A DNA stretch of 64,000 nt from the NCBI RefSeq assembly GCF_964019845.1, contig NZ_OZ026465.1, forward strand, positions 434,001-498,000, given 5' to 3'. A program made the position numbers and the translations under genes. Position 1 is the stretch's first letter, and each line of letters begins with the position of its first letter. The notes below the pieces were generated by a model. It was not told where the DNA came from, did no database searches, and saw only the letters and a list, made by a program, of their open reading frames with translations. This stretch comes from Spiroplasma endosymbiont of Labia minor. Lineage in GTDB: Bacteria; Bacillota_I; Bacilli_A; Mycoplasmatales; Mycoplasmataceae. This document shows positions 1 to 64,000 of this stretch, piece after piece.

Positions 1-846
1 ATTACATCAGCAAAACAAGAACCTAAAATTTCATGATTAAACATTGCAAAAACAAATTCAGCAAAAAGTAGAATTAAAAAATATTTACAATCTTTAGAAG
101 AAAGTCAAGCAGAAAGCAAAAAACAAGAGAAAAATAAATTAATTTTAAAAACTAGAGAAAAAATAAATAAATATATCCAACAACATGGTTTAAAATGAAA
201 AATAAGCAACGATACAGAAATAATTAAAAAAGTTGATTTGTTAGATTATAATTCTTTTGATGACTTTTTGTTAGATATTCATTCTGGTGAAATTCCGTTA
301 AAAGAAGCTGTAGAAATGGTTTTTTTGGATTCTGCATTAACTAATGATTATAGTAAAATAAATAAATTGCGATCAAAAAAATTCATCAAAAATACATCTG
401 AGACAGATATTTTAGTTGATGGTATGGATAGAATAAAAACAACCATTGCTAATTGTTGTTTACCAATACCTGGTGATGAGATAGAAGGTTTTGTATCTAG
501 AACAGAGGGCATTAAAATTCATCGCAAAGACTGCGATAATATAAAATCAGAGAAAGCTAAAAAAAGATTAGTTTCAGTAACTTGAAATTTAGTGCTTACT
601 GGAATAGAACAATATAATGTAAGATTAAATATTGTGGCTTTTGATAGACCAGCATTAATTTTTGATATCTCAAATGTATTATCTAATTTACACTCGTCTG
701 TAAATAATATGAGTTTTAATGTTGATCAGTCAAACAATCGTTTTTCTGGAAGTATAATTTCTGTTGTCAACAATCAACAAATGTTGAGTCAAATTATTTC
801 AGCTATTAAAGCAATTCCAAATGTAGAAGATGTTGAAAGATATTAA
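1..846 (+). CDS. relA: RelA/SpoT (p)ppGpp synthetase/hydrolase, C-terminal part
   Basis: Stringent-response enzyme that makes and degrades (p)ppGpp in the cytoplasm. Only the last 281 codons are in the window; the HD hydrolase, synthetase and most of the TGS domain lie upstream. The visible part begins with the region after TGS (motif ISWLNIAKTNSAKSRIKKYL), runs through the central helical region and a CC-type cysteine segment (NCCLPIPGDEIEGFV), and ends with an ACT regulatory domain at about residues 200-281. In-frame TGA codons at 34-36 and 583-585 fall where RelA has Trp, which fixes code 4. The 5' end is cut by the window, so activity cannot be judged. Confidence 0.93.
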
Positions 847-885
847 TTGTATAAAATTAATAAATAAAATTTTTAAAATTAATTT

Positions 886-928
886 TTAGTATTAAAATTT
901 CTATATCAAATAAAATTATTTGATATAG
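886..928 (+). promoter_or_regulatory. Leader with perfect hairpin upstream of secreted protein
   Basis: A perfect 11-bp inverted repeat (CTATATCAAAT at 901-911, loop AAAATT, complement at 918-928) sits 15 bases before the next start codon. It is preceded by TTAGTATTAAAAT (886-898), which recurs at 9743-9755 before another secreted-protein gene and at 2583-2595. It may be an operator or an mRNA leader hairpin; the T-run needed for a terminator is absent. Confidence 0.5.
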
Positions 929-942
929 AAAGTGAGATGTTT

Positions 943-1512
943 ATGAAAAAATTATTGAGTTTTATTTTAGCATTCACATTTAGTTTATCTGGTTTTATGC
1001 CTGTTTTAAATCAAATAAGAAATAACCAAATTAATCAGAATAATTATCATGAAGAATTTATCATAAAAGGAACTTCAGAGCCAATTAAATTAAGTGATGA
1101 ATGAAATATATTTGGTCTGGTATCAATTTGTTTAGCAGATTATAGTGTTTGAAAAGATATTTCTTATCCAAATTCTGAAAACTATAATTTTTCAGTTTCA
1201 AATATAAATTGGTGAAGTGATTTTGAAGGTGAAAACAATTTTTTTGGTGAATGAACAGATTGATGAACATTTTTTAATGACTGAGATCAAAATCTTATCA
1301 AAACTGTATATGAAGATGATTATAAAACAGAATTAATAGAATCTATTAACGGAATAAATTATTATAATTTAGTTTTAAAAACATCGTACTCTATGAATAA
1401 TGATTTACCAAATAAAACTTTTATTTTTAGAAGTAATTTAATTTCCGAAGATATTTTAGTTAATTATTCTTCTCATTTTGAATATACAATTTTTGTAGAT
1501 GGAAAAGAATAA
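943..1512 (+). CDS. Secreted Trp-rich hypothetical protein
   Basis: 189-aa protein that I do not recognise. An N-terminal signal peptide (MKKLLSFILAFTFSLSGFMP) has no lipobox Cys, so it is secreted or membrane-tethered rather than a typical lipoprotein. The mature part has a tryptophan-dense stretch between about residues 48 and 110 (WW, W, WW, W within about 25 residues), nearly all encoded by TGA. The start has weak SD-like sequence (GAAAGTGAG) just upstream, and the hairpin leader precedes it. The leader peptide style matches other secreted proteins in this window (9803, 39320). Confidence 0.75.
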
Positions 1513-1530
1513 TATTAAATCAATTAAAAT

Positions 1531-1570
1531 AAACAAAACTTTGAAAAATATTTTTTGGTTTTGTTTTTTT
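1531..1570 (+). terminator. Rho-independent terminator after secreted protein gene
   Basis: AAACAAAAC (1531-1539) pairs with GTTTTGTTT (1558-1566), with an AT-rich inner loop and a following T-run. It closes the 943-1512 transcription unit. Confidence 0.6.
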
Positions 1571-1697
1571 AATGTTAATTTATAAATAAAAAAATAAATT
1601 TTATTTTAATTTCTATTTTTGTAAATATATAAAATTTCCAATATTAAAATCCATAATCATCGTGTGTGATTGGTTAGTAAATTAGCGTAAAATGTGG

Positions 1698-1703
1698 TAT
1701 AAT
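1698..1703 (+). promoter_or_regulatory. -10 box for the gene at 1733
   Basis: TATAAT preceded by GTGTGG-type sequence, 30 bases upstream of the ATG at 1733. No convincing -35 is seen at 17 bp spacing. Confidence 0.5.
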
Positions 1704-1732
1704 ATAGAGGAAAATGTTAGGGATTTGTTTAT

Positions 1733-2548
1733 ATGAAAAAAGAAATGATATACTTGCCGATAAAAGAATTTATAAATATAGATTTGAATTTTAGTATTGC
1801 AGAAAATAGAAAAAGTTCAGAATTTGATTTTAATTTTACGAGATGAAAAACATTAATTTTTTCATCGACAAAATTAAAATTTATTTTAAGATACGCGCAA
1901 TCAGTTTTACAATGATTGTCAAAAATTATAGATGTTTCAAATTTTTCAGTTTCAATAGATACTACTACTATTGATAGATTCAATTTAAGTTTGTATGAGT
2001 TTGATAATCATATTTTCAATTGTACTTTATTTACAAATTTTTATTTAATTTCAGAAGAAGAATGAGCAACAAAAATTTATGAAATGCATTTTTCAAAATA
2101 TGATGTTGTAAATGGCGAACCAATTGAAAAAGATCAAACTATGTTTTGAAAAGGTGAAGTAGGATTTGAAAAATTTGTTAATTTATTATACATTTTAATA
2201 AAAGAACCATATAAATTTGAAAGTTTACTTCCAATACAATGACAAATTGATTTTAAAGACAAAAAAGTTTCCTCATCACAAATTCGTATGCAATTGGCAA
2301 CCTTAACACAAACAGGTACTAGACCAGAAGATCCATTCTTAACTCTTGAACAAGCCGTAAAAATTGAACAAGGTGTAGATATAGATAAAATTTTAACAGA
2401 ACGTGAACAAGAAGTTAAAAGACAAGAAGTTATCAATCCAATTTGAGATGAAGGCATTGAACAAGAAAATAGATTCCGTGATATAAATACTGCAATGAGA
2501 AAAACTAGAGGCTTAGAGGCCAATAAAAAACGCAAAAAAAATAGATAA
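1733..2548 (+). CDS. Conserved-looking cytoplasmic hypothetical protein
   Basis: 271-aa soluble protein with seven TGA-encoded Trp codons and no membrane segment or signal peptide. The C-terminal 80 residues are highly charged with many Glu/Gln/Lys (predicted helix), ending in a basic tail (KKRKKNR). The fold is not recognised. It has its own promoter and lies directly upstream of an ABC exporter with a 47-bp gap, so the two could be co-transcribed. Confidence 0.75.
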
Positions 2549-2595
2549 TTAAATGGATTGTATATTCATTTTTTTATTTATGTTAGTATTAAAAT

Positions 2596-4428
2596 ATGAG
2601 TAAAGATAGTGTAAAAAAACAAAATTATGAATTACCGTGAAATCAAAATGTACATCGTTTTACATTTAAAAAAATGAGTGGATTCATGAAGCCCATATCA
2701 GAAATTATGAAAAGTAATCCTTTTTTATTTTGATCAATGATATTTGTTACTATTTTAGATGCATTTTTTGTAGCAATTATTCCTAAAATGACAATGTTAT
2801 TTTTAGATTCTTTATTTGCAGAGACAAAAACATCTACAATATTTAACATAACAATAAATTATTGACAATGAATTATTATATTAATTGCAATATTTATATT
2901 AATTGCAATATTTGAATTTTTTTCAAATTATCTTGTAATGATTCTGTCACTTAAAATAGAAGTAGCGTTAAGATTAAAAACACTAAAATCGTTAGTAGAG
3001 CAAGATATATCTTTTTATCATGATCATCAAATAGGCATGATATTGACAAGACTATTATCTGATGCAGAGGGTACTAGCATGGGATTACAAAATTTTTTAT
3101 CAAATGCTGTTTATTGCGTAGCTACATTGATAATATCGTTGGCCGTTCTTTTTTATATTGATGTTTTAATGGCACTTATTATTTTTGGTTACATGTTAAT
3201 TGTTGTTTTATTAAGTATCGTTATGTTTATTTTTTATCGCAGAGCAATTATGCGTTCAATGGATATAAAAAGAGAAATAGATACAGACCTTACAGATCGT
3301 ATTTTAAACGTTAGACTTATAAAATCTGCTGGTACTGAAAATTACGAAAGTAAAAGAATTGAAAATATCCAGCAAAAATACAATAAAGCATTAGGTGTGA
3401 AAGTTAAATGATCTACATGATTATCATTTTTTTCATTAACAGTAACTTCTGTTGTTGGTGTTTTTGCAATTATTTTAGCCATTTTACTTTATCACAATGA
3501 ACCAGATAAAGCTCTTAAACTAGGAATCTCTTTTTCAACAGTATCTCTTGCTTTGATTACTCCCGTGGCAATGATCAACGTTACTTTAAGAGGAGCTACA
3601 AAAGCTTCAAATTCGGCTATGCGCTTAAATCAACTAATTGATCCTCAACCGCTATTTAATAGAAATATAGATTCAACAAATACTATCTCTGAAATCAATG
3701 AGATTAGTTTTAATAATGTAGCTTTTGCATATCCAGACGATATTGAAACAGAAATTATTAATAATCTCAACATGAAATTAGAAAAGGGTAAATCATATGC
3801 ACTAGTTGGAACATCAGGAAGTGGGAAAACTACAATTATTAAATTATTGTTGCGACTTTATGAACCAATTCGTGGTGAAATTTTGATTAATAATATTAAT
3901 TTAAATACAATTAATTTACCATCATATTTAGCACATGTGGGTTATGTAGAACAAGATCCACAAATATTGTATGGTACAGTTATGGAAAATTTAAAATATG
4001 CAACCAAAAATGTTAGTGATGAAGAAGTTTATAATGCAACAAAAAAAGCACAATTACACGATTTTATTTTATCATTACCGGAACAATACAATACAATATT
4101 GGGTGAACGTGGTTTTATATTATCTGGTGGACAAAAACAACGTCTTATAATAGCTAGAATGATTTTAAAAAACCCATTATTTGTAATTTTTGATGAAGCT
4201 ACTTCTGCTTTAGATAATATTGTTGAAAAAAATTTGCAAAAAGAAATAGACAAATTAATAAAATCAAAAATTAGTGTTTTCATTGCGCACAGATTATCTA
4301 CAATTAAAAATGCTGATGAAATAATGGTTATTTCAAAAAATGGTGTTATTCAAAGCGGTACATACGACCAATTAAAAAATATCCCTGGTCATTTTCAAAA
4401 TCTATATAAATCTGGTAAATTAAACTAA
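2596..4428 (+). CDS. ABC transporter, fused permease and ATPase (exporter type)
   Basis: 610-aa half-transporter of the MsbA/LmrA-like exporter family; substrate unknown. The N-terminal ~340 residues form the six-helix transmembrane domain. The nucleotide-binding domain carries Walker A GTSGSGKTT (about 405-413), signature LSGGQKQR (about 509), Walker B FVIFDEATSALD (about 525-536) and the H-loop AHRLSTI (about 564). All catalytic motifs are intact. It would work as a homodimer or with another half-transporter. No Shine-Dalgarno is seen before the ATG at 2596, so translation initiation is unusual or coupled. Confidence 0.92.
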
Positions 4429-4489
4429 TAGTATTTATAAATGCATTACTTTTTGTTAAAATAAATGAGCAGAAAAAAAGAGGTAGTTT

Positions 4490-4876
4490 ATGGACTGAAC
4501 AAATGAACAAATTCAAGCAATCTGAGAAAAAGCTATTCCAATTCCCGGACATTCAAAAAATGAAGTTAGAATGGATGCTTGTGGAGCAATAATCATATTT
4601 AAAGAATTTACAAAAGATAAAGTATCATTTTCACAATATTCGTGAACTTTTGATATTATAAAACCAATTGAAAAAGGTGGCGAATTTGAATTAATTAATT
4701 TAAGACCTTTACATACACAAAACGCTGCATCAAAAGGAGATAATTATCCTATTTGAAAAGGAATAAAAACTCATATGACTTCAGATGATGGTGAAATCAT
4801 GATTTTAAATATAAATCAAGATGTTAATATGAATGAAACACCAGACGTTTGAAGCGAAGATGATGTTTATTTTTAA
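4490..4876 (+). CDS. HNH-nuclease-fold protein with degenerate active site
   Basis: 128-aa protein matching the layout of small mollicute and bacterial HNH-like proteins: an RMDACGAII segment, then SWTFDIIKPIEKGG, NLRPL and NAASKGD. In active HNH proteins the equivalent segment reads WEIDHI-P-SKGG; here the catalytic DH pair is D-I, so the key His is missing and nuclease activity is unlikely. It lies 23 bases upstream of hisS and is preceded by AAAAAGAGG. Family assignment is by motif layout only. Confidence 0.7.
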
Positions 4877-4899
4877 ATAAAAAAGAGGTAAGTAACAAT

Positions 4900-6156
4900 A
4901 TGATTCAAAAACCAAGAGGGACAGAAGATTTATATGCTAAAAAAGCAGCTGCTTTTTTAGCATTACAAATAATTATTCAGAATCATATGTATCTTTATAA
5001 TTTTGAAAAAATAGAAACACCAATCTTTGAATTTAAAGAACTTTTTTCTATGTCTGTTGGTGAAAATACAGACATTGTAAATAAAGAAATGTTTATTTTT
5101 AATGATAAAAAAGGTCGTGAATTTGTTTTGCGACCAGAAGCAACAGCAGCAACAGCAAGAGCTGTTATTGAACATAAATTATATGTTCAAGAAAATTTAC
5201 CATTAAAGTTATTTTATTATGGTCCAATGTTTAGATATGAACGTCCACAAGCTGGCAGACAAAGACAATTTACACAATTTGGTATTGAAGTTTTTGGTGC
5301 AAAAGATATCAATTTGGACGCAGAAGTTGTTATTTTAGCGACTAGTTTATTAGAAACATTAGGTTTAAAAAAATATGAAGTTCATTTAAATTATTTAGTA
5401 TCTGGACATGATAAAGAAAAATATTTAGTTAAATTAAATAAATATTTAAAAGATTTATCACTATGTGATGATTGCCAAATTAGAATTAAAAAAAATCCAC
5501 TAAGAATTTTGGATTGTAAAATTGATAATATTAAATTTGAAAATGCACCAAAAATGCTAGACTTTTTATCAAATGTGGAATTGGCATATTATGATCAATT
5601 AAAAAAAATTTTAACAAAGTTAGGAATTAAAATAGTTCAAAATGATTTATTAGTTAGAGGATTAGATTATTATACAGGTTATGTTTTTGAAATTATTTCA
5701 ACAGATGAAAAAACAGCTGCTCAATCAACTTTATTTGGTGGAGGGAGATATGATAAACTTGTTAACAATATAGGCGGTGTAAATTTGCCTGCTGTTGGTT
5801 TTGGTATGGGTGTTGAAAGATTATTGATAGCTTTAGATAACGCCAAAATAGATATCGTTAATGAAAAACAATTAGATGTATATTATGTTGCCTTATCTGA
5901 AAAAGCACGTTTTTTTGGTAATTCAATTTTATTAATGATGAGATCATCAAACATAACTTGTGATATGGATTATTTGAATAAATCATTTAAATCTCAATTA
6001 AAATTAGCTGAAAGAAATAAGGCAAAATTTATTATTATTGTTGGTGACAAAGAATTACAAAAAAATAAAGTCATTCTTAAAAATCAACAAACAAGAGAAG
6101 AATTAGAACTAGAATTTGATCAAATAATTTCTTATTTGAAGGAGGAATATGTTTAA
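4900..6156 (+). CDS. hisS: Histidyl-tRNA synthetase
   Basis: Charges tRNA-His with histidine. The length, 418 aa, is normal for the bacterial enzyme. The N-terminus IQKPRGTEDLY, class II motif 2 (FYYGPMFRYERPQAGRQRQF, from about residue 104), the HisA signature GLDYYTGYVFE (about 254) and motif 3 GFGMGVERLL are all present. SD AAAGAGG lies 11 bases before ATG. The stop overlaps the aspS start as TAATG, implying translational coupling in a hisS-aspS operon. Confidence 0.97.
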   Translation: MIQKPRGTEDLYAKKAAAFLALQIIIQNHMYLYNFEKIETPIFEFKELFSMSVGENTDIVNKEMFIFNDKKGREFVLRPEATAATARAVIEHKLYVQENLPLKLFYYGPMFRYERPQAGRQRQFTQFGIEVFGAKDINLDAEVVILATSLLETLGLKKYEVHLNYLVSGHDKEKYLVKLNKYLKDLSLCDDCQIRIKKNPLRILDCKIDNIKFENAPKMLDFLSNVELAYYDQLKKILTKLGIKIVQNDLLVRGLDYYTGYVFEIISTDEKTAAQSTLFGGGRYDKLVNNIGGVNLPAVGFGMGVERLLIALDNAKIDIVNEKQLDVYYVALSEKARFFGNSILLMMRSSNITCDMDYLNKSFKSQLKLAERNKAKFIIIVGDKELQKNKVILKNQQTREELELEFDQIISYLKEEYV

Positions 6157-7892
6157 TGATTAGAACACACAATTGTGGGGAATTAACTTTAAAAAATATT
6201 TCTCAAACAGTAATTTTGCAAGGTTGAGTTAAGAAAATTCGTAAATTAGGTAGTTTAACATTTATTGATATACGTGATCAATATGGTATTACACAATTAA
6301 ATATTAGTGAGTCTTTTTTAAATGGTAAAAATATTAAAACTGAATTTGTTATTCAAGTTGAAGGAAAAATTATTGAAAGAAAATCAAAAAATTTAAAAAT
6401 TTCAACAGGAGAAATAGAAGTTGAAGTTACAAAATTACAAATAATAAATGAATCCGAAGTTACACCATTTATGATAGAAGATGATATAACAGCTCTAGAA
6501 GATACTAGAATGAAATATCGTTATTTGGATTTACGACGTAGTGAAATTCAAAACAAGTTATTGTTACGTTCAAAAATGAATTGGACAATAAGAAATTTTT
6601 TTGTAAAGCAAAATTTTATTGAAATTGAAACTCCAGTTTTAGGAAAATCCACACCAGAAGGTGCAAGAGATTTTTTAGTACCATCACGTGTGAATAAACA
6701 TGAATTTTACGCACTTCCACAATCTCCTCAATTATATAAACAATTATTGATGGTAGCTGGATTTGATCGTTATTTTCAAATTGCTAAATGTTTTCGTGAT
6801 GAAGATTTAAGAATTGATAGACAACCAGAATTTACTCAATTAGATATGGAAATGTCTTTTGCAAACGCATCAGATGTTCAAAATGAAATTGAAAACTTGA
6901 TGGTAGAAATATTTGAAAATACATTAAACAAAAAAATAGCTACTCCATTTTTAAAAATGACATATAAAGATGCGATAGACAAGTACGGCAGTGATAAACC
7001 CGATTTAAGATTTGGATACGAAATCAAAACATTTAATGAATTTAATTTGACAACGCAAATTGAATTATTTTTAAATGTTTTAAATAAGCAAAATGTTATA
7101 AGAGGAATTATTATCGATAAATTATTATCTAAAACAGAAATTGAAAAATTAACAGAAACTGCAAAACAAAATAAGGCAAACTGATTAACTTTCATTAAAT
7201 ACGATAATGATTTATGATCAGGCCCAATTGCATCAAAAATTGCAGATCAAGAAAAACAACAACTGAAAAAAAGATTTTTAGAATTTAAGTCAAATCAATT
7301 TACTGTCTTATTTGTGGGAGATGAATTTACTAAAGCATCAATGATTTTGGGAGCAATAAGAAATACACTAGGAACAATTTTGAATATTAAAGCAGCAAAC
7401 GAATTTAAATTTTTATGAGTTATTGATTTTCCACTGTTTGAATGATCAGATGAAGAAGAAAAATTTGTGGCGGCTCACCATCCATTTACGCAACCAGCAG
7501 AAATATCAATTGATACATTTGACATTGATAAAGCTAATGCTTTAGCAAAAGCATATGATATAGTACTGAATGGTTTTGAAATTGGTGGAGGATCTGAAAG
7601 AATCAATGATAAAAAAATTCAAGAACGTATGTTTTCTGCAATTGGTTTAACACAAGATTTAATAGACAAAAAATTTGGTTGATTTGTAAATGCATACAAA
7701 TACGGTGCGCCATATCATTCTGGTTGTGCTCTAGGTTTGGATAGAATAGCTATGTTATTAACTAACGCAAATAATATTAGAGAAATAATAGCCTTTCCAA
7801 AAAATTCTTCTGGAATAGATATGATGATGAAAGCCCCATCAGAAGTTAGTGAATTTCAATTAAAAGAATTGCACATTAAATTGGATGATTAA
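6156..7892 (+). CDS. aspS: Aspartyl-tRNA synthetase
   Basis: Charges tRNA-Asp. 578 aa with an N-terminal OB-fold anticodon-binding domain, class II motif 2 (CFRDEDLRIDRQPEFTQLD, about residues 208-226), the bacterial GAD insertion, and C-terminal motif 3 (ALGLDRIAMLL, about 524-534). Several TGA codons fall at conserved Trp positions (for example 7183-7185). The start is the ATG overlapping the hisS stop, with GGAGGAA nine bases upstream inside hisS. A bidirectional terminator follows directly. Confidence 0.97.
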
Positions 7893-7896
7893 AATA

Positions 7897-7924
7897 AAAG
7901 ACCACTATATTTAGTGGTCTTTAT
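7897..7924. terminator. Bidirectional terminator between convergent genes
   Basis: AAAGACCACTA (7897-7907) pairs with its complement at 7912-7922, flanked by A-rich sequence on the left and T-rich on the right. It serves aspS (+) and the convergent gene ending at 7921 (-). Confidence 0.85.
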
Positions 7925-8613
7925 ACTAGAGAATTAATAAATCTTGGAGCCATGTAATTAATCACATTAATAATGGAATTGTAAACAATTCCATATGTAA
8001 TAAATTCTAATAAATCACTTTCATTAATCTTTTTGTATTTAAATAATTTATTTATGTATTTAAACATCATTATGATATTTGGTATTGTGTTTGAAATAGT
8101 AAGTTGTTCGTATTTTATATTTTCTTTTATCATCGTAATATATTCATCATCACTTAGTTTTTTGTTGATAATTTTGAACAATCTATTTGTTTCATCTTTT
8201 ATTATTTCATTAATTTTTTGTATTGCATATAATTGTTTATTTTTTATTTCTGTTTTGTCTATATCTTTTAAAACATCAATGAAGTATTCAACCACAACAC
8301 AAAATCCGATTAAGTTTCCATAATAAATTAAAGGTGCTTCAAATTTTTTTAATATTTTCAAATTAGTTGCAAAAATTGCTCTTTTTTTATTTAAAAAATT
8401 TTTATAGTTTTCAATTTGTGGAATAAGTTTTGCATAATTATCTATAGTGTAATTATTTTCAGCAAAATAATTAAAGCCATCTGAAAATTTAAGTGTGAAT
8501 TTTTTTAGTTTAACTATTCACTTATTCATTTGTTTTGTTCAAAAAGGATTAATGCGTTTTAAATAATTTGTGTCGTCTTGATTTAATTTTTTAAAATGAT
8601 GAAAAATATCCAT
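7921..8613 (-). CDS. Hypothetical protein
   Basis: 230-aa, Lys/Ile/Asn-rich, mainly helical protein that I do not recognise. Hydrophobic stretches (LIYYGNLIGFCVVVEYF and TYGIVYNSIINVINYM) suggest buried helices or weak membrane association. Start chosen at the ATG at 8613, with AAGGGG on the minus strand seven bases upstream. The next gene diverges from it at 8692. Confidence 0.7.
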
Positions 8614-8662
8614 AATTGTCCCCTTTATATATGTCAATATAGTAACATATTTTAAAAATAGA

Positions 8663-8668
8663 TATAAT
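8663..8668 (+). promoter_or_regulatory. -10 box for the gene at 8692
   Basis: TATAAT 23 bases upstream of the ATG at 8692, in the 78-bp gap between divergent genes. Confidence 0.45.
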
Positions 8669-8691
8669 AAAATTAGAAAAAAGAGGTAAAA

Positions 8692-9534
8692 ATGAAGTAT
8701 TTCAGTTCAAGCCAATTGATAAAAATCGCTGAATATTTTGACGCCGCAAAAGATCAAATTTTTTTATATATAAAAAATTTAGATGAAGAACTTGCAGAAT
8801 TCAATTTAAATACAAGACCGACTAGATTTTTATTAAATCAATTATCTAATATGCAATTTGTAGAAGAGTGATTAGATTTTTCAAATAATTATGATGAGTT
8901 GAAAAAAGATTTTCCTAAAATTATTAATTTGATTTTTTCTATAATTGATATTGAGCAAGATATTAATTTATATAGAATTTATAGTAATTATTATCATGTT
9001 GATGTTTTGATTACTATGTTGGATTTATGAAATAAAATCGCTTTTGATAATTTGAAAATAAATAAAGATCCATTAACTTTAAATGAAATATCCAAAATGA
9101 TTAGAAAAAATATTTGAATAGATTTATCTGAATTTCAACAATTAGCTGCCAATTTCAATTTTCAAAATAAAAAAGAAAATAAATTGATAAAACAAATTAT
9201 AAAAATTTATAATTTACAATCAATAGAAAATGCAATGTTAGTTTTAATTCAACTATTTGAACAAAATCATCCAATGACTTTTAAGAATTTATATTCAAGA
9301 GAAGAGCAATCAATGATTTTGGCTGCATATTATTTATTGATAAAACAATTTACTTTAATTTCATTTGTAAATTATTGAGCCAATAAAAAGCCATTGAATA
9401 TAAATTATTCATCGTATATTAACGATTTAATAAGAGATGATGAACTACACGGTTTAAATGTTGTTTTATCAACTGATGATTTGAATTCTTTAAAACGATA
9501 TTTGGAATTATATAAAAATAAAACTATTGTATAA
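8692..9534 (+). CDS. Hypothetical protein
   Basis: 280-aa soluble, predominantly helical protein with no motif I recognise. SD AAGAGG lies six bases before ATG. Like the gene at 7921 it is a lineage-type hypothetical in a region between core genes and the integrated element. Confidence 0.72.
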
Positions 9535-9802
9535 TATTCAAGATCAAAATTTATATATAATCTACAATTTTATAATAATTTTGTCATTAAAAAACAATTA
9601 GAAATTGATATAAATTTTTCTAAAAAAGTTAAAATTTAAAATGCAAGATTAAAAAATAAAATTATAAAAACATCTAAATTTAAAATGATAATTTTAAAAA
9701 AATTATTGTAATTTGATTCATAAGTTGGCGGAAATTATAATTTTAGTATTAAAATAATTGTTTCAGAATTATATTATCTGACATAGAAAGAAATAAAACT
9801 AT
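9535..9802 (+). promoter_or_regulatory. Non-coding AT-rich gap with leader of the secreted-protein remnant
   Basis: No gene is supported in this gap. The 3' part repeats the layout seen before the gene at 943: TTAGTATTAAAAT (9743-9755), a short hairpin (TCAGA pairing with TCTGA) and CATAGAAAG before the start codon. This suggests the two secreted-protein genes share a promoter/leader type. Confidence 0.4.
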
Positions 9803-10218
9803 ATGAAAACTTTATTAAACTTGTTATCTATATCGGCAATTTCTCTTGGAGCTGTTTCTCCAATAATTAATAATTCAACTACTCAATCAGACAAAAATTT
9901 AAGCAACTATATAACCCAGACAGCTTTTTTAATGATATGATAGAATGAGATGTTAGTAAAGATGTTTATAATAATGAAGTTACATTAGATAACATGCAAA
10001 ATCAGTTCAATTCCTTAATCGCAACTTCTCATTCGCTAGAGCAACATAATTTTAAACTGGTCGATGGAGACTTAAATACGACACAACGCGACAATCCATA
10101 CGGTCAAGGAGATCCTGGTACTGCTACACTTCATCCATTTATAGATTCATTCATAAATAATTTTTGAGACATTCAGTCCCGCAACTCCGGCCGTTATGCA
10201 AAGGTGTGGGGTTTTTAA
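9803..10218 (+). pseudogene. Secreted protein gene, frameshifted
   Basis: A signal peptide (MKTLLNLLSISAISLGAVSP) is followed after 46 codons by a stop at 9941-9943. The adjacent -1 frame continues from about 9910 (NPDSFFNDMIEWDVSKDVY) without interruption to the TAA at 10216. A single-base indel near 9905-9915 explains this. The last codons run into the GC-rich repeat at 10178, so the original 3' end may have been replaced when the mobile element inserted. It resembles the secreted proteins at 943 and 39320 in its leader only. Confidence 0.7.
10178..10188 (+). repeat. Candidate left end/att repeat
   Basis: CCCGCAACTCC, identical to 46881-46891. GTTATGCA lies four bases inside it (10193-10200); the same octamer flanks the right copy on its inner side (46872-46879). 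CCCGCA here can also pair with TGTGGG at 10205-10210 before a T-run, so it may double as a terminator stem. Confidence 0.45.
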
Positions 10219-10237
10219 AAAGAAAATTATATATATC

Positions 10238-10264
10238 AAAACTACCTTAATTGGTAGTTTTTTA
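10238..10264 (+). terminator. Rho-independent terminator
   Basis: AAAACTACC (10238-10246) pairs with GGTAGTTTT (10253-10261) around a 6-base loop, followed by Ts. It insulates the element's first operon from upstream transcription. Confidence 0.8.
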
Positions 10265-10367
10265 TATTTTCAGATATTTATAAAGAAATGGAGGTTTAAT
10301 TTTTTAAAAATTTAATATTATTTGTCTATTAAAATGCTTAAAACTTATCTAAAAATAGGAGTGTGAA

Positions 10368-11066
10368 ATGTTTAAACAACAAAAATTTAAAGTTGATCAA
10401 GATTTAGAATATAAAAAATTTGATCAAATTAATTTAGATTCAAAAATAACAAAAAATATAGGTCTTTATATATGAGGAAAACCAGGAGTTGGGAAAACTA
10501 CTTTTTTAAATAAATTCAAGAAAGACATTCATAGTAGGAATAATTCGTTAAATAAAGATTATGAATTAAATCCTAATAAATATGTAATTGAAAGTAATGG
10601 AATTAAATATTCATATATGCCAAAAATGTTAAATGTTCATTTTTGCAATATGCAACAATTGGTTTCTGATTTTAAATGAAATTGAAATAGAGATAAAGAT
10701 GAATCTAAAAAAACAAATAAGATACCAAATTTTGTTAAAGCAGATGTTCTATTAATTGATGATTTGGGCGCTGAACACGCGCATTCATCAACTTATGAAT
10801 ATATTTATGAATTATTCAATAAACGTTTTGACTATATACAAAAAAATAAAGATAAAAAAATGTATACATTAATTTCATCCAATTTTTCAATCCAAGAGTT
10901 AACTGAAAAATACATTAGATGTTTTGATGACATTAATGCTGAAAGATTAATATCTAGAATTTCTGGATTAATTAATTATGAAATCAATTTTATTGGTATA
11001 GATAAAAGATGAAATGAAATCAAAACAGATAAAGAAATAGATACAGAAGAATTGGAATTTGATTAA
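10368..11066 (+). CDS. DnaC/IstB-like AAA+ ATPase
   Basis: 232-aa P-loop ATPase resembling DnaC/DnaI helicase loaders and IstB. Walker A GKPGVGKTT (residues 37-45), Walker B VLLIDDLGAEHAH (about 126-138) and a sensor-like TLISSNFS (about 166). A helicase loader would support replication of the transferred or excised element. First gene of the left ICE operon; start ATG with AATAGGAGTG upstream. It could equally be a transposition helper, though no IstA partner is adjacent. Confidence 0.8.
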
Positions 11067-11087
11067 AAATATAGAAGGATTCTGATA

Positions 11088-11213
11088 ATGAATAAATCAA
11101 TTATTAAGGCACAAACTAATGAAGATATTAGAATTAAAGACAAAATTGCTCATCAGATTACTTTAGATGAATATGATGAATTAAATAGTAAGAATGAACT
11201 GGAGTTTGAATAA
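11088..11213 (+). CDS. Small hypothetical protein
   Basis: 41-aa acidic protein (MNKSIIKAQTNED...) with AGAAGGA upstream of its ATG. Its stop overlaps the next start (TAATG). The tight spacing within a run of same-strand genes supports it being real; function unknown. Confidence 0.55.
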   Translation: MNKSIIKAQTNEDIRIKDKIAHQITLDEYDELNSKNELEFE

Positions 11214-11485
11214 TGGTAAAAAATGAGCATTATCTTTGATTGAAGAATTCTATTTGTAAAAATTATAGTTTTGAAGTTATTTTAAATGCAATAAATTATT
11301 TAAAAAATGACATTCAAGCAAAAATCAATATTAATGAAAATAAAAAAATTGATATAAAAGAATTTCATAATATTGAAAATAAAACTGATTTAAGTAGGAA
11401 TCATTTTCATATTTTAATAACAATTTTTTTAGATAATACAATTATTGATATTAAATATGTGATAAACAATTATTTTAAAAAATAA
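11213..11485 (+). CDS. Small hypothetical protein
   Basis: 90-aa Lys/Asn-rich protein of unknown function. Translation is probably coupled to the preceding gene through TAATG. One in-frame TGA (Trp10). Confidence 0.6.
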
Positions 11486-11497
11486 AGGAGTATTTAT

Positions 11498-11626
11498 ATG
11501 ACTAAAAATGAATTAGAAAGTATTTGTAAAATTAAAGTTAATATTTCTAAAGCAATAAAAGATGTAGAAGCAAAACAAGAAGAAAAATATTCAGATTGAC
11601 TGATATCTAACTTAAATAATGCATAA
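11498..11626 (+). CDS. Small hypothetical protein
   Basis: 42-aa helical protein with SD AAAGGAG eight bases before ATG. It ends inside the start of the methyltransferase gene (8-bp overlap), so it may act as a coupling leader peptide. Function unknown. Confidence 0.5.
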
Positions 11627-12449
11627 AACAATTTCACCTTTAACATGACCTGGTGGTAAATCTAAGCAATGAAATTTGATTAAGAGTTATTTTCCAGAAA
11701 ATGTTAAAAATTTAACATATGTTGAAGTATTTTTTGGTGGAGGTAGTGTAGGTTTAAATTGCTTAAAAAATAATTTATTTGATAAATATATATTCAATGA
11801 TATAGATTCAGATTTAATTAGTTTCTGAATTTCTATGTGCGATTTAGTACCTCTAAATCCAAAAAAATATTTTCCAGAAAATATTTTTTATCCATTAGCG
11901 AATTTATCTTGTTTGAAAAATATAATTAATGATAATTCAATAAAATTTGCAGCTAAGTATGTTATGAATAACAATTTAACTTTTAATGGAAATTCATGAG
12001 GAACTTGAACTCAAAAAAGATTAGAACAAAATTGGAATTTAAATAAAAAGAACAAAATTATTGAATGCTCTAATTTACTTTCTGAAAATAAAGAGAAAAT
12101 AGATTTTTGATCTAGTCATTATGTAGACGTATTTTCAGATACAATTACATGAAAATGTTTTTATTATTTGGATCCTCCATATTTTGCTAATAACGGTAAG
12201 CCCTATAAATATAGATTTAAAAGTGATGATTGAATAGATTTCATTTCTTGATTGCAAAAAATAACAGAAGTGGGTAATAAGTTTTTACTTAGTATTGATG
12301 ATTGTGAAGAAACAAGAAAAATGTTTAAAAATTTTAACATTTATGAGCAACAATGATTTTATTCAAGTTCAAGCTCAAGAAAAAGTGATAATAAATCTTG
12401 CAAAATAGGCAAGGAATTATTAATTGCAAATTATGAAGTTAATTCTTAA
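11619..12449 (+). CDS. DNA adenine methyltransferase, Dam/D12 class
   Basis: 276-aa N6-adenine methyltransferase of the alpha (D12/Dam) class. The N-terminal SAM-binding segment TWPGGKSKQWN is followed by motif I EVFFGGGSVGLN (about residues 37-48) and the catalytic DPPY at 185-188. GATC is the commonest target of the family, but specificity cannot be read from the sequence. No restriction endonuclease is adjacent. In the ICE it would modify transferred DNA so that recipient restriction does not cut it. Confidence 0.87.
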
Positions 12450-12467
12450 TGATAGAAAGAAAGAATT

Positions 12468-12848
12468 ATGGCAAGAGAAATAATAGAAACAAAATATTTA
12501 TGTGAACATAAATATTCATATAATTTTTGTGATAAACCAGTAGTAAAATCAGAAAATTACAAAATAGAAAATGAAAACATAGATAAATATTGTATAAAAC
12601 ATTTGCAAGAATTGTGTAAAGAACACAAATGAGAATTTTCACATAAAAGCGTTTGCATTGATTGAGGCGGTGACGATTATTCTGACAGCTATGATTTAAC
12701 AGAGATTTATAAATGTATTAAATGTGATAAAAGAGATGGACGATATTTGATTGGTATAGATTTAACAATGTTGGAAGAATATTTTGATGATAATCCAGAG
12801 GAATTTATTAATTTAGTAAATAAAATAAACGGTGACAGAGATGAGTAA
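12468..12848 (+). CDS. Cys-rich hypothetical protein
   Basis: 126-aa protein with scattered Cys/His pairs (CEH near residue 12, CKEH near 58, KCIKC near 96) that could bind zinc. SD AGAAAGAAAG lies before ATG. The stop overlaps the next start (ATGAGTAA). Function unknown; it sits between two methyltransferase genes. Confidence 0.6.
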
Positions 12849-13059
12849 ACAATTAAAAATTAAACAAGAATTTTTGGACTATATAAAAAACGGTATCAAA
12901 GATTTTGAAATTAGAAAAGAAGGTTACTATGATGGAGAAATTGATTTAGTAGTTTTTGAAAAAAGTAAATATTGTTTAGAGATGGAAAGTCACATGTTTG
13001 CAATGACTGTGGAAAATGATTCAGAAATTAATAACTATAAAACATGATTAAAATTTTAG
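12841..13059 (+). CDS. Small ASCH-like hypothetical protein
   Basis: 72-aa protein. The N-terminal segment ([18 protein letters not shown]) resembles the opening of ASCH/EVE-type small RNA-binding domains, where 'I-G-K--E-R' is typical, but it is too short for a full domain. The match is weak. Start chosen at ATG 12841 overlapping the previous stop, and its end overlaps the next methyltransferase start. Confidence 0.5.
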
Positions 13060-14591
13060 AATTATTCGGTGGCATCGGTTCACCTAGAAAAGCTTTAGAA
13101 AATTTAGGTATTAATGTTAAAACTATTGACTATGTTGAATGATGAGATCACGCTGTAAAAACTTATAATTTATTATTTGATAATAATTATAATTCTCAAG
13201 ATGTAAAAACGTGAAATATGTTTGTAGATATTTGTATTCATGGTTCACCGTGTCAGGATTTTTCTGTTGCAGGTAAAAATGATTTATCAAGTGGTAGATC
13301 TATACTTTACAAAAGAACATTAGAAATTATTAAAAAAGAATTGCATCCAAAACCTAAATTTGTAATTTGAGAAAACGTTAAGGGATTACTATCTAAGAAA
13401 AATTATCCCCATTTTCAACATTACTTAAATACAATGGAAGAAATTGGTTATAGAAATTATTATAAAATTCTAAATTCTAAAGATTTTGGTATTCCGCAAT
13501 CTAGAAATAGAGTATTTGTTGTCTCTGTTAGAAGTGATTTAAATTTTCAATTTGATTTTGATAATTTAAAAACAACAGAAATGTTAGCATTAAAAAATTT
13601 TTTAGATAAAGATGTTGACATTTCTTATTACATAACTCAAAAATCAATGACAAAGGCAATTGAAAATGGCAGAATAAAAATAATTGATAATATTGTTGAG
13701 ACAATTACTACAAAACAAATGCGTTGAAATAATTCAGGTGCAGTTAAAATCCCATTAAGAAATTATCTAAGTTATCAAAATATTCTTAATCCTGAAAACG
13801 GTGTAGCTCCAACTTTGACTTCTAATCACGGCGAAACACCATTCAAGGTGGCAATTAAATTAAAAAGTAATTTTGAATTTAATGAGAGTGGTTATGCAAA
13901 AATTTCATTGGGATCAAAAGAATTTAATTCAACTGATTTTATTCATAATATCGAAAATGAAATGCACACTATTGGCTCAAATTCGGCAAATAATAGAGTA
14001 GCTATACCGATTAAGAATACAAGAACTGGAAAATATGAAATAAATACAAATGACTTTAAACAAGAAAGCAATGTTTTCATGACAAATAATAAAAATACAT
14101 ATATTGATACCTTAACTACAAATAAAAAAAGTTGCAAAATAGCAACTCCTATATTAATGGTTAATGAAAATTATGATTACAGAATGTCAGATGGTTCAAA
14201 AAGGCCAATAGGCAAAATTAATAAGGAAGGTAATATCACTATTCCGTTATCAAATAATCACACAGCAAACAAAATTGGTGTGAATGTTGTTACAACTTTA
14301 ACTACACAAAATTCATCTGCAAAAATTGCCGAGTTAATACTAGAAAAACCAATTCCTGGCGTACCAATTTTTATAATAGATGGAAAACCATATCATTTAA
14401 GAATTTTAACACAACGTGAGTGTTGAAGATTAATGGGTTGAAAAGATATAGATATTGATAAAATTATACATTTACCAAAAACACATTTATATCACATGGC
14501 CGGTAATGCAATTGTAATACCTGTTTTAGAAGTAATTTTTAAATCAATAGTGGAATATTTAGAAAACAAACAAAATTATGAGCAAAACTAA
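13044..14591 (+). CDS. DNA (cytosine-5) methyltransferase
   Basis: 515-aa C5-methyltransferase. Motif [16 protein letters not shown] (residues 5-19), catalytic GSPCQDFS with Cys70, motif VI ENV (about 110), motif [13 protein letters not shown] (about 153) and the C-terminal LTQRECWRLMGW and GNAIVIPV blocks are all present. Between VIII and IX there is an unusually long variable region of about 290 residues with recurring TLTT/TIGS-type motifs. No cognate restriction enzyme is nearby. Its start lies inside the previous gene and its end overlaps the next start, so it belongs to one tight operon. Confidence 0.92.
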
Positions 14592-15114
14592 TGAATTTAG
14601 AATAATATCTCAAGAAGAAAAACTGCGAGATAAAGATCATGTAGAAACTCCTAAATGAGTGGTGCAAGACATGTATAAAAGAATTAATATTAATAAATAT
14701 AAAAATATTTGATTACCATTTAATCATTTAGAATCAGAGTTTCGACAAGAGGCATTAGCTAATAAATTGCATTATGATGCAACACATATTTTTGATGATT
14801 TACAAAATGATTTTTTTAGAATTAATCCGCCAGATAATTGTGACTTGATTATTTCAAACCCACCGTTTTCGATTCAAAATAAAATATTAGAACGTTTATT
14901 TAATTTAAATATACCATTTGCTATGTTACTTCCTTTAAGAAGTTTAGAGACCGCACCACGTGGTGAGTTATTTGAAAAACATAGAAATAAAATTCAAGTC
15001 TTAATATTTAAAAAACGTATTAAATTCAAAGGCTGCACAACTTCTTTTAATCAAGGATGTATTTGATTAACTTATAAATTAAATTTACCAGGCGGTGATA
15101 TTCAATGGATATAG
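14578..15114 (+). CDS. N6-adenine-type DNA methyltransferase (short)
   Basis: 178-aa protein with the catalytic NPPF motif (94-97) in the context CDLIISNPPFSIQNKIL, typical of phage and mobile-element adenine methyltransferases. The SAM-binding part is short (NIWLPFNHLESEFRQ...). Two further methyltransferase genes precede it in the same operon. It overlaps both neighbours by 10-14 bp. Which base it modifies is not determinable. Confidence 0.75.
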
Positions 15115-15338
15115 AAAATAATATATGTCAATTATGCAATCAACTAAAAATATTTAGATTTTTTAAAGAAGCAAATTTATTTTTATGTGATGAATGTTAT
15201 TTGTATTTATTAAATTCACCAATGAATTCAATAATTTATAAATGCGAAATATGCAAAGTATGTATTGAATCACCTAATTTTTATATTAAAAATGAATATA
15301 TATGTTGTTATGAATGCAGTATAGAAAGTAGTCAATAA
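15105..15338 (+). CDS. Small zinc-ribbon-like protein
   Basis: 77-aa protein with four CxxC-type pairs (CQLC, CDEC, CEICKVC, CCYEC), consistent with one or two structural zinc sites. It overlaps the methyltransferase by 10 bp, and the next gene by one base. Function unknown; possibly a DNA- or protein-binding adaptor. Confidence 0.6.
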   Translation: MDIENNICQLCNQLKIFRFFKEANLFLCDECYLYLLNSPMNSIIYKCEICKVCIESPNFYIKNEYICCYECSIESSQ

Positions 15339-15547
15339 TGAAAAAGAATAAGGCAATATCGATTATAGTTATTTGTGCATTTTTAATGTTATTATGCATA
15401 ATTGGAATAACATTAATATGAGTTTTTTTAGAATTGAAAGATAAATTTTGAACTATAATTTTAAATATTTTTATAACATTATTTTTTTTGGAAATATTAT
15501 CAATATCGTTTACCATAATGATGCATAAAATAAATGTTATTTATTAA
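15338..15547 (+). CDS. Small two-helix membrane protein
   Basis: 69 aa with two predicted membrane segments (about residues 7-31 and 39-58). Translationally coupled to the preceding gene. Its 3' end overlaps the convergent gene by 11 bp. Function unknown. Confidence 0.55.
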
Positions 15548-16016
15548 GATATTTAATATAATTTACAATAATTTTACTAATTTTAATCACTTTTTTATTA
15601 TATAAATTTTCAGTTCCATTTTTTGTAAGAGCATTATTAATATTTGTATATATTTCAAATTGTCTATAATAAATAATTTCACAATCATATGTAATCCATA
15701 TTTTATCTGCGATTTTTAAACCAAAGTTTGTATTCAAAAGTGGATATCTAAATATTAAAAATGCGGAAAATATTGATGTGAAAAAGAAAACTCACATATC
15801 ATCAAAATTTGCAATTTTCAATAGTAATAAAAATTTATTGAATATTGCAATAAAGGTTAATATTAGAGCAATTGAAATTGTAGCCGATAAAATTAGAATA
15901 CCAAAAATTGATATTAGGCATAGTACAAAATATTTCATTTTTAGAATATTGTAATTAATCTTTTCTTTAGTTTTCTCTTTTTTATCATTATTTTTCTTCT
16001 TTTCTTGTTTAACCAT
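15537..16016 (-). CDS. Membrane protein, unknown
   Basis: 159 aa: a strongly basic N-terminus (MVKQEKKKNNDKKEKTKEK) followed by two or three membrane helices (about 30-67 and 75-92) and a polar C-terminal half. Minus-strand start at 16016 with AGGAG upstream. It is one of only two minus-strand genes inside the element, so it may be regulated separately. Function unknown. Confidence 0.65.
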
Positions 16017-16079
16017 AGTTACTCCTAACTAAAATTTATTATACAACCAAATATAAAAAGAATAGAAAGAAGGTATTTC

Positions 16080-18119
16080 ATGAATAAACTAGTTATTCTA
16101 GAATCATCAAACAAAATAAAAAAAGTATCAACTTATTTAAATAAATTAAATGATGGTAATCAATATATTGTTAAAGCTTCCGTTGGACATGTTCGTGAAT
16201 TAGCACAAAGTGGAATTTATAATATAGGTATTGATTTTAATACCGTTGAACCAAATTTCATAATTTCAAAAGATAAAAATAGTGTTGTAAATGAATTAAA
16301 AACACTAGCAAAACAAGTTGATTAAATTATTTTAGCAACTGATCCAGATCGAGAAGGAGAAGTTATTGCTTGACACTTAAATCAAATTCTAAAATCATAT
16401 TGTAATAATTTTGCAAGATTAAAATTGAATGCAATCAAGCAAGAAGAAATAAAAAAACAAGTTAATAAATTAACAGAAATTGATAGCAACTATGTCAATG
16501 CAGGATTATCTAGAAGTTATTTAGACAAAACAACAGGTTTTATTCTGTCAAAAATTTTACAAGATCAAACTGTGGGAATTTCTGCTGGTCGTGTGCAATC
16601 ATCTGTTTTGAAACTATTGTGTGATAGAGAAAAAGATATTAAAAATTTTGTTAAAGAAGAGTGATATATTTTAAAATCAAATCTTGGTGATGTTGATTTC
16701 AAAAATGTTGAATATATAGATGAAAAATATGAGGTCAAAAAATATAAATCATTAAATGATGCACTGCAAATCAAAAATCAATTAGGTGCAAATTATATTG
16801 TCAAAGACATAGTTAAAAAAGAATTTAAAGATAAGGCATTTATAAATTTTACAACTTCAGACTATTTGCAAAGTGCTAAAACTAAATTGAAATTAAAAGT
16901 AAAACAAGCAACTGAAATTGCACAATCATTATTCGAAAAAGGTTTGATAACATACATTAGAACTGATTCAACAAAATTGGATGAAGAAACTGAGAGACAA
17001 TTATTAAATTATGTCTCTCTTAAATTTGGTCAAGAAAATGTAACTGACAAGATATCTACAAGAAAAGAAAAAGATACAGATCAAGAGGGGCACCCCCCAA
17101 TTACACCGACTCATTTTGAATGAGAACCTTACAATATTCAAAATCATGTTACTGATGTTTTAACAAGTAATGAAATTTCAGTATATAAAATGATTTGACA
17201 AAACACAATAAATTCAGCAATTAAAGTACCAAATGGTTTTAAAACAAATTATGTATTAGAAAACAACAGTTACCTATTTAATGGTGAAACTAAAGAGTAT
17301 GAATACTTAGGCTATTTCTTATTTGATAAAACCTTAGATGTAAATGTAAAACAAATTATGAATTGAAATTTGCATGATAATGTTCAATTACCATCAGTTC
17401 AAGCAATACTGCAAAATACTAATCCGAAATCTAGATTTAACGAAGCTACTTTAATTAAAGAGTTAGAAAGATTAGGTATTGGTAGACCTTCAACGTATAA
17501 AACCTCGGTTGAAGTTAACTTAAAAAGAAATTATGTTGAAATTGATAAAAAAGATGCAATGTATGTAACAGCATTAGGATTTAAAGTATCTAATTTTTTG
17601 GAACAAAATTTTAGTGATTTTATAAATTTAGAATTTACAAAACATATGGAAGAAACTTTAGATGATATAGCTAAAGACAAAATTGATCATAAAGTTTATA
17701 TAAAAAACTATTTTAATAGTTTAAAAAATAAGGGAGAAAAATATATGGTAGATCAAATTAAATGTCCAAAATGTCAAACTGGATATATAAGACAAGTAAA
17801 AAATAAGGAAGGAAAGGATTTAGGCTTTAAATCTTGCAGTAACTGACCAAATTGTGATTATAATGATAAGCCACAAGTTGACATAAATACCTTACCAAAA
17901 TGTGAAAATTGTGATGGCAGAATTCAAACTATCGAATATACAAATAAAGATGGAATTAAAGTTTCATTTAAAAAATGTACAACAGAAAACTGTAAATGAG
18001 TACCTGGTGCAATTCAAAAATGTACTTTATGTAATGAAGGTTGATTAATAAATCGTACTGGTAAAAAAGGTGCTTTTATAGCATGTAATAATTATCCTAA
18101 ATGTAAATTTGTAGGTTAG
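16080..18119 (+). pseudogene. topA: Type IA DNA topoisomerase, interrupted by in-frame TAA
   Basis: Mobile-element topoisomerase I/III-like gene of 680 codons. TOPRIM starts with VILESSNKIKKV; codon 82 is TAA (16323-16325) just before IILATDPDREGEVIAW, splitting the TOPRIM acidic triad. After the stop the frame stays open to 18117: the catalytic Tyr in LITYIRTDST (about codon 292), RPSTYK, and C-terminal zinc ribbons (CPKC, CENC, CTLC). A Tyr codon is expected at the stop position. Unless the stop is read through, or is a sequence error, the full enzyme is not made. SD AAGAAGG precedes the start. Confidence 0.85.
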
Positions 18120-18123
18120 AAAT

Positions 18124-18291
18124 ATGGCAAATAAAATTTATTATGGAATAACTAATTGTGGTCATGCAAAATTTGATATTGCAAAGAAGATGCGTGAATT
18201 AAATTATAAACAATACAGTAAGTTTGAAAATTCAATGATACATTGCTATTTTTGTGGAGTATATGTAAATTGAAAACCGATTGAGGAGTAA
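18124..18291 (+). CDS. Small Cys-containing protein
   Basis: 55 aa with TNCGHAKFD near the start and CYFCG near residue 42, a plausible small zinc site. It begins four bases after the topoisomerase stop. Function unknown. Confidence 0.5.
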
Positions 18292-18295
18292 AAGT

Positions 18296-18682
18296 ATGCT
18301 ACCTGTACAATTAACATCAACTAAGGTTGAGAAATTTAAAAGACCAAAAATTAGTAAATGTACAAAATTTGAAAAAGAAATAAAAACTAAAATGAATAAA
18401 TTATCTAAGTATATGATTAATGATGATTATTTTAAAATTAAATATTTCAGTTTTAGTTTGAAAAGTTCGCCGTTTGAAAATGATAATTCCATTTTATATA
18501 TTGGATTTACTATAAGCGTTCCGAATTTAAATAAAATACTTGAGTCTTGACAAACAATGCATTTAAAGGAATTACCAGCAGGATTTAAAAACGATTCAAC
18601 AGCTTGAACCATTTTTACATTAAATGAAATGTTAAATCCAAAATTAAAAGAAAATTTGAATGAAGAAATTCCAATGTTATAA
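18296..18682 (+). CDS. Hypothetical protein
   Basis: 128-aa protein of unknown function with TGA-encoded Trp at two sites near the C-terminus. Start chosen at ATG 18296, preceded by GAGGAGTAAA. Same operon as the topoisomerase. Confidence 0.6.
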
Positions 18683-18704
18683 ATTAAATTTAAAGGAGAA
18701 TACT

Positions 18705-19295
18705 ATGGAAAAATACAAGATTTATAAACGTTTATGCAAACCGTTTAATCAAAAATTTGATAATTCTAATCAAAGTATTTTTGTGTTACCAAAATCAATT
18801 ATTAAATATGATAAATATGGTAAAAAATCAGTAATTATAAAATTAAATGATAAAACATATATTTCAATGCCAAAAACATTTATAGATCAATCTAAATTTG
18901 ACAATAATGATTTCTTATTAAAATTATCACAAACATATACTTTTCATAGCTATAATATGACTCCTTCAAAAGAAAATAAAAAACAAAGAAAAGTTAAATT
19001 AACAGATAAACTGGGCGTTACTTTTCAATTGGAATTTCAACGTTTACATGAAATATATCAAAAAATTAAATATGAAACATTAAATGCAGATAATGAGAAA
19101 TATTTAGATTATATGAAATTTTTAATTGAACAAAAAACTAAATTTAGTTTATCAGTAATGAAATTCATTGAAAAAAATTATATTAATCTAGGTTCTGAAT
19201 TAGAATCAGAACTTTTATCAAATAATCATGAACATTATATATTCAAAGATGATCCACCAAATATTATAGATAATAATTGAGATTGAGAATTCTAA
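18705..19295 (+). CDS. Hypothetical protein
   Basis: 196-aa protein of unknown function. The N-terminal part includes IFVLPKSIIKYDK and YISMPKTFID, reminiscent of beta-rich nucleic-acid-binding modules, but no family is recognised. The ATG at 18705 is preferred over an upstream in-frame ATG (18660) because AAAGGAG lies seven bases before it. It ends with an acidic WDWEF tail. A terminator follows. Confidence 0.6.
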
Positions 19296-19335
19296 TAATT
19301 AAATAGAAAGTAAAAATGTTCAAACTATATATTTA

Positions 19336-19367
19336 AAACCGTAATTTAATGTGATTACGGATTTTTT
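19336..19367 (+). terminator. Rho-independent terminator
   Basis: CCGTAAT (19339-19345) pairs with ATTACGG (19354-19360) around an 8-base loop, followed by ATTTTTT. Ends the topoisomerase operon. Confidence 0.85.
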
Positions 19368-19413
19368 GCGTTAAATTGAAAAATAATAAACGTTTTTCAG
19401 TTACCTAATAGTA

Positions 19414-19466
19414 ATTCAAAAGATTTCAAAAGATTTCAAAAGAGATTAAAAGAACCGTGGTATAAT
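19414..19466 (+). promoter_or_regulatory. Four 10-bp direct repeats abutting an extended -10 promoter
   Basis: Units ATTCAAAAGA, TTTCAAAAGA, TTTCAAAAGA, GATTAAAAGA run head to tail at 19414-19453, one helical turn apart, and end seven bases before TGGTATAAT (-10 at 19461-19466). They cover the place of the -35 box, so a repressor or activator, or a plasmid-type initiator, probably binds here to control the gene at 19502. Confidence 0.6.
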
Positions 19467-19501
19467 TTTCGTGTTTATATTACATAGAAAGTATTTTAAT
19501 T

Positions 19502-20092
19502 GTGAAGAAGAAAAGTAAAAGTCAAAAACTAAGAAAAAAGAAAAAGAAATTAAACAGTTTAATCAATAATGAAAATAATTTGATTAAAAAATATACTATT
19601 GATTCTTTAGATGAATTATTTAATATCATAATTTCAAAAATAAAAGAATATGATGTTCTTGCTAAAATGCCGGAAATTGCAAATAATTTATATGATAATT
19701 TAATGGAAATGTTAAATGAAGATGAAATGATTTATGACGATTTTATAAAAAGTGAAATTTGAAATTCTAAAAATGCAGTTGGTATACCAAATCCAGAAAA
19801 AAATTCTAGACAAGAAATTGATCAATACATAAAAGTGAATAATGCTAATATTAATTCAGAAAAATCAAAAGCAAAGAAAATAACTGATGTTTTTTCAAAA
19901 GAAATTATTGAATTTGATGATATTTCTAAATTATTTGTAACAAATTATCTATATTATGGTGATATTTTTTACCTTGATGATGAATTAACAATGAATAATT
20001 TTGAGAAAGAATTCCTTATAAAAAATGATATTTATAAAGAGCTAGATTTAATTAAAAAATATGTAGAATGAGCAAAAATAACGAATAATTAA
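19502..20092 (+). CDS. Hypothetical protein downstream of iteron-like repeats
   Basis: 196 aa, starting at GTG with GAAAG upstream. Extremely basic N-terminus (KKKSKSQKLRKKKKKL) followed by an acidic helical body. The basic tail suggests nucleic-acid binding. Iteron-like repeats lie directly upstream, so it could be an element replication or regulatory protein; that is inference from position only. It is followed within seven bases by the first conserved leader. Confidence 0.6.
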
Positions 20093-20098
20093 TTGTTT

Positions 20099-20205
20099 TA
20101 CTATGTTATACTATTTTCAGATAAGCAAAGCATTTAAACAGACAAGGTCTCTGTTTTGGCTTTGTTTTTTTGTGTTTAAATGTTTTTTGCAGAAAGGAAG
20201 ATAAA
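20099..20205 (+). promoter_or_regulatory. Conserved ICE leader RNA, copy A (relaxase operon)
   Basis: Extended -10 TGTTATACT (TATACT at 20107-20112), then GATAAGCAAA and GCATTTAAAC (20130-20139), a terminator-like pair CAAGG...CTTTG followed by T7, and the returning strand GTTTAAATG (20174-20182). SD AAAGGAAG ends eight bases before the TTG start. This copy lacks the CTTATC element found in copies B-D. The CAAGG/CTTTG pair here uses a G-U wobble where the others have A-U, which supports the helix. Confidence 0.7.
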
Positions 20206-21768
20206 TTGCCTAGAAATAAACAAAATTCAAATGTCATTTTTAAAATTAAGTTTAATGATTATCATCAAGATGATAAATCAAAACGTGCAAGAGATAAATT
20301 TTATAAAAAAGGTGGTAAATTAGATTACATCTTAAGATCTGATGCAGTTTTTAATTTAGATTTATCTAAAGAACAATTATCAGAATTACAATTATTGCAA
20401 TTAAAAGATAAAGAATTATATTTGCAAAGAATTGAAGAATTAAAAAATGATACTTCAATTAAAAGAAATACGGGTTTATATGGGAAAAATGGTGTTTATT
20501 CACAAGTTGAACTAGCTAAATTATATGAAACTCATAAAAATTTAAATGATGATCAATTATTATGAGATGGTGTCATTTCTTTTTCCAAAAATTTTGCAAA
20601 AGAAAACAACATTTTTCATCCAGAAGATATGCAAAAATTGATTAATAAAAATATTAAAAAAATGTTAATTGCAAACGATATGGATCCAAATAAATTTGAG
20701 TGATTTTATTCTATGCACACAGATACTAAAAATCCGCATTTTCATGTTGGTATAGTTGAAAAAGAACCCTCAAAGGTTGTTATAGATTTAGATAAAGATG
20801 GTAAACCAATCAGAAATAAATATCAAAAGATAAAAACTCATTTAGAATGAACAAGAAAAGGTAAATTTTCAGATGAATCAATGAAAGATTTAAGACTTAA
20901 TATTCAAAGAAATGTTGTTGAAAGAAATTATGATTATGAACCATATAATTTTGCAAGAAAAGAATTACGTGATAAATTAAATGAATTTAATATCAATGAA
21001 CAATGAAATAGTTTTAAACAGGTTGTTTTAGATTTAAAAGAAGCAACCACAAGTACGTCTGTTAAATTTGAAAATATCATTATGTATTTTGCAGATAAAT
21101 TTAAAAATATAACACGCAATGGTGAACAAAATTTGACTAAAAAAGATTTTAGTTATGGTTCAAAGCATGTAACAGATGCAGAAAGAGAAATGTTAGATGA
21201 TTTAGCAATGTCTTTTATTAAATCAAATAACGAATTAAATGAAAAATGAATTAATTTCAGCAAATTAAATAATGCAAGAGCAGTTATGTCATTTAAATCC
21301 ACAGTAGAAAAAGAAGATGCAGATTTAATAGATATTACATCGTTAACAAATGATGATATTTTTAGAGGAAAAAATAATTTTGATGTAAATAATCCAATTG
21401 ATAAATTAAAACTAGAATTATTAAATTATAAAAATGAGCATATTAAATCAAAAAATGCAGATAATAAATGACAAGGTGTATTACCTGCATTTGCAAATAA
21501 AATTATTGCAGCAATAATTAGACAAATTAATTCAAAAAATTTTAATGATAGAAAAGGTGAATCTAGTTCAACTTGAAATCCAACTAAGACAGATGGTAAA
21601 TCAGGCATTACTAAAAAAAATGATAAATTTGTTTTTTTAATGAATAAAATTATTGATAAAGAAAAATATCAAGCAAATAAAAGATTTAAAAAGATACTAC
21701 AAACAAAACAAAAATTGGAAGATGAATTTAATCAAAAATTAAAACATAACAAGGAGAGAGAAATCTAA
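20206..21768 (+). CDS. MobL/MOBP-type conjugative relaxase
   Basis: 520-aa relaxase that should nick oriT and pilot the transferred strand. The HUH metal site HTDTKNPHFH (His171, Asp173, His178, His180) and the upstream WDGVISFSKNF block are typical of MobL (MOBP) relaxases. TTG at 20206 is chosen because AAAGGAAG is well placed and no ATG is nearby. The catalytic Tyr is probably in the N-terminal third (Tyr candidates around GLYGKNGVYS), but I cannot assign it. First gene of the operon driven from leader A, followed immediately by a small membrane protein and TraG. Confidence 0.85.
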
Positions 21769-21993
21769 ATGAATACACAAAATTTAATTACCATATTTGG
21801 CACGATATTATTAATTATCATAATTGTATTTTCAACTTATGCTTTTAGAATTAAAAGAAATTTCAAGAGAAATGATATTTTAGAAGATACTATAAATAAA
21901 AAATTAAAAAGAAAATGATTAGTATATACAATTATTTCTTGTTCTAGTTCGGTAATATTGATAATTTTAATGTTAGTTTTATATTTAGTTTAA
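21769..21993 (+). CDS. Small two-helix membrane protein
   Basis: 74 aa with two hydrophobic segments (about 7-25 and 51-73). It begins directly after the relaxase stop and ends one base before TraG, so it probably belongs to the transfer apparatus. Family unknown. Confidence 0.65.
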
Positions 21994-21994
21994 A

Positions 21995-24553
21995 ATGAAA
22001 TTATTTAAAAAGCCATTCTGAACTAAAGAACGAAAAATTTGATTAAAAATATTTTTATGAATATCTGTGATTGTAATACCTATATGCTCATTTATTCTGT
22101 ATTTTCTTTTAGCTTTTATCTTTGATTGAAAAATACTTGTTAATAATTTTAAATTAGTTTTTAAAAATGATATTAGATATTTATTTATATCAATTGCAAT
22201 TATTATTATTTCATGAATATTGTTTTGTGGTTACTGAATAATTTTCAAAACCAAAAAACACGATCAATACATTAAAAAAACAGATAGAGATGATTATGGT
22301 GGTGCCAAATGATTAAAAAATGATTTAAATACAGATGAGCAAGAACCAATTGATAAATATTTAAAGCATTTTATTGTTAAACCAGTAAAACCATTTTGAC
22401 TAACAGCTACAGAAGGTACAAAAGATAAAAAACTAGTTATGCATGGAGCTGATGTTAGAGATGCTGTACATAATTTAGTATTAGGTGCGACGGGTTCTGG
22501 TAAGGGGCAAAAACTAGTTATGCCAAATGCTGTTGGCAATGCCAGAATTAAAGAAGTTTATGATGATAAAGGCAATTTAACAAATTGTAAACCGGCAATG
22601 CTATTTACAGATCCAAAAGGTGAACTAAAAGCTAATTTAGCTGGTGAACTTGTAAGAAATGGCTATGAAGTTTTAACTTTAAATTTACGTGATACAGATG
22701 AATCATCATATTGAAATCCACTAAAAAATACTTATGATTACTGAATAAAAGGATTGGACTGAGAAAAAGATAATATTGATTCAGAGAAATTTATAGCTTA
22801 TGATTTATTAGAAAAATATGTCATTGAACATAAAATGTTATGCAATATTCATAAAGAAACTCATTGTTTTGAATGTTTAAACGGATTTAAAGAATTTAGA
22901 CAAGAAGAATTACAAGTTTTAATTAATAAATTAGATAACATTAATGATGATATGGAAATTGAAAATGATGAAAGAGATAAAAAAACTGCAGAAATTCAAG
23001 AGCAGATTAATAAATTTAATGACTGAATTATTTTATATTTTTCTAAAATTGAAAATATTTGATTTGTTTCAACAGAACAAAAAGATATAACCATTTTTAA
23101 TAAAATAGAAAAATATAAAAATGAAGCATATGAAGAAATTACAGATATTACTGATACTATCTTGGATTGTGGTGAGGATACCAAAAACAAGAATTTTTAT
23201 GAAACGGCAAAAGGTTTAATGTCTGGAATGATCAAAGTCATGCTAGATATTATTGAAGTTAATCGAGATATTTTGCCTTTAGAAAAATTTAATTTACCAA
23301 CAATTACCAAATTAATGGCCAATGAAAAAATGTTAAAAATATGATGAAAAAATTATGCAAAAAACGGTCGTGAACTAAATGATGCATGAACATCAGCATC
23401 TAAAGTTATTGATCAAAGTGAAAAGCAAGCACCAATGTATTTTTCAATAATATCAACTGCGTTACAGATATTTGAGTCAAGACCGTTAAGAAAAGTTTTA
23501 TGTACACCAAAAAAAAGAGCAAATATTTTAGATTTATTTAATTTTGTAACAAAAGAGAAACCAAAAGCTATTTTTATTATCTTACCTGATGAGAAAAAAG
23601 ATAAACATCCATTAGCGGCGTTATTTGTTGCTCAACTTTATAAAGCCAATGCATTTATAGCTTCACAAAATGTTAAAACCAAAGGAAGAGATGAACTAGA
23701 CAGAGATATGCTGTGATTTTTAGATGAATTTGGTAATATGCCAGCAATCCCTAATTTTGACACTTATTTAACGGTTTCACATTCTAGAAGGATGTTTTTT
23801 ATGTTATTTTTACAAGATTTATCACAATTAAATCTTAAATATGATAAAGCACAAACAGCAATTAAATCTAACTGTCTTTTATGAACTTATTTAAAGTCAA
23901 ACTCAAGAGAAGATTTAAAAACAGTGTCTGATTTAATTGGTGATGAAACGATATTAACCGCATCACATAATACCAATGCTAAGATGAATGAAAATAAAGC
24001 TTGAACTTTAACTTCAAAAAAATTAATTAATGAAACTAACTTAAAATTATTGCCATTATCATATAGTGTTATTTTGTATTATGTTTCAAATCCATCGATT
24101 TGTAAAATGGAGTATGCTTATAATTTTGAAAAATTCTTAAATTTAAAAGCTAATTTTAGAGAAGAAAATAGACTACAGCGATTTGATTATGAACAAGATC
24201 ATTATTTTAATTTATTTAGTATTGATTTTGATAAGCTAATTGAAAATAAGGCAAATGAAAACGATAATTTAGAATCAAGTAATGATGTTGAATTAGAAAC
24301 ATTAGATGATAATGACTTTGATATTCTAGAATTTGATGATATTGATTCAGAGGAAAAACAATTAGAAACTGAAATAGACATCGCAAAAAAAGAGTTAGAG
24401 TTAAGAAATAAAATTATCGAAATATCTAAATCTGAATCAAGAATGACAACTTTAGAAAAAGAAAGATATCGTGATTTAGTGCACCAGTTAGTAGAAATTA
24501 CAACTAAAAAAACAAAACTGACATTTTTAACAAAGTATAAAAAAGAAAAATAG
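21995..24553 (+). CDS. TraG/VirD4-family type IV coupling protein
   Basis: 852-aa membrane-anchored ATPase that brings the relaxase-DNA complex to the secretion channel. Two N-terminal membrane helices (about 20-45 and 65-90); Walker A GATGSGKG (164-171); Walker B LWFLDEFGNMPAI (Asp577, about 573-585); the TDPKGEL motif (about 208) is typical of TraG. About 20 in-frame TGA codons are read as Trp. A charged insertion with CNIHKETHCFEC (about 285) could bind a metal. The C-terminal ~150 residues are acidic and helical, the usual substrate-docking tail. Confidence 0.92.
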
Positions 24554-24566
24554 AAAGAAAGATTAT

Positions 24567-24941
24567 ATGCGTAGTATTAATTTAAAATATAACGGTAAAT
24601 CAACTGAATTAAATATCAAAATTATTGCAAAAGAACTAGATGATGGTATATATTTTGATTTTGAAAATGAAGAAAAATTGATAGAATTTAAATCCAAATT
24701 AATTGATAATCTTGTAAAGTGTGATTACAAAATTTATAATAAAAATATTAGAGAACTAGCTAAGAAATTGGAGTTGGAAATTGTGACTAAAAAATGTGAA
24801 GAGCGTATTGAAGAAGCAGTTAAAGAATTTAAGCAAAAATTAGATTTATATGAAAAAGCACTTGAAAAACTTGGTGTGAATATAAATGATTTAGCTAAAG
24901 AACACAGTAATGATTTAAATACAGAAATGGAATTTGACTAA
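24567..24941 (+). CDS. Helical hypothetical protein
   Basis: 124-aa, charged protein, the second half of which (RELAKKLELEIVTKK onward) is predicted coiled coil. SD GAAAGAAAG precedes it; the stop overlaps the next start (TAATG). It follows TraG, so a relaxosome or adaptor role is possible but unproven. Confidence 0.6.
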   Translation: MRSINLKYNGKSTELNIKIIAKELDDGIYFDFENEEKLIEFKSKLIDNLVKCDYKIYNKNIRELAKKLELEIVTKKCEERIEEAVKEFKQKLDLYEKALEKLGVNINDLAKEHSNDLNTEMEFD

Positions 24942-25141
24942 TGGCTAAAATAGAAATAGAAATTAATATTCCATTAAATGGTAAAATTTTTAATTTTGTA
25001 GATAAACAATCCAGAGAAAATTTAATGAAAGAAATAGAAAAATTTGATGGTGATTCAAGAATTAAAATAATGAAAGATATAACTAATTTATTGCAAAATT
25101 CATTTAAACAAATTAATGTTGATTTAGAAAAAATAAAGTAA
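24941..25141 (+). CDS. Small hypothetical protein
   Basis: 66-aa charged protein, translationally coupled to the previous gene. Last gene before leader B. Function unknown. Confidence 0.55.
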   Translation: MAKIEIEINIPLNGKIFNFVDKQSRENLMKEIEKFDGDSRIKIMKDITNLLQNSFKQINVDLEKIK

Positions 25142-25149
25142 TTCGATTT

Positions 25150-25262
25150 TTAAATGTTATACTAATTGTAGATAAGCAAAGCATTTAAACAGACAAAGTC
25201 TCTGTTTTGGCTTTGTTTTTTTGTGTTTAAATGCTACTTATCATGTATAGATAAGGAGAAAT
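25150..25262 (+). promoter_or_regulatory. Conserved ICE leader RNA, copy B (VirB2/VirB6 operon)
   Basis: The most complete copy. TGTTATACT (TATACT 25158-25163); GATAAG (25171-25176) pairs with CTTATC (25237-25242); GCATTTAAAC (25181-25190) pairs with GTTTAAATGC (25225-25234); inside are ACAGAC/GTC-TCTGT and CAAAG/CTTTG hairpins, the latter followed by T8. A second GATAAG (25250-25255) overlaps SD AAGGAG and can pair with the same CTTATC, giving two mutually exclusive folds. Confidence 0.75.
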
Positions 25263-25269
25263 AAAAATT

Positions 25270-25599
25270 TTGAATTCATATAATAAAAAGATGATTAATT
25301 CTGCAAATGGTAAACTTAGTGAATTAAGTGATTTAATAGAAGGATCATTTGCTGTAAAAGTTAGTATAACCAAAAAAGATAAATATGATTGCAAAATTGC
25401 CAAATATTGAAATAGCAAAAATTATGAAGAATTTACTGTAGATAATTTTCTTTTAAAAGAAAATTTTGATGCAAAATTGCCAAAATATATTGTTTATTCT
25501 AACGATGATAGTATTTTTGGTAAATTTTATTCGGATGATGAAATTAGTTTGGCATTAAAAAAGGAATATGAACAAGTGCAAGAAATGGAGATGGATTAA
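25270..25599 (+). CDS. Hypothetical protein, first gene after leader B
   Basis: 109-aa soluble acidic protein of unknown function. TTG at 25270 is chosen because SD AAGGAG (25253-25258) is correctly spaced; the alternative ATG at 25291 is too far. It ends two bases before the VirB2-like gene. Confidence 0.55.
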
Positions 25600-25601
25600 T
25601 T

Positions 25602-25955
25602 GTGGCAGAATTAAAACTAAATTATAATTTAAAATTTATAAACCAAAATATTAAACCATTTGACAGTTCAGATGGTGAAGTTGATTTTTCACCGATGGTT
25701 ACTTTAATTAAAGGAATAGGTTTATCAGTTTTAAGTGCTGTATTATCTGTTGCCTTATTATATTTAATCTTTTTAATAGTTAGAGTTGGTTTTCGAATAG
25801 CTCATGCAGCAGCAGAAGGTGACACGGAAGGTAAAGCAAAAGCAGTTAAAGATTTATTGTGAATCATTTTTGGTTTTGTGATTATTATGACAGCAACTGT
25901 CGTTGCCGGTGTTTTTGGAGGTATTTTTATTAATGACTACAATTCAAATTCTTAA
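25602..25955 (+). CDS. VirB2/TrbC-like two-helix membrane protein
   Basis: 117 aa starting at GTG. Two membrane helices (about 37-66 and 88-110) are separated by a short charged loop (AEGDTEGKAKAVKDLLW), the layout of VirB2/TrbC-type pilin subunits of Gram-positive and mollicute T4SS. In a wall-less cell a pilus is unlikely; a channel component is more plausible. VirB6-like gene follows 16 bases downstream. Confidence 0.65.
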
Positions 25956-25971
25956 AAAGGAGATGCTTTAG

Positions 25972-27609
25972 ATGGGTGCAATTATAGGTGTATTTTATGA
26001 TATTATTTGGGGTGTTCTAATTAAAGGCCCATTATTGATTATTTCTATTGCAGATAATATTGTTAAATACTTAAGTAGCGGTATTACATTTGATTTACTC
26101 TTTGGTGGTAAAGAAAATGTGTCAATTGATCATATACCATTTCAATTTTGATTATTTGCTTTATTGGCACTATTTTTTGGTGTGTTATTATTTGTGATAA
26201 ATTATTTAGTTCTATTATTTAAAGATGAATTAGCTGTCAAAGAAAGAATTATTAAATCCTTAAAATCAACGGTAATGGCTATTTCATTTACTTTTATTAT
26301 TCCATTTGCTTTTATATTAGGTATGTATTTAGTAGAATTTTTTCAAAAGGGAATTGATTTGGCATTAGGTGGTCATAGTGCTAATTTGGCGGATACTTTA
26401 TATAATTTAGGTAATCCCAATTGAGATGGAACATCAGATAACATTCCATCAGATTATAGTGCACCAGGAAACATCAAAGATTATAATATGTTTATTCAAA
26501 TTTTGGGTGTTGCATTTATGATTTATATAATTGTGATGTTATTACTTGGTTTAGTCAAAATGGTTTGTGATTTGTTTTTCTTATTTATTATTTCACCATT
26601 GATTTGTGTTACTATGATTTCAGATAATGGTCAACGTTTAAAAACTTGAAATGACATGGTAATTTCTAAAATGGCAGCTAATTTAGGTGCATTATTGGGG
26701 TATGGATGTTTTGCTATTTTTATTATTAAATTTAATGGTGTAGCACAAGAAAAATTTAATTGAGCAGAAAGAACTTTATTAATGTTAGCATTTATTGCTG
26801 GTGGTGGTATGTTTGCTTTAAATGCACCACAAATGATGGCTTCATTTATTGGTGAAGCTGTTGGAACTAATGAAGGTAGAGCAATGTTAGCATCATTTGG
26901 TCATGTCAAAGGCATGGCATTTACCGGGTTAGGTTTTATGGCAACCGCATTAGGTTTAAAGAAAAAAGCAATGGGTGGAGGATTAGCAAACGCCAAACGT
27001 GGTGGTATGTTTTCTAAATTTAGAGGTAATTCAGCAGGTGGACAAAATCAAGTTTACGATGATCAAATTCAACCTAATTCAACGCCAGTTACAGCACCAG
27101 ATAAAGGTTTATCTGAAAGTATGGCAAGAGCTAAAAACGCTCGTATGAGAAGAACTGGTATACCAGGATACATTGGCAAATTAACTCGTGCTGGTGTGAT
27201 TGGTGGTCATGCAGTTAAATCGATATTTTCTAAACGTTCGTGATCAAATGCAGGAACTGTTATTAAAAATGCAGCATCAACTGCAGCAAGTGTGATAGTT
27301 GGCAATACAGCAGGTATTGTGAAAGAACGAAAATTGAGAAGTGATGAGATGTCTAAATATACATTTACCACACATAATGAAAATTATAAGGAGAAAACAA
27401 ATTATTTAGAAAAACAAATTATTTTAAATAGAAATACAGGTAATACTTACAAAGCTATTAAACTTGAACAGAAATTAAATAAAATGAATAATATTGAAAA
27501 TAACAATTATTTAAAACGTGATATAAAAAATCAGATAATATCTGAAAAATTAACAAGAAAAAATAATGAGAGAATAGATAAAAACCATAAAAAAACAAAA
27601 GCAAAATAG
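25972..27609 (+). CDS. VirB6/TrbL-like polytopic T4SS channel protein
   Basis: 545 aa. The first ~330 residues contain six or more membrane helices, with the conserved-looking WLFALLALFF, FIISPLICVTMI and LLMLAFIAGGGMF segments; the remaining ~215 residues are Gly/Lys-rich and basic, ending in a coiled coil. This is the usual architecture of VirB6-like proteins in Gram-positive and mycoplasma ICEs, which form the inner channel. SD AAAGGAG lies before ATG. Terminator directly after. Confidence 0.78.
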
Positions 27610-27629
27610 ATAGAAATATCTATTTTTTT
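27603..27629 (+). terminator. Rho-independent terminator
   Basis: AAATAGATA pairs with TATCTATTT around GAAA (27604-27624), followed by T7. The stem overlaps the VirB6-like stop codon. Confidence 0.8.
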
Positions 27630-27633
27630 GTTT

Positions 27634-27649
27634 TATAATGTACATGTAC
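27634..27649 (+). promoter_or_regulatory. -10 box with adjacent palindrome
   Basis: TATAAT (27634-27639) is followed at once by the perfect palindrome GTACATGTAC (27640-27649), which would lie over the transcription start. Suits an operator for the gene at 27676. Confidence 0.45.
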
Positions 27650-27675
27650 GTAAAATACAATGGGATGGTATATTT

Positions 27676-28104
27676 ATGGGAATAGCAGATTCATCAATAG
27701 GAAGACTCCTAGGATTATTAACACCAGAAGAAAAAGAATACAACAAAAAAATAGACGAAGCACAAAAAAAAATAAATAAGGCGAAAAAAATGTTTTCAAA
27801 TGAGCGAAATGATTATGATGCATTAGTTAAATATGATCAATGATTATCCTCATTTGATCCAGAAATAATTTCTGAACATTTAAAAAACGAAATGAGTAAT
27901 GATAAATTTGTAGCTGATTCAATAATGAACAGTGCTATGTCAAGAATGAAAAATTTAAGAAATAGACAACTAAATATAAAAAGTGATGAAATTAATTTGA
28001 ATAATGATAATGAAAATCAATTAAATCTTGAAATTCAAATTAAAGAAAAAGAACTTGAATTATTAAAATTAAAAGCACAACTTAATAGAAATATTGAGAA
28101 ATAA
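27676..28104 (+). CDS. Coiled-coil hypothetical protein
   Basis: 142-aa charged protein. Residues 20-45 and 105-140 are strong coiled-coil candidates (heptad Leu/Ile with Lys/Glu). No signal peptide. ATG at 27676 chosen over upstream non-ATG codons because it follows a -10 box and a GGGATGG sequence. Function unknown. Confidence 0.6.
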
Positions 28105-28114
28105 TGTGGTAAAT

Positions 28115-28128
28115 TTTCCCTAGGGAAA
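28115..28128. promoter_or_regulatory. 14-bp perfect palindrome upstream of cargo operon
   Basis: TTTCCCTAGGGAAA, a GC-richer perfect palindrome in the 77-bp gap before the HNH gene. Candidate binding site for a dimeric regulator, or part of a short hairpin. Confidence 0.45.
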
Positions 28129-28181
28129 TTATTCACTTGGTTTAAACATTAAATGATATGTGTAGAATGGAATTAGAGATT

Positions 28182-28457
28182 ATGAATTTAAATCAATTAA
28201 GTATAGACGTGTGAAATAAAGCAGTAAATTGTGACTGTGGTGATGAACCTCAAGATAGTAGTTGAGATCATAAACTATGTGGTATTTGTGAGAAAATTAT
28301 GGTTTGAAATGCGCATGAAAGCGAAAAAACACAAAAAAATTCAAAGTATAGATGAAATATTGATCATATAAGACCGTTGTCTAAAGGTGGAAAAAATAAT
28401 ATTGGTAATTTACATGCTGTTCATGTAGAATGTAATCAAAATAAGGCAGATAAATAG
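28182..28457 (+). CDS. Small HNH endonuclease
   Basis: 91-aa HNH nuclease. CDCG and CGIC (about residues 18-36) give a zinc site; the core WNIDHIRPLSKGG (about 57-69) is followed by NIGNLHAVHVECNQNKADK, with the catalytic DH pair, the central Asn and the final N-K all kept. In-frame ATGs at 28158 and 28167 are alternative starts (up to 99 aa). It heads the operon HNH, ParB-like protein, methyltransferase, suggesting a nuclease subunit of a restriction or defence module. Confidence 0.8.
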
Positions 28458-28481
28458 AAAAATATTATGAGGATAATATGT

Positions 28482-30533
28482 ATGATAATTGATACAAGTA
28501 AGATTAGACTTTGAGGAAAAAATCCAAGATACACTAATTTTGAAAATATAAATTTTAAAGAAATTGGAAAGGAAGATTTTTCTATTGATTCTTTAAAAAA
28601 AACGTTTACTGATAATTATGAAAATAATAAATTTAATTATTTTAAAAATTTATTTAAAAATTCAAAGTCAATAGACAGAATGCTAGAATTAATTGAAAGT
28701 ATTTCAGAAGGGTTTAATCCAAATATAGATGAAATATTAGTTACGAGAAGCAAATTTTTGACTGATAATGGAATATCTAAAAATATAATGTACGTATTGG
28801 AAGGAAATAGAAGGATAACTTGCATAAACCTATTGCTGAATTATGATAATGCAAGAAATTGACTTAAAGAAAATATAACTGAAAGAGAATATAATAAATT
28901 TAAAATTGTATTTGATAAATTTGATAATTCTATTAATTCAAATTTAGAAGAAATAGAAGTTAAATATTATGACACTATAAACAATTTGAATGATGAAATA
29001 TGAAAAACTTTAAATACAAGACACTTTGGAAATAGAAAAGGTAAAATGAATTGACCGCGAGGTTTAGTTTTAGAGTCAATTTACAAAAAAGTATGCGAAA
29101 TAAGAAAAGATATAAATCTTCAAAATAATTCAGAAATGAGTGATGAAGATTTTTTATATATGAAAAAGAAGTTAGAAAACTTTACAGGCAAAACTATTAA
29201 TACTTTTGATTGAAAAGCATCATTGTTCATAAATAAAGTGATAGCAATTTATAATAAAAAGAATCCAAATAATATAATCATATTTTCAGAAACAAATGAG
29301 GAGGGGGCAGAAAAAGATGATAACGTAATAGATGAGAAGAATTCGTTAAATAATGACAATTTAGATTCTTTTTTTTCTGTATCATCTTTAGAATTATCAA
29401 TGGATACTATTAAAATTTTAGATAGCTTTGGCAATAATATTTCATTATCAAAATATATTGATTTAAATATTGATATCAAAAGGTGGACTATAACATCAAA
29501 TTTAGAGAATCAAATTTTTGAAGAATTATTGTCTTATATAGTTGAGTTAATAAAATTAAAAAAATTAAATACTAGAAGATTAGATTTAGACTATGTAAAT
29601 GAAATCATGGCCTTAGTTAGTGTCGTTAAGGTTAGCGATATACCAGCGGTAATAGGCTCTAATCGTAAATATGTGAAGTACGAAAATATTAGTTTTAATC
29701 TTTTGAGTAAACCTTATGACGAAATGATAAAAAAAATAGAATTCAGTAATGATTCAAGAATTTGTGAAATTCAAAAAAATGTTTTAAGAAAAATATACGA
29801 TGGTGTTATTCCTACTTATCAAAAAATATTGCAGAGACATCAACATGGCTTACTTTTTTTAAAAGAAGCTAAAAATCAATTTGAATACGCATTAGTTAAT
29901 TTATGAGAAATTGAAATTACTTCCTTAATAAAAAATAATGCAAATAATAAAATTGAAGAAATACCAATAATATTTTTTTCTGCTTTATTAAGAATGACCT
30001 CTGAAATTTTATTTGCCTGAATCATAGCTAATAATTATTCCGATAGAAGCGAAATTTTAGAGTCAATAAGAGAAGAAATAAAAAAATTAAACGCAAGAAA
30101 TGCTACTTATTTTAAAAATAAAATTATAAATCATTTAGATGAAACAGGTGAAAGTTGAAAAGAGCATTTGACAAACTTATTGTTATTTGAGAAAAAAACT
30201 TGTGAATCTAAAGCAACATATGATTCAATTTTATTAGTTCATAAACAAAAAAATATTGTTAAAGAATTTATAAATGATATCGCAATTATAGATATTGATA
30301 ATAATTATGAAAATTTTATTAATGATGTAGATGAATTTTTAACTTGAGTAAATAAAAATTCTAATATTGGTGGTAAAAGAGATATAATGAATGAAATTAT
30401 ACATAAACCTCATTTAATTAAAAAAATTCATGATAATAATAATACTGAATTTGATGATTTTTCAGAAGAATTGCTTTTCTGATCCGAAAAAATTCTGAAT
30501 TTTGTTGATATGATTATGAATTACCGAGGATAA
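28482..30533 (+). CDS. Large protein with N-terminal ParB/sulfiredoxin-like domain
   Basis: 683 aa. An N-terminal segment with DEILVTRS... and YVLEGNRRITCINLL (about residues 85-123) matches the ParB-N/sulfiredoxin fold, in which this block binds nucleotide. The rest is Asn/Lys/Ile-rich, mostly helical, with an acidic linker near residues 265-285; no other domain is recognised. Many TGA-encoded Trp. SD GAGGA precedes ATG at 28482. Its place between an active-looking HNH nuclease and a DNA methyltransferase suggests it is the large sensor/effector or NTPase subunit of a restriction-like system; this is inference. Confidence 0.65.
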
Positions 30534-30620
30534 TACATGTTTTTTATTATTTGCTGGCTAATTATATTTAATTAAATATCGTAATATCAGTAATTTTTTT
30601 TATTTATACTAAATATTAGC

Positions 30621-30646
30621 TATAATAAAAATGAGGTGATAAAATG
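30621..30646 (+). promoter_or_regulatory. Promoter and start region of methyltransferase
   Basis: TATAAT (30621-30626) lies seven bases upstream of TGAGGTGATAAAATG (30632-30646), the SD and start codon. The same 15 bases recur in frame at 30755-30769, giving a second potential initiation site. Confidence 0.55.
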
Positions 30647-31876
30647 AATAATTCAATTAATGAAACTGTAATTTTAGAAAAATTCGATTCTAATCAAAAA
30701 ATAAGTGAGCAAACATTGAAATCAACAGATACTTGAAAAAAACATTCTCGTATGTGAGGTGATAAAATGCACAGAATTTGCTCTTATGTTGCAATGTTTC
30801 CGCCAACATTGGCAAATTACTTTATTGATAAATATTCAAATGAAGGCGATGTCGTGTTGGATACATTCTCAGGTAGAGGTACAACTTTATTAGAATCAAG
30901 AATTTTAAACAGAATTACTTATGCAATTGATTTAAATCCTTTTGCATATATTCTTTCAAAATCAAAAGCTCAAAGTTATCAATTACAGGATGTTGTTAAT
31001 AGAATTAACACATGGGAATATTCATTTTATCAAAATGACAAAAAAATAAAAATAGATCAATCTATGCGAGTATTTTATAGTAAAAGGAATTTAATTCAGC
31101 TTTCATTCATTAAAAATAATTATGGTGATAAATGGCGAGAATTAGATGAAATTGATAATTTCATTTTATCTATAACATTAGGATTAATGCACGGACCAGC
31201 AAGAAAAAATCAGGATACAATGTATTTTTCATTAAGTATGAGCAATTGTATTTCAATGTCTAGTAATTATGTAAAAAATTATGCTAGAAATAAAAAATTA
31301 AAATATCCAAAGGATAATATTTTTCAAAAAATACGTAATCGAGCTATTGAAATTTTACAAAAATCAGATAGTAATAAAAATGATAATTTCGCTCATGTAT
31401 ATTTTGGAAATTCGCTTGAAATAGAAAATTATATGGATAATGTAAAACCTAATTTAATTTTTACATCTCCGCCATATTTGAATATCGTAAATTATACTAA
31501 ACAAAATTGAATTAAAATGTGATTATTAGGATTTGATACAAATAAAAAAAATAAGAGTTTAAAATTAGATGATTATCACAATATAAATGAATACATTAAT
31601 TTTATGCATAATTATTTAAATGCTGTTTTAAATATTATGAATGAAAATACAACATTAGCCTTAGTTATAGGAGACGTTCAAAAAAATGACAAAATATATT
31701 CTTTTAGTCAAATGTGAGATGAAAATCTTAAATATAGACTGAATGATTTGATTTTAAATGAAATATATACTGATGAAATAAATCAAAATAAAAAAGCAAC
31801 CAATTCTATGGGTAAAAAGGCAGGCAAAGCAACTAGAATTGATAAAATATACATATTTAAAAAAATAAATTTATAA
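30644..31876 (+). CDS. DNA methyltransferase with TSPPY motif (N4-cytosine or N6-adenine)
   Basis: 410 aa. HRICSYVAMFPPTLANYFI (from about 42), motif I VVLDTFSGRGTTLLES (about 71-86) and catalytic TSPPY (about 275-279) are in the order of beta-class methyltransferases; SPPY is commonest among N4-cytosine enzymes. Third gene of the HNH/ParB-like/methyltransferase cluster, though with its own promoter, and could protect host DNA from that HNH nuclease. An internal in-frame ATG (30767) with an identical SD would give a 369-aa form starting exactly at the conserved HRI block. Leader C follows its stop. Confidence 0.85.
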
Positions 31877-31879
31877 AAA

Positions 31880-31988
31880 ATGTTATACTATTTTTAGATA
31901 AGCAAAGCATTTAAACGGACAAAGTCTGTTTTGGCTTTGTTTTTTTGTGTTTAAATGCTTTCTTGTCAATTTATAGATAAGGAGAAAT
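31880..31988 (+). promoter_or_regulatory. Conserved ICE leader RNA, copy C
   Basis: TGTTATACT (TATACT 31884-31889); GATAAG (31897-31902) pairs with CTTGTC (31962-31967) using a U-G wobble; GCATTTAAAC (31907-31916) pairs with GTTTAAATGC (31949-31958); inner ACGGAC/GTCTGT and ACAAAG/CTTTGT hairpins, the latter before T7. The second GATAAG (31976-31981) overlaps SD AAGGAG. Drives the genes from 31995. Confidence 0.75.
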
Positions 31989-31994
31989 ATAACT

Positions 31995-32690
31995 ATGAGT
32001 AGTGAAACTCAATATAAAGCAAAATTAAAAGAATTAATAGAAAAGTATAAAAACTTAGTCTTTCAATTTTCGATACATGAAAATTGATATGAAATTAAAA
32101 ATATTCATTTAGTTTTTTTGACAAATTTAGAAAAACTAAATTCAAGTAATGAAAATGATAAATTATCTATTACTGATTTGATGAGAATTAATGAATATAA
32201 TTCAAGACAAACACAAAATAATAAGGACTCATTTTCAAAAATTTATACTGATTTAGTACAGTTAAAAAATTTGTGCCCATTTACTATTAAAAACACAATT
32301 TTAAAAGAAAATTATGAAAATAAAATTGATTATAAATGAGATGAAAAATTAAGACCAAAGAATCCATCTGATTTTGATGTGTTTTTAAATCAGAAAAGGC
32401 AAATTGAAAATGTACATATTAAATATAGACATGAAAATTTTGATAATATACATAATTTTAAATTGAAATGAGATAAGGAATTTAAGGATCAAGAAGACTT
32501 TAAATTCAAAGTAATTTTATATGATAATGAAAATATAATAGATGTAGACGCCGGAAAAATAGCGATTCCTTATGAAATCGTTGATAATGAAAATTACTGA
32601 AAAGAAAATAAAGAATTATATATGCAAGAAATTAAAGAACAAATAAAGAGTTTTTATGATAGAGAAAAAGATTTTCTATTGGAGTTTTAA
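31995..32690 (+). CDS. Hypothetical protein, first gene after leader C
   Basis: 231-aa soluble, charged protein that I do not recognise. Six TGA-encoded Trp. SD AAGGAG is part of the leader switch region. It is followed within two bases by a small gene. Confidence 0.6.
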
Positions 32691-32691
32691 A

Positions 32692-32901
32692 ATGAGTAAA
32701 TTTGTGAAAATTAAAAATCAGCAAAAATATTCATTATGCGAGCATTTAACTATAAATAATGTCAAAAATAACAGTATACATGAAATAAAAATAACTAATA
32801 TAAATGTTTTGTTGAAGACTTGTGATAATTGCTATTTTGAATATTTTCATGATAATAAAATAAAAATAAAAAAACCCTTCAAGATATTAGGAGGATTCTA
32901 A
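32692..32901 (+). CDS. Small hypothetical protein
   Basis: 69 aa, starting one base after the previous stop (TAAAATG). Contains CEH and CDNC, a possible metal site. The AGGAGG near its end is the SD for the next gene. Function unknown. Confidence 0.55.
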   Translation: MSKFVKIKNQQKYSLCEHLTINNVKNNSIHEIKITNINVLLKTCDNCYFEYFHDNKIKIKKPFKILGGF

Positions 32902-32902
32902 T

Positions 32903-33220
32903 GTGAATGATATTAAAAATAAATACTCTTTAATAGAAATTTTACAAAAATTAGAAAATGAATATAATATTAATTTCTGATTAAATCAATCATATTCAAT
33001 TATAAATAAACAAGTTTATTTTATAAAAAATAATAAAGTAATTTTGAATCCAAAACCAATATATGTTGGTGAATCATTTACAGAATTAGAAAAATGAATA
33101 CCTTCAGATGATGAAGTTTATAAGTATAGATATAGTAATTTTACTTTGGAAATGACATCAATTAAATTAAAGAAAATAAAACAAAAATTTTGAACAATTA
33201 ATGTTTTAATTTATGTTTAG
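32903..33220 (+). CDS. Hypothetical protein (GTG start)
   Basis: 105 aa. GTG at 32903 is chosen because the alternative ATG at 32901 runs into a stop after ten codons. SD AGGAGG eight bases upstream. The 3' end overlaps a convergent gene by 15 bp. Function unknown. Confidence 0.55.
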
Positions 33221-33763
33221 TGATAATTCATTTATATATTTAATTAAATTTTCTTTATTGCCTAAAATTATATTTTCATTTCTATAATAAACTGCTGACT
33301 CTCTATTTGTTGGATTATTATCAACATAATTTATTGTTTTTATGTAACCAAATTTTAAATTATAATTTTTATTTAGACCATCATTAAAATTTAATACATT
33401 AATTAATTGTTTACAACTTGATTGATCATATTTTCTAGTAAATGTAGGATGATCAACTCTTAATGAATGAAATTCTTTGCCATCAATTTTTCTGTCTCTT
33501 GCAAATTCATATTTATGTAATTTTCCACTTTTTAGTACAACATAAAAAATTAATGATTTAGAATTTATTTTAATTGAAAAAATTAAATCTATTAATGGAT
33601 AATATTTATCGTATATATCATCATTTCTTTGTCAAATTATTGCAAAATCTAATTTCGTAAATAATTCTGATAATTCGATGACGGATTCTTTTAGAAATTC
33701 TTTTTGATTTTCTTGATATTCATTATTATTCTCTATTATTTCAATCTTTGTTCTTTTTGGCAT
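33206..33763 (-). CDS. Hypothetical protein
   Basis: 185-aa soluble protein, start at 33763 with GGAGGTG on the minus strand. One TGA Trp (LDFAIIWQRNDD). It is an isolated minus-strand gene placed between leader C's operon and the VirB4 operon, and diverges from the latter. Function unknown; a regulator or an inserted cargo gene is possible. Confidence 0.65.
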
Positions 33764-33830
33764 TTTTTCACCTCCAATCATAAATTAATTATATTACTCT
33801 TATTTATTAACTACAGAAAGGAATGATTAT

Positions 33831-36569
33831 ATGGGAATATCAATAATCCCACCAAATTCAAATAAACATAAACTAAAAATTAAAGGTAATTTAACCTTAA
33901 TAGATTTTATTGCATTATTTTTAATATGTGGTTTGTCTGCATTAATTGGTTGATCTATTTATGAAGTTACCAATTTAATTGGATCAATTATAATTTCAAT
34001 TTTAATTGCTATGTTAATGTCAAGTTTTTTATTGCCAAGTAAAAAATATAAAAAACGTATTTATCAGTTATGTTGAGAATTTTTAAAATGATTAAGTTCA
34101 AATCGCAAAATGACTGTAAAAAATAAAAATTCAAATAATGATACGGTTAATTTATTTGCGTATAAAAAAATACATGATAATTTTATTGAAACAGATATTA
34201 AATTGAAAAATAAATCAACATTTATTGGCGGTTTAAAATTAGATGGATTTAATTTAAATAATTTATCTATAGATGAGCAAGACATAAAAATTAATCAATT
34301 TAAAAATGTATTAGATTTAATTGATGTAAATTTATCAATTATTAAAATAAATAATTGTGTAGATATGTTAGATAATAAAATGTATATAAATAATAAATTA
34401 AGAGAATTAGAAGATGAAAATAATTTATCTGTAAATCAAATAAAAGCTAAAAAAGAACAATTAAAAGGTTATTTGGAGTTACATAATGAATATAAACAAT
34501 CACTTGATTCTGTAATTACAATTAGAAATGAATATTACATATTGTTTTATGCAATAGGTGTAGAAAGCGCAAATATAATATATTCAAATTTAAGTTATAA
34601 ATTAGATGCAATTGGCTTAAAAACAAAGCAATTAAATGGTTTTGAATTGGTTGGATTAGTTAAAAATTTATTTGATCCATATTCAGAAAAATTAAATGAT
34701 AAAGAAATAACTAAATTTAAGCATAATTTAAAAGAATTATTTTCATTTGAAAATGTTGAATTTAAAAAAGAAAGTGTAGTTGTTAAAAATGATAATGATG
34801 AGCTACATATTAATTTTACAGCTGTAGATGAATATCCAAAATATCCAAATCGAACATGACTGTTACCCTTAATGCAAACTGATTCAACAGTTATTTTAAA
34901 TATTGAAAATGTGACAAGAGAATCATTTACTAAAGAGATTGATAAATTGGTTTCTAATGTTGAATCAAATATTTATAATACAGATAGAAGAAAAATTACA
35001 AATTCTAGAGAACAGCAAAATGACTTAAGCATGTACAATGCTTTGATTGATGAATTCTCGGCTGATGAAGAACAAATTAAAAAAATCAATTTGTTATTTA
35101 TAACTTGTGCAAATTCTAAACAAGAATTAAAAATGTCTTTAAATTCATTAAGAAATAATTTAAAAGAAAATCATTTTGAAGAAAATAGACTATTATTTAT
35201 GCAATTAGAAGGTTTTTCTGCTTGCTTGCCCAAAATAACTGATCCATTATCAATTAATTTAGGTCGTGCAGTACCGACAACAGTTGTTGCAGAATCATTT
35301 CCATTTGTAACTTCAGATGTAAAGGATGTATATGGTGCGTATATTGGAACTGATGAATTGGGTAATCCATTAATATTGGATCTTTTTTTAAGAACAAAAA
35401 CTAGAAAAAATCATAATATGGTAATAATGGGAATTGCTGGTTCTGGCAAATCAACTTTACTTAAGAAAATATTAAATTGACATGTTTCAGTAAATAGAAA
35501 AGTAATAATTATTGATCCAGAACGTGAATATAAAGATTTATGTACGTATCATAACGGTTCATGAATTAATGCTGGAGATGGCTCAAAAAATAGAATTAAT
35601 CCGTTACAGGTAATGTTGCCATTCCAAGATGAAGATAGTGTCGAAATCTTAAGTAAAGAAACTAGAGAAGAAATTATTTCATCACATTTATCAAGATTAG
35701 AAGAGTGAATTAAAATACTATACCCAGAATTAGAAGAAAATATAATTCGTTATTTTTCTAAATTAGTTGGTGAACTATATAATATTGATAAATTTAAAAA
35801 AGTAAATTATGATTCAAAATCTAATGATTTTCCGATTTTTGATGATTTAGTTAGATACATGGAAAATAAAATTGAACTAAATCAATTAGACAAATTGACA
35901 ACCGAATCAAAAATAATCCATATTAATTTATTAGAATTAATCAAAAATGAATTTACCAATTTTGGCAAATACAAAGTTTTATATAATGGTTATTCATCTG
36001 TAGATATTGCAAATAATAATTTTATTGTATTTGATATTAATTCATTAGTTGATAATAACAAAAAAATTCAAGCACAATTATATTTAATAACTGCCTTTAT
36101 TCAAAATGAAGTTAGAAAAGTTGGTTTTAGAGCTAAAAATGAAATAGTTATTGCAATAGATGAAGCACATTTATTAATTGACAAAGATAATCCAATTGCC
36201 TTAAATTTCATTTATCAAACAACTAAACGAATTAGAAAATATCGAGGTTCAATGATTTTAGCTACACAAAATCCAGAAGACTTCAATTCTGAACCAGAAA
36301 TTGCTAAAAAAACTAAAGCTATGATGAACAATGTTCAATATTCAGTAATTATGAATTTATCTCCAGAAAACACAAAAGCAATTGTTGAAATGTATAGAGG
36401 TTATGGTAATGGATTGAGTTCAAATGAAATAGATATAATTTCACACGCACAAACCGGTGAAGGTTTATTGTTTGTAAGTGGTTTTGATCGTCATAAAGTT
36501 AATGTTAGATTATTAGATTCAGAGAAAAAAGCTATTGGTAGAATGGGTGGAGTAAGTGAACAAAACTAA
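33831..36569 (+). CDS. VirB4/TrsE-like T4SS ATPase with N-terminal VirB3-like membrane part
   Basis: 912-aa ATPase energising the conjugation channel. Two membrane helices (about 22-42 and 47-66) in the first 80 residues resemble a VirB3-like domain fused to VirB4. Then the VirB4 body, Walker A GIAGSGKST (534-542), RED-like IIDPEREYKDL (about 560), Walker B VIAIDEAHLLI (Asp777) and LATQNPEDF (about 808). SD AAAGGAA before ATG. First gene of the operon running to 38307. Confidence 0.88.
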
Positions 36570-37251
36570 AAAGACGGATAACAAAATGAGAATTCAATTT
36601 AGAATAACTAAAACCGAAAGTCTAGAAAAATGACAAATGGCACAGGAATGATTTAATGCAGTTGGTTATAATAAAGTTGCAAAAACTAAAAACGCTTGAT
36701 TAGAGGATTTATTTATTAGAGCTATTGATGATCAAGTACTAGATAATATTTATGCATCAAGAGTTGAAGAAGTTATTGAAGATAAAATGGATAAATTAAG
36801 TAATAAAAGTTTTAATCGATTATCTGGCTACACAGACAGAAGAATGCTACCTATGTATAAAACTCTTATTATATTGCAAAAACAAATGAATTTCTTAGTA
36901 TCATCACTTGTTTCATCTGGAATTGTTGATGAAGATACTTTTGTTGAGCCACATGAACAGCAAATCGCAGATCCACCATTTGTTAAAGCTTGAAAAGATG
37001 AGTTAGATTCAAAATTTTCCAATTATAAAAGTGAAGAAATTGTTAAGCAATATTTTGGTGCATATGAAGAAACGGAAGATAATCAAATATCTCGTGAATT
37101 ACTAAAAAAATTTATTAAATACAGTACTGAATTAGGTATTAAAAGTAAAACAAATAATCTATATAAACCAACTAATGATGAATTTAATTTAATTGGTAAA
37201 CAATTAATTAATGAATTTGAAAAATATAAAGCGAAAGAAGGTGCAAAGTAA
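36556..37251 (+). CDS. Hypothetical T4SS-operon protein
   Basis: 231 aa. GTG at 36556 is preferred: GGTGGAG lies just upstream and it overlaps the VirB4 end by 14 bp; the ATG at 36586 is an in-frame alternative. A short basic N-terminus precedes RIQFRITKTESLEKWQMAQEW. Helical, soluble, with no clear family; a relaxosome or channel accessory is possible from position only. Confidence 0.6.
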
Positions 37252-37644
37252 ATGAGTAGTAGAGTTCACAATGCCATAAATGTGTATAGTGAGATAAAAA
37301 GAGATTTTCTTTTGTCGCTTTTGCAAAATAATTATGACTTTATAAAAAATGATAATGAAAAGTATGAAGCATTATTTTTGTTTCAAAATCAAGAGTTTTT
37401 AACATCAATTAAATTTGAAGGCATTTTTAAAAAATATGCCGTTTTATATTGCATTCCTAAAAAGGAAAAAGAAATTTTGAATATTCTTATTGATGATGAA
37501 AATTATGATGTATTTTTAAATGAATACAAAATGATAAAAAATAATGTTAGCAGTTTAATTAGTCATTCTGGTAATAATTTTGTGAATAATAAATTTTATT
37601 TAAGATACAATAAATTTATAGATAACGAATTAAATAAGAGGTAG
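37252..37644 (+). CDS. Hypothetical T4SS-operon protein
   Basis: 130-aa soluble helical protein starting directly after the previous stop, with AGAAGGTG upstream. Function unknown. Confidence 0.6.
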   Translation: MSSRVHNAINVYSEIKRDFLLSLLQNNYDFIKNDNEKYEALFLFQNQEFLTSIKFEGIFKKYAVLYCIPKKEKEILNILIDDENYDVFLNEYKMIKNNVSSLISHSGNNFVNNKFYLRYNKFIDNELNKR

Positions 37645-37653
37645 GTAATAATT

Positions 37654-38307
37654 ATGAAAAAAATATTAAGTTTATTATCAATTTTTTCTTTATTTAGTAG
37701 TACATCAACTTTTACCGTTTCATGTAGTGGTAGTTCATTAAGTGGAAATGGCAATAACAATTCTGATGACCCAAATAAGCCAGGTGAAGAAGAACCATGA
37801 CCTATAGTTACTGAAAAATCAAATGATTATAAGGTTTATGGCGAATCATTAAATGATTGAAATAAAATTCAAAAATCATATAGCAATGAATATGAGATAA
37901 ACAAGCAAGTATATGATGATCTAAAGAATTTTAATAACCCATTAGATGAATTAATGTTTTATATTGCGGCAGAATATATGTCATGATATAGTGCGATAGT
38001 TTATGATTCAAATATTTACATTTATTTATATCAAAATAAATTAAATATAGAATTATACGAGAGTAATAATTTTGAATCAAATTTTACAAATGAGCAATTA
38101 ACTTTCTTTGATGATAAATTATTTCGTTTAAATTCAAATTTTGGTTTAGAACAAGCTTCAATTAATTATTTTATTGACTTATATAAAGATGAAACAGATG
38201 AAATTTCAGTTCAGGCATTAGCTGATATGAAGAGATTAAAAGAGTATATGGCAAATTGACAAGATGCAACTGAAGATAAAATTAAAGACATAGAGAATAT
38301 ATTGTAA
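37654..38307 (+). CDS. ICE-encoded lipoprotein
   Basis: 217 aa. Signal peptide with lipobox ending TFTVSC (Cys about 24), followed by a Gly/Ser/Asn/Pro/Glu-rich linker; typical Spiroplasma/Mesoplasma lipoprotein start. Surface-exposed after lipid anchoring. In mycoplasma ICEs lipoproteins of the T4SS operon are common; role may be mating contact or surface exclusion (inference). Confidence 0.78.
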
Positions 38308-38350
38308 ATAAATAAAATAAAAAATATATTGCATTCTATAAATTTTTATG

Positions 38351-38410
38351 TATAATATTAATAGTTTTAGAGACAGGAATTCTGTCTCTTTTTTATTTGG
38401 TCAGAATTCT
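38351..38410 (+). promoter_or_regulatory. Promoter with terminator/antiterminator-type leader
   Basis: TATAAT (38351-38356), then GAGACAG/CTGTCTC (38370-38376 with 38382-38388) closing a small loop before TTTTTT, so a strong terminator lies right after the transcription start. GAATTCTG (38377-38384), which includes part of the terminator stem, is perfectly complementary to CAGAATTC (38402-38409) downstream, so the two hairpins exclude each other. It precedes the second VirB2-like gene. Confidence 0.65.
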
Positions 38411-38446
38411 TGTTTTTCTAAACAACTTAGAAAGAGAGGAAAAAAT

Positions 38447-38737
38447 ATGACATTATCATTTTATATTCATATAATTTGAAACTGAAATTTTATTTTATCA
38501 ACAGTTTGTCCATTTTTTGGAATAGCTTTACTTATTTGTGCAGTAATGATATTTTCGGTAATAGTATGATTTTGAATTGGTTATGCATTGTCTGATGAAG
38601 ATGGCAAATCTGAAAAAATGGAAAAATGAAAAAAACAGACGAAAGGCCTAATTATAGCTTTTTTTGTTATTATTTCGATAGGAATAATTCTAACATTGTT
38701 GCCAGTAATGTTAGGTTATGATATTAATTTTAGCTAA
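38447..38737 (+). CDS. Second VirB2-like two-helix membrane protein
   Basis: 96 aa with two membrane helices (about 18-46 and 67-88) separated by a charged loop (SDEDGKSEKMEKWKKQTKG). The layout equals that of the gene at 25602. SD AGAGAGGA. It has its own attenuator-like leader, suggesting it needs a different level from other T4SS parts, as for a major channel or pilin subunit. Confidence 0.6.
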
Positions 38738-38779
38738 TATTAGTAACATTTTATTTGTAAATGCATAATGTTTATTTTA

Positions 38780-38890
38780 GAATAATGTATACTATTATCA
38801 GATAAGCAAAGCATTTAAACAGGCAAAGTCTGTTTTGGCTTTGTTTTTTGCGTTTAAATGCTTTCTTGTCAATTTATAAATAAGGAGAAT
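38780..38890 (+). promoter_or_regulatory. Conserved ICE leader RNA, copy D (surface protein operon)
   Basis: TATACT (38788-38793); GATAAG (38801-38806) pairs with CTTGTC (38865-38870); GCATTTAAAC (38811-38820) with GTTTAAATGC (38852-38861); inner ACAGGC/GTCTGT pairs by a G-U wobble at the position where copy C has G-C; CAAAG/CTTTG before T6. The downstream competitor here is AATAAG (38879-38884), overlapping SD AAGGAG. Confidence 0.75.
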
Positions 38891-38893
38891 TTT

Positions 38894-39307
38894 ATGAAAA
38901 AAGAAAAATTAAATTTAGAAGATGAATTATTGAATTTTGCTTTATTTAATAAATTAAATTATAGAACTGTAATTAATAAAAATATATCTTTAGATAATAG
39001 AATTTTATTAATATATGCAATGAAAAATAAAATCAATATCTCTTTACTTGAAAATGATGTATTTTTATCAAAATATTCAAATGATCAGTTATTAAAGATT
39101 ATCAAATTATTATTTGAAAATAAAAATCCAATTTTATTGCAAAACCAAAAATTAAAAGATGAAGATTTACAAACAAGATACGATTTTACAATGAATTTTT
39201 ATCAAAAAAATATATTAATAAATAAAGAAACAAAAACTAAATATTCATCAATTATAGATGAAGAGATACCATCATTTTATAAATCAAATGATTATGAAAT
39301 TGATTAG
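38894..39307 (+). CDS. Hypothetical protein, first gene after leader D
   Basis: 137-aa soluble helical protein of unknown function. ATG at 38894 with the leader's AAGGAG seven bases upstream. It precedes the large surface protein by 12 bases, so the two are co-expressed. Confidence 0.6.
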   Translation: MKKEKLNLEDELLNFALFNKLNYRTVINKNISLDNRILLIYAMKNKINISLLENDVFLSKYSNDQLLKIIKLLFENKNPILLQNQKLKDEDLQTRYDFTMNFYQKNILINKETKTKYSSIIDEEIPSFYKSNDYEID

Positions 39308-39319
39308 GTAAAATAATCT

Positions 39320-42277
39320 ATGAAAAAATTATTAAGTTTATTAGCTATTGTTTCTTTTGCACTATCAAATCCAATATTTTTAAATGATAACAATAAAATA
39401 TCAGATATTAATTCAAGCAATTTAAATAAAGTAAATCCCGTAAGTAATCATAATAAATTTTATAACCCTTTATATCCACCAATTAATGCAAATACAATAG
39501 ATAAGATAAATGTTTCTGATAATGATAATCATGGTGGTGGAAGCTTAGGAAGTAACGCAAATAAAACATTTAAATTAATTAAATGAAATGATTATGCACC
39601 AGATTGAAATACTTTTTCAAAGCATTATGAAAAAATCACTTTACAAGATTTATATGGTTCTGTAACGTTGGGCGAAAAAAATACCAGTGATTCATCAAAC
39701 ACACCGATTGATATAGTTACATCAGATACATCTGAACATCAATGATTACATAAATTTGATGGTTCATGAGACGATGCCGAAATGTATGGTTATTATTCTT
39801 TAAAACACGATGATCAATATTTGCAAATTAATTTCAAATTTACTCATCCTGCAGATGATACACATACAGACTCATATTCATATAAATTATCAAAAATAAG
39901 TTTAACTTCAATTTTTGATGTAAACGACTTTGAGCAAAAAATAATTAATAGTTTATCTAAAAATTTTAATTTTACATCAGATACATCAGATTTAATTGAT
40001 TCTGAAGATAGATATTCTATAAACGGCGAAGTAACTTCAAATAAAGAAATTATTAAAATTGAAATTGATAAACGTCTAAAAAATTCTTTTGATGTTGATT
40101 ATGATGCTTGATTTGGTGGAGATAAACCTATTTTAAAAGTTAATTTACAATTTGATAATATTAAAAATATTGTCTATATTACTTTAAAAGATGAAAATAC
40201 GGGCATCGTTGGTGATAATCAATTTGTAATTTCAAATGTTGCCATGCAAGTTAATTTATCACTTTCAGATGATTATTGACAATTAAATTTGCAACGTAGA
40301 TTATCTATCTCACCATCAAAAATTGTAGATCCATCAGATTCATACAATAATTTAATTTTAGATAATCCAGAATATTATCCAGATGACAATCATACCTATA
40401 TTTATCACAACGCAGTAGATATTTCATTTACAGCTCATACAAGTAGTGAAATACTGAATGTTAATGGTACTGCAGTACCGGTTTATAACAATAAATTTTA
40501 TATTCGTTTAGCTGATAACAAAATGACAAATAATAATTCAGAATCTAATTCCAAATATGAAGTTACTATAACAGATAATGGTGACATCAAAATGACTATA
40601 AATATTAAAATAGAGTCTGTTAATTCATTTTTAAATTTTAAATGGTTAGGTTGAAATCCAATTAATGACCCATCGCAATCAGTATATTATGAACAATATT
40701 TATTGATTACACCAACTATAAATGGTGAAACTAATCCAAAATATGATTCAACTATTAATGCAGATACTGGTACTCGACAACAGTTTATAGGTATAAATTA
40801 TAATTTCAAAGATGCTTTTGCATTTGACCCTTTAAACAAATACGGAAATTTAATTAATAATTCTAAAGATTATGAACCTTTTTATATTGCTCAAGGTGTT
40901 GTGGTTAACTCGGGTTTTTCTACTTTAATTGAAAATACTGAAAGTATTGATCATATCGAAAGAGTAAAAGTTGAACCATTAACATTAAATGAATTATCAC
41001 AAAGACAAGTTGTAGATTTAGATAATGAATTGCAATTTTCACAACCGGGATTATGACATTATATAATTTACATGAAAGATTATGTCAAAGAAAAAGTAGA
41101 TCCTACAAATCCAGGTAATGAAAAAATAGAGGCAATACAAGGTTCAACTTTACATCAATTTGTGTACATTGATAATTCAGCAAATTCATATGCATCATTT
41201 TTAAATCAAATAGATATTGCAAAAAATAAGGATATTACTGATTTGTGATCTTCCATTCATGCAAAGCATTTAAAATTCTATTTAGCAAATGATATAGGAA
41301 TGTCAACAAATGAAATCACTAAGTTGGATTATGCACAAATTATCTCATTCTGAAATCAATATGTATCAGATGCAATTGAGCAATTGGTGGATATTAATCC
41401 AGATCCAACAGAATACAAAGATTTGACTAATTTAAATATTGCAAGTTTAAAAATGAATGCTAAGTCTGAAAATGACATTAAAGAAAATATCAAAAATTAT
41501 GTTAATGAAAAAGTAACTGATTTTGCCTCAAAATCAATTTATAAAAGTGATTATGAAATTGTAGTCAATGGCCAGTTATTAGAAAATGCGGATTTATCAC
41601 AATATGTATTACCTGAAAGTTCATCAGAAGAAGAAATTAAAAAAGAATTTTCAGTTTCAATTGTAGCTACCGCTGAATCAACAATTTTGGAAAATTCACA
41701 ATCTTTAAAAATAATTAATGATAGTAAATATGATAAAGATATTGTATTAAATCTAGAAAATGTTTTATTTCAAAATTATGAATATAATTTTTCAAATTGG
41801 AATGAGAATGAAAAAAATCAATTCTTACAAAATTACGTTTATGATAATGTAACTAAATATTTAGAAAAATATAAGCCAAATAAATTTGAAGGTGAATATG
41901 TTTATGGTGTTGATTATTTAATTTCACTTGAAGGATTAAACGGAATAGATATTAAAACACAAGATGATATTGATCAAATTTTAAATTCATTTTTTATGGC
42001 CAAAGAATCAACTACACTAAAATTTACAATTTATGCTTTAGATGATTCAATGGTTTTGGAAGGCTTTAATTCATTTGAAATAACAAATAATCCTGATTCA
42101 GATGATATTGCACCGCCAATCCCACCAGATCCTGATACACCAGGACAAAATGATAAAAATAATCATTTTAATAAAAAACATCTATATTGAATAATTCCAT
42201 TAGTTATAATTGGAGTTAGTTTAATAACGTTAATAGTAATATTAATAATTAGAAGAAAAAGAAAAAAAATTAGATAA
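39320..42277 (+). CDS. Large anchored surface protein of the ICE
   Basis: 985 aa. Cleavable signal peptide (MKKLLSLLAIVSFALSNP), long extracellular body, a Pro/Asp-rich spacer (IAPPIPPDPDTPGQN, about 933-947), a single C-terminal membrane helix (about 958-979) and a basic stop-transfer tail (RRKRKKIR). Two related ~110-residue domains near the C-terminus share the pattern N-L-x(n)-Y-x(n)-DY-I-x(n)-G (KSDYEIVVNGQ and YGVDYLISLEG). The architecture suits an adhesin for mating-cell contact or a VirB5-like role; function is inferred. Low Cys. Confidence 0.75.
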
Positions 42278-42294
42278 TCTAAAATAATTAATGA

Positions 42295-42358
42295 TATAAT
42301 CTTATTAGATAAGCAAGGCATTTTTATGGATTAATTCATATTTTGTCTTGTTTTTTAT
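42295..42358 (+). promoter_or_regulatory. Divergent ICE leader copy E; possible small RNA
   Basis: TATAAT (42295-42300), then GATAAGCAAGGCATTT as in copies A-D, but the returning strands differ: CAAGGCA (42314-42320) pairs with TGTCTTG (42344-42350) followed by T6. The closing GTTTAAATGC strand is absent and no start codon follows for about 170 bases. The product may be a short terminated RNA. Confidence 0.55.
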
Positions 42359-42525
42359 TTTTAATTTAAATATATAATTGTTTAAATCCTATCATTGAAT
42401 TATATAATTTTTAACCCTCATTCCCCATTCTTTCTATTAAATAATTAACAAAACATATGATGTATATTAATTCATAATAAAACCTTGTTTATCAACATTA
42501 AATTTTATAATTTAAGGAGAAATAT
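42359..42525 (+). promoter_or_regulatory. Non-coding gap with promoter for gene at 42526
   Basis: AT-rich, no gene seen. TTGTTT (42485-42490) and TATAAT (42506-42511) lie 15 bp apart just before SD AAGGAG; the spacing is short, so the promoter call is tentative. Confidence 0.35.
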
Positions 42526-43026
42526 ATGTCTGGAAATATGAATACTAATTTTATAACTGGCTTTACTTTTAAAAACAATATGTCCGAAGTTAAACAAAAT
42601 AAAAACGGAAAAGATATTGTTTATGTGACTTTGAACTCGTCTAAACTTGAACAAAATCAAAAATTGACGTTAATCATATCGCCTAAATTGATTTCAGTAT
42701 ATGCTAAAACACCAGTTGAAGGTAAAACTTTTGTAAAAGCTACAGAAGAGCAAATAGCAGAAGGTAAAGGTGGCTTTATAAAAATATCAATGCCACCAGT
42801 AAATGATGCCGAGACAATTAAATTGTTAAGAACAACTTCAATCAAAAATGATGATGGTTCTTTTACAAATAAAAAAGAAGTAATTGAAGTTACAGCGCAG
42901 CAGTTAGAAAATATTCTTTATGAAACCACACAAAAAACTGTTGATTTTGTTAAAAATACAAATAGCAACGAACTTGGTACTGTTGTTCAATCACTTGATG
43001 ATGATCAAGAAATGGATTTTGATTAG
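42526..43026 (+). CDS. SSB-like protein with acidic C-terminus (tentative)
   Basis: 166 aa. The N-terminal two thirds look beta-rich (NGKDIVYVTLNSSK, KLTLIISPKLISVYA), followed by a helix and the acidic tail QSLDDDQEMDFD, the general layout of single-stranded DNA-binding proteins, whose acidic tip binds replication partners. The classic SSB N-terminal motif is not visible, so this is a structural guess. SD AAGGAG, own promoter, own terminator. Confidence 0.5.
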   Translation: MSGNMNTNFITGFTFKNNMSEVKQNKNGKDIVYVTLNSSKLEQNQKLTLIISPKLISVYAKTPVEGKTFVKATEEQIAEGKGGFIKISMPPVNDAETIKLLRTTSIKNDDGSFTNKKEVIEVTAQQLENILYETTQKTVDFVKNTNSNELGTVVQSLDDDQEMDFD

Positions 43027-43040
43027 AATTATTTAGTATA

Positions 43041-43068
43041 AATGACCAATTTTGTTGGTCATTTTTTT
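43041..43068 (+). terminator. Rho-independent terminator
   Basis: ATGACCAA (43042-43049) pairs with TTGGTCAT (43055-43062), followed by T7. Confidence 0.88.
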
Positions 43069-43102
43069 ATTTTAACTTTATAATTTTTATGAGGATATTG
43101 TT

Positions 43103-44523
43103 ATGATATTAAATACTCTAAATGAACACAGTTTTTTAAAATTAAATTATGAACAAACTATAAATGAAATTAAAATTAAAAACGATAAATCTATTATCTA
43201 TGATATTAAAGAATACTTTGAAAGTATCGATTTAGAAATTAGAAATTCAAAGTGAAGAAAAGCAAATGGATGAATAATTCACGGAACTAGACAACGACAA
43301 ATTTTAACAACACATGGTCTTATTATTTTTATGAGAACAGTGTACAAAAATAAATTTACAAAAAAATATGCAATTTTAGCTGATCCATATTTAAAAATTG
43401 AAAAATATGAAAAGATCAGTAAAGATTTCAAATTTAAAGTGTTATCTGTTATTGAAGGTGGCGAAAGACAAAAAGATATTATTAAAATGACAAATAATTT
43501 TATTAGTCAATCTTCGGTATCAAGAATTATAAATTATTATGATTTAAAAAAAGAATATGAAAATTGTATAAATCTTTCAATAAATAATTTTTCTAATGAT
43601 AATCAGAATTTTAAATACATATGTGATGTTACAAATCAAAATAATATTTATATTGATATAGATGATACTTTTACTACTTTAAAATGTAATAATAAAAAAC
43701 TAAATATCGAATTAGAATAGCGATAGCTAGAACTGGCAATGATTATGGTGTTTTAATGAATAAGAGAGTTTTCATTAAGATGTATAAAATTGGAACTATT
43801 ATTAATACTGAAAAATATTTAAACTGATTAATGTCACAAATTTCAATGACATATGGTGATATTAAATATAAGCAATTATTTGTATGTGGTGATGGAGCAG
43901 GTTGGATAAAAAATATTGCAAAGGATTTAAATGCTTTATTTATTTTAGATAAATTTCATTTATTTCAAGTACTTAGAAAGTGTTTTTCATATAGAAAAAA
44001 GGGCACTGCAAACTATCACATATATAATTTTTTAACACAAGTTATAAAAAATGATCATGATATAAATTCTGCAATTATTGTGTTGCAAGATTTATTAAAA
44101 AATACAACATATTGGCAAAATGAATATGATAAAGAAAATGTTAGAGAAGCATTAAATTATATTAAAAATAATTATAGTGGTATTGATATTTGAAAGAGAA
44201 AAGACATTTGTACTGGATGTTATGCAGAATCAAATATTAGTCATTTAATCAAATCTGTTAAAGGATATGGAGCTAAAATTTATAATGTTAAAACATTTAC
44301 TAATTTGTTATATTTAAAACTAGCTATTGTAAATAAAGTTAGATTAATTGAATTTATAAGATCAGAAACTGAAGAAGAGTTTAATATTTTAATATCAAAA
44401 AATAGAGATTTTGAGTTTTTAGATGATAAAAAATATAAACTCAAAAATATTTCCATCCCAATTTTAAATCATAAAGATACAGGTTTGAAAATTAAACTTA
44501 AAACAATAATTTATAAATATTAA
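43103..44523 (+). pseudogene. ISLre2/UPF0236-type transposase, frameshifted
   Basis: DDE-type transposase gene in two frames. The first part (to TAG at 43718) has WRKANGWIIHGTRQRQI and the first acidic block IYIDIDDTF. At the run AAAAAAC (43694-43700) a -1 shift continues as KYRIRIAIARTG, then FVCGDGAGWIKN (second acidic block), LDKFHLFQ and a CYAESNISHLIKS block near the end. One missing A repairs it. A typical slippery heptamer is not in the correct register, so this is more likely inactivation or a sequencing error than programmed frameshifting. Confidence 0.82.
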
Positions 44524-44527
44524 ATTT

Positions 44528-44577
44528 TAACCCTTTGAATAAAGGGTTTCAGTAAGTCGGTGTCCGACGTTTTTTTG
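44528..44577 (+). terminator. Two consecutive terminator hairpins after the transposase
   Basis: ACCCTTT...AAAGGGT around 44530-44548, then GTCGG/CCGAC (44556-44560 with 44564-44568) followed by GTTTTTTT. The second is a strong rho-independent terminator at the 3' side of the insertion sequence. Confidence 0.75.
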
Positions 44578-44580
44578 AAA

Positions 44581-44606
44581 AGTAAAAATTGTATACAATT
44601 TTTACT
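44581..44606. repeat. 26-bp perfect palindrome
   Basis: AGTAAAAATTGTA (44581-44593) followed directly by its exact reverse complement. It contains GTATAC at the centre, which recurs at 44623-44628 and 44679-44684. Candidate recombination or regulator-binding site at the right edge of the insertion sequence. Confidence 0.6.
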
Positions 44607-44622
44607 ACAAAAAATACTGGTT

Positions 44623-44684
44623 GTATACACAAAAACACGTTAAGAAAGCCGATGAAGTCGGTCTTTTAGTGTTTTATGTATACG
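44623..44684. repeat. Imperfect ~60-nt inverted repeat with GTATAC ends
   Basis: GTATACACAAAAACAC on the left pairs imperfectly with GTGTTTTATGTATAC on the right; nested inside, AAGCCGA pairs with TCGGTCTT. A long hairpin of this kind at an element edge may be an insertion-sequence end or an RNA structure. Confidence 0.5.
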
Positions 44685-44931
44685 CCCCCTTATCCTGCTA
44701 GGTCAAATTTTGCAAATTTTACCGTAGGAAAAAAATATTTTATTAAAGGTATTTACATTTACTAAAAAGGGTTTATACTAAAAATGAATATAAAATTAGT
44801 TTTGATTTTATAAATTTCTTTTAATTCTCTTAAAAAATAGAGAAAACCAACAACCATGAATAACGACCTAAATAAACAAGATATTGCAAGAGTAAAAGTG
44901 TTATTATAATAATTAAGAGGTGTTCTTTATT
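44685..44931 (+). other. Non-coding gap with small ORF remnant
   Basis: Starts with an unusually GC-rich CGCCCCCTTATCCTGC. A 17-codon reading frame (MNNDLNKQDIARVKVLL, about 44856-44909) without a Shine-Dalgarno may be the 5' remnant of a displaced gene. Nothing else is supported. Confidence 0.3.
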
Positions 44932-45534
44932 GTGATTAAAAAAGTATTAAGTATGTTATCTTTAGTTTCTATTTCAACAGTTTCTTTGTCTTCGATTGTT
45001 TCATGTTCAAATGAGGAAAGCCTTAATTTAACAGATAATGATATTCAATTAATTGAAAATATTTCACAAAAAACAAATTCATTAAAATTGAATGATAATG
45101 ATAATATAAATTCTATTTTTCAAAAATCTATTGAAAGTAAAAGGCAAGATATTTTTGAGGAATTTAAACTTGAAACAAAATATACTGAAAATGAATTATT
45201 GCATAAACATGCTGAATTTAATAATTATAAATTATGAATATTATTTTTTTCATATGATTACGACACTAAATTAGTACTTCATGACGAATATGGTTATTTG
45301 TATAATATGGAATTACGTGGTTTTGATAATTCTGAAAGTATATCTGTAAATATTAAAGATTATAGTATGTTAATTTCCGATACATTTGAATGAAAAACAG
45401 ATGGTGAAAATTGAGATTATGTTAAATCGCATATTTTCATAAGCATAGGTGATGTTAGGCAACACTTAGAATTTCCAACGGAAGATGAAAAACCATACTT
45501 TTCAGGAATATTATTAAAAACATCATTTGAATAA
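44932..45534 (+). CDS. Lipoprotein
   Basis: 200 aa starting at GTG, with AAGAGG upstream. Signal peptide and lipobox (SLSSIVSC, Cys about 24) followed by an acidic mature domain. Function unknown; it sits between two transposase genes and may be cargo or part of the ICE's surface-lipoprotein set. Confidence 0.72.
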
Positions 45535-45558
45535 ATAGAGCATTTGCTCTATTTTTTA
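45534..45558 (+). terminator. Rho-independent terminator
   Basis: AATAGAGC (45534-45541) pairs with GCTCTATT (45546-45553) around ATTT, followed by Ts; the stem begins on the lipoprotein stop codon. Confidence 0.8.
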
Positions 45559-45591
45559 TTTTATAATCAATATATATGGAGAAAATACTAT

Positions 45592-46737
45592 ATGTTATTT
45601 GATAGAAGATATGAATACATACAAATTTTAAAAGAAAAAAAATTAAAGTTAGAATTAAGAGATTATCAATTATTTAAAAATAGAGATAAAAAAAGATATA
45701 TCCCCGTTAAGATAAAACCCAGAACAATAACAACAGAGTTTGGAAATTTAGCTTTCGAAAGACATATCTATAAGTATTATAGCAATAAAAAATGAAAATA
45801 TATTGCTTTACTTGATAAAGAATTGAATTTAAAAAAATATTCAAAATTAGATTTATCTTTAATTGAATTAATAAAAGAGCAATTAGGAACTGGAAAGCGA
45901 TATCGAGACATTATTGATATGTACCCAGAAGCGAAATTATCACCAATGACAATTTCGCGTATTTTTAAATCAATTAAAAATGATTATAAAAGAAATTCTG
46001 TAACTAAAAAAATTATATTAAAAGATAAGCAAATAGTCTATATTTTTACGGATGATTCATTTGTTAATGTTGTTAAATTTAATAGAGAAAAGAGAAGATT
46101 GTATAAATCTAAAAAGGATACTCAAATTAGATCTATATCATTTTCTACTGGTTTTGAACCAAAAACTATTAATAAAAAGAGAAGAAAATTACAAAACAAA
46201 AGAGTCTCTTTCTTAATTGGTAAAGATGAGAAATTAAATAGAGAAGAATTGGCATTATGAGTCAGAGAACAAGGCAATATTTTTTATGAAAATTTTGATA
46301 ATGCTCAATTAATTATTGGTGGAGATGGAGCGCAATGAATTAAGAATTTAGCATATGAATTAGGTGGTAAATATATTTTAGATAGATTTCATGCAGTAAG
46401 AGAATTAAAACGTGTATTTTATTATAGTAATATAAAAAATGGTAAGCATGTATTTAAAATAACTGTTAATTATTTTTACGCTGGAATGTATGAGGAGTTA
46501 ATGATTTTATTGAAGGAATTCTCTAAAAATAAACAATTTATAAATTATTTCAAAAACAATAAATTTGGAATTATAAATCAAGGTGAATTTTGAAATATAG
46601 GAGTATCAGCTGAATCAGATGTTTCAAGACTTGTAAAATCTGCATTGGGATATGGAAGTAAAGTATACTCATTTGAAGTGTTAAAAAATTCTTTAAATGA
46701 AAGAGCCTTTAGAATAAATAATAACTTCTTAGTTTAA
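45592..46737 (+). CDS. ISLre2/UPF0236-type transposase (divergent, intact)
   Basis: 381-aa DDE-type transposase in one open frame. HIYKYYSNKKWKYIALLDKEL near residue 55, IFTDDSFVNVV (about 152), GGDGAQWIKNLA (about 243) and ESDVSRLVKSALGYG near 345 line up with the blocks of the broken copy at 43103, but overall similarity is low. As the only intact transposase near the right repeat, it is a candidate mobilising enzyme for the whole element; DDE-transposase ICEs are known in streptococci (TnGBS) and mycoplasmas. Confidence 0.75.
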
Positions 46738-46957
46738 TAATTATAAAATTTTCTTATTTTTTAAAAAACAAATTTTAATAATTTGTAATTTTTAGCTTGT
46801 ATTTCAAAAAAATATGTAATAATAAGTGTAACAATTAAATAAGAAATCGTTTTTATTTATTCTACCTTTAAGTTATGCACCCCGCAACTCCTCCAGTCTA
46901 TTATTTATTACATTTTTTTGGTATAATTAATGGTAAGTATATGAGAGGTGTCTATAT
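46738..46957 (+). promoter_or_regulatory. Right element edge and promoter of gene at 46958
   Basis: Contains no gene. CCCGCAACTCC (46881-46891) is the right copy of the candidate att repeat, and TATAAT (46922-46927) the -10 for the next gene. The repeat therefore ends just upstream of where a -35 box would be, recalling ICEs and ISs that insert upstream of promoters. Confidence 0.45.
46881..46891 (+). repeat. Candidate right end/att repeat
   Basis: CCCGCAACTCC, direct repeat of 10178-10188, with GTTATGCA one base inside it (46872-46879). Confidence 0.45.
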
Positions 46958-48211
46958 ATGCATGTCAAAAAAATAATTGTCAAAAATTTTCTAGATCCTG
47001 ATGTACAAAGATTTGAATTTACAAATAAAGGTATATTAAAAAAGGGATCTTTTTATAGTCAAGATGAAATAAAAATTTTAGAGAATTTATTAAATGGTTC
47101 TTGACAAGCACACACTATGTCTTTTGAAAAATATTATCCTAAATTTGAAAAAAGAATTAGTGATATGAATTTAGAAATTGATGCTTTAGTAAAATTAACA
47201 GATGAAGAAATTATCTTAATTAACAGGCATTTAGAAAAAATAGAAAAACCATTAATTAAAGCAAACGTTTGATATTATCAAATTAAATGTTTTTGACCAT
47301 ACATATTTCCTGTTGTTAGATTAAAACCGGCAATTAAAGATTATAAAGATAAACCAATAGCTTTAGGCACACATTATGACATGTTTTATAAACCAAATGC
47401 AACTAAAGCAGAATTATTAACAGTTACAGGTATTTCGGCTGTCGGTAAGTTTAGAGAAACATACTATAATTATAAAAAACTAAAAATTGATAGAAATGCA
47501 AGAATTTTACATGTTGAATATTTAAAAATAATAAAATCAATTTTTAGAAATAGTGAAGCATTTATGCAAAAAATTGCTAATGTCATAGATAAAATTCCAG
47601 ATGATGATATTTTAAATTATGGTGATCAAAAAGATTTTTTCTTTAGAAATGATAGTATTGAAAAATGAGTTAATTCATTTGAATTATTTTCATCAAATTA
47701 TGATATCAAATTAGATTTTTTAGAATTATTATGAGATTACTATTTTAGAGATTTGCAATATATTTATAAAATCAGAACTTCAACGGAAGCCGTAGATATT
47801 TTGCAACATTTAGCAAAATATGGTTGTGCAAATGCTGTTGATTATCGATCATTTCAAAAAATACTACATACAACAATTAAACGTTCTGAAGATGACTTAC
47901 GTGAAAAAACAAAAAGAATGAATAGATTATTACATGATCCAAGTGTAGATAAAATTTATAGTAAATATGAAGAAATGCTACAAAAACAAGCAGATTTAAT
48001 TGATAAACAAGAAGCAGCAATTAAAAAAATTAAACCTGTTTCTGTTATTCCAATTAAACAACGTAAAAGAACACTAAAACTTGAAAAAGAAAATCAAAAA
48101 AAATCCAAAAAAGAAACCATTAGAAGAAACAAAGAAGCAGATAAAAACTTCAAAATTTCTCAAAATCGTTTACTTGAAGATAAAACAGAAAATACTAGTG
48201 ATTATTTCTAA
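46958..48211 (+). CDS. Hypothetical protein
   Basis: 417-aa soluble protein with no signal peptide. The C-terminal ~100 residues form a highly basic coiled coil (KYEEMLQKQADLIDKQEAA, KQRKRTLKLEKENQKKSKKE). The central part is helical and not recognised. SD AGAGGTG, with -10 at 46922. It lies immediately outside the candidate right end of the ICE. The stop codon is inside a terminator stem. Confidence 0.7.
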
Positions 48212-48221
48212 TCACTTTTTA
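48197..48221 (+). terminator. Rho-independent terminator overlapping stop codon
   Basis: AGTGATTA (48197-48204) pairs with TAATCACT (48209-48216) around TTTC, followed by Ts. Confidence 0.8.
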
Positions 48222-48257
48222 TTTTGCTAAGATATAATTAAAAAAAGGGTGATTCAA

Positions 48258-49538
48258 ATGGATAAAGAAAAATATCAAGATGATGATTTATTAGAAGTAT
48301 TTGATATAAAAGATCGTATAGCAATAAATAAAGATAAAATAATTTCACAAGAATCAAATGAAAGATTTTTAAATTCAATAATGGATAATTATTTTTTAGA
48401 TAATGATAATATCATTTTTTTACAAGAACACGGCTATGCTATTTTTTATTTTGATGATAATGAAAGTTGTATTTGTGGGTCAAATAAAAAATATCAAGAT
48501 TGTCATAAAAAACTTTTAAAAAGTCAAGGTGAAAATTATATAACATATGCAGAAGCTTTAAATAATGATCAAGATTACAATGAATATTTAAATATAAATA
48601 AAATTCTTATTGATAATATTTCACAAGCCTACATAAATACTGCAAAATGTAATTTTCTAGATTGTGATAGAATGGTTATAAAAACTAGTTTGGTTGATGA
48701 CAAAAAATGATTAACATCAATTAAAGTCAATTATATAGATACAAAATTAACAATTGGCAATGATTTTTTTATAAATAAAGTAGATAAAATTTTAGAATGC
48801 AATTCATTTTGTTTGGAGCATAATGATGTATTAAAAAAAATGAATAATTGAAAATCAAGTTTTTTTCTTTCAAGCGCTTTTACTTTACAACGAAATACAA
48901 TTATTTTTAATTTTGCATTAAGTGAATTTGAGAATAAATTTAATTCAATAAAAAGTGATGGTTACAAAGCATTAATGATTTATCATTTAAGAAAATTAAA
49001 ACAGGAATTTAAATCATCACTTTTACAAATCGAAAGAATAAGAAACGCTTGAAAAACGAATGATTTTTCTGATTTTAAATTGCATAATTGAAAAATAGAT
49101 AAAGTTAAAAATCAAAATTTTCAATGTTCAGATTTTTTTTATCCTCAAATAATGCCTGAAAATTTTGAAACTGTTAATTCTGTCAATAATCCATTAACAA
49201 ATATTTATAATGGTTTCGTTTTTAATGAATTTATTGATCATGAAATTATGTCAACATTTGTTTGACATAAAGATGATGATAAAATAACAAAATTTATGAA
49301 TCAATGAATTCAAAAGATTAAAACAGATAATGAAGTTCGTCATTTTATTTCAAATGTTTGTTTGATATTATCAAATGTAATTTTATTCGATGAAAATTAT
49401 TATTCAAAATTAACTAAAGATGAACAAATTTTAAATTCTGCTTTATCAAAATTTAGATTTGAAACTCCAAAAATGGGTCAAGAATATATTAAGATGAAAT
49501 TTTTTGCAGGTTTTGATAGCGGCAACGATTTATTTTAA
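48258..49538 (+). CDS. SEC-C zinc-motif protein
   Basis: 426 aa. The motif CICGSNKKYQDCH (Cys71, Cys73, Cys82, His83) is a SEC-C zinc-binding module, otherwise found at the SecA C-terminus and in many accessory proteins. The remaining ~330 residues are helical, with a second pair CNFLDC (about 134-139), and not recognised. SD AAGGGTG places the start at ATG 48258 rather than the upstream GTG. Likely accessory gene; function unknown. Confidence 0.7.
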
Positions 49539-50018
49539 TTTCTATAAACAATTATTATACCATTTGTAAAGTTGTCTTTATTGAAAAATTTGACTTTTAC
49601 CAAAATTAATTAATTGATATTAATTATCATTTATATGTTTATATTATTTGTAAAATAATTTACGATAATCATCACTGATGATTATCACAATAAACCTGGC
49701 GAGGTTTGACACGCATTTGTTTTTTGCAAACTTTTTTGAGACAACACTTTCCATAAATATAATAATCACATCCTCATGATTATTTTACTCAAATAAATTA
49801 TAAGATTTATCATCTTAACTCTAATAATATATGTATATCTTTGTTGTCTTGTTTCTAATTAAATTAAATGATAAAAGAACTCGTACCAAAATTTTAATTA
49901 GTAAAGAAAAATGCATATCATTCTTGTTTTAATTATTTTATTAAAACAATGTAATGTAATTTATAAAAAATAGTATGTCAAAATTTGACATACTATTTTT
50001 CTTTTTTAAAGAATGAGA
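49539..50018. other. 480-bp non-coding region with several inverted repeats
   Basis: No gene is supported. It holds GATAATCATC...GATGATTATC (49664-49686, 3-base spacer), AAACCT-GGCG-AGGTTT (49692-49707), AATAATCA...TGATTATT (49761-49783) and the terminator at 49965. The ATAATCA motif recurs in both orientations, as in operators or replication/transfer origins. Nothing identifies which. Confidence 0.45.
49965..50002. terminator. Bidirectional terminator
   Basis: AAATAGTATGTCAAA pairs with its complement across a single A, giving a ~15-bp stem with A-run on the left and T-run on the right. Terminates the ABC-2 transporter unit on the minus strand. Confidence 0.88.
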
Positions 50019-50861
50019 TTATTTTTCTCATTTAAATAATTTTCAGATGATTAGTATATATGAAATAATTAATAATATTTGAATTCCATATTTACAAAAA
50101 AATACTCAATTGAAATTTAAATCATCCATTCACGCTTGGGTTAAAGGATCAAATGTGTATTTAAATGGATTAATATATGAAAAAATAGATAATATTTTAC
50201 TTTCTGAAATAAAATCTGCAGGCATAAATGATCCAGATAAAAAAGCTACCGGAATAAAAATCATCATAGATATTGTTATAAATGCAGATGGTGAAACATT
50301 TTTTAAAATTGTCGATAATGTTAAACCAAATAATATACTTGTAATTATTAATAAAATTAAATTTGGAATTAATATTGCAATATTATTTCAGTGAATAATA
50401 TTTTCTCAACCGTATTTTGAACCAAAAATTGCTCCACCTCAAAGAATTGTTCATAAAAATGTGAATAACATAAATCCAATATTTAGTAAAATTATTGTCA
50501 AAATAAATGATCTTATTTTTATCTGACTTGCGCCAATTCTTTTTAACATCACACTATTTTTAAATTCTAAGATAGTTTGAGGAATAACAGATATTCCCAC
50601 AATAGATACAGCAACTTCTGCAATTGAAATAGTTAGTTTACTTAATAATGAACTTTGTTCACTACCCGGAATATGCATAAATGCTAAACCTTCTAAGAAC
50701 AATAAACATAACGGAAAGGCAATTAAGAAGAACGGAACTGCTATTCCTTTTAGATAATATTTGATAATTAATTTTAGTAATGAAATATTTTTGCTTTTAT
50801 TTTTACTTGTTGTTAAAATTTTGTCAAATTTATTTTTTTCTTTGTTAGGTTTCTTCGTTTT
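50019..50861 (-). pseudogene. ABC-2 type permease, 5' end frameshifted
   Basis: About 280 codons of an ABC-2 transporter permease: a cytoplasmic N-terminus (KNKSKNISLLKLIIKYYLKG), then about six membrane helices, with the FLSGSFMPADF loop and FKYTF near the last pair typical of drug/polysaccharide export permeases. No ATG/GTG/TTG start exists in this frame before the first helix. The other frame offers ATG at 50884 (MFKKYKHKKRRNLTKKK), which joins this one by a single-base shift in the A7 run (T7 on plus, 50833-50839). The original gene probably started there. Partner of the ATPase at 50813-51601. Confidence 0.75.
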
Positions 50862-51601
50862 TTATGTTTATATTTTTTAAACATCTCTCAAGTATAGTTA
50901 TGAACAGAACCGTATTTTTCAATTAGATCATTGATTTCACCACATTCTAATATTTTTCCATCATATATGTAGACAAATTTATTACACATATCTTCAATTT
51001 CTTGCATCATATGAGTAACTAATATCATTGATTTTCCTTTATCAATAACCATTTCTTTTATAAAATCAAATATGCTTTGCCTAACTTCAATGTCTAGTCC
51101 TGTTGAAATTTCATCAAAAATAACAAAATCAGGATTATGTATTAATCCAAGCATAATATTTACACGTTGTTGTTGTCCGCCACTTAATTTTTCAAGTGAT
51201 TTATTTTTTAAATCAAGTATCTGATAAGTTTGCATTAATGCTTCTAATTCATTTTTTGTCATTTTTATTGAATAAATTTCTAAATAATAAAGAATTAAAT
51301 CATAAACAGTTATACCAACAGGGTATTTAGATTCTTGAAATTGAATTCCAATTTTAAGATTTTCTTTTTTTACAATGTTACCACTTGATGGTTTTCTAAT
51401 GCCTGTAATAATTTCACTCAATGTTGATTTACCAGCACCATTTGGTCCAATAACTCCAATGCGATCTCCAGATTTTATTTCTAAATTTATACCTTTTAGT
51501 ATTTTATTGCTACCGTAATTTTTCTTTACGTTAATAAGTTCGATAATTAAATCATCTTTTATTTTTTCAAGATTCAAATCTTGATTTTCAATTTTTTGCA
51601 T
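50813..51601 (-). CDS. ABC transporter ATP-binding protein
   Basis: 262-aa ATPase of an ABC-2 exporter. Walker A GPNGAGKST (52-60), Q-loop GIQFQES, signature LSGGQQQR (about 141), Walker B FVIFDEISTGLD (about 160-171) and VTHMM H-loop are intact. The usual family length would end near residue 238; here no stop appears and the frame runs on (from WEMFKKYKHKK) into what looks like the permease's N-terminus, ending at 50813. This suggests a lost stop codon or a frameshift that fuses the two genes. Confidence 0.88.
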
Positions 51602-51707
51602 AATTAAAAAAGCTCCCTAATTTATTAATTTCTATTTGTTTTAAATTATCAATTTGAATAAAACAAAAATTATAGTGATTTTTATTCACATATATTTAAT
51701 TAAAAAA

Positions 51708-52379
51708 TTAAGCAGCTGGATTTTGTACCTTATGCATTAAAATTAACTGTTGTGTTTTTGCATCTAAAAATATTGAAGTAATTTTTAAATTATTTGTATA
51801 GTTATATTCATATACTGTATTTTCTTGATCAATAATAATTTGTTCAATTTTGTCTAATTTGTTTTTGCCAAAATTATTTAATGAAATTATGTATTTAATC
51901 AACGATATGATAACTATTAAAATTAACATAATAAACAGAACTAATTTGAAGATAGTTATCATTATTGTAAAAAATACTAGTACGCTTAAAAAAAGTGTTG
52001 AATAGAAAAATGAATAGTAAAAAACAATTTCTGTCATTCAACCCACATGTAAATTATGTAACGGATCAATTATTCCAGAAAGTTGTGTAAAAATAGCATT
52101 GACAACCAAAGGCATAATAATGTTTTGTGATTGTAAGATGATAATAATTATTTTTATTCAGATTATCATAACATTGTCTAAATAATCATTATTTTGTAAT
52201 TTGTTTTTTCTTAATTTATCAAATTTGTAAGATATTTTAATAAAAAAGAAAATCACATTAATTGAATAAACAGAATAAATTCAGATTGCACTTTCATAAT
52301 TTGAAAAGAAAAATAAAAAGGGTATAAAAAATGCTATGAAATCATTTAATAAAGAATAAAATTTAATTAATTTTTTCAT
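51708..52379 (-). CDS. Polytopic membrane protein, unknown
   Basis: 223 aa with about five membrane helices and a soluble C-terminus (LDKIEQIIIDQENTVYEYN...) that could be a small beta domain. Start at 52379 with GAAAGGAAA on the minus strand. It precedes the ABC-2 ATPase by about 106 bases on the same strand and may be co-expressed. The family is not recognised. Confidence 0.7.
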
Positions 52380-52530
52380 GAATTTTTATTTCCTTTCATT
52401 ATTTTTTTGTGTATAAGTAAAATATAGCATAACGAGAATATAATTTTACATAAAAAATGCTATTAATGTTTTTTCAATTAATGATGATAATAAATGTGGT
52501 TATTTAATTCAAAAAATGATAATATTTATA
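52380..52530. other. Divergent intergenic region
   Basis: No gene is seen. It separates the minus-strand membrane gene from the candidate RNA. TGATAAT (52517-52523) fits a -10 for an RNA starting near 52530; TATAAT at 52439-52444 is another. Confidence 0.35.
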
Positions 52531-52653
52531 TGCCGAGAGGCACCAAGAATATTTGTTTTTATTCTTAAATGTGTGTGGATGTTATAAAAACCGCTATACA
52601 AATTAGCGCTTCCTAATTCATACATTGCAATAGCGGGTGGGGGCGTTTTTTTT
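52531..52653 (+). ncRNA. Candidate structured RNA upstream of miaA
   Basis: Four nested or consecutive helices: TGCC-GAGA-GGCA (GNRA tetraloop, 52531-52542), AAGAATA/TATTCTT (52545-52551 with 52560-52566), CCGCTAT/ATAGCGG (52591-52597 with 52630-52636) enclosing AATTAG/CTAATT (52601-52606 with 52613-52618), then GTGGGGGCG and T8. No long reading frame. It is either an independent small RNA ending at the T-run or a leader/attenuator of miaA, which starts 42 bases later. I could not match it to SRP RNA, T-box or a known riboswitch. Confidence 0.55.
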
Positions 52654-52694
52654 GTGGTTAGATTTTATAATGTTGTATAGTTTTGGAGAAAAAG

Positions 52695-53627
52695 ATGAAT
52701 AATAAACCATTTGTAGTTATTGTTGGACCGACAGCATCAGGGAAAACAGATTTATCAATTGAATTGGCCAAAAAATTTAATGGCGAAATTATTAATGCAG
52801 ATTCAACACAAATATTTAAGGATTTAGATATTGCAACAAATAAAATAACAAAAAAAGATATGCAAGAAATACCGCATTATTTATTATCAACTATTGATGT
52901 TACAGATTCATATTCTGTTGCTCAATTTCAACAAGCAGCTAGAGAGTATATGCACTTAATTTGATCAAATAATAAATTGCCTATTATAGTTGGTGGCACA
53001 GGATTGTATATAAATGCGCTTTTGAAAAATTATAATTTTTCAAAAGATTACCATATAGATGGTTTTTTGGAAATGTGTGATGCAAAAACTAATGAAGAAT
53101 TGTGAAATTGATTAAAAGAAGTAGATCCAGATGATGCAAGTTTAATTCCATTAAGTAATAAAAAAAGAATAATTCGTTCATTAGAACTTTATAACATAAC
53201 AAAACAAACCAAAAAAGAAAGAAATGCAGGTAATGACACTTTTTTTTATGACAATTTTTTTATTGTGGGATTAAACCCCATGAGAGAAGAATTGTATGCA
53301 AAAATTAATAATCGTGTTTTAGAGTTGGTTGATAAAAATTTATTTAATGAAATTGAATTGGCATACATAAAAAATAATAAAAATAGGCAAGCTCAAGCCT
53401 TAAAAGCTATTGGTGCACCTGAGATTATTAGTTACTTAAATAATGAAATTTCATATGAACAGGCAATAGAAAATATGCAAGCTTCAAATAGAAAATATGC
53501 AAGAAGACAAATGACATGGTTTAGGAATCAACTTTCAGAAATTAATTGATACGATTTTAAATTTGAAGATTACAATAAAATAAAAGAAAAAATTATTCAA
53601 GATATAAATATTCTTCTTGCAAAATAA
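52695..53627 (+). CDS. miaA: tRNA dimethylallyltransferase
   Basis: Transfers a dimethylallyl group to N6 of A37 in tRNAs reading UNN codons. 310 aa, normal length. P-loop GPTASGKT (11-18), NADSTQIFKDLDIATNK, VGGTGLYINAL (about 101-111) and the C-terminal RRQMTWFRNQ (about 272-281) are all present. ATG at 52695 has GGAG six bases upstream; the in-frame TTG at 52683 is less likely. Confidence 0.95.
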
Positions 53628-53684
53628 TTTTTGTTTTTATAAAAACATTTATATTAAAAATATAGATAAAAAGAGGTAAATCGA

Positions 53685-54133
53685 ATGGAAAAATTGAAAT
53701 ACATATCGATTCATGAAAATTATGTACTAGAAGAAACAAGATTTTATATTAAAGTTGCTTTTCCACCAGAACCAGGACATTTAATTGTGTTAACACGTCA
53801 GCATTGTAAAAAAAACCCAAATAATGGTAATTTTTATATCGCAGAATTAAATTTAAATAAAATAGACAATCACAAGATTTTGATGTAAATTCAGATGAAG
53901 AAGTAGGTGTGACATCTGATATGAATATTTTTGGTGAATTTGAAGAATATAATAATGCTGAAGTTATTAATGAATTATTTAATAATGATATTTCAAAAAA
54001 TTCAATTAAAAATAAAACTAATAATAATTTAAACAATAACCACAAACAAATTGCAGAAGAATTAGAATTATTAGAAAAACAAGTGGAAATTATTTATTTA
54101 AAATTAAAACAATTACGTGATAAATTAAATTAG
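53685..54133 (+). pseudogene. Hypothetical gene split by a frameshift
   Basis: The first frame (MEKLKYISIHENYVLEETRF...) stops at 53886-53888 after 67 codons. The -1 frame continues from about 53865 (QSQDFDVNSDEEVGVTSD) to 54131, ending in a coiled coil (EELELLEKQVEIIYLKLKQL). A one-base indel between about 53850 and 53870 joins them into a ~148-aa protein. Function not recognised. SD AAGAGG. Its end overlaps the convergent exonuclease gene. Confidence 0.6.
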
Positions 54134-54697
54134 AAATATTTTATTTCGTAGTTAAAAACATCAGTAATTTTTAAAAAAGAATTTAAATCATTAAAATAAC
54201 GTTTGAATATTTTTATTGTTGTTTTCACATCTTCAAACGAATCGTGCTGATTAAATTCTATATTATTTAATCTTGCTAAATGATCTAATTTGTATATTTT
54301 AAATCCGGTCTTACTTTTTTAACGGTAGATAAGTACATGCATAATTAAAATTAGGTTTTGATATATTATAATAATCAATTGTTTTTTGAATGCAGGTAAT
54401 ATCAAAAGATGCATTATGTGCAAATATTAAATAGTTACTATTAAAAAAAGACTTAATATCATTTCAGATTGCATTAAATTTTCTTTTATGTTTTACGTCA
54501 TTTCAAGTTATACCATGTATATCGGTAAATTGAAATTCATTTTCATAATAATGTTCAAATGGTTTTATATATTCATTAAATGAAAAAACTTCTTTATGAT
54601 CATTATTAATGATCATAAAACTTAATTGACATATGGAATTTTGCTTGCTATTTGCAGTTTCAACATCTAAAAACAACGCGCCTTTGTAAGTATTCAT
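54130..54697 (-). pseudogene. DnaQ/epsilon-like 3'-5' exonuclease, frameshifted
   Basis: RNase H-fold exonuclease of the PolC/DnaQ proofreading family. ExoI FLDVETA (Asp, Glu), ExoII FAHNASFDI and ExoIII HDSFEDV (His, Asp) are all there, but the frame breaks after ACTYLPLKK at an A6 run (minus strand, about 54315-54322) and continues one base shifted with KTGFKIYKLDHLARL. Removing one A restores a ~188-aa enzyme. Start at 54697; GGTGAT upstream. Either inactivated or a sequence error. Confidence 0.78.
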
Positions 54698-54825
54698 TTT
54701 ATCACCATTAATATTTTAAACATATTTTGTCATTTACTAATTTTAAATTTGAAATTATTTTTATATGACAATTTAAAATTTTGTTTATAAAAAACAACAA
54801 AATTACTAAAAAAAAGATATTTTAA

Positions 54826-54853
54826 TTGACATATTCAAATTATATGCTATTAT
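54826..54853 (+). promoter_or_regulatory. Promoter of tRNA-Gly
   Basis: TTGACA (54826-54831), 16-bp spacer, TGCTATTAT (extended -10, TATTAT 54848-54853), 13 bases before the tRNA. The best consensus promoter in the window. Confidence 0.8.
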
Positions 54854-54866
54854 CTTATATGTACAT

Positions 54867-54940
54867 GCGGGTGTAGTTTAATGGTAGAACTTCAGCCTTC
54901 CAAGCTGACTGTGAGGGTTCGATTCCCTTCACCCGCTCCA
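54867..54940 (+). tRNA. tRNA-Gly (anticodon TCC)
   Basis: 74 nt with encoded CCA. Acceptor GCGGGTG/CACCCGC, D-arm GTTT...GAAC, anticodon stem TCAGC/GCTGA with loop CTTCCAA (anticodon TCC), T-arm with TTCGATT. All helices pair. In mollicutes this single tRNA can read all four Gly codons if U34 is unmodified. Confidence 0.96.
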
Positions 54941-54951
54941 ATGTTTATTAT

Positions 54952-54987
54952 GAAATTAAAACGACCATAATCGGTCGTTTTAATTTC
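54952..54987 (+). terminator. Strong rho-independent terminator after tRNA-Gly
   Basis: GAAATTAAAACGACC (54952-54966) pairs perfectly over 15 bp with 54973-54987 around a 6-base loop; the T-run is part of the returning strand. Confidence 0.85.
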
Positions 54988-55022
54988 ATAGTTTTCATTA
55001 ATTTTCTAGGTGGTGTGTTTTA

Positions 55023-55796
55023 ATGAGCCAAATAAAATATGATAAAGCTACTGAAGATGTAACAAATAGAATAAATTTTATTAAAGAATTCAATGCAGAG
55101 AGAACACCATTTTGAATTTCTGTTTTATGAATAATGATTGAATCGTTTATACCGGGTTTAATTATTTTTCTATTGCTTGGTAATGATTTTCCTTCAATTT
55201 CTTATTTAACAACTTTACCAACACCAAATAGTGGTTATTTAACTTTAATTTGTACAGGTTATTTATTTTATTCGTTTTTGACTACTTTGGTTATTTTTTA
55301 TTGTAAAGGGCATAGAGAAGATAACTTTACATTTTCATTAGCATTTACATTGACTTTCATTTCTGTGATTTTAAATAGTCTTTGATTAGGACATAAATCG
55401 TGAATGATTATTTTACGTTTCGTTTTAGCTATCGTAGTCTTAATTATTGCCACAATAATAGGAATGTTTTTTACAATGATTTTTAGAAATAATATGTTAA
55501 AAATTAGAGAAGAAAATGAAATAATGCTTATAGCATATAGAAATGGTGAAATTATTCCAGAAAGAAAAATAGTCCGAGTAAAAAGATATGAAGTTTATAA
55601 ACAAAAAATGCTACAAAAAAAACATGAATTAGAAGCTTTTAAAGCTGAACTTTATAGTGATAAAGAAATTGTAAATGATAATCTTAAAATTAATAATGAA
55701 TTATCAAAAAAAGATATGAAACATCGAAAAAAAATGTTAAAAAAAGAAATTAAAATTAATGAAAAAGCAAAAAAACAAAATCAAGAATTTATGTAA
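55023..55796 (+). CDS. Membrane protein with C-terminal coiled coil
   Basis: 257 aa with four membrane helices (about 31-56, 73-95, 105-122, 130-152) followed by a ~100-residue basic coiled coil (KQKMLQKKHELEAFKAELYS...). SD AGGTGG. Orphan gene; similar small polytopic proteins of unknown role are common in mollicutes. Confidence 0.7.
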
Positions 55797-55807
55797 ATGA
55801 ATTTATT

Positions 55808-56590
55808 TTAGCGATATTTTTTAAATCAGTTATTTTCATAATTTTCCTTTTTATGATTGTAAATTTCTTGATAAATAATTTTATTTGTTAAATTATAAAA
55901 ATAGTTTGCTCAATTCATTCATAAGTAATCTTGTAAAATGATCAATTCATTTATTTCAATTAATTCATTTTTTGAAAAATTAGCAATTTTTATAAATTTA
56001 TTAATCAATTTTGGTTTTAAAATAAGTGTCTCAGAAATAAAAGATGCAAAATCAAATAAATAATGATTTAATGCAGACATTTCAAAATCAATTATATATA
56101 ATTTGTTTTTTGCAACCAAAATATTGCCTGAAACTAAATCGTTTTGGCTTAAAACATTTTCATTGTTATTTTTGTAATATTTGTCAATTAATTGTGTAAT
56201 TTTACTTGGAAATTTCTTTTTATTTGTAAATTTGATTAACAATTCTTTATATGGAAATTTAATAATATCACCATTTGTTTTAATTTTTTGAATATCTTTT
56301 ATTGTATCAATTATTTTTTGAAATATTTTTGCAGTAATTTTTATATCTAAAATAGGTTTTGTATTTTTTATATATTTAGTTATTTGTGTGTATTGTTTAT
56401 TTTTAAAATAAGATCTAAAAGGTAAAACAATATTTTCATGACTTATTTTTCTTAATTCACTTTCAATTAACTCTTGATTTTGTCGATTTAAAATATCAGT
56501 ATTTGAGAAATTTCTTTTTACAACTATTTTTTTATTTGTATAAACAAAATTAGATAGTGCATTAGGAAAATATGCTAAATTGATTTTCAT
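55808..56590 (-). CDS. Choline/ethanolamine-kinase-like phosphotransferase
   Basis: 260-aa protein-kinase-fold enzyme of the LicA/choline kinase type, which phosphorylates choline or a related alcohol. Brenner motif LSQNDLVSGNILVAKNKLY (about 148-166) is followed by the DFG-equivalent IIDFEMS (about 167). The motif normally begins H-N-D; here it is Q-N-D, leaving the catalytic Asp intact. The N-lobe Lys is probably in IVVKRNF. The C-terminus extends through TGA codons to 55808. Confidence 0.75.
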
Positions 56591-56660
56591 AAAATTCCTC
56601 CATTGATAATTGCTAAAATTATTTTAACATTTATAATAAAAGTATATTGAGGATAAAATT

Positions 56661-57320
56661 ATGAGAAAAATATTGTGATTTGCAACAAATAATGATAATA
56701 AAGTCAAAGAAATACAAAGGCTTTTACCTGAATGACAAATAAAATCATTAAAAGATCTTTCTTATAATTTAGATATAGTTGAAGACAAAAAAACATTTGA
56801 AGGCAATGCACTTCTGAAAGCAAAAGTACTAGCTAAAATTGTCTTAGAACCAGTCATTGCAGATGATTCTGGATTATGTATTAAAAATATGAATAATTTC
56901 CCTGGAGTATTTTCTGCAAGATGAGCATTGCCAGAAACAGATGAAATAAAAATCAATGATTTTTTATTGAATAAAATGTTAGAACAAAATTTAATTGATC
57001 CAGAACAAAGAAAGGCTACTTTTAAAACTGTTATTGTTTTTTATGATCCAATTTTTCATTATACAGAATACGCAAAAGGTAAAGTTGATGGAATTATAGC
57101 TTTAAAACAGAGTGGTAAAATGGGCTTTAATTATGATAAAATATTTATACCTGATAAACAAAATAGAACTTTTGCAGAAATGACTTTAGATGAAAAAAAT
57201 CAATTTTCACATAGAGCAAAAGCCGCAAAAAAATTAGAATCTATTTTGCAAAGGTATATTCAGTTTAAAGATGTTGAAATCTTAGAAACTGTTAAATTAG
57301 AAGATCTATTTAAAAAGTAG
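56661..57320 (+). CDS. rdgB: Non-canonical purine NTP pyrophosphatase (RdgB/HAM1)
   Basis: Hydrolyses dITP/XTP to keep deaminated purines out of nucleic acids. 219 aa. WFATNNDNKVKEI (5-17), FEGNALLKAKVLAK, VIADDSGLCI (about 70-79), PGVFSARWA (about 88-96), and GKMGFNYDKIFIP (about 151) are the family blocks. SD GAGGA. Ends with a non-conserved extension of ~20 residues. Confidence 0.92.
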
Positions 57321-57355
57321 AAAAGACATCTTTTTCCAGAAAGATGGTGATAAGA

Positions 57356-57619
57356 ATGGAACACAAGTTGCAAAACTATAGTGAACATTACTACCATGGT
57401 AAAATAGTCTTTCCAGAAATTTATATATGATTAAAATTAAAATTTCAAGAAAGTAAATTTAATAAAAAAGTATTAATTAATGCCAAAATAGCTACAAAAA
57501 AAGGTTTAATACCAAGTTCAAAAATAACATGTCAACAAGCTTGAGATTGTATTGATATTATGGAAAGTCATATATTAGAATTAATTTATGATATTGGTTA
57601 TTTAAAACGTAAAGTGTAA
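57356..57619 (+). CDS. Small hypothetical protein
   Basis: 87-aa basic protein of unknown function. ATG at 57356 chosen; ATG 57344 is an in-frame alternative. A terminator with a GAAA tetraloop follows directly. Confidence 0.55.
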
Positions 57620-57646
57620 AATAATTGCGAAAGCAATTATTTTTTT
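57620..57646 (+). terminator. Rho-independent terminator
   Basis: AATAATTGC-GAAA-GCAATTATT (57620-57641) followed by TTTTT. Confidence 0.85.
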
Positions 57647-57667
57647 ATTGAAAGGGGAAGAAATTAA

Positions 57668-58186
57668 ATGAGGAAAATTAATATAGTTCTTTATGAACCT
57701 GAAATTGCTGCAAATACTGCAGCAATTATGAGAACAGCAGCAGCTACAAATGCAAAATTACATATCATTGAACCAACAGGGTTTATTATTGATCACAGAA
57801 CTTTTGGTCGATCATCTGCTGGAAATTGAGAAAATTGCGAATATACTATGTATGATAATTGAAATGATTTTAAATTAAAAAATCCAAATATTATATTATT
57901 TTGTATGACGAGATACGGCAAAAAACCATTGTCCGATTTTAATTTTACAGTTATAAATAAAGATGTTTTTGTTATGTTTGGCAAAGAATCAACTGGAATA
58001 CCAAAAAATATTTTACAAGAAAATATTGAAACATGTTTTAGAATACCGATGGTTGCATCTGCAAGAAGTTTGAATATTGCAAATACAGTTGGAATTGCAA
58101 TTTATGAAATTTTAAGACAGTGAAATTATTTAGATTTATCAAAAGTAGAAGTTCAAAAAGGTGAAGATTATTTGGACAATAAATAG
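57668..58186 (+). CDS. trmL: tRNA (cytidine(34)-2'-O)-methyltransferase, TrmL type
   Basis: 172-aa SPOUT methyltransferase that 2'-O-methylates the wobble base of certain leucine tRNAs. INIVLYEPEIAANTAAIMRT at the N-terminus, FVMFGKESTGIPK (about 99-111) and IPMVASARSLNIANTVGIA (about 122-140) are the knotted SAM-binding motifs. SD AAAGGGGAAG. Confidence 0.92.
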
Positions 58187-58201
58187 GGGAGAAACTAATC
58201 T

Positions 58202-59053
58202 ATGAAACAAAATCTACCATATGTTATTTCAGATTTAGATGGAACAATTGCAGATCATAATTTTAAAATAAATAGTAATACAATAGTTAATATAAATAAA
58301 TATCAAATTGATTCTGGCTTTAAGTTTACATTTATTACAGGTAGAACATATGCTATGTGTTTAGAAACAATTAATTTATTAAATGTAAAACAACCGATTG
58401 GAATTTGCAATGCAGCGGTAATAATAGATCCTACTACAAAAGAAATTTTATATCAGAATTTAATGTTAAATAATTTAGTTTTTGATATTGTTAAAAAAAG
58501 TATTGATAATAATTTTAATTTTTCACTTTACACAATATGAGAAGTTATTGGAATTAAAAATCAAGGCAGAAATAAAAAATGAACTGAATTTAACAAAAAC
58601 ACAACAGAACAATTTCAAGTCAAAATTGTAAATTATGAAAACAAAAATGATTTAGTTAAAGATGTAAAAACGAGAAAATTTGAAGTTGTTAAAATTGTTT
58701 TTGATGTGGTTGATAAAAATCAAGAATTAAAAATCAAAGAAATGATTTCTCTTTATGAAGAATTAGTTTTTAATAAAGGTGCATCAGATATTGTAGATTG
58801 TATGATGAAAGGACCAACAAAAGAACATGGAGTTAAATTCTTAGCGGATTTTTGAAAAGTAGATCATCAATCCATATATGTGTTTGGTGATAATGAAAAT
58901 GATACAGAAATGTTATGCGAACAAGAAAATAGTTTTGCTGTTGGTAATGCTGTTGAAAATGTAAAAATGGTAGCAGCAGAAGTAATAGATAGTATGGATA
59001 ATGATGGCGTTGGTAAAAAATTATTAGAAATAATTTCAAATTATAAAGAATAA
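58202..59053 (+). CDS. Cof-type HAD phosphatase
   Basis: 283-aa HAD-superfamily (Cof/IIB) phosphatase. Motif I SDLDGTIAD (10-18), motif II FITGRTYA (about 42), motif III/IV region KGPTKEHGVKFLA (about 203) and FGDNENDTEML (about 227-237) are complete. Probably dephosphorylates sugar phosphates or flavin-type substrates; mollicutes carry many paralogues, so substrate is undetermined. SD GGGGAG. Confidence 0.9.
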
Positions 59054-59306
59054 TTTAATAATATCTCTTGGGGTATTTTTTTTATTTAATTTATAAACAA
59101 AATATGTATAATTATTTTGAAAATTAAATAAAGAGTATTTTCTTGTTTCTCATATTCACAGACAAAGTTATTAATAATTTTATATAAAACAATACAAAAA
59201 TTGAAAAACAAGACCAGATTATATCGTGTTTAATTATCAATTATCAATTATTAATTAAAAAGGCTATTTATTAAATTTGGAAAGATTTGTATGAGACTAA
59301 ACATTA
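59054..59306 (+). other. Non-coding gap with weak terminator
   Basis: AATATC/GGTATT (59061-59078) before T8 is a weak terminator for the HAD gene. The rest is AT-rich, with ATTATCAATTATCAATTATT (about 59228-59247) as a short direct repeat; no gene is supported. Confidence 0.4.
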
Positions 59307-60714
59307 ATGAATAATTTATTTATACGTATTTTTATTAAATTAAAAAAATCGAAACTCATAAATATATGTGTTTCTTTTTTGCTTTGCCTTTTTTGTTTGA
59401 TAGGAGGTATAGTGATAACAACTTTTGGAATAGCGTATCAAAATAATTTATATCAAAGTAATTTTAATTCAGTTTTTTATAAATATATTCCAAAAGAAAA
59501 TATAGATTAAACAAAAATTATAGCGGCTATGAAGAAGTTATTGTTAAAAAAATGACATAAGTTTTTAATAATAATTATGAATATATAATGAATGCTTTGA
59601 TTGCAAAATGAAATAGAATTTCTTTATCTGATGCAATAGAAATTAAAAATATACAATTGAGCATATTTGATAATCAATTAATTATTTTTTATAAAAATCA
59701 TAGTAGCTTAAATGAAATTATAGAATATTTTCACACTTTATTATGAAAATCAATTTGCATGTATAGTGATAGTGAATTATGAACAAGTAATTGAAAAAGT
59801 CTACGAAACTATAAGACTGCACTTAATTCATTTTTTGGGGTCGGTTGAGCTATATTATCAAATGTAGGTATTTTTCTTTCTTGAACATATACGGGTCTAG
59901 TAATTACAAAAGACTATTTTATGGAAGAGTATACTAAAGGAACTTTAACTATTATGGAAAAATTTGCAAATGAAATTTTTAATGAGTATGTTATAAAACA
60001 AATAAAAAAATAGCACAATTTATGTACTATGCAGTGACAAAATTTATTGATTGAAATACTGCAGAAACCGCTTTTGCAACAGAATTTCCAGGATGAATAA
60101 TGAGTCTTGTGGGTGCTGCATTTCTTGCATTGGATTTTAATAGTTATATAACAGGCAATGAATGATTGGAAGATATTTTTTTCAAATCAAATTCAGAAAT
60201 TAATGAAGGATTTGTAAATATAAAATATGATTTAGAAAAAGAAATTTCACAAGGAAATGAAAAAATTATGGAATGAAATGATAAAATAGATGATTACAAT
60301 AAACAAAAAAATATTTTTAAGGAAAAATTGTCAAAATTAAATTATTTTGTAGATAATGAAGAAAGTTTAATAGATAATCAAATCAAACTTTTGGAATTTG
60401 AAAATATTATTGATGATATTATAATAAAAAAAATTACTAATGACGCAAAAGAAAAATATCAATATTTATATTCAGAGGATAATACAAATGTTTTTTATAA
60501 TTTATTTAATAAATATTCAGCAAAAATTAAACAGGATAAAAGTGATATTGACAAAAAACTAGTTTCTATAAGAAAAAATTATGTGAATTTTGATAAGCCA
60601 ATGTTTCTGAAATTATTGTCAGGTAGTGTTTATATGAAATCAGAAAACATAAATGTATTCATAACAAAAGCAAATTTTGAATGATATAATTATGATGATA
60701 GTTTTAGTGCTTAG
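59307..60714 (+). pseudogene. Membrane protein gene with three lesions
   Basis: Three consecutive open pieces belong together: MNNLFIRIFIKLKKSKLIN... (59307-59510), LNKNYSGYEEVIVKKMT...NNNYEYIMNAL (from 59507, stop TAA at about 59559, resuming to 60013) and QFMYYAVTKFIDWNTAETAF (about 60004-60714). Joining needs a frameshift near 59507, readthrough of one TAA and a second frameshift in an A7 run (60004-60010). The reconstructed protein of about 465 aa has an N-terminal helix, central helices and a long acidic coiled coil. Alternatively ATG 59588 and ATG 60022 start separate small genes. Confidence 0.6.
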
Positions 60715-60723
60715 GTGAAATTT

Positions 60724-61643
60724 ATGATTGTGAAAACAGAAAATTTTGATAGTAATATTAAAATATGAAATAAACTATGTATTTTACTTAAAAGTTTAAG
60801 AATAAAATTTGGGATAATGAAAGATTGCTTATTATAAATAATATATTGATTGGAATTAGTATGGAGATAATTTCTCTTCTAGTTAGTGTATTTTTAATGC
60901 GTGTATTTTTTAGTAATTTTCTCATACCATTTATAATATGATTTGCAATATCTTTAGGTATATGAATTTTATATTCTATTTTCATTCGTTACTTAATTCA
61001 ACATTTTAATTATAATGGTAATTTAAAAAGATTAGAAAAATGTATTAGGGATTTGCATGATTTTAAAGACCTTTTTAACAATATTGTTTTAAATAACAAA
61101 AATAATTTTAAAGTTAAATTTCAATGCTTTTTACGTAAGAAAATTTTTATTTCAAAAATGGAAATTTACACAGATGATGTTTTTTTGAAAAATGAGTTAG
61201 AAGAATTAATGAACAAAGAAAATAATTTTTATACTTTATTTATTGAATATAATAAATTAATAAATGATAATTTTTATGATTATAATTACTTAATTTCTAA
61301 AAAAAATGTTAAAAATATTTTGCGTAATGTTTTAGAAAATTTATCTTATTCTACAAACAGCAAAAAATTAATTAGAAGAATAAATTATTTGTATCTTTTA
61401 ATTTGATTTATTTTTGTTTCATCAATTTTAATTTATATTAGCCTCTTTGTAGAAGAAGGCGGATTAATTAAACAAGTATTTTATAAAGCATCACAAGCGA
61501 CAGGGATATTTTTCACTTTTGTGTTAATTTTCACTTACGGAATTATTGAATTTATTAGATATGGAATTTATCTAATTTTATTCTTCAAAAAAAATAAAAT
61601 TAGAAATCAAAAAAATAAAGGAACTCAATTGATGTCTAATTAA
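60724..61643 (+). pseudogene. Membrane protein gene, frameshifted near its 5' end
   Basis: MIVKTENFDSNIKIWNKLCI starts at 60724; the frame must shift by one base around 60795-60805 to continue as NKIWDNERLLIINNILIG and run open to TAA at 61641. The reconstructed ~306-aa protein has two N-terminal and two C-terminal membrane helices around a charged helical middle. An internal ATG (60861) could make a 260-aa product. It lies next to the similarly damaged gene at 59307. Confidence 0.6.
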
Positions 61644-61760
61644 TGACAATGTGATTAATGAAAAATTATATGAAAATTCAATTCCCAAAAAAAGGAAAAA
61701 TTTTTACATTGAAAATTAATATTGATTAAACGAAGAATGATGTAAAAAAAGAGAATTTGA

Positions 61761-61940
61761 ATGAGAACGATTACGCAACATTTTAGAATGTCGATTTTTG
61801 AGAATAATAGTGTTACTAAATTTTCAATAGAACATACAGAGCAAGTGTACATTGTTTTGAATTATAATTACGATCAATTAGCGCTGTTGTTTGAATGATA
61901 TAATGAATTTAAAACATCATCAATGATTGTATTATCTTAA
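61761..61940 (+). CDS. Possible small protein or gene remnant
   Basis: 59-aa reading frame (MRTITQHFRMSIFENNSVTK...) with GAGAA upstream. It may be a small gene or the remains of a longer one; no homology recognised. The rest of 61644-62077 contains only a 23-codon frame (about 61658) and AT-rich sequence. Confidence 0.3.
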
Positions 61941-62077
61941 TAATGAGCATTTAATAAAAGCTATAATTTTGCAATATTTTTTTAGTTCTATAAATTGAAA
62001 AAAATCAACAATGTCAAAATAATTTGATACAGTTAATGATGTAATACTCATAAAAATATTAGGAGCGTTTTTAAAAA

Positions 62078-63190
62078 ATGAAAAATAAAAAAAGAATTGC
62101 TATTTTTGGTGGGTCTTTTGATCCAGTACATACAGATCATATTAATATAGCCATTGCCTGTCATGACAAATTGAATTTTGATGAAGTTTGAATGACACCA
62201 TCTTGGGTAAATCCATTTAAACAAATTAATGTTTCGTCATCCGTAAAAGACAGATTAACAATGTTACAAATTGCAACTAAAAATATTTCTTTTATTAAAA
62301 TAAATGAATATGAAGTTCATAATCAGAATGTTAGTTTCACATATGAAACTGTGAAGTACATGATTGCAAATTTTCCAAATTATGATTTTGAATTTATTAT
62401 GGGTTCTGATCAATTAGATAATTTTGAATTATGAAATAATTTTGAAGACTTAATCAAAATTATTAAATTTAATGTTTTCCAAAGAACTGAGATTTATAAT
62501 GAAAAAATAGTAAAAAAATATAATCTAAAAGTTTTTACATTTAACAATAATAATATTTCTTCAACAGATATTCGTAATTTAAGAAAAATAAATTTGCAAA
62601 TACCAGAAATTAATGATTATATAAATAATAATTTATTATATATTGAAGAAAGAGTTAAATCGAAAATGGATAATGATAGATTTATTCATTGTTTAAATGT
62701 GGGACAATACGCAAAAAGGTTAGCAATTATTAATGGTGTAGATCCAAATAAAGCATTTATAGCCGGAACGTTGCATGATATTGCAAAAAGATGAGAAAAA
62801 AGCTTAGCAGAATTATATTTAAAAAAATATTTACCTGTCATTTTAAAAGAACCAGAACAAATATGACATTCTTATGTTGGATATTTGCATTTGCAAAAAG
62901 ATTGACTTATTAATGATCAAGAAATTTTATTAGCTGTATTGAAACATACAGTTGCAGCAGCTGAAATGTCAACATTAGATATGATTGTTTTTGTTGCAGA
63001 TAAAATATCTTATGAAAGAAATTATCCTGGTGTAAATGAATTAAGAACTATTGCAAATGAAAATTTAGAAAAATCATTTAAAATGATTCTAAAAGCACAA
63101 TATGATAATGCGATAAAAAAACATGGTGAAAATAAAATTGGGGCATTAATTAAAGAATCATACAATTTTTGAATTGGAGAAAAAAAATAA
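62078..63190 (+). CDS. nadD: Fused nicotinate-nucleotide adenylyltransferase and HD-domain hydrolase
   Basis: 370 aa. Residues 1-~185 are NadD (NaMN to NaAD in NAD synthesis): GGSFDPVHTDHI (10-21), WMTPSWVNPFK and the ISSTDIRNL motif (about 163-171). Residues ~190-370 are a YqeK-type HD hydrolase (RFIHCLNVGQYAKRLA, GTLHDIAKRW, LAVLKHTVAA, DKISYERNYPG), probably cleaving Ap4A. The two are separate adjacent genes in Bacillus; fusion is known in mollicutes. SD TAGGAG. The stop lies at the next start (TAATG). Confidence 0.93.
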
Positions 63191-63861
63191 TGTTTATTAT
63201 AGTCGCTATGTATGATGAGGTTAAATATTATCTTGAAAATAATAATTTTGAACTTATTCAAAATGAACCATTTAAAATTTTTAAGCATAAAAATAATTTT
63301 GTGGCAATATCTGGAATAGGTCTAGTCAATGCAACAATAGCAACTACTTTAATTTGCGAAAATTATTTAAACGATGATCAAATTTTAATTAATATAGGTT
63401 TAGCTGGTTCGATTGAAGATAATTTTGACATTCTTGATTTAGTATTGATTGAAAATTCAACTTTTTCATTTGCGAATGCAACGGGTTTTGGATATGAAAA
63501 GGGACAAATTCCAAAAGAAGAAAAATTTTTTGCAAATTTTAATAATGAATTTGTAAAACAGAAAATGAACAAAATTAAATTTGGTAATTTAGCATCTTCT
63601 GATATATTTATAAGTGATTATAATTCAGCAAAAGAGAATTTTTTGGGCTTTCCAATAAAGATAGATCTACTTGATATGGAAGCAAATGCAATCGCCTTTA
63701 CATGTTATAAATTTAAGAAAAAATTAATATCACTAAAAATAGTATCAGATATTTTAAAAGTTAAGATAGATAATGAAAGTCAGTTTAAAAACATATTAGA
63801 ATTAGGATCAAAAAAAATAGAAATGGTTTTAACTGATTTTGAAAATATTTTAAATTATTAA
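63190..63861 (+). CDS. mtnN: 5'-methylthioadenosine/S-adenosylhomocysteine nucleosidase
   Basis: 223-aa nucleosidase that cleaves adenine from MTA and SAH, recycling methylation by-products. VAMYDEVKYYLE near the N-terminus, ISGIGLVNATIATTLI (about 44-59), NIGLAGSIED, and DMEANAIAF (about 163-171), with SDIL near the end holding the catalytic Asp, fit the family. Translationally coupled to nadD-yqeK. SD GGAG. Confidence 0.88.
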   Translation: MFIIVAMYDEVKYYLENNNFELIQNEPFKIFKHKNNFVAISGIGLVNATIATTLICENYLNDDQILINIGLAGSIEDNFDILDLVLIENSTFSFANATGFGYEKGQIPKEEKFFANFNNEFVKQKMNKIKFGNLASSDIFISDYNSAKENFLGFPIKIDLLDMEANAIAFTCYKFKKKLISLKIVSDILKVKIDNESQFKNILELGSKKIEMVLTDFENILNY

Positions 63862-63993
63862 TTTAAAATATTTATAGATATTTATAAAAAGCGTACAATA
63901 TCTTTGAAAGTTCAACATATAAAATTAATTTAATTAATTTTATAAAATTTAGCTAAAATATTTAAATAAAGTCTTGATGAAACAGAGGAAAAT

Positions 63994-64000
63994 ATGAAAA
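63994..64000 (+). CDS. Start of a further gene, cut by the window
   Basis: ATGAAAA preceded by AGAGGA; MK... starts of this type are often lipoproteins here. Nothing more can be said. Confidence 0.4.

What the first reader, a model, noticed from the sequence alone, without database searches (positions are those of the whole stretch)
25150..25262. A repeated, covarying 5' leader RNA in front of four ICE operons
Near-identical ~75-nt leaders sit at 20099-20205, 25150-25262, 31880-31988 and 38780-38890, each right after a TATACT box and before a transfer or accessory operon. All contain the closing helix GCATTTAAAC/GTTTAAATGC (one pair short in copy A) and a CAAAG/CTTTG hairpin plus T-run, like an intrinsic terminator at the start of the mRNA. 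Differences keep pairing: GATAAG with CTTATC (B) or CTTGTC (C, D); ACGGAC versus ACAGGC both pairing GTCTGT; CAAGG/CTTTG in A. The 5' CAAAGC can also pair with GGCTTTG, an antiterminator-type alternative. A shared attenuator controlling a whole conjugation gene set would be unusual; I know of no named RNA family with this form.
Basis: partly seen in the sequence, partly recalled or inferred. Interest (0 to 1): 0.9.

Follow-up and report, generated by a model that had tools for sequence, protein, structure and literature searches.

The report
Shared terminator leaders on mollicute ICE
A mobile DNA element in a wall-less bacterium starts nearly every transfer operon with the same short RNA leader, which folds into a "stop transcription" hairpin and can then be refolded by a matching strand further on; related elements do the same with completely different sequences, which points to a little-known shared on/off control of DNA transfer.

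Summary
Confirmed and extended. The four leaders are real and start at the expected transcription start, 7 nt after a TATACT box. The genome holds two more copies: a diverged one at 42307 and one on a decayed ICE remnant 90 kb away. The "closing helix" uses a strand (b) lying after the U-run that pairs with T1's 5' strand (a), so it can only form after read-through. Copies A-D keep it; the two others have lost it.

Related ICEs of the same family (12 elements, seven unrelated sequence lineages, 61 scored leaders) show the same anatomy: promoter, a, a', U-run at 34-47 nt, usually b. Each lineage has its own sequence, repeated before its transfer operons. Deviations within a:b are G·U, not A·C (44:2; null 34:43), so the structure works as RNA. 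Other mollicute and Bacilli ICEs tested lack it.

Best reading: a default-off, element-private attenuator shared by the conjugation regulon. The factor permitting read-through and the role of b are unknown. SD sequestration was tested and not supported. No Rfam match; no description found.

The parts
20107..20112 (+). -10 box TATACT of leader A (TGT before it)
   Evidence: sequence, and upstream print
20119..20205 (+). leader A, before the MobP-type relaxase gene (start TTG 20206) and T4CP
20126..20171 (+). leader A terminator T1 (20126-20164) and U-run; strand b GTTTAAATG at 20174-20182
   Evidence: folds; terminator scan
25158..25163 (+). -10 box TATACT of leader B
25170..25262 (+). leader B, before 25270-25599, a small ICE protein and the Mbov_0396-family membrane protein
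25177..25222 (+). leader B T1 (25177-25215) and U-run; strand b GTTTAAATGC 25225-25234 and CTTATC 25237-25242
31884..31889 (+). -10 box TATACT of leader C
31896..31988 (+). leader C, before 31995-32690 and the VirB4 operon (VirB4 33831-36569)
31903..31946 (+). leader C T1 (31903-31939) and U-run; strand b GTTTAAATGC 31949-31958 and CTTGTC 31962-31967
38788..38793 (+). -10 box TATACT of leader D
38800..38890 (+). leader D, before 38894-39307 and the 985-aa Mbov_0399-family protein (39320-42277)
38807..38849 (+). leader D T1 (38807-38843) and U-run; strand b GTTTAAATGC 38852-38861 and CTTGTC 38865-38870
42295..42355 (+). leader E, newly found diverged copy: TATAAT, then AGATAAGCAAGGC..., T1 with one compensated pair (A-U to G-C) and a different upper hairpin; a:b helix lost

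Best explanation
The repeat is a promoter-proximal transcription attenuator shared by the transfer operons of one ICE. RNA polymerase starts at or next to the first base of the repeat. By 34-47 nt it has made strand a (the invariant ~20 5'-terminal nt) and a', which close into an intrinsic terminator T1 followed by a U-run, so by default most transcripts should end as ~50-nt RNAs and the transfer genes stay silent. When T1 fails or is blocked, polymerase goes on to make strand b, which is complementary to a. The longer a:b helix then replaces all or part of T1 in the mRNA and closes its 5' end. Because every operon of one element carries the same strand a and other elements carry unrelated ones, the signal that lets polymerase pass T1 is probably element-specific and reads a (an RNA-binding protein or an antisense RNA), switching the conjugation regulon on together. 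Supported by computation here: the repeat, its position, the T1 fold, the a:b fold in most lineages, strand-specific (RNA) pairing, and privacy to each element lineage. Inferred: exact start site, real termination, a trans factor that reads a, and the job of b (clearing T1 and the bound factor from the mRNA, or protecting its 5' end).
For: Four near-identical leaders directly after TATACT, plus two diverged copies that keep the T1 fold with different sequence. Related ICEs carry their own repeated leaders at starts of the relaxase/T4CP, VirB4, Mbov_0396 and Mbov_0399 operons. 61 leaders in 13 elements and remnants: the RNA to the U-run folds better than dinucleotide shuffles, mean z -4.1, 90% below -2. 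A scan for '-10 box then hairpin then U-run', with no knowledge of the repeats, recovers 56 of 61 leaders against 13 other plus-strand sites in the same 463 kb and 47 in 1162 kb of other ICEs. Strand b matches a above shuffles in 9/9, 4/4, 2/2, 5/5, 5/5, 7/7 copies of six elements and 3 of 5 window copies. Single mismatches in a:b are G.U 44 to A.C 2, against 34:43 in shuffles, Fisher p 1.4e-9. a, a' and b change together: GTTAG/CTAAC/CTAAC to GTCAG/TGAC/CTGAC and CTAGCAGC... to CTAGTTGTACTAG with CTAGTACAACTAG. Strand a is 93-100% identical within an element, b 43-85%. Leader profiles find almost nothing outside their own lineage.
Against: No transcript data were available; T1 strength, start site and regulation are predictions. 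Strand b lies downstream of the U-run, so a:b cannot stop termination on the same RNA, which makes its purpose unclear. No ICE gene was found that is present in all leader elements and absent from the others, so the supposed factor has no candidate. G001 has no b, degenerate G070 copies mostly lost it, and in G035/G068/G065a the outer helix ACCAAAT/ATTTGGT coexists with T1 rather than replacing it. The copies of one element are not independent, and the motifs used to collect copies favour conservation of a. Within single lineages the covariation counts are modest.
Confidence: 0.6

Rival explanations
1. Passive insulator: T1 is an unregulated partial terminator behind each promoter that keeps all transfer operons at a low, constant level and stops read-in from upstream, as terminator T1 of Tn916 does. 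No factor acts on it; the repeats are kept alike by duplication or gene conversion.
For: No regulator candidate. T1 is the most durable part, kept in the degenerate copy E, in the remnant and in the decayed element G070. Tn916 T1 is a known insulator that prevents costly expression (PMC11658703).
Against: An insulator needs no strand b and no fixed 20-nt strand a; b is kept in most lineages and is not explained. An insulator against read-in would sit upstream of the promoter, not between promoter and gene.
Confidence: 0.2
2. Processive antitermination device (put / EAR / canT / conAn type): the complete leader fold (a:b closed) binds RNA polymerase and makes it resistant to terminators further down the long transfer operons; T1 is a gate.
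For: [quoted passage not shown] The leaders start long operons and fold compactly at the 5' end.
Against: Those RNAs act on terminators downstream of themselves; here the terminator lies inside the fold and must be passed before the fold exists. There is no shared sequence or loop between lineages, unlike a polymerase-binding RNA, which would be expected to keep its contact residues.
Confidence: 0.1
3. Translational switch: strand b pairs with the Shine-Dalgarno sequence when T1 holds a, and a:b frees it.
For: In window copies B-D the SD is 12-42% unpaired with T1 forced and 81-98% in the free ensemble. In G031, SD accessibility lies below 99 of 100 shuffles.
Against: Over 58 copies SD accessibility behind T1 is 0.387 against 0.389 for shuffled spacers: U-rich spacers mask a purine-rich SD anyway.
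Confidence: 0.05
4. DNA-level element: an inverted-repeat operator for a repressor, or a single-strand-DNA hairpin used after transfer (as proposed for the repeated EGeRS regions of pLS20-type plasmids).
For: Repeated inverted repeats next to promoters of several operons of a conjugative element occur in pLS20 (PMC8708921).
Against: Deviations from pairing are G.U and not A.C (44:2), which only makes sense for RNA of the gene strand. The -10 box lies outside the repeat, and the hairpin is always followed by a U-run at 34-47 nt.
Confidence: 0.05

Closest known systems
Intrinsic-terminator attenuators in 5' leaders (trp/TRAP, T-box, riboswitch expression platforms)
   Same: a hairpin plus U-run between promoter and gene, and a rival pairing of the same strand
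   Different: here the rival strand lies after the U-run instead of before it; one leader is shared by 4-9 operons of one element; no ligand domain, leader ORF or Rfam match
Tn916 terminator T1 / canT antiterminator
   Same: an ICE whose conjugation genes lie behind an intrinsic terminator that must be read through
   Different: canT is a separate 452-nt upstream RNA region acting in cis on downstream terminators; here the terminator is inside a ~90-nt leader and repeated at every operon
Bipartite antitermination of pLS20-type plasmids (ConAn1 protein / conAn2 RNA)
   Same: conjugation operon with a 5' RNA element that controls terminators
   Different: one long operon with one RNA element; no homologous protein or RNA identified here (the primary paper was not held)
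EGeRS1 repeats of pLS20 establishment operons
   Same: one structured sequence repeated before several operons of a conjugative element
   Different: 420-750 bp, GC-rich, before establishment genes; here ~90 nt, AU-rich, downstream of the promoter of transfer genes, with a terminator

Membership tests
Leader attenuator with intrinsic terminator | hairpin directly followed by a U-run, between promoter and first gene | tested here: met
Leader attenuator with intrinsic terminator | mutually exclusive antiterminator able to form before the U-run is made | tested here: not met
   both upstream folds of the window leader put a stem on the U-run; the rival strand b is downstream of it
Leader attenuator with intrinsic terminator | regulated read-through in cells | not testable with these tools
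   no transcript data
Known Rfam families (T-box, riboswitches, EAR etc.) | covariance-model match at gathering score | tested here: not met
   only a tRNA in 64 kb
canT/put/EAR processive antitermination RNA | RNA lies upstream of the terminators it suppresses | tested here: not met
   T1 lies inside the leader; action on later terminators not testable
conAn bipartite antitermination | dedicated protein plus operon-leader RNA | not tested
   no ConAn profile or primary paper held; no gene universal to leader elements and absent from others
BglG/LicT antiterminator with RAT hairpin | ICE-encoded CAT_RBD/PRD antiterminator protein | tested here: inconclusive
   no such domain in the 20 window proteins scanned with Pfam; not all ICE proteins scanned
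EGeRS-type repeats / ssDNA promoters | structure in ssDNA, promoter within the repeat | tested here: not met
   -10 outside the repeat; G.U-only deviations show RNA
Mollicute ICE (Mbov_0396/0397/0399 type) | signature transfer proteins above curated cut-offs | tested here: met
   NF045889, NF045975, NF045892 above cut-off

The most novel reading that the evidence does not exclude
Co-resident ICEs then keep separate regulons because their addresses are unrelated, as in genome G074, which holds two such elements with different leaders.
Probability: 0.3. Interest if true: 0.88.

Novelty: new variant of a known kind. Interest (0 to 1): 0.7.

Why it matters
How mollicute ICEs keep their transfer genes off and turn them on together is not described in the review checked here, whose text holds no mention of operons, regulation or terminators (PMC7466169). 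A leader that is repeated at the transfer operons, private to each element and supported across seven unrelated sequence lineages gives a concrete, testable switch. It also shows RNA structure kept while sequence turns over completely between related elements, so a search by sequence or by one covariance model would miss it.

Tried and rejected
Sequence search for the window leader in 60 relatives: only own-genome hits were convincing. Profiles of each leader family against all elements: almost only their own lineage. SD sequestration by b: looked good in the window but equals shuffled spacers over all families. Search for a gene universal to leader elements: none; topoisomerase is in 7 of 12 leader elements and in none of the others, which is not enough. 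Pfam, PHROGs and NCBIfam on the leaderless genes 18281-20092: nothing useful. Metamycoplasmatales and other Bacilli ICEs: no repeated leaders. Tree of VirB4: leaders clustered but patchy, 4 changes on 27 rows. A second terminator formed by b: a U-run follows b only in leader A and G074a, so rejected as general. Literature searches found no description.

Full report
Setting. The window is G000:C1:434001-498000 of a 984-kb, single-contig genome that uses code 4. It belongs to a family of 12 sampled genera that includes Spiroplasma and Williamsoniiplasma (names). The stretch from about 16 to 46 kb is an integrative conjugative element of the mollicute type: relaxase related to MobP2/MobP3, T4CP, Mbov_0396-family membrane protein, VirB4 (NF045975, above its cut-off), Mbov_0399-family protein, UPF0236 transposase pieces.

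The observation. The four leaders are present as described. The 20-mer GATAAGCAAAGCATTTAAAC is identical in all four, with 0.03 chance matches expected. TATACT ends 6 nt before the repeat, so transcription should start at or next to its first base. Rfam has nothing. Two further copies exist. One is at 42307, before the operon 42526. The other is at G000:C1:562682-562781, before a broken relative of the gene behind leader D.

What the RNA does on the way out. Folded up to the U-run, all six copies give one terminator, T1: CAAAGC:GCUUUG, a small internal loop, and an upper hairpin, then 6-7 U. The upper hairpin differs between copies (AAACGGAC/GUCUGUUU in C, UAUGGA/UUCAUA in E, AAACAG/CUGUUU in the remnant), and E has a compensated pair in the lower stem. 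The full-length RNA folds otherwise: the 5' strand a (GAUAAG..GCAUUUAAAC) pairs with strand b behind the U-run (GUUUAAAUGC..CUUAUC or CUUGUC). Copies A-D keep a:b; E and the remnant have lost it. An independent pattern scan finds 12 terminator-like sites in 16-33 kb against 1.8 expected, and leaders A-C are the strongest of them.

Other elements. VirB4 relatives were found in 25 of 60 genomes of the family. I fetched these ICEs and compared each with itself. Twelve leader-bearing elements turned up in addition to the remnant (window, G074a, G074b, G035, G068, G065a, G031, G026, G012, G080, G070, G001), with 2-9 copies of a private leader each. Gene maps show the copies at the starts of relaxase/T4CP, VirB4, Mbov_0396, Mbov_0399 and pre-transposase operons. 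Seven sequence lineages show almost no cross-match, yet all have the same layout: -10 box, repeat start at the expected start site, hairpin, U-run beginning 34-47 nt on. Other ICEs of the family (S. citri type and others), of Metamycoplasmatales and of other Bacilli have no such repeats.

Statistics. Over 61 leaders the RNA to the U-run folds with mean z -4.1; 90% are below -2. A scan blind to the repeats recovers 56 of 61 leaders, with 13 other plus-strand hits in the same 463 kb and 47 in 1162 kb of leaderless elements. Strand b matches T1's 5' part better than shuffles in every scored copy of G074a, G031, G026, G012, G080 and G074b and in 3 of 5 window copies; not in G070 (decayed), G001, or the G035/G068/G065a lineage, which instead has ACCAAAT/ATTTGGT around an intact T1. 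The three strands change together: GTTAG/CTAAC/CTAAC becomes GTCAG/TGAC/CTGAC in two copies, and one G074a copy replaces both a (CTAGTTGTACTAG) and b (CTAGTACAACTAG). Pair counts on 15 rows: T1 94.7% paired, covariation score reached by 1 of 500 shuffles; a:b 96.7% paired, score reached by 19 of 500.

RNA, not DNA. If the repeat worked as a DNA inverted repeat, deviations G.T and A.C should be about equally common. Counting single mismatches without favouring wobble pairs gives 44 G.U to 2 A.C in a:b, against 34:43 in shuffles (Fisher p 1.4e-9); in T1 the count is 21 to 0. The structure is therefore selected as RNA of the gene strand. Strand a stays fixed (93-100%) while a' and b vary, as if a were read by something besides its partners. 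Part of that is ascertainment, since copies were collected by their 5' motif.

What it probably does. T1 between promoter and gene makes silence the default. Since b follows the U-run, a:b cannot rescue the same transcript; it can only replace T1 after read-through. A translational role for b looked attractive in the window but equals shuffled spacers over 58 copies. No gene is present in all leader elements and absent elsewhere. The steps from 'terminator' to 'regulated' are inference.

Against the known. Tn916 hides its conjugation genes behind a terminator that canT RNA overcomes, and pLS20 uses protein ConAn1 with RNA conAn2 (PMC11658703); both have one control region rather than a leader at every operon. 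pLS20 establishment operons share repeated structured regions, but these are long, GC-rich and of unknown mechanism (PMC8708921). A mollicute-island review contains no mention of operons, regulation or terminators (PMC7466169), and text searches found no description of such leaders; subscription papers are not covered.

Limits. No expression data. Start sites are inferred from -10 boxes. Copies within an element and near-identical elements (G080/G074b, G035/G068) are not independent; the independent support is seven lineages, five of them with clear a:b.

Noticed in passing
L103 (CP110830.1, Spiroplasma phoeniceum MAG) and G063:C1:478000-517999: A different repeated RNA-like motif: about 14 copies of CTTTCGGATAGGATGCCTATGCGAAAGGAG, a hairpin whose 3' arm holds the Shine-Dalgarno sequence, directly before start codons of an ICE; loop and stem vary with pairing kept (e.g. 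CTTTCA...TGAAAG). Looks like a shared translational operator.
   Followed up: partly
G074 (two ICEs: L046/L047 and L087/L088) and G070 (L095): One genome holds two ICEs with unrelated leader families; G070 carries leaders of one family plus two copies resembling the other G074 family (E 0.011 and 0.16), as expected if leaders keep co-resident elements apart.
   Followed up: partly
G000:C1:562682-562781 (L005, L094): Decayed ICE remnant with a leader copy that kept T1 but lost the a:b helix.
   Followed up: yes
G000:C1:340003-341082 (L045): A second, broken VirB4 fragment (29% identity): traces of another ICE in the same genome.
   Followed up: no
window 16080-18119: Type IA topoisomerase with zinc fingers, upstream of leader A in an apparently leaderless operon; relatives occur in 7 leader-bearing elements and no leaderless one.
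   Followed up: partly
window 30644-31876: N6/N4 DNA methyltransferase carried by the ICE between leaders B and C.
   Followed up: no
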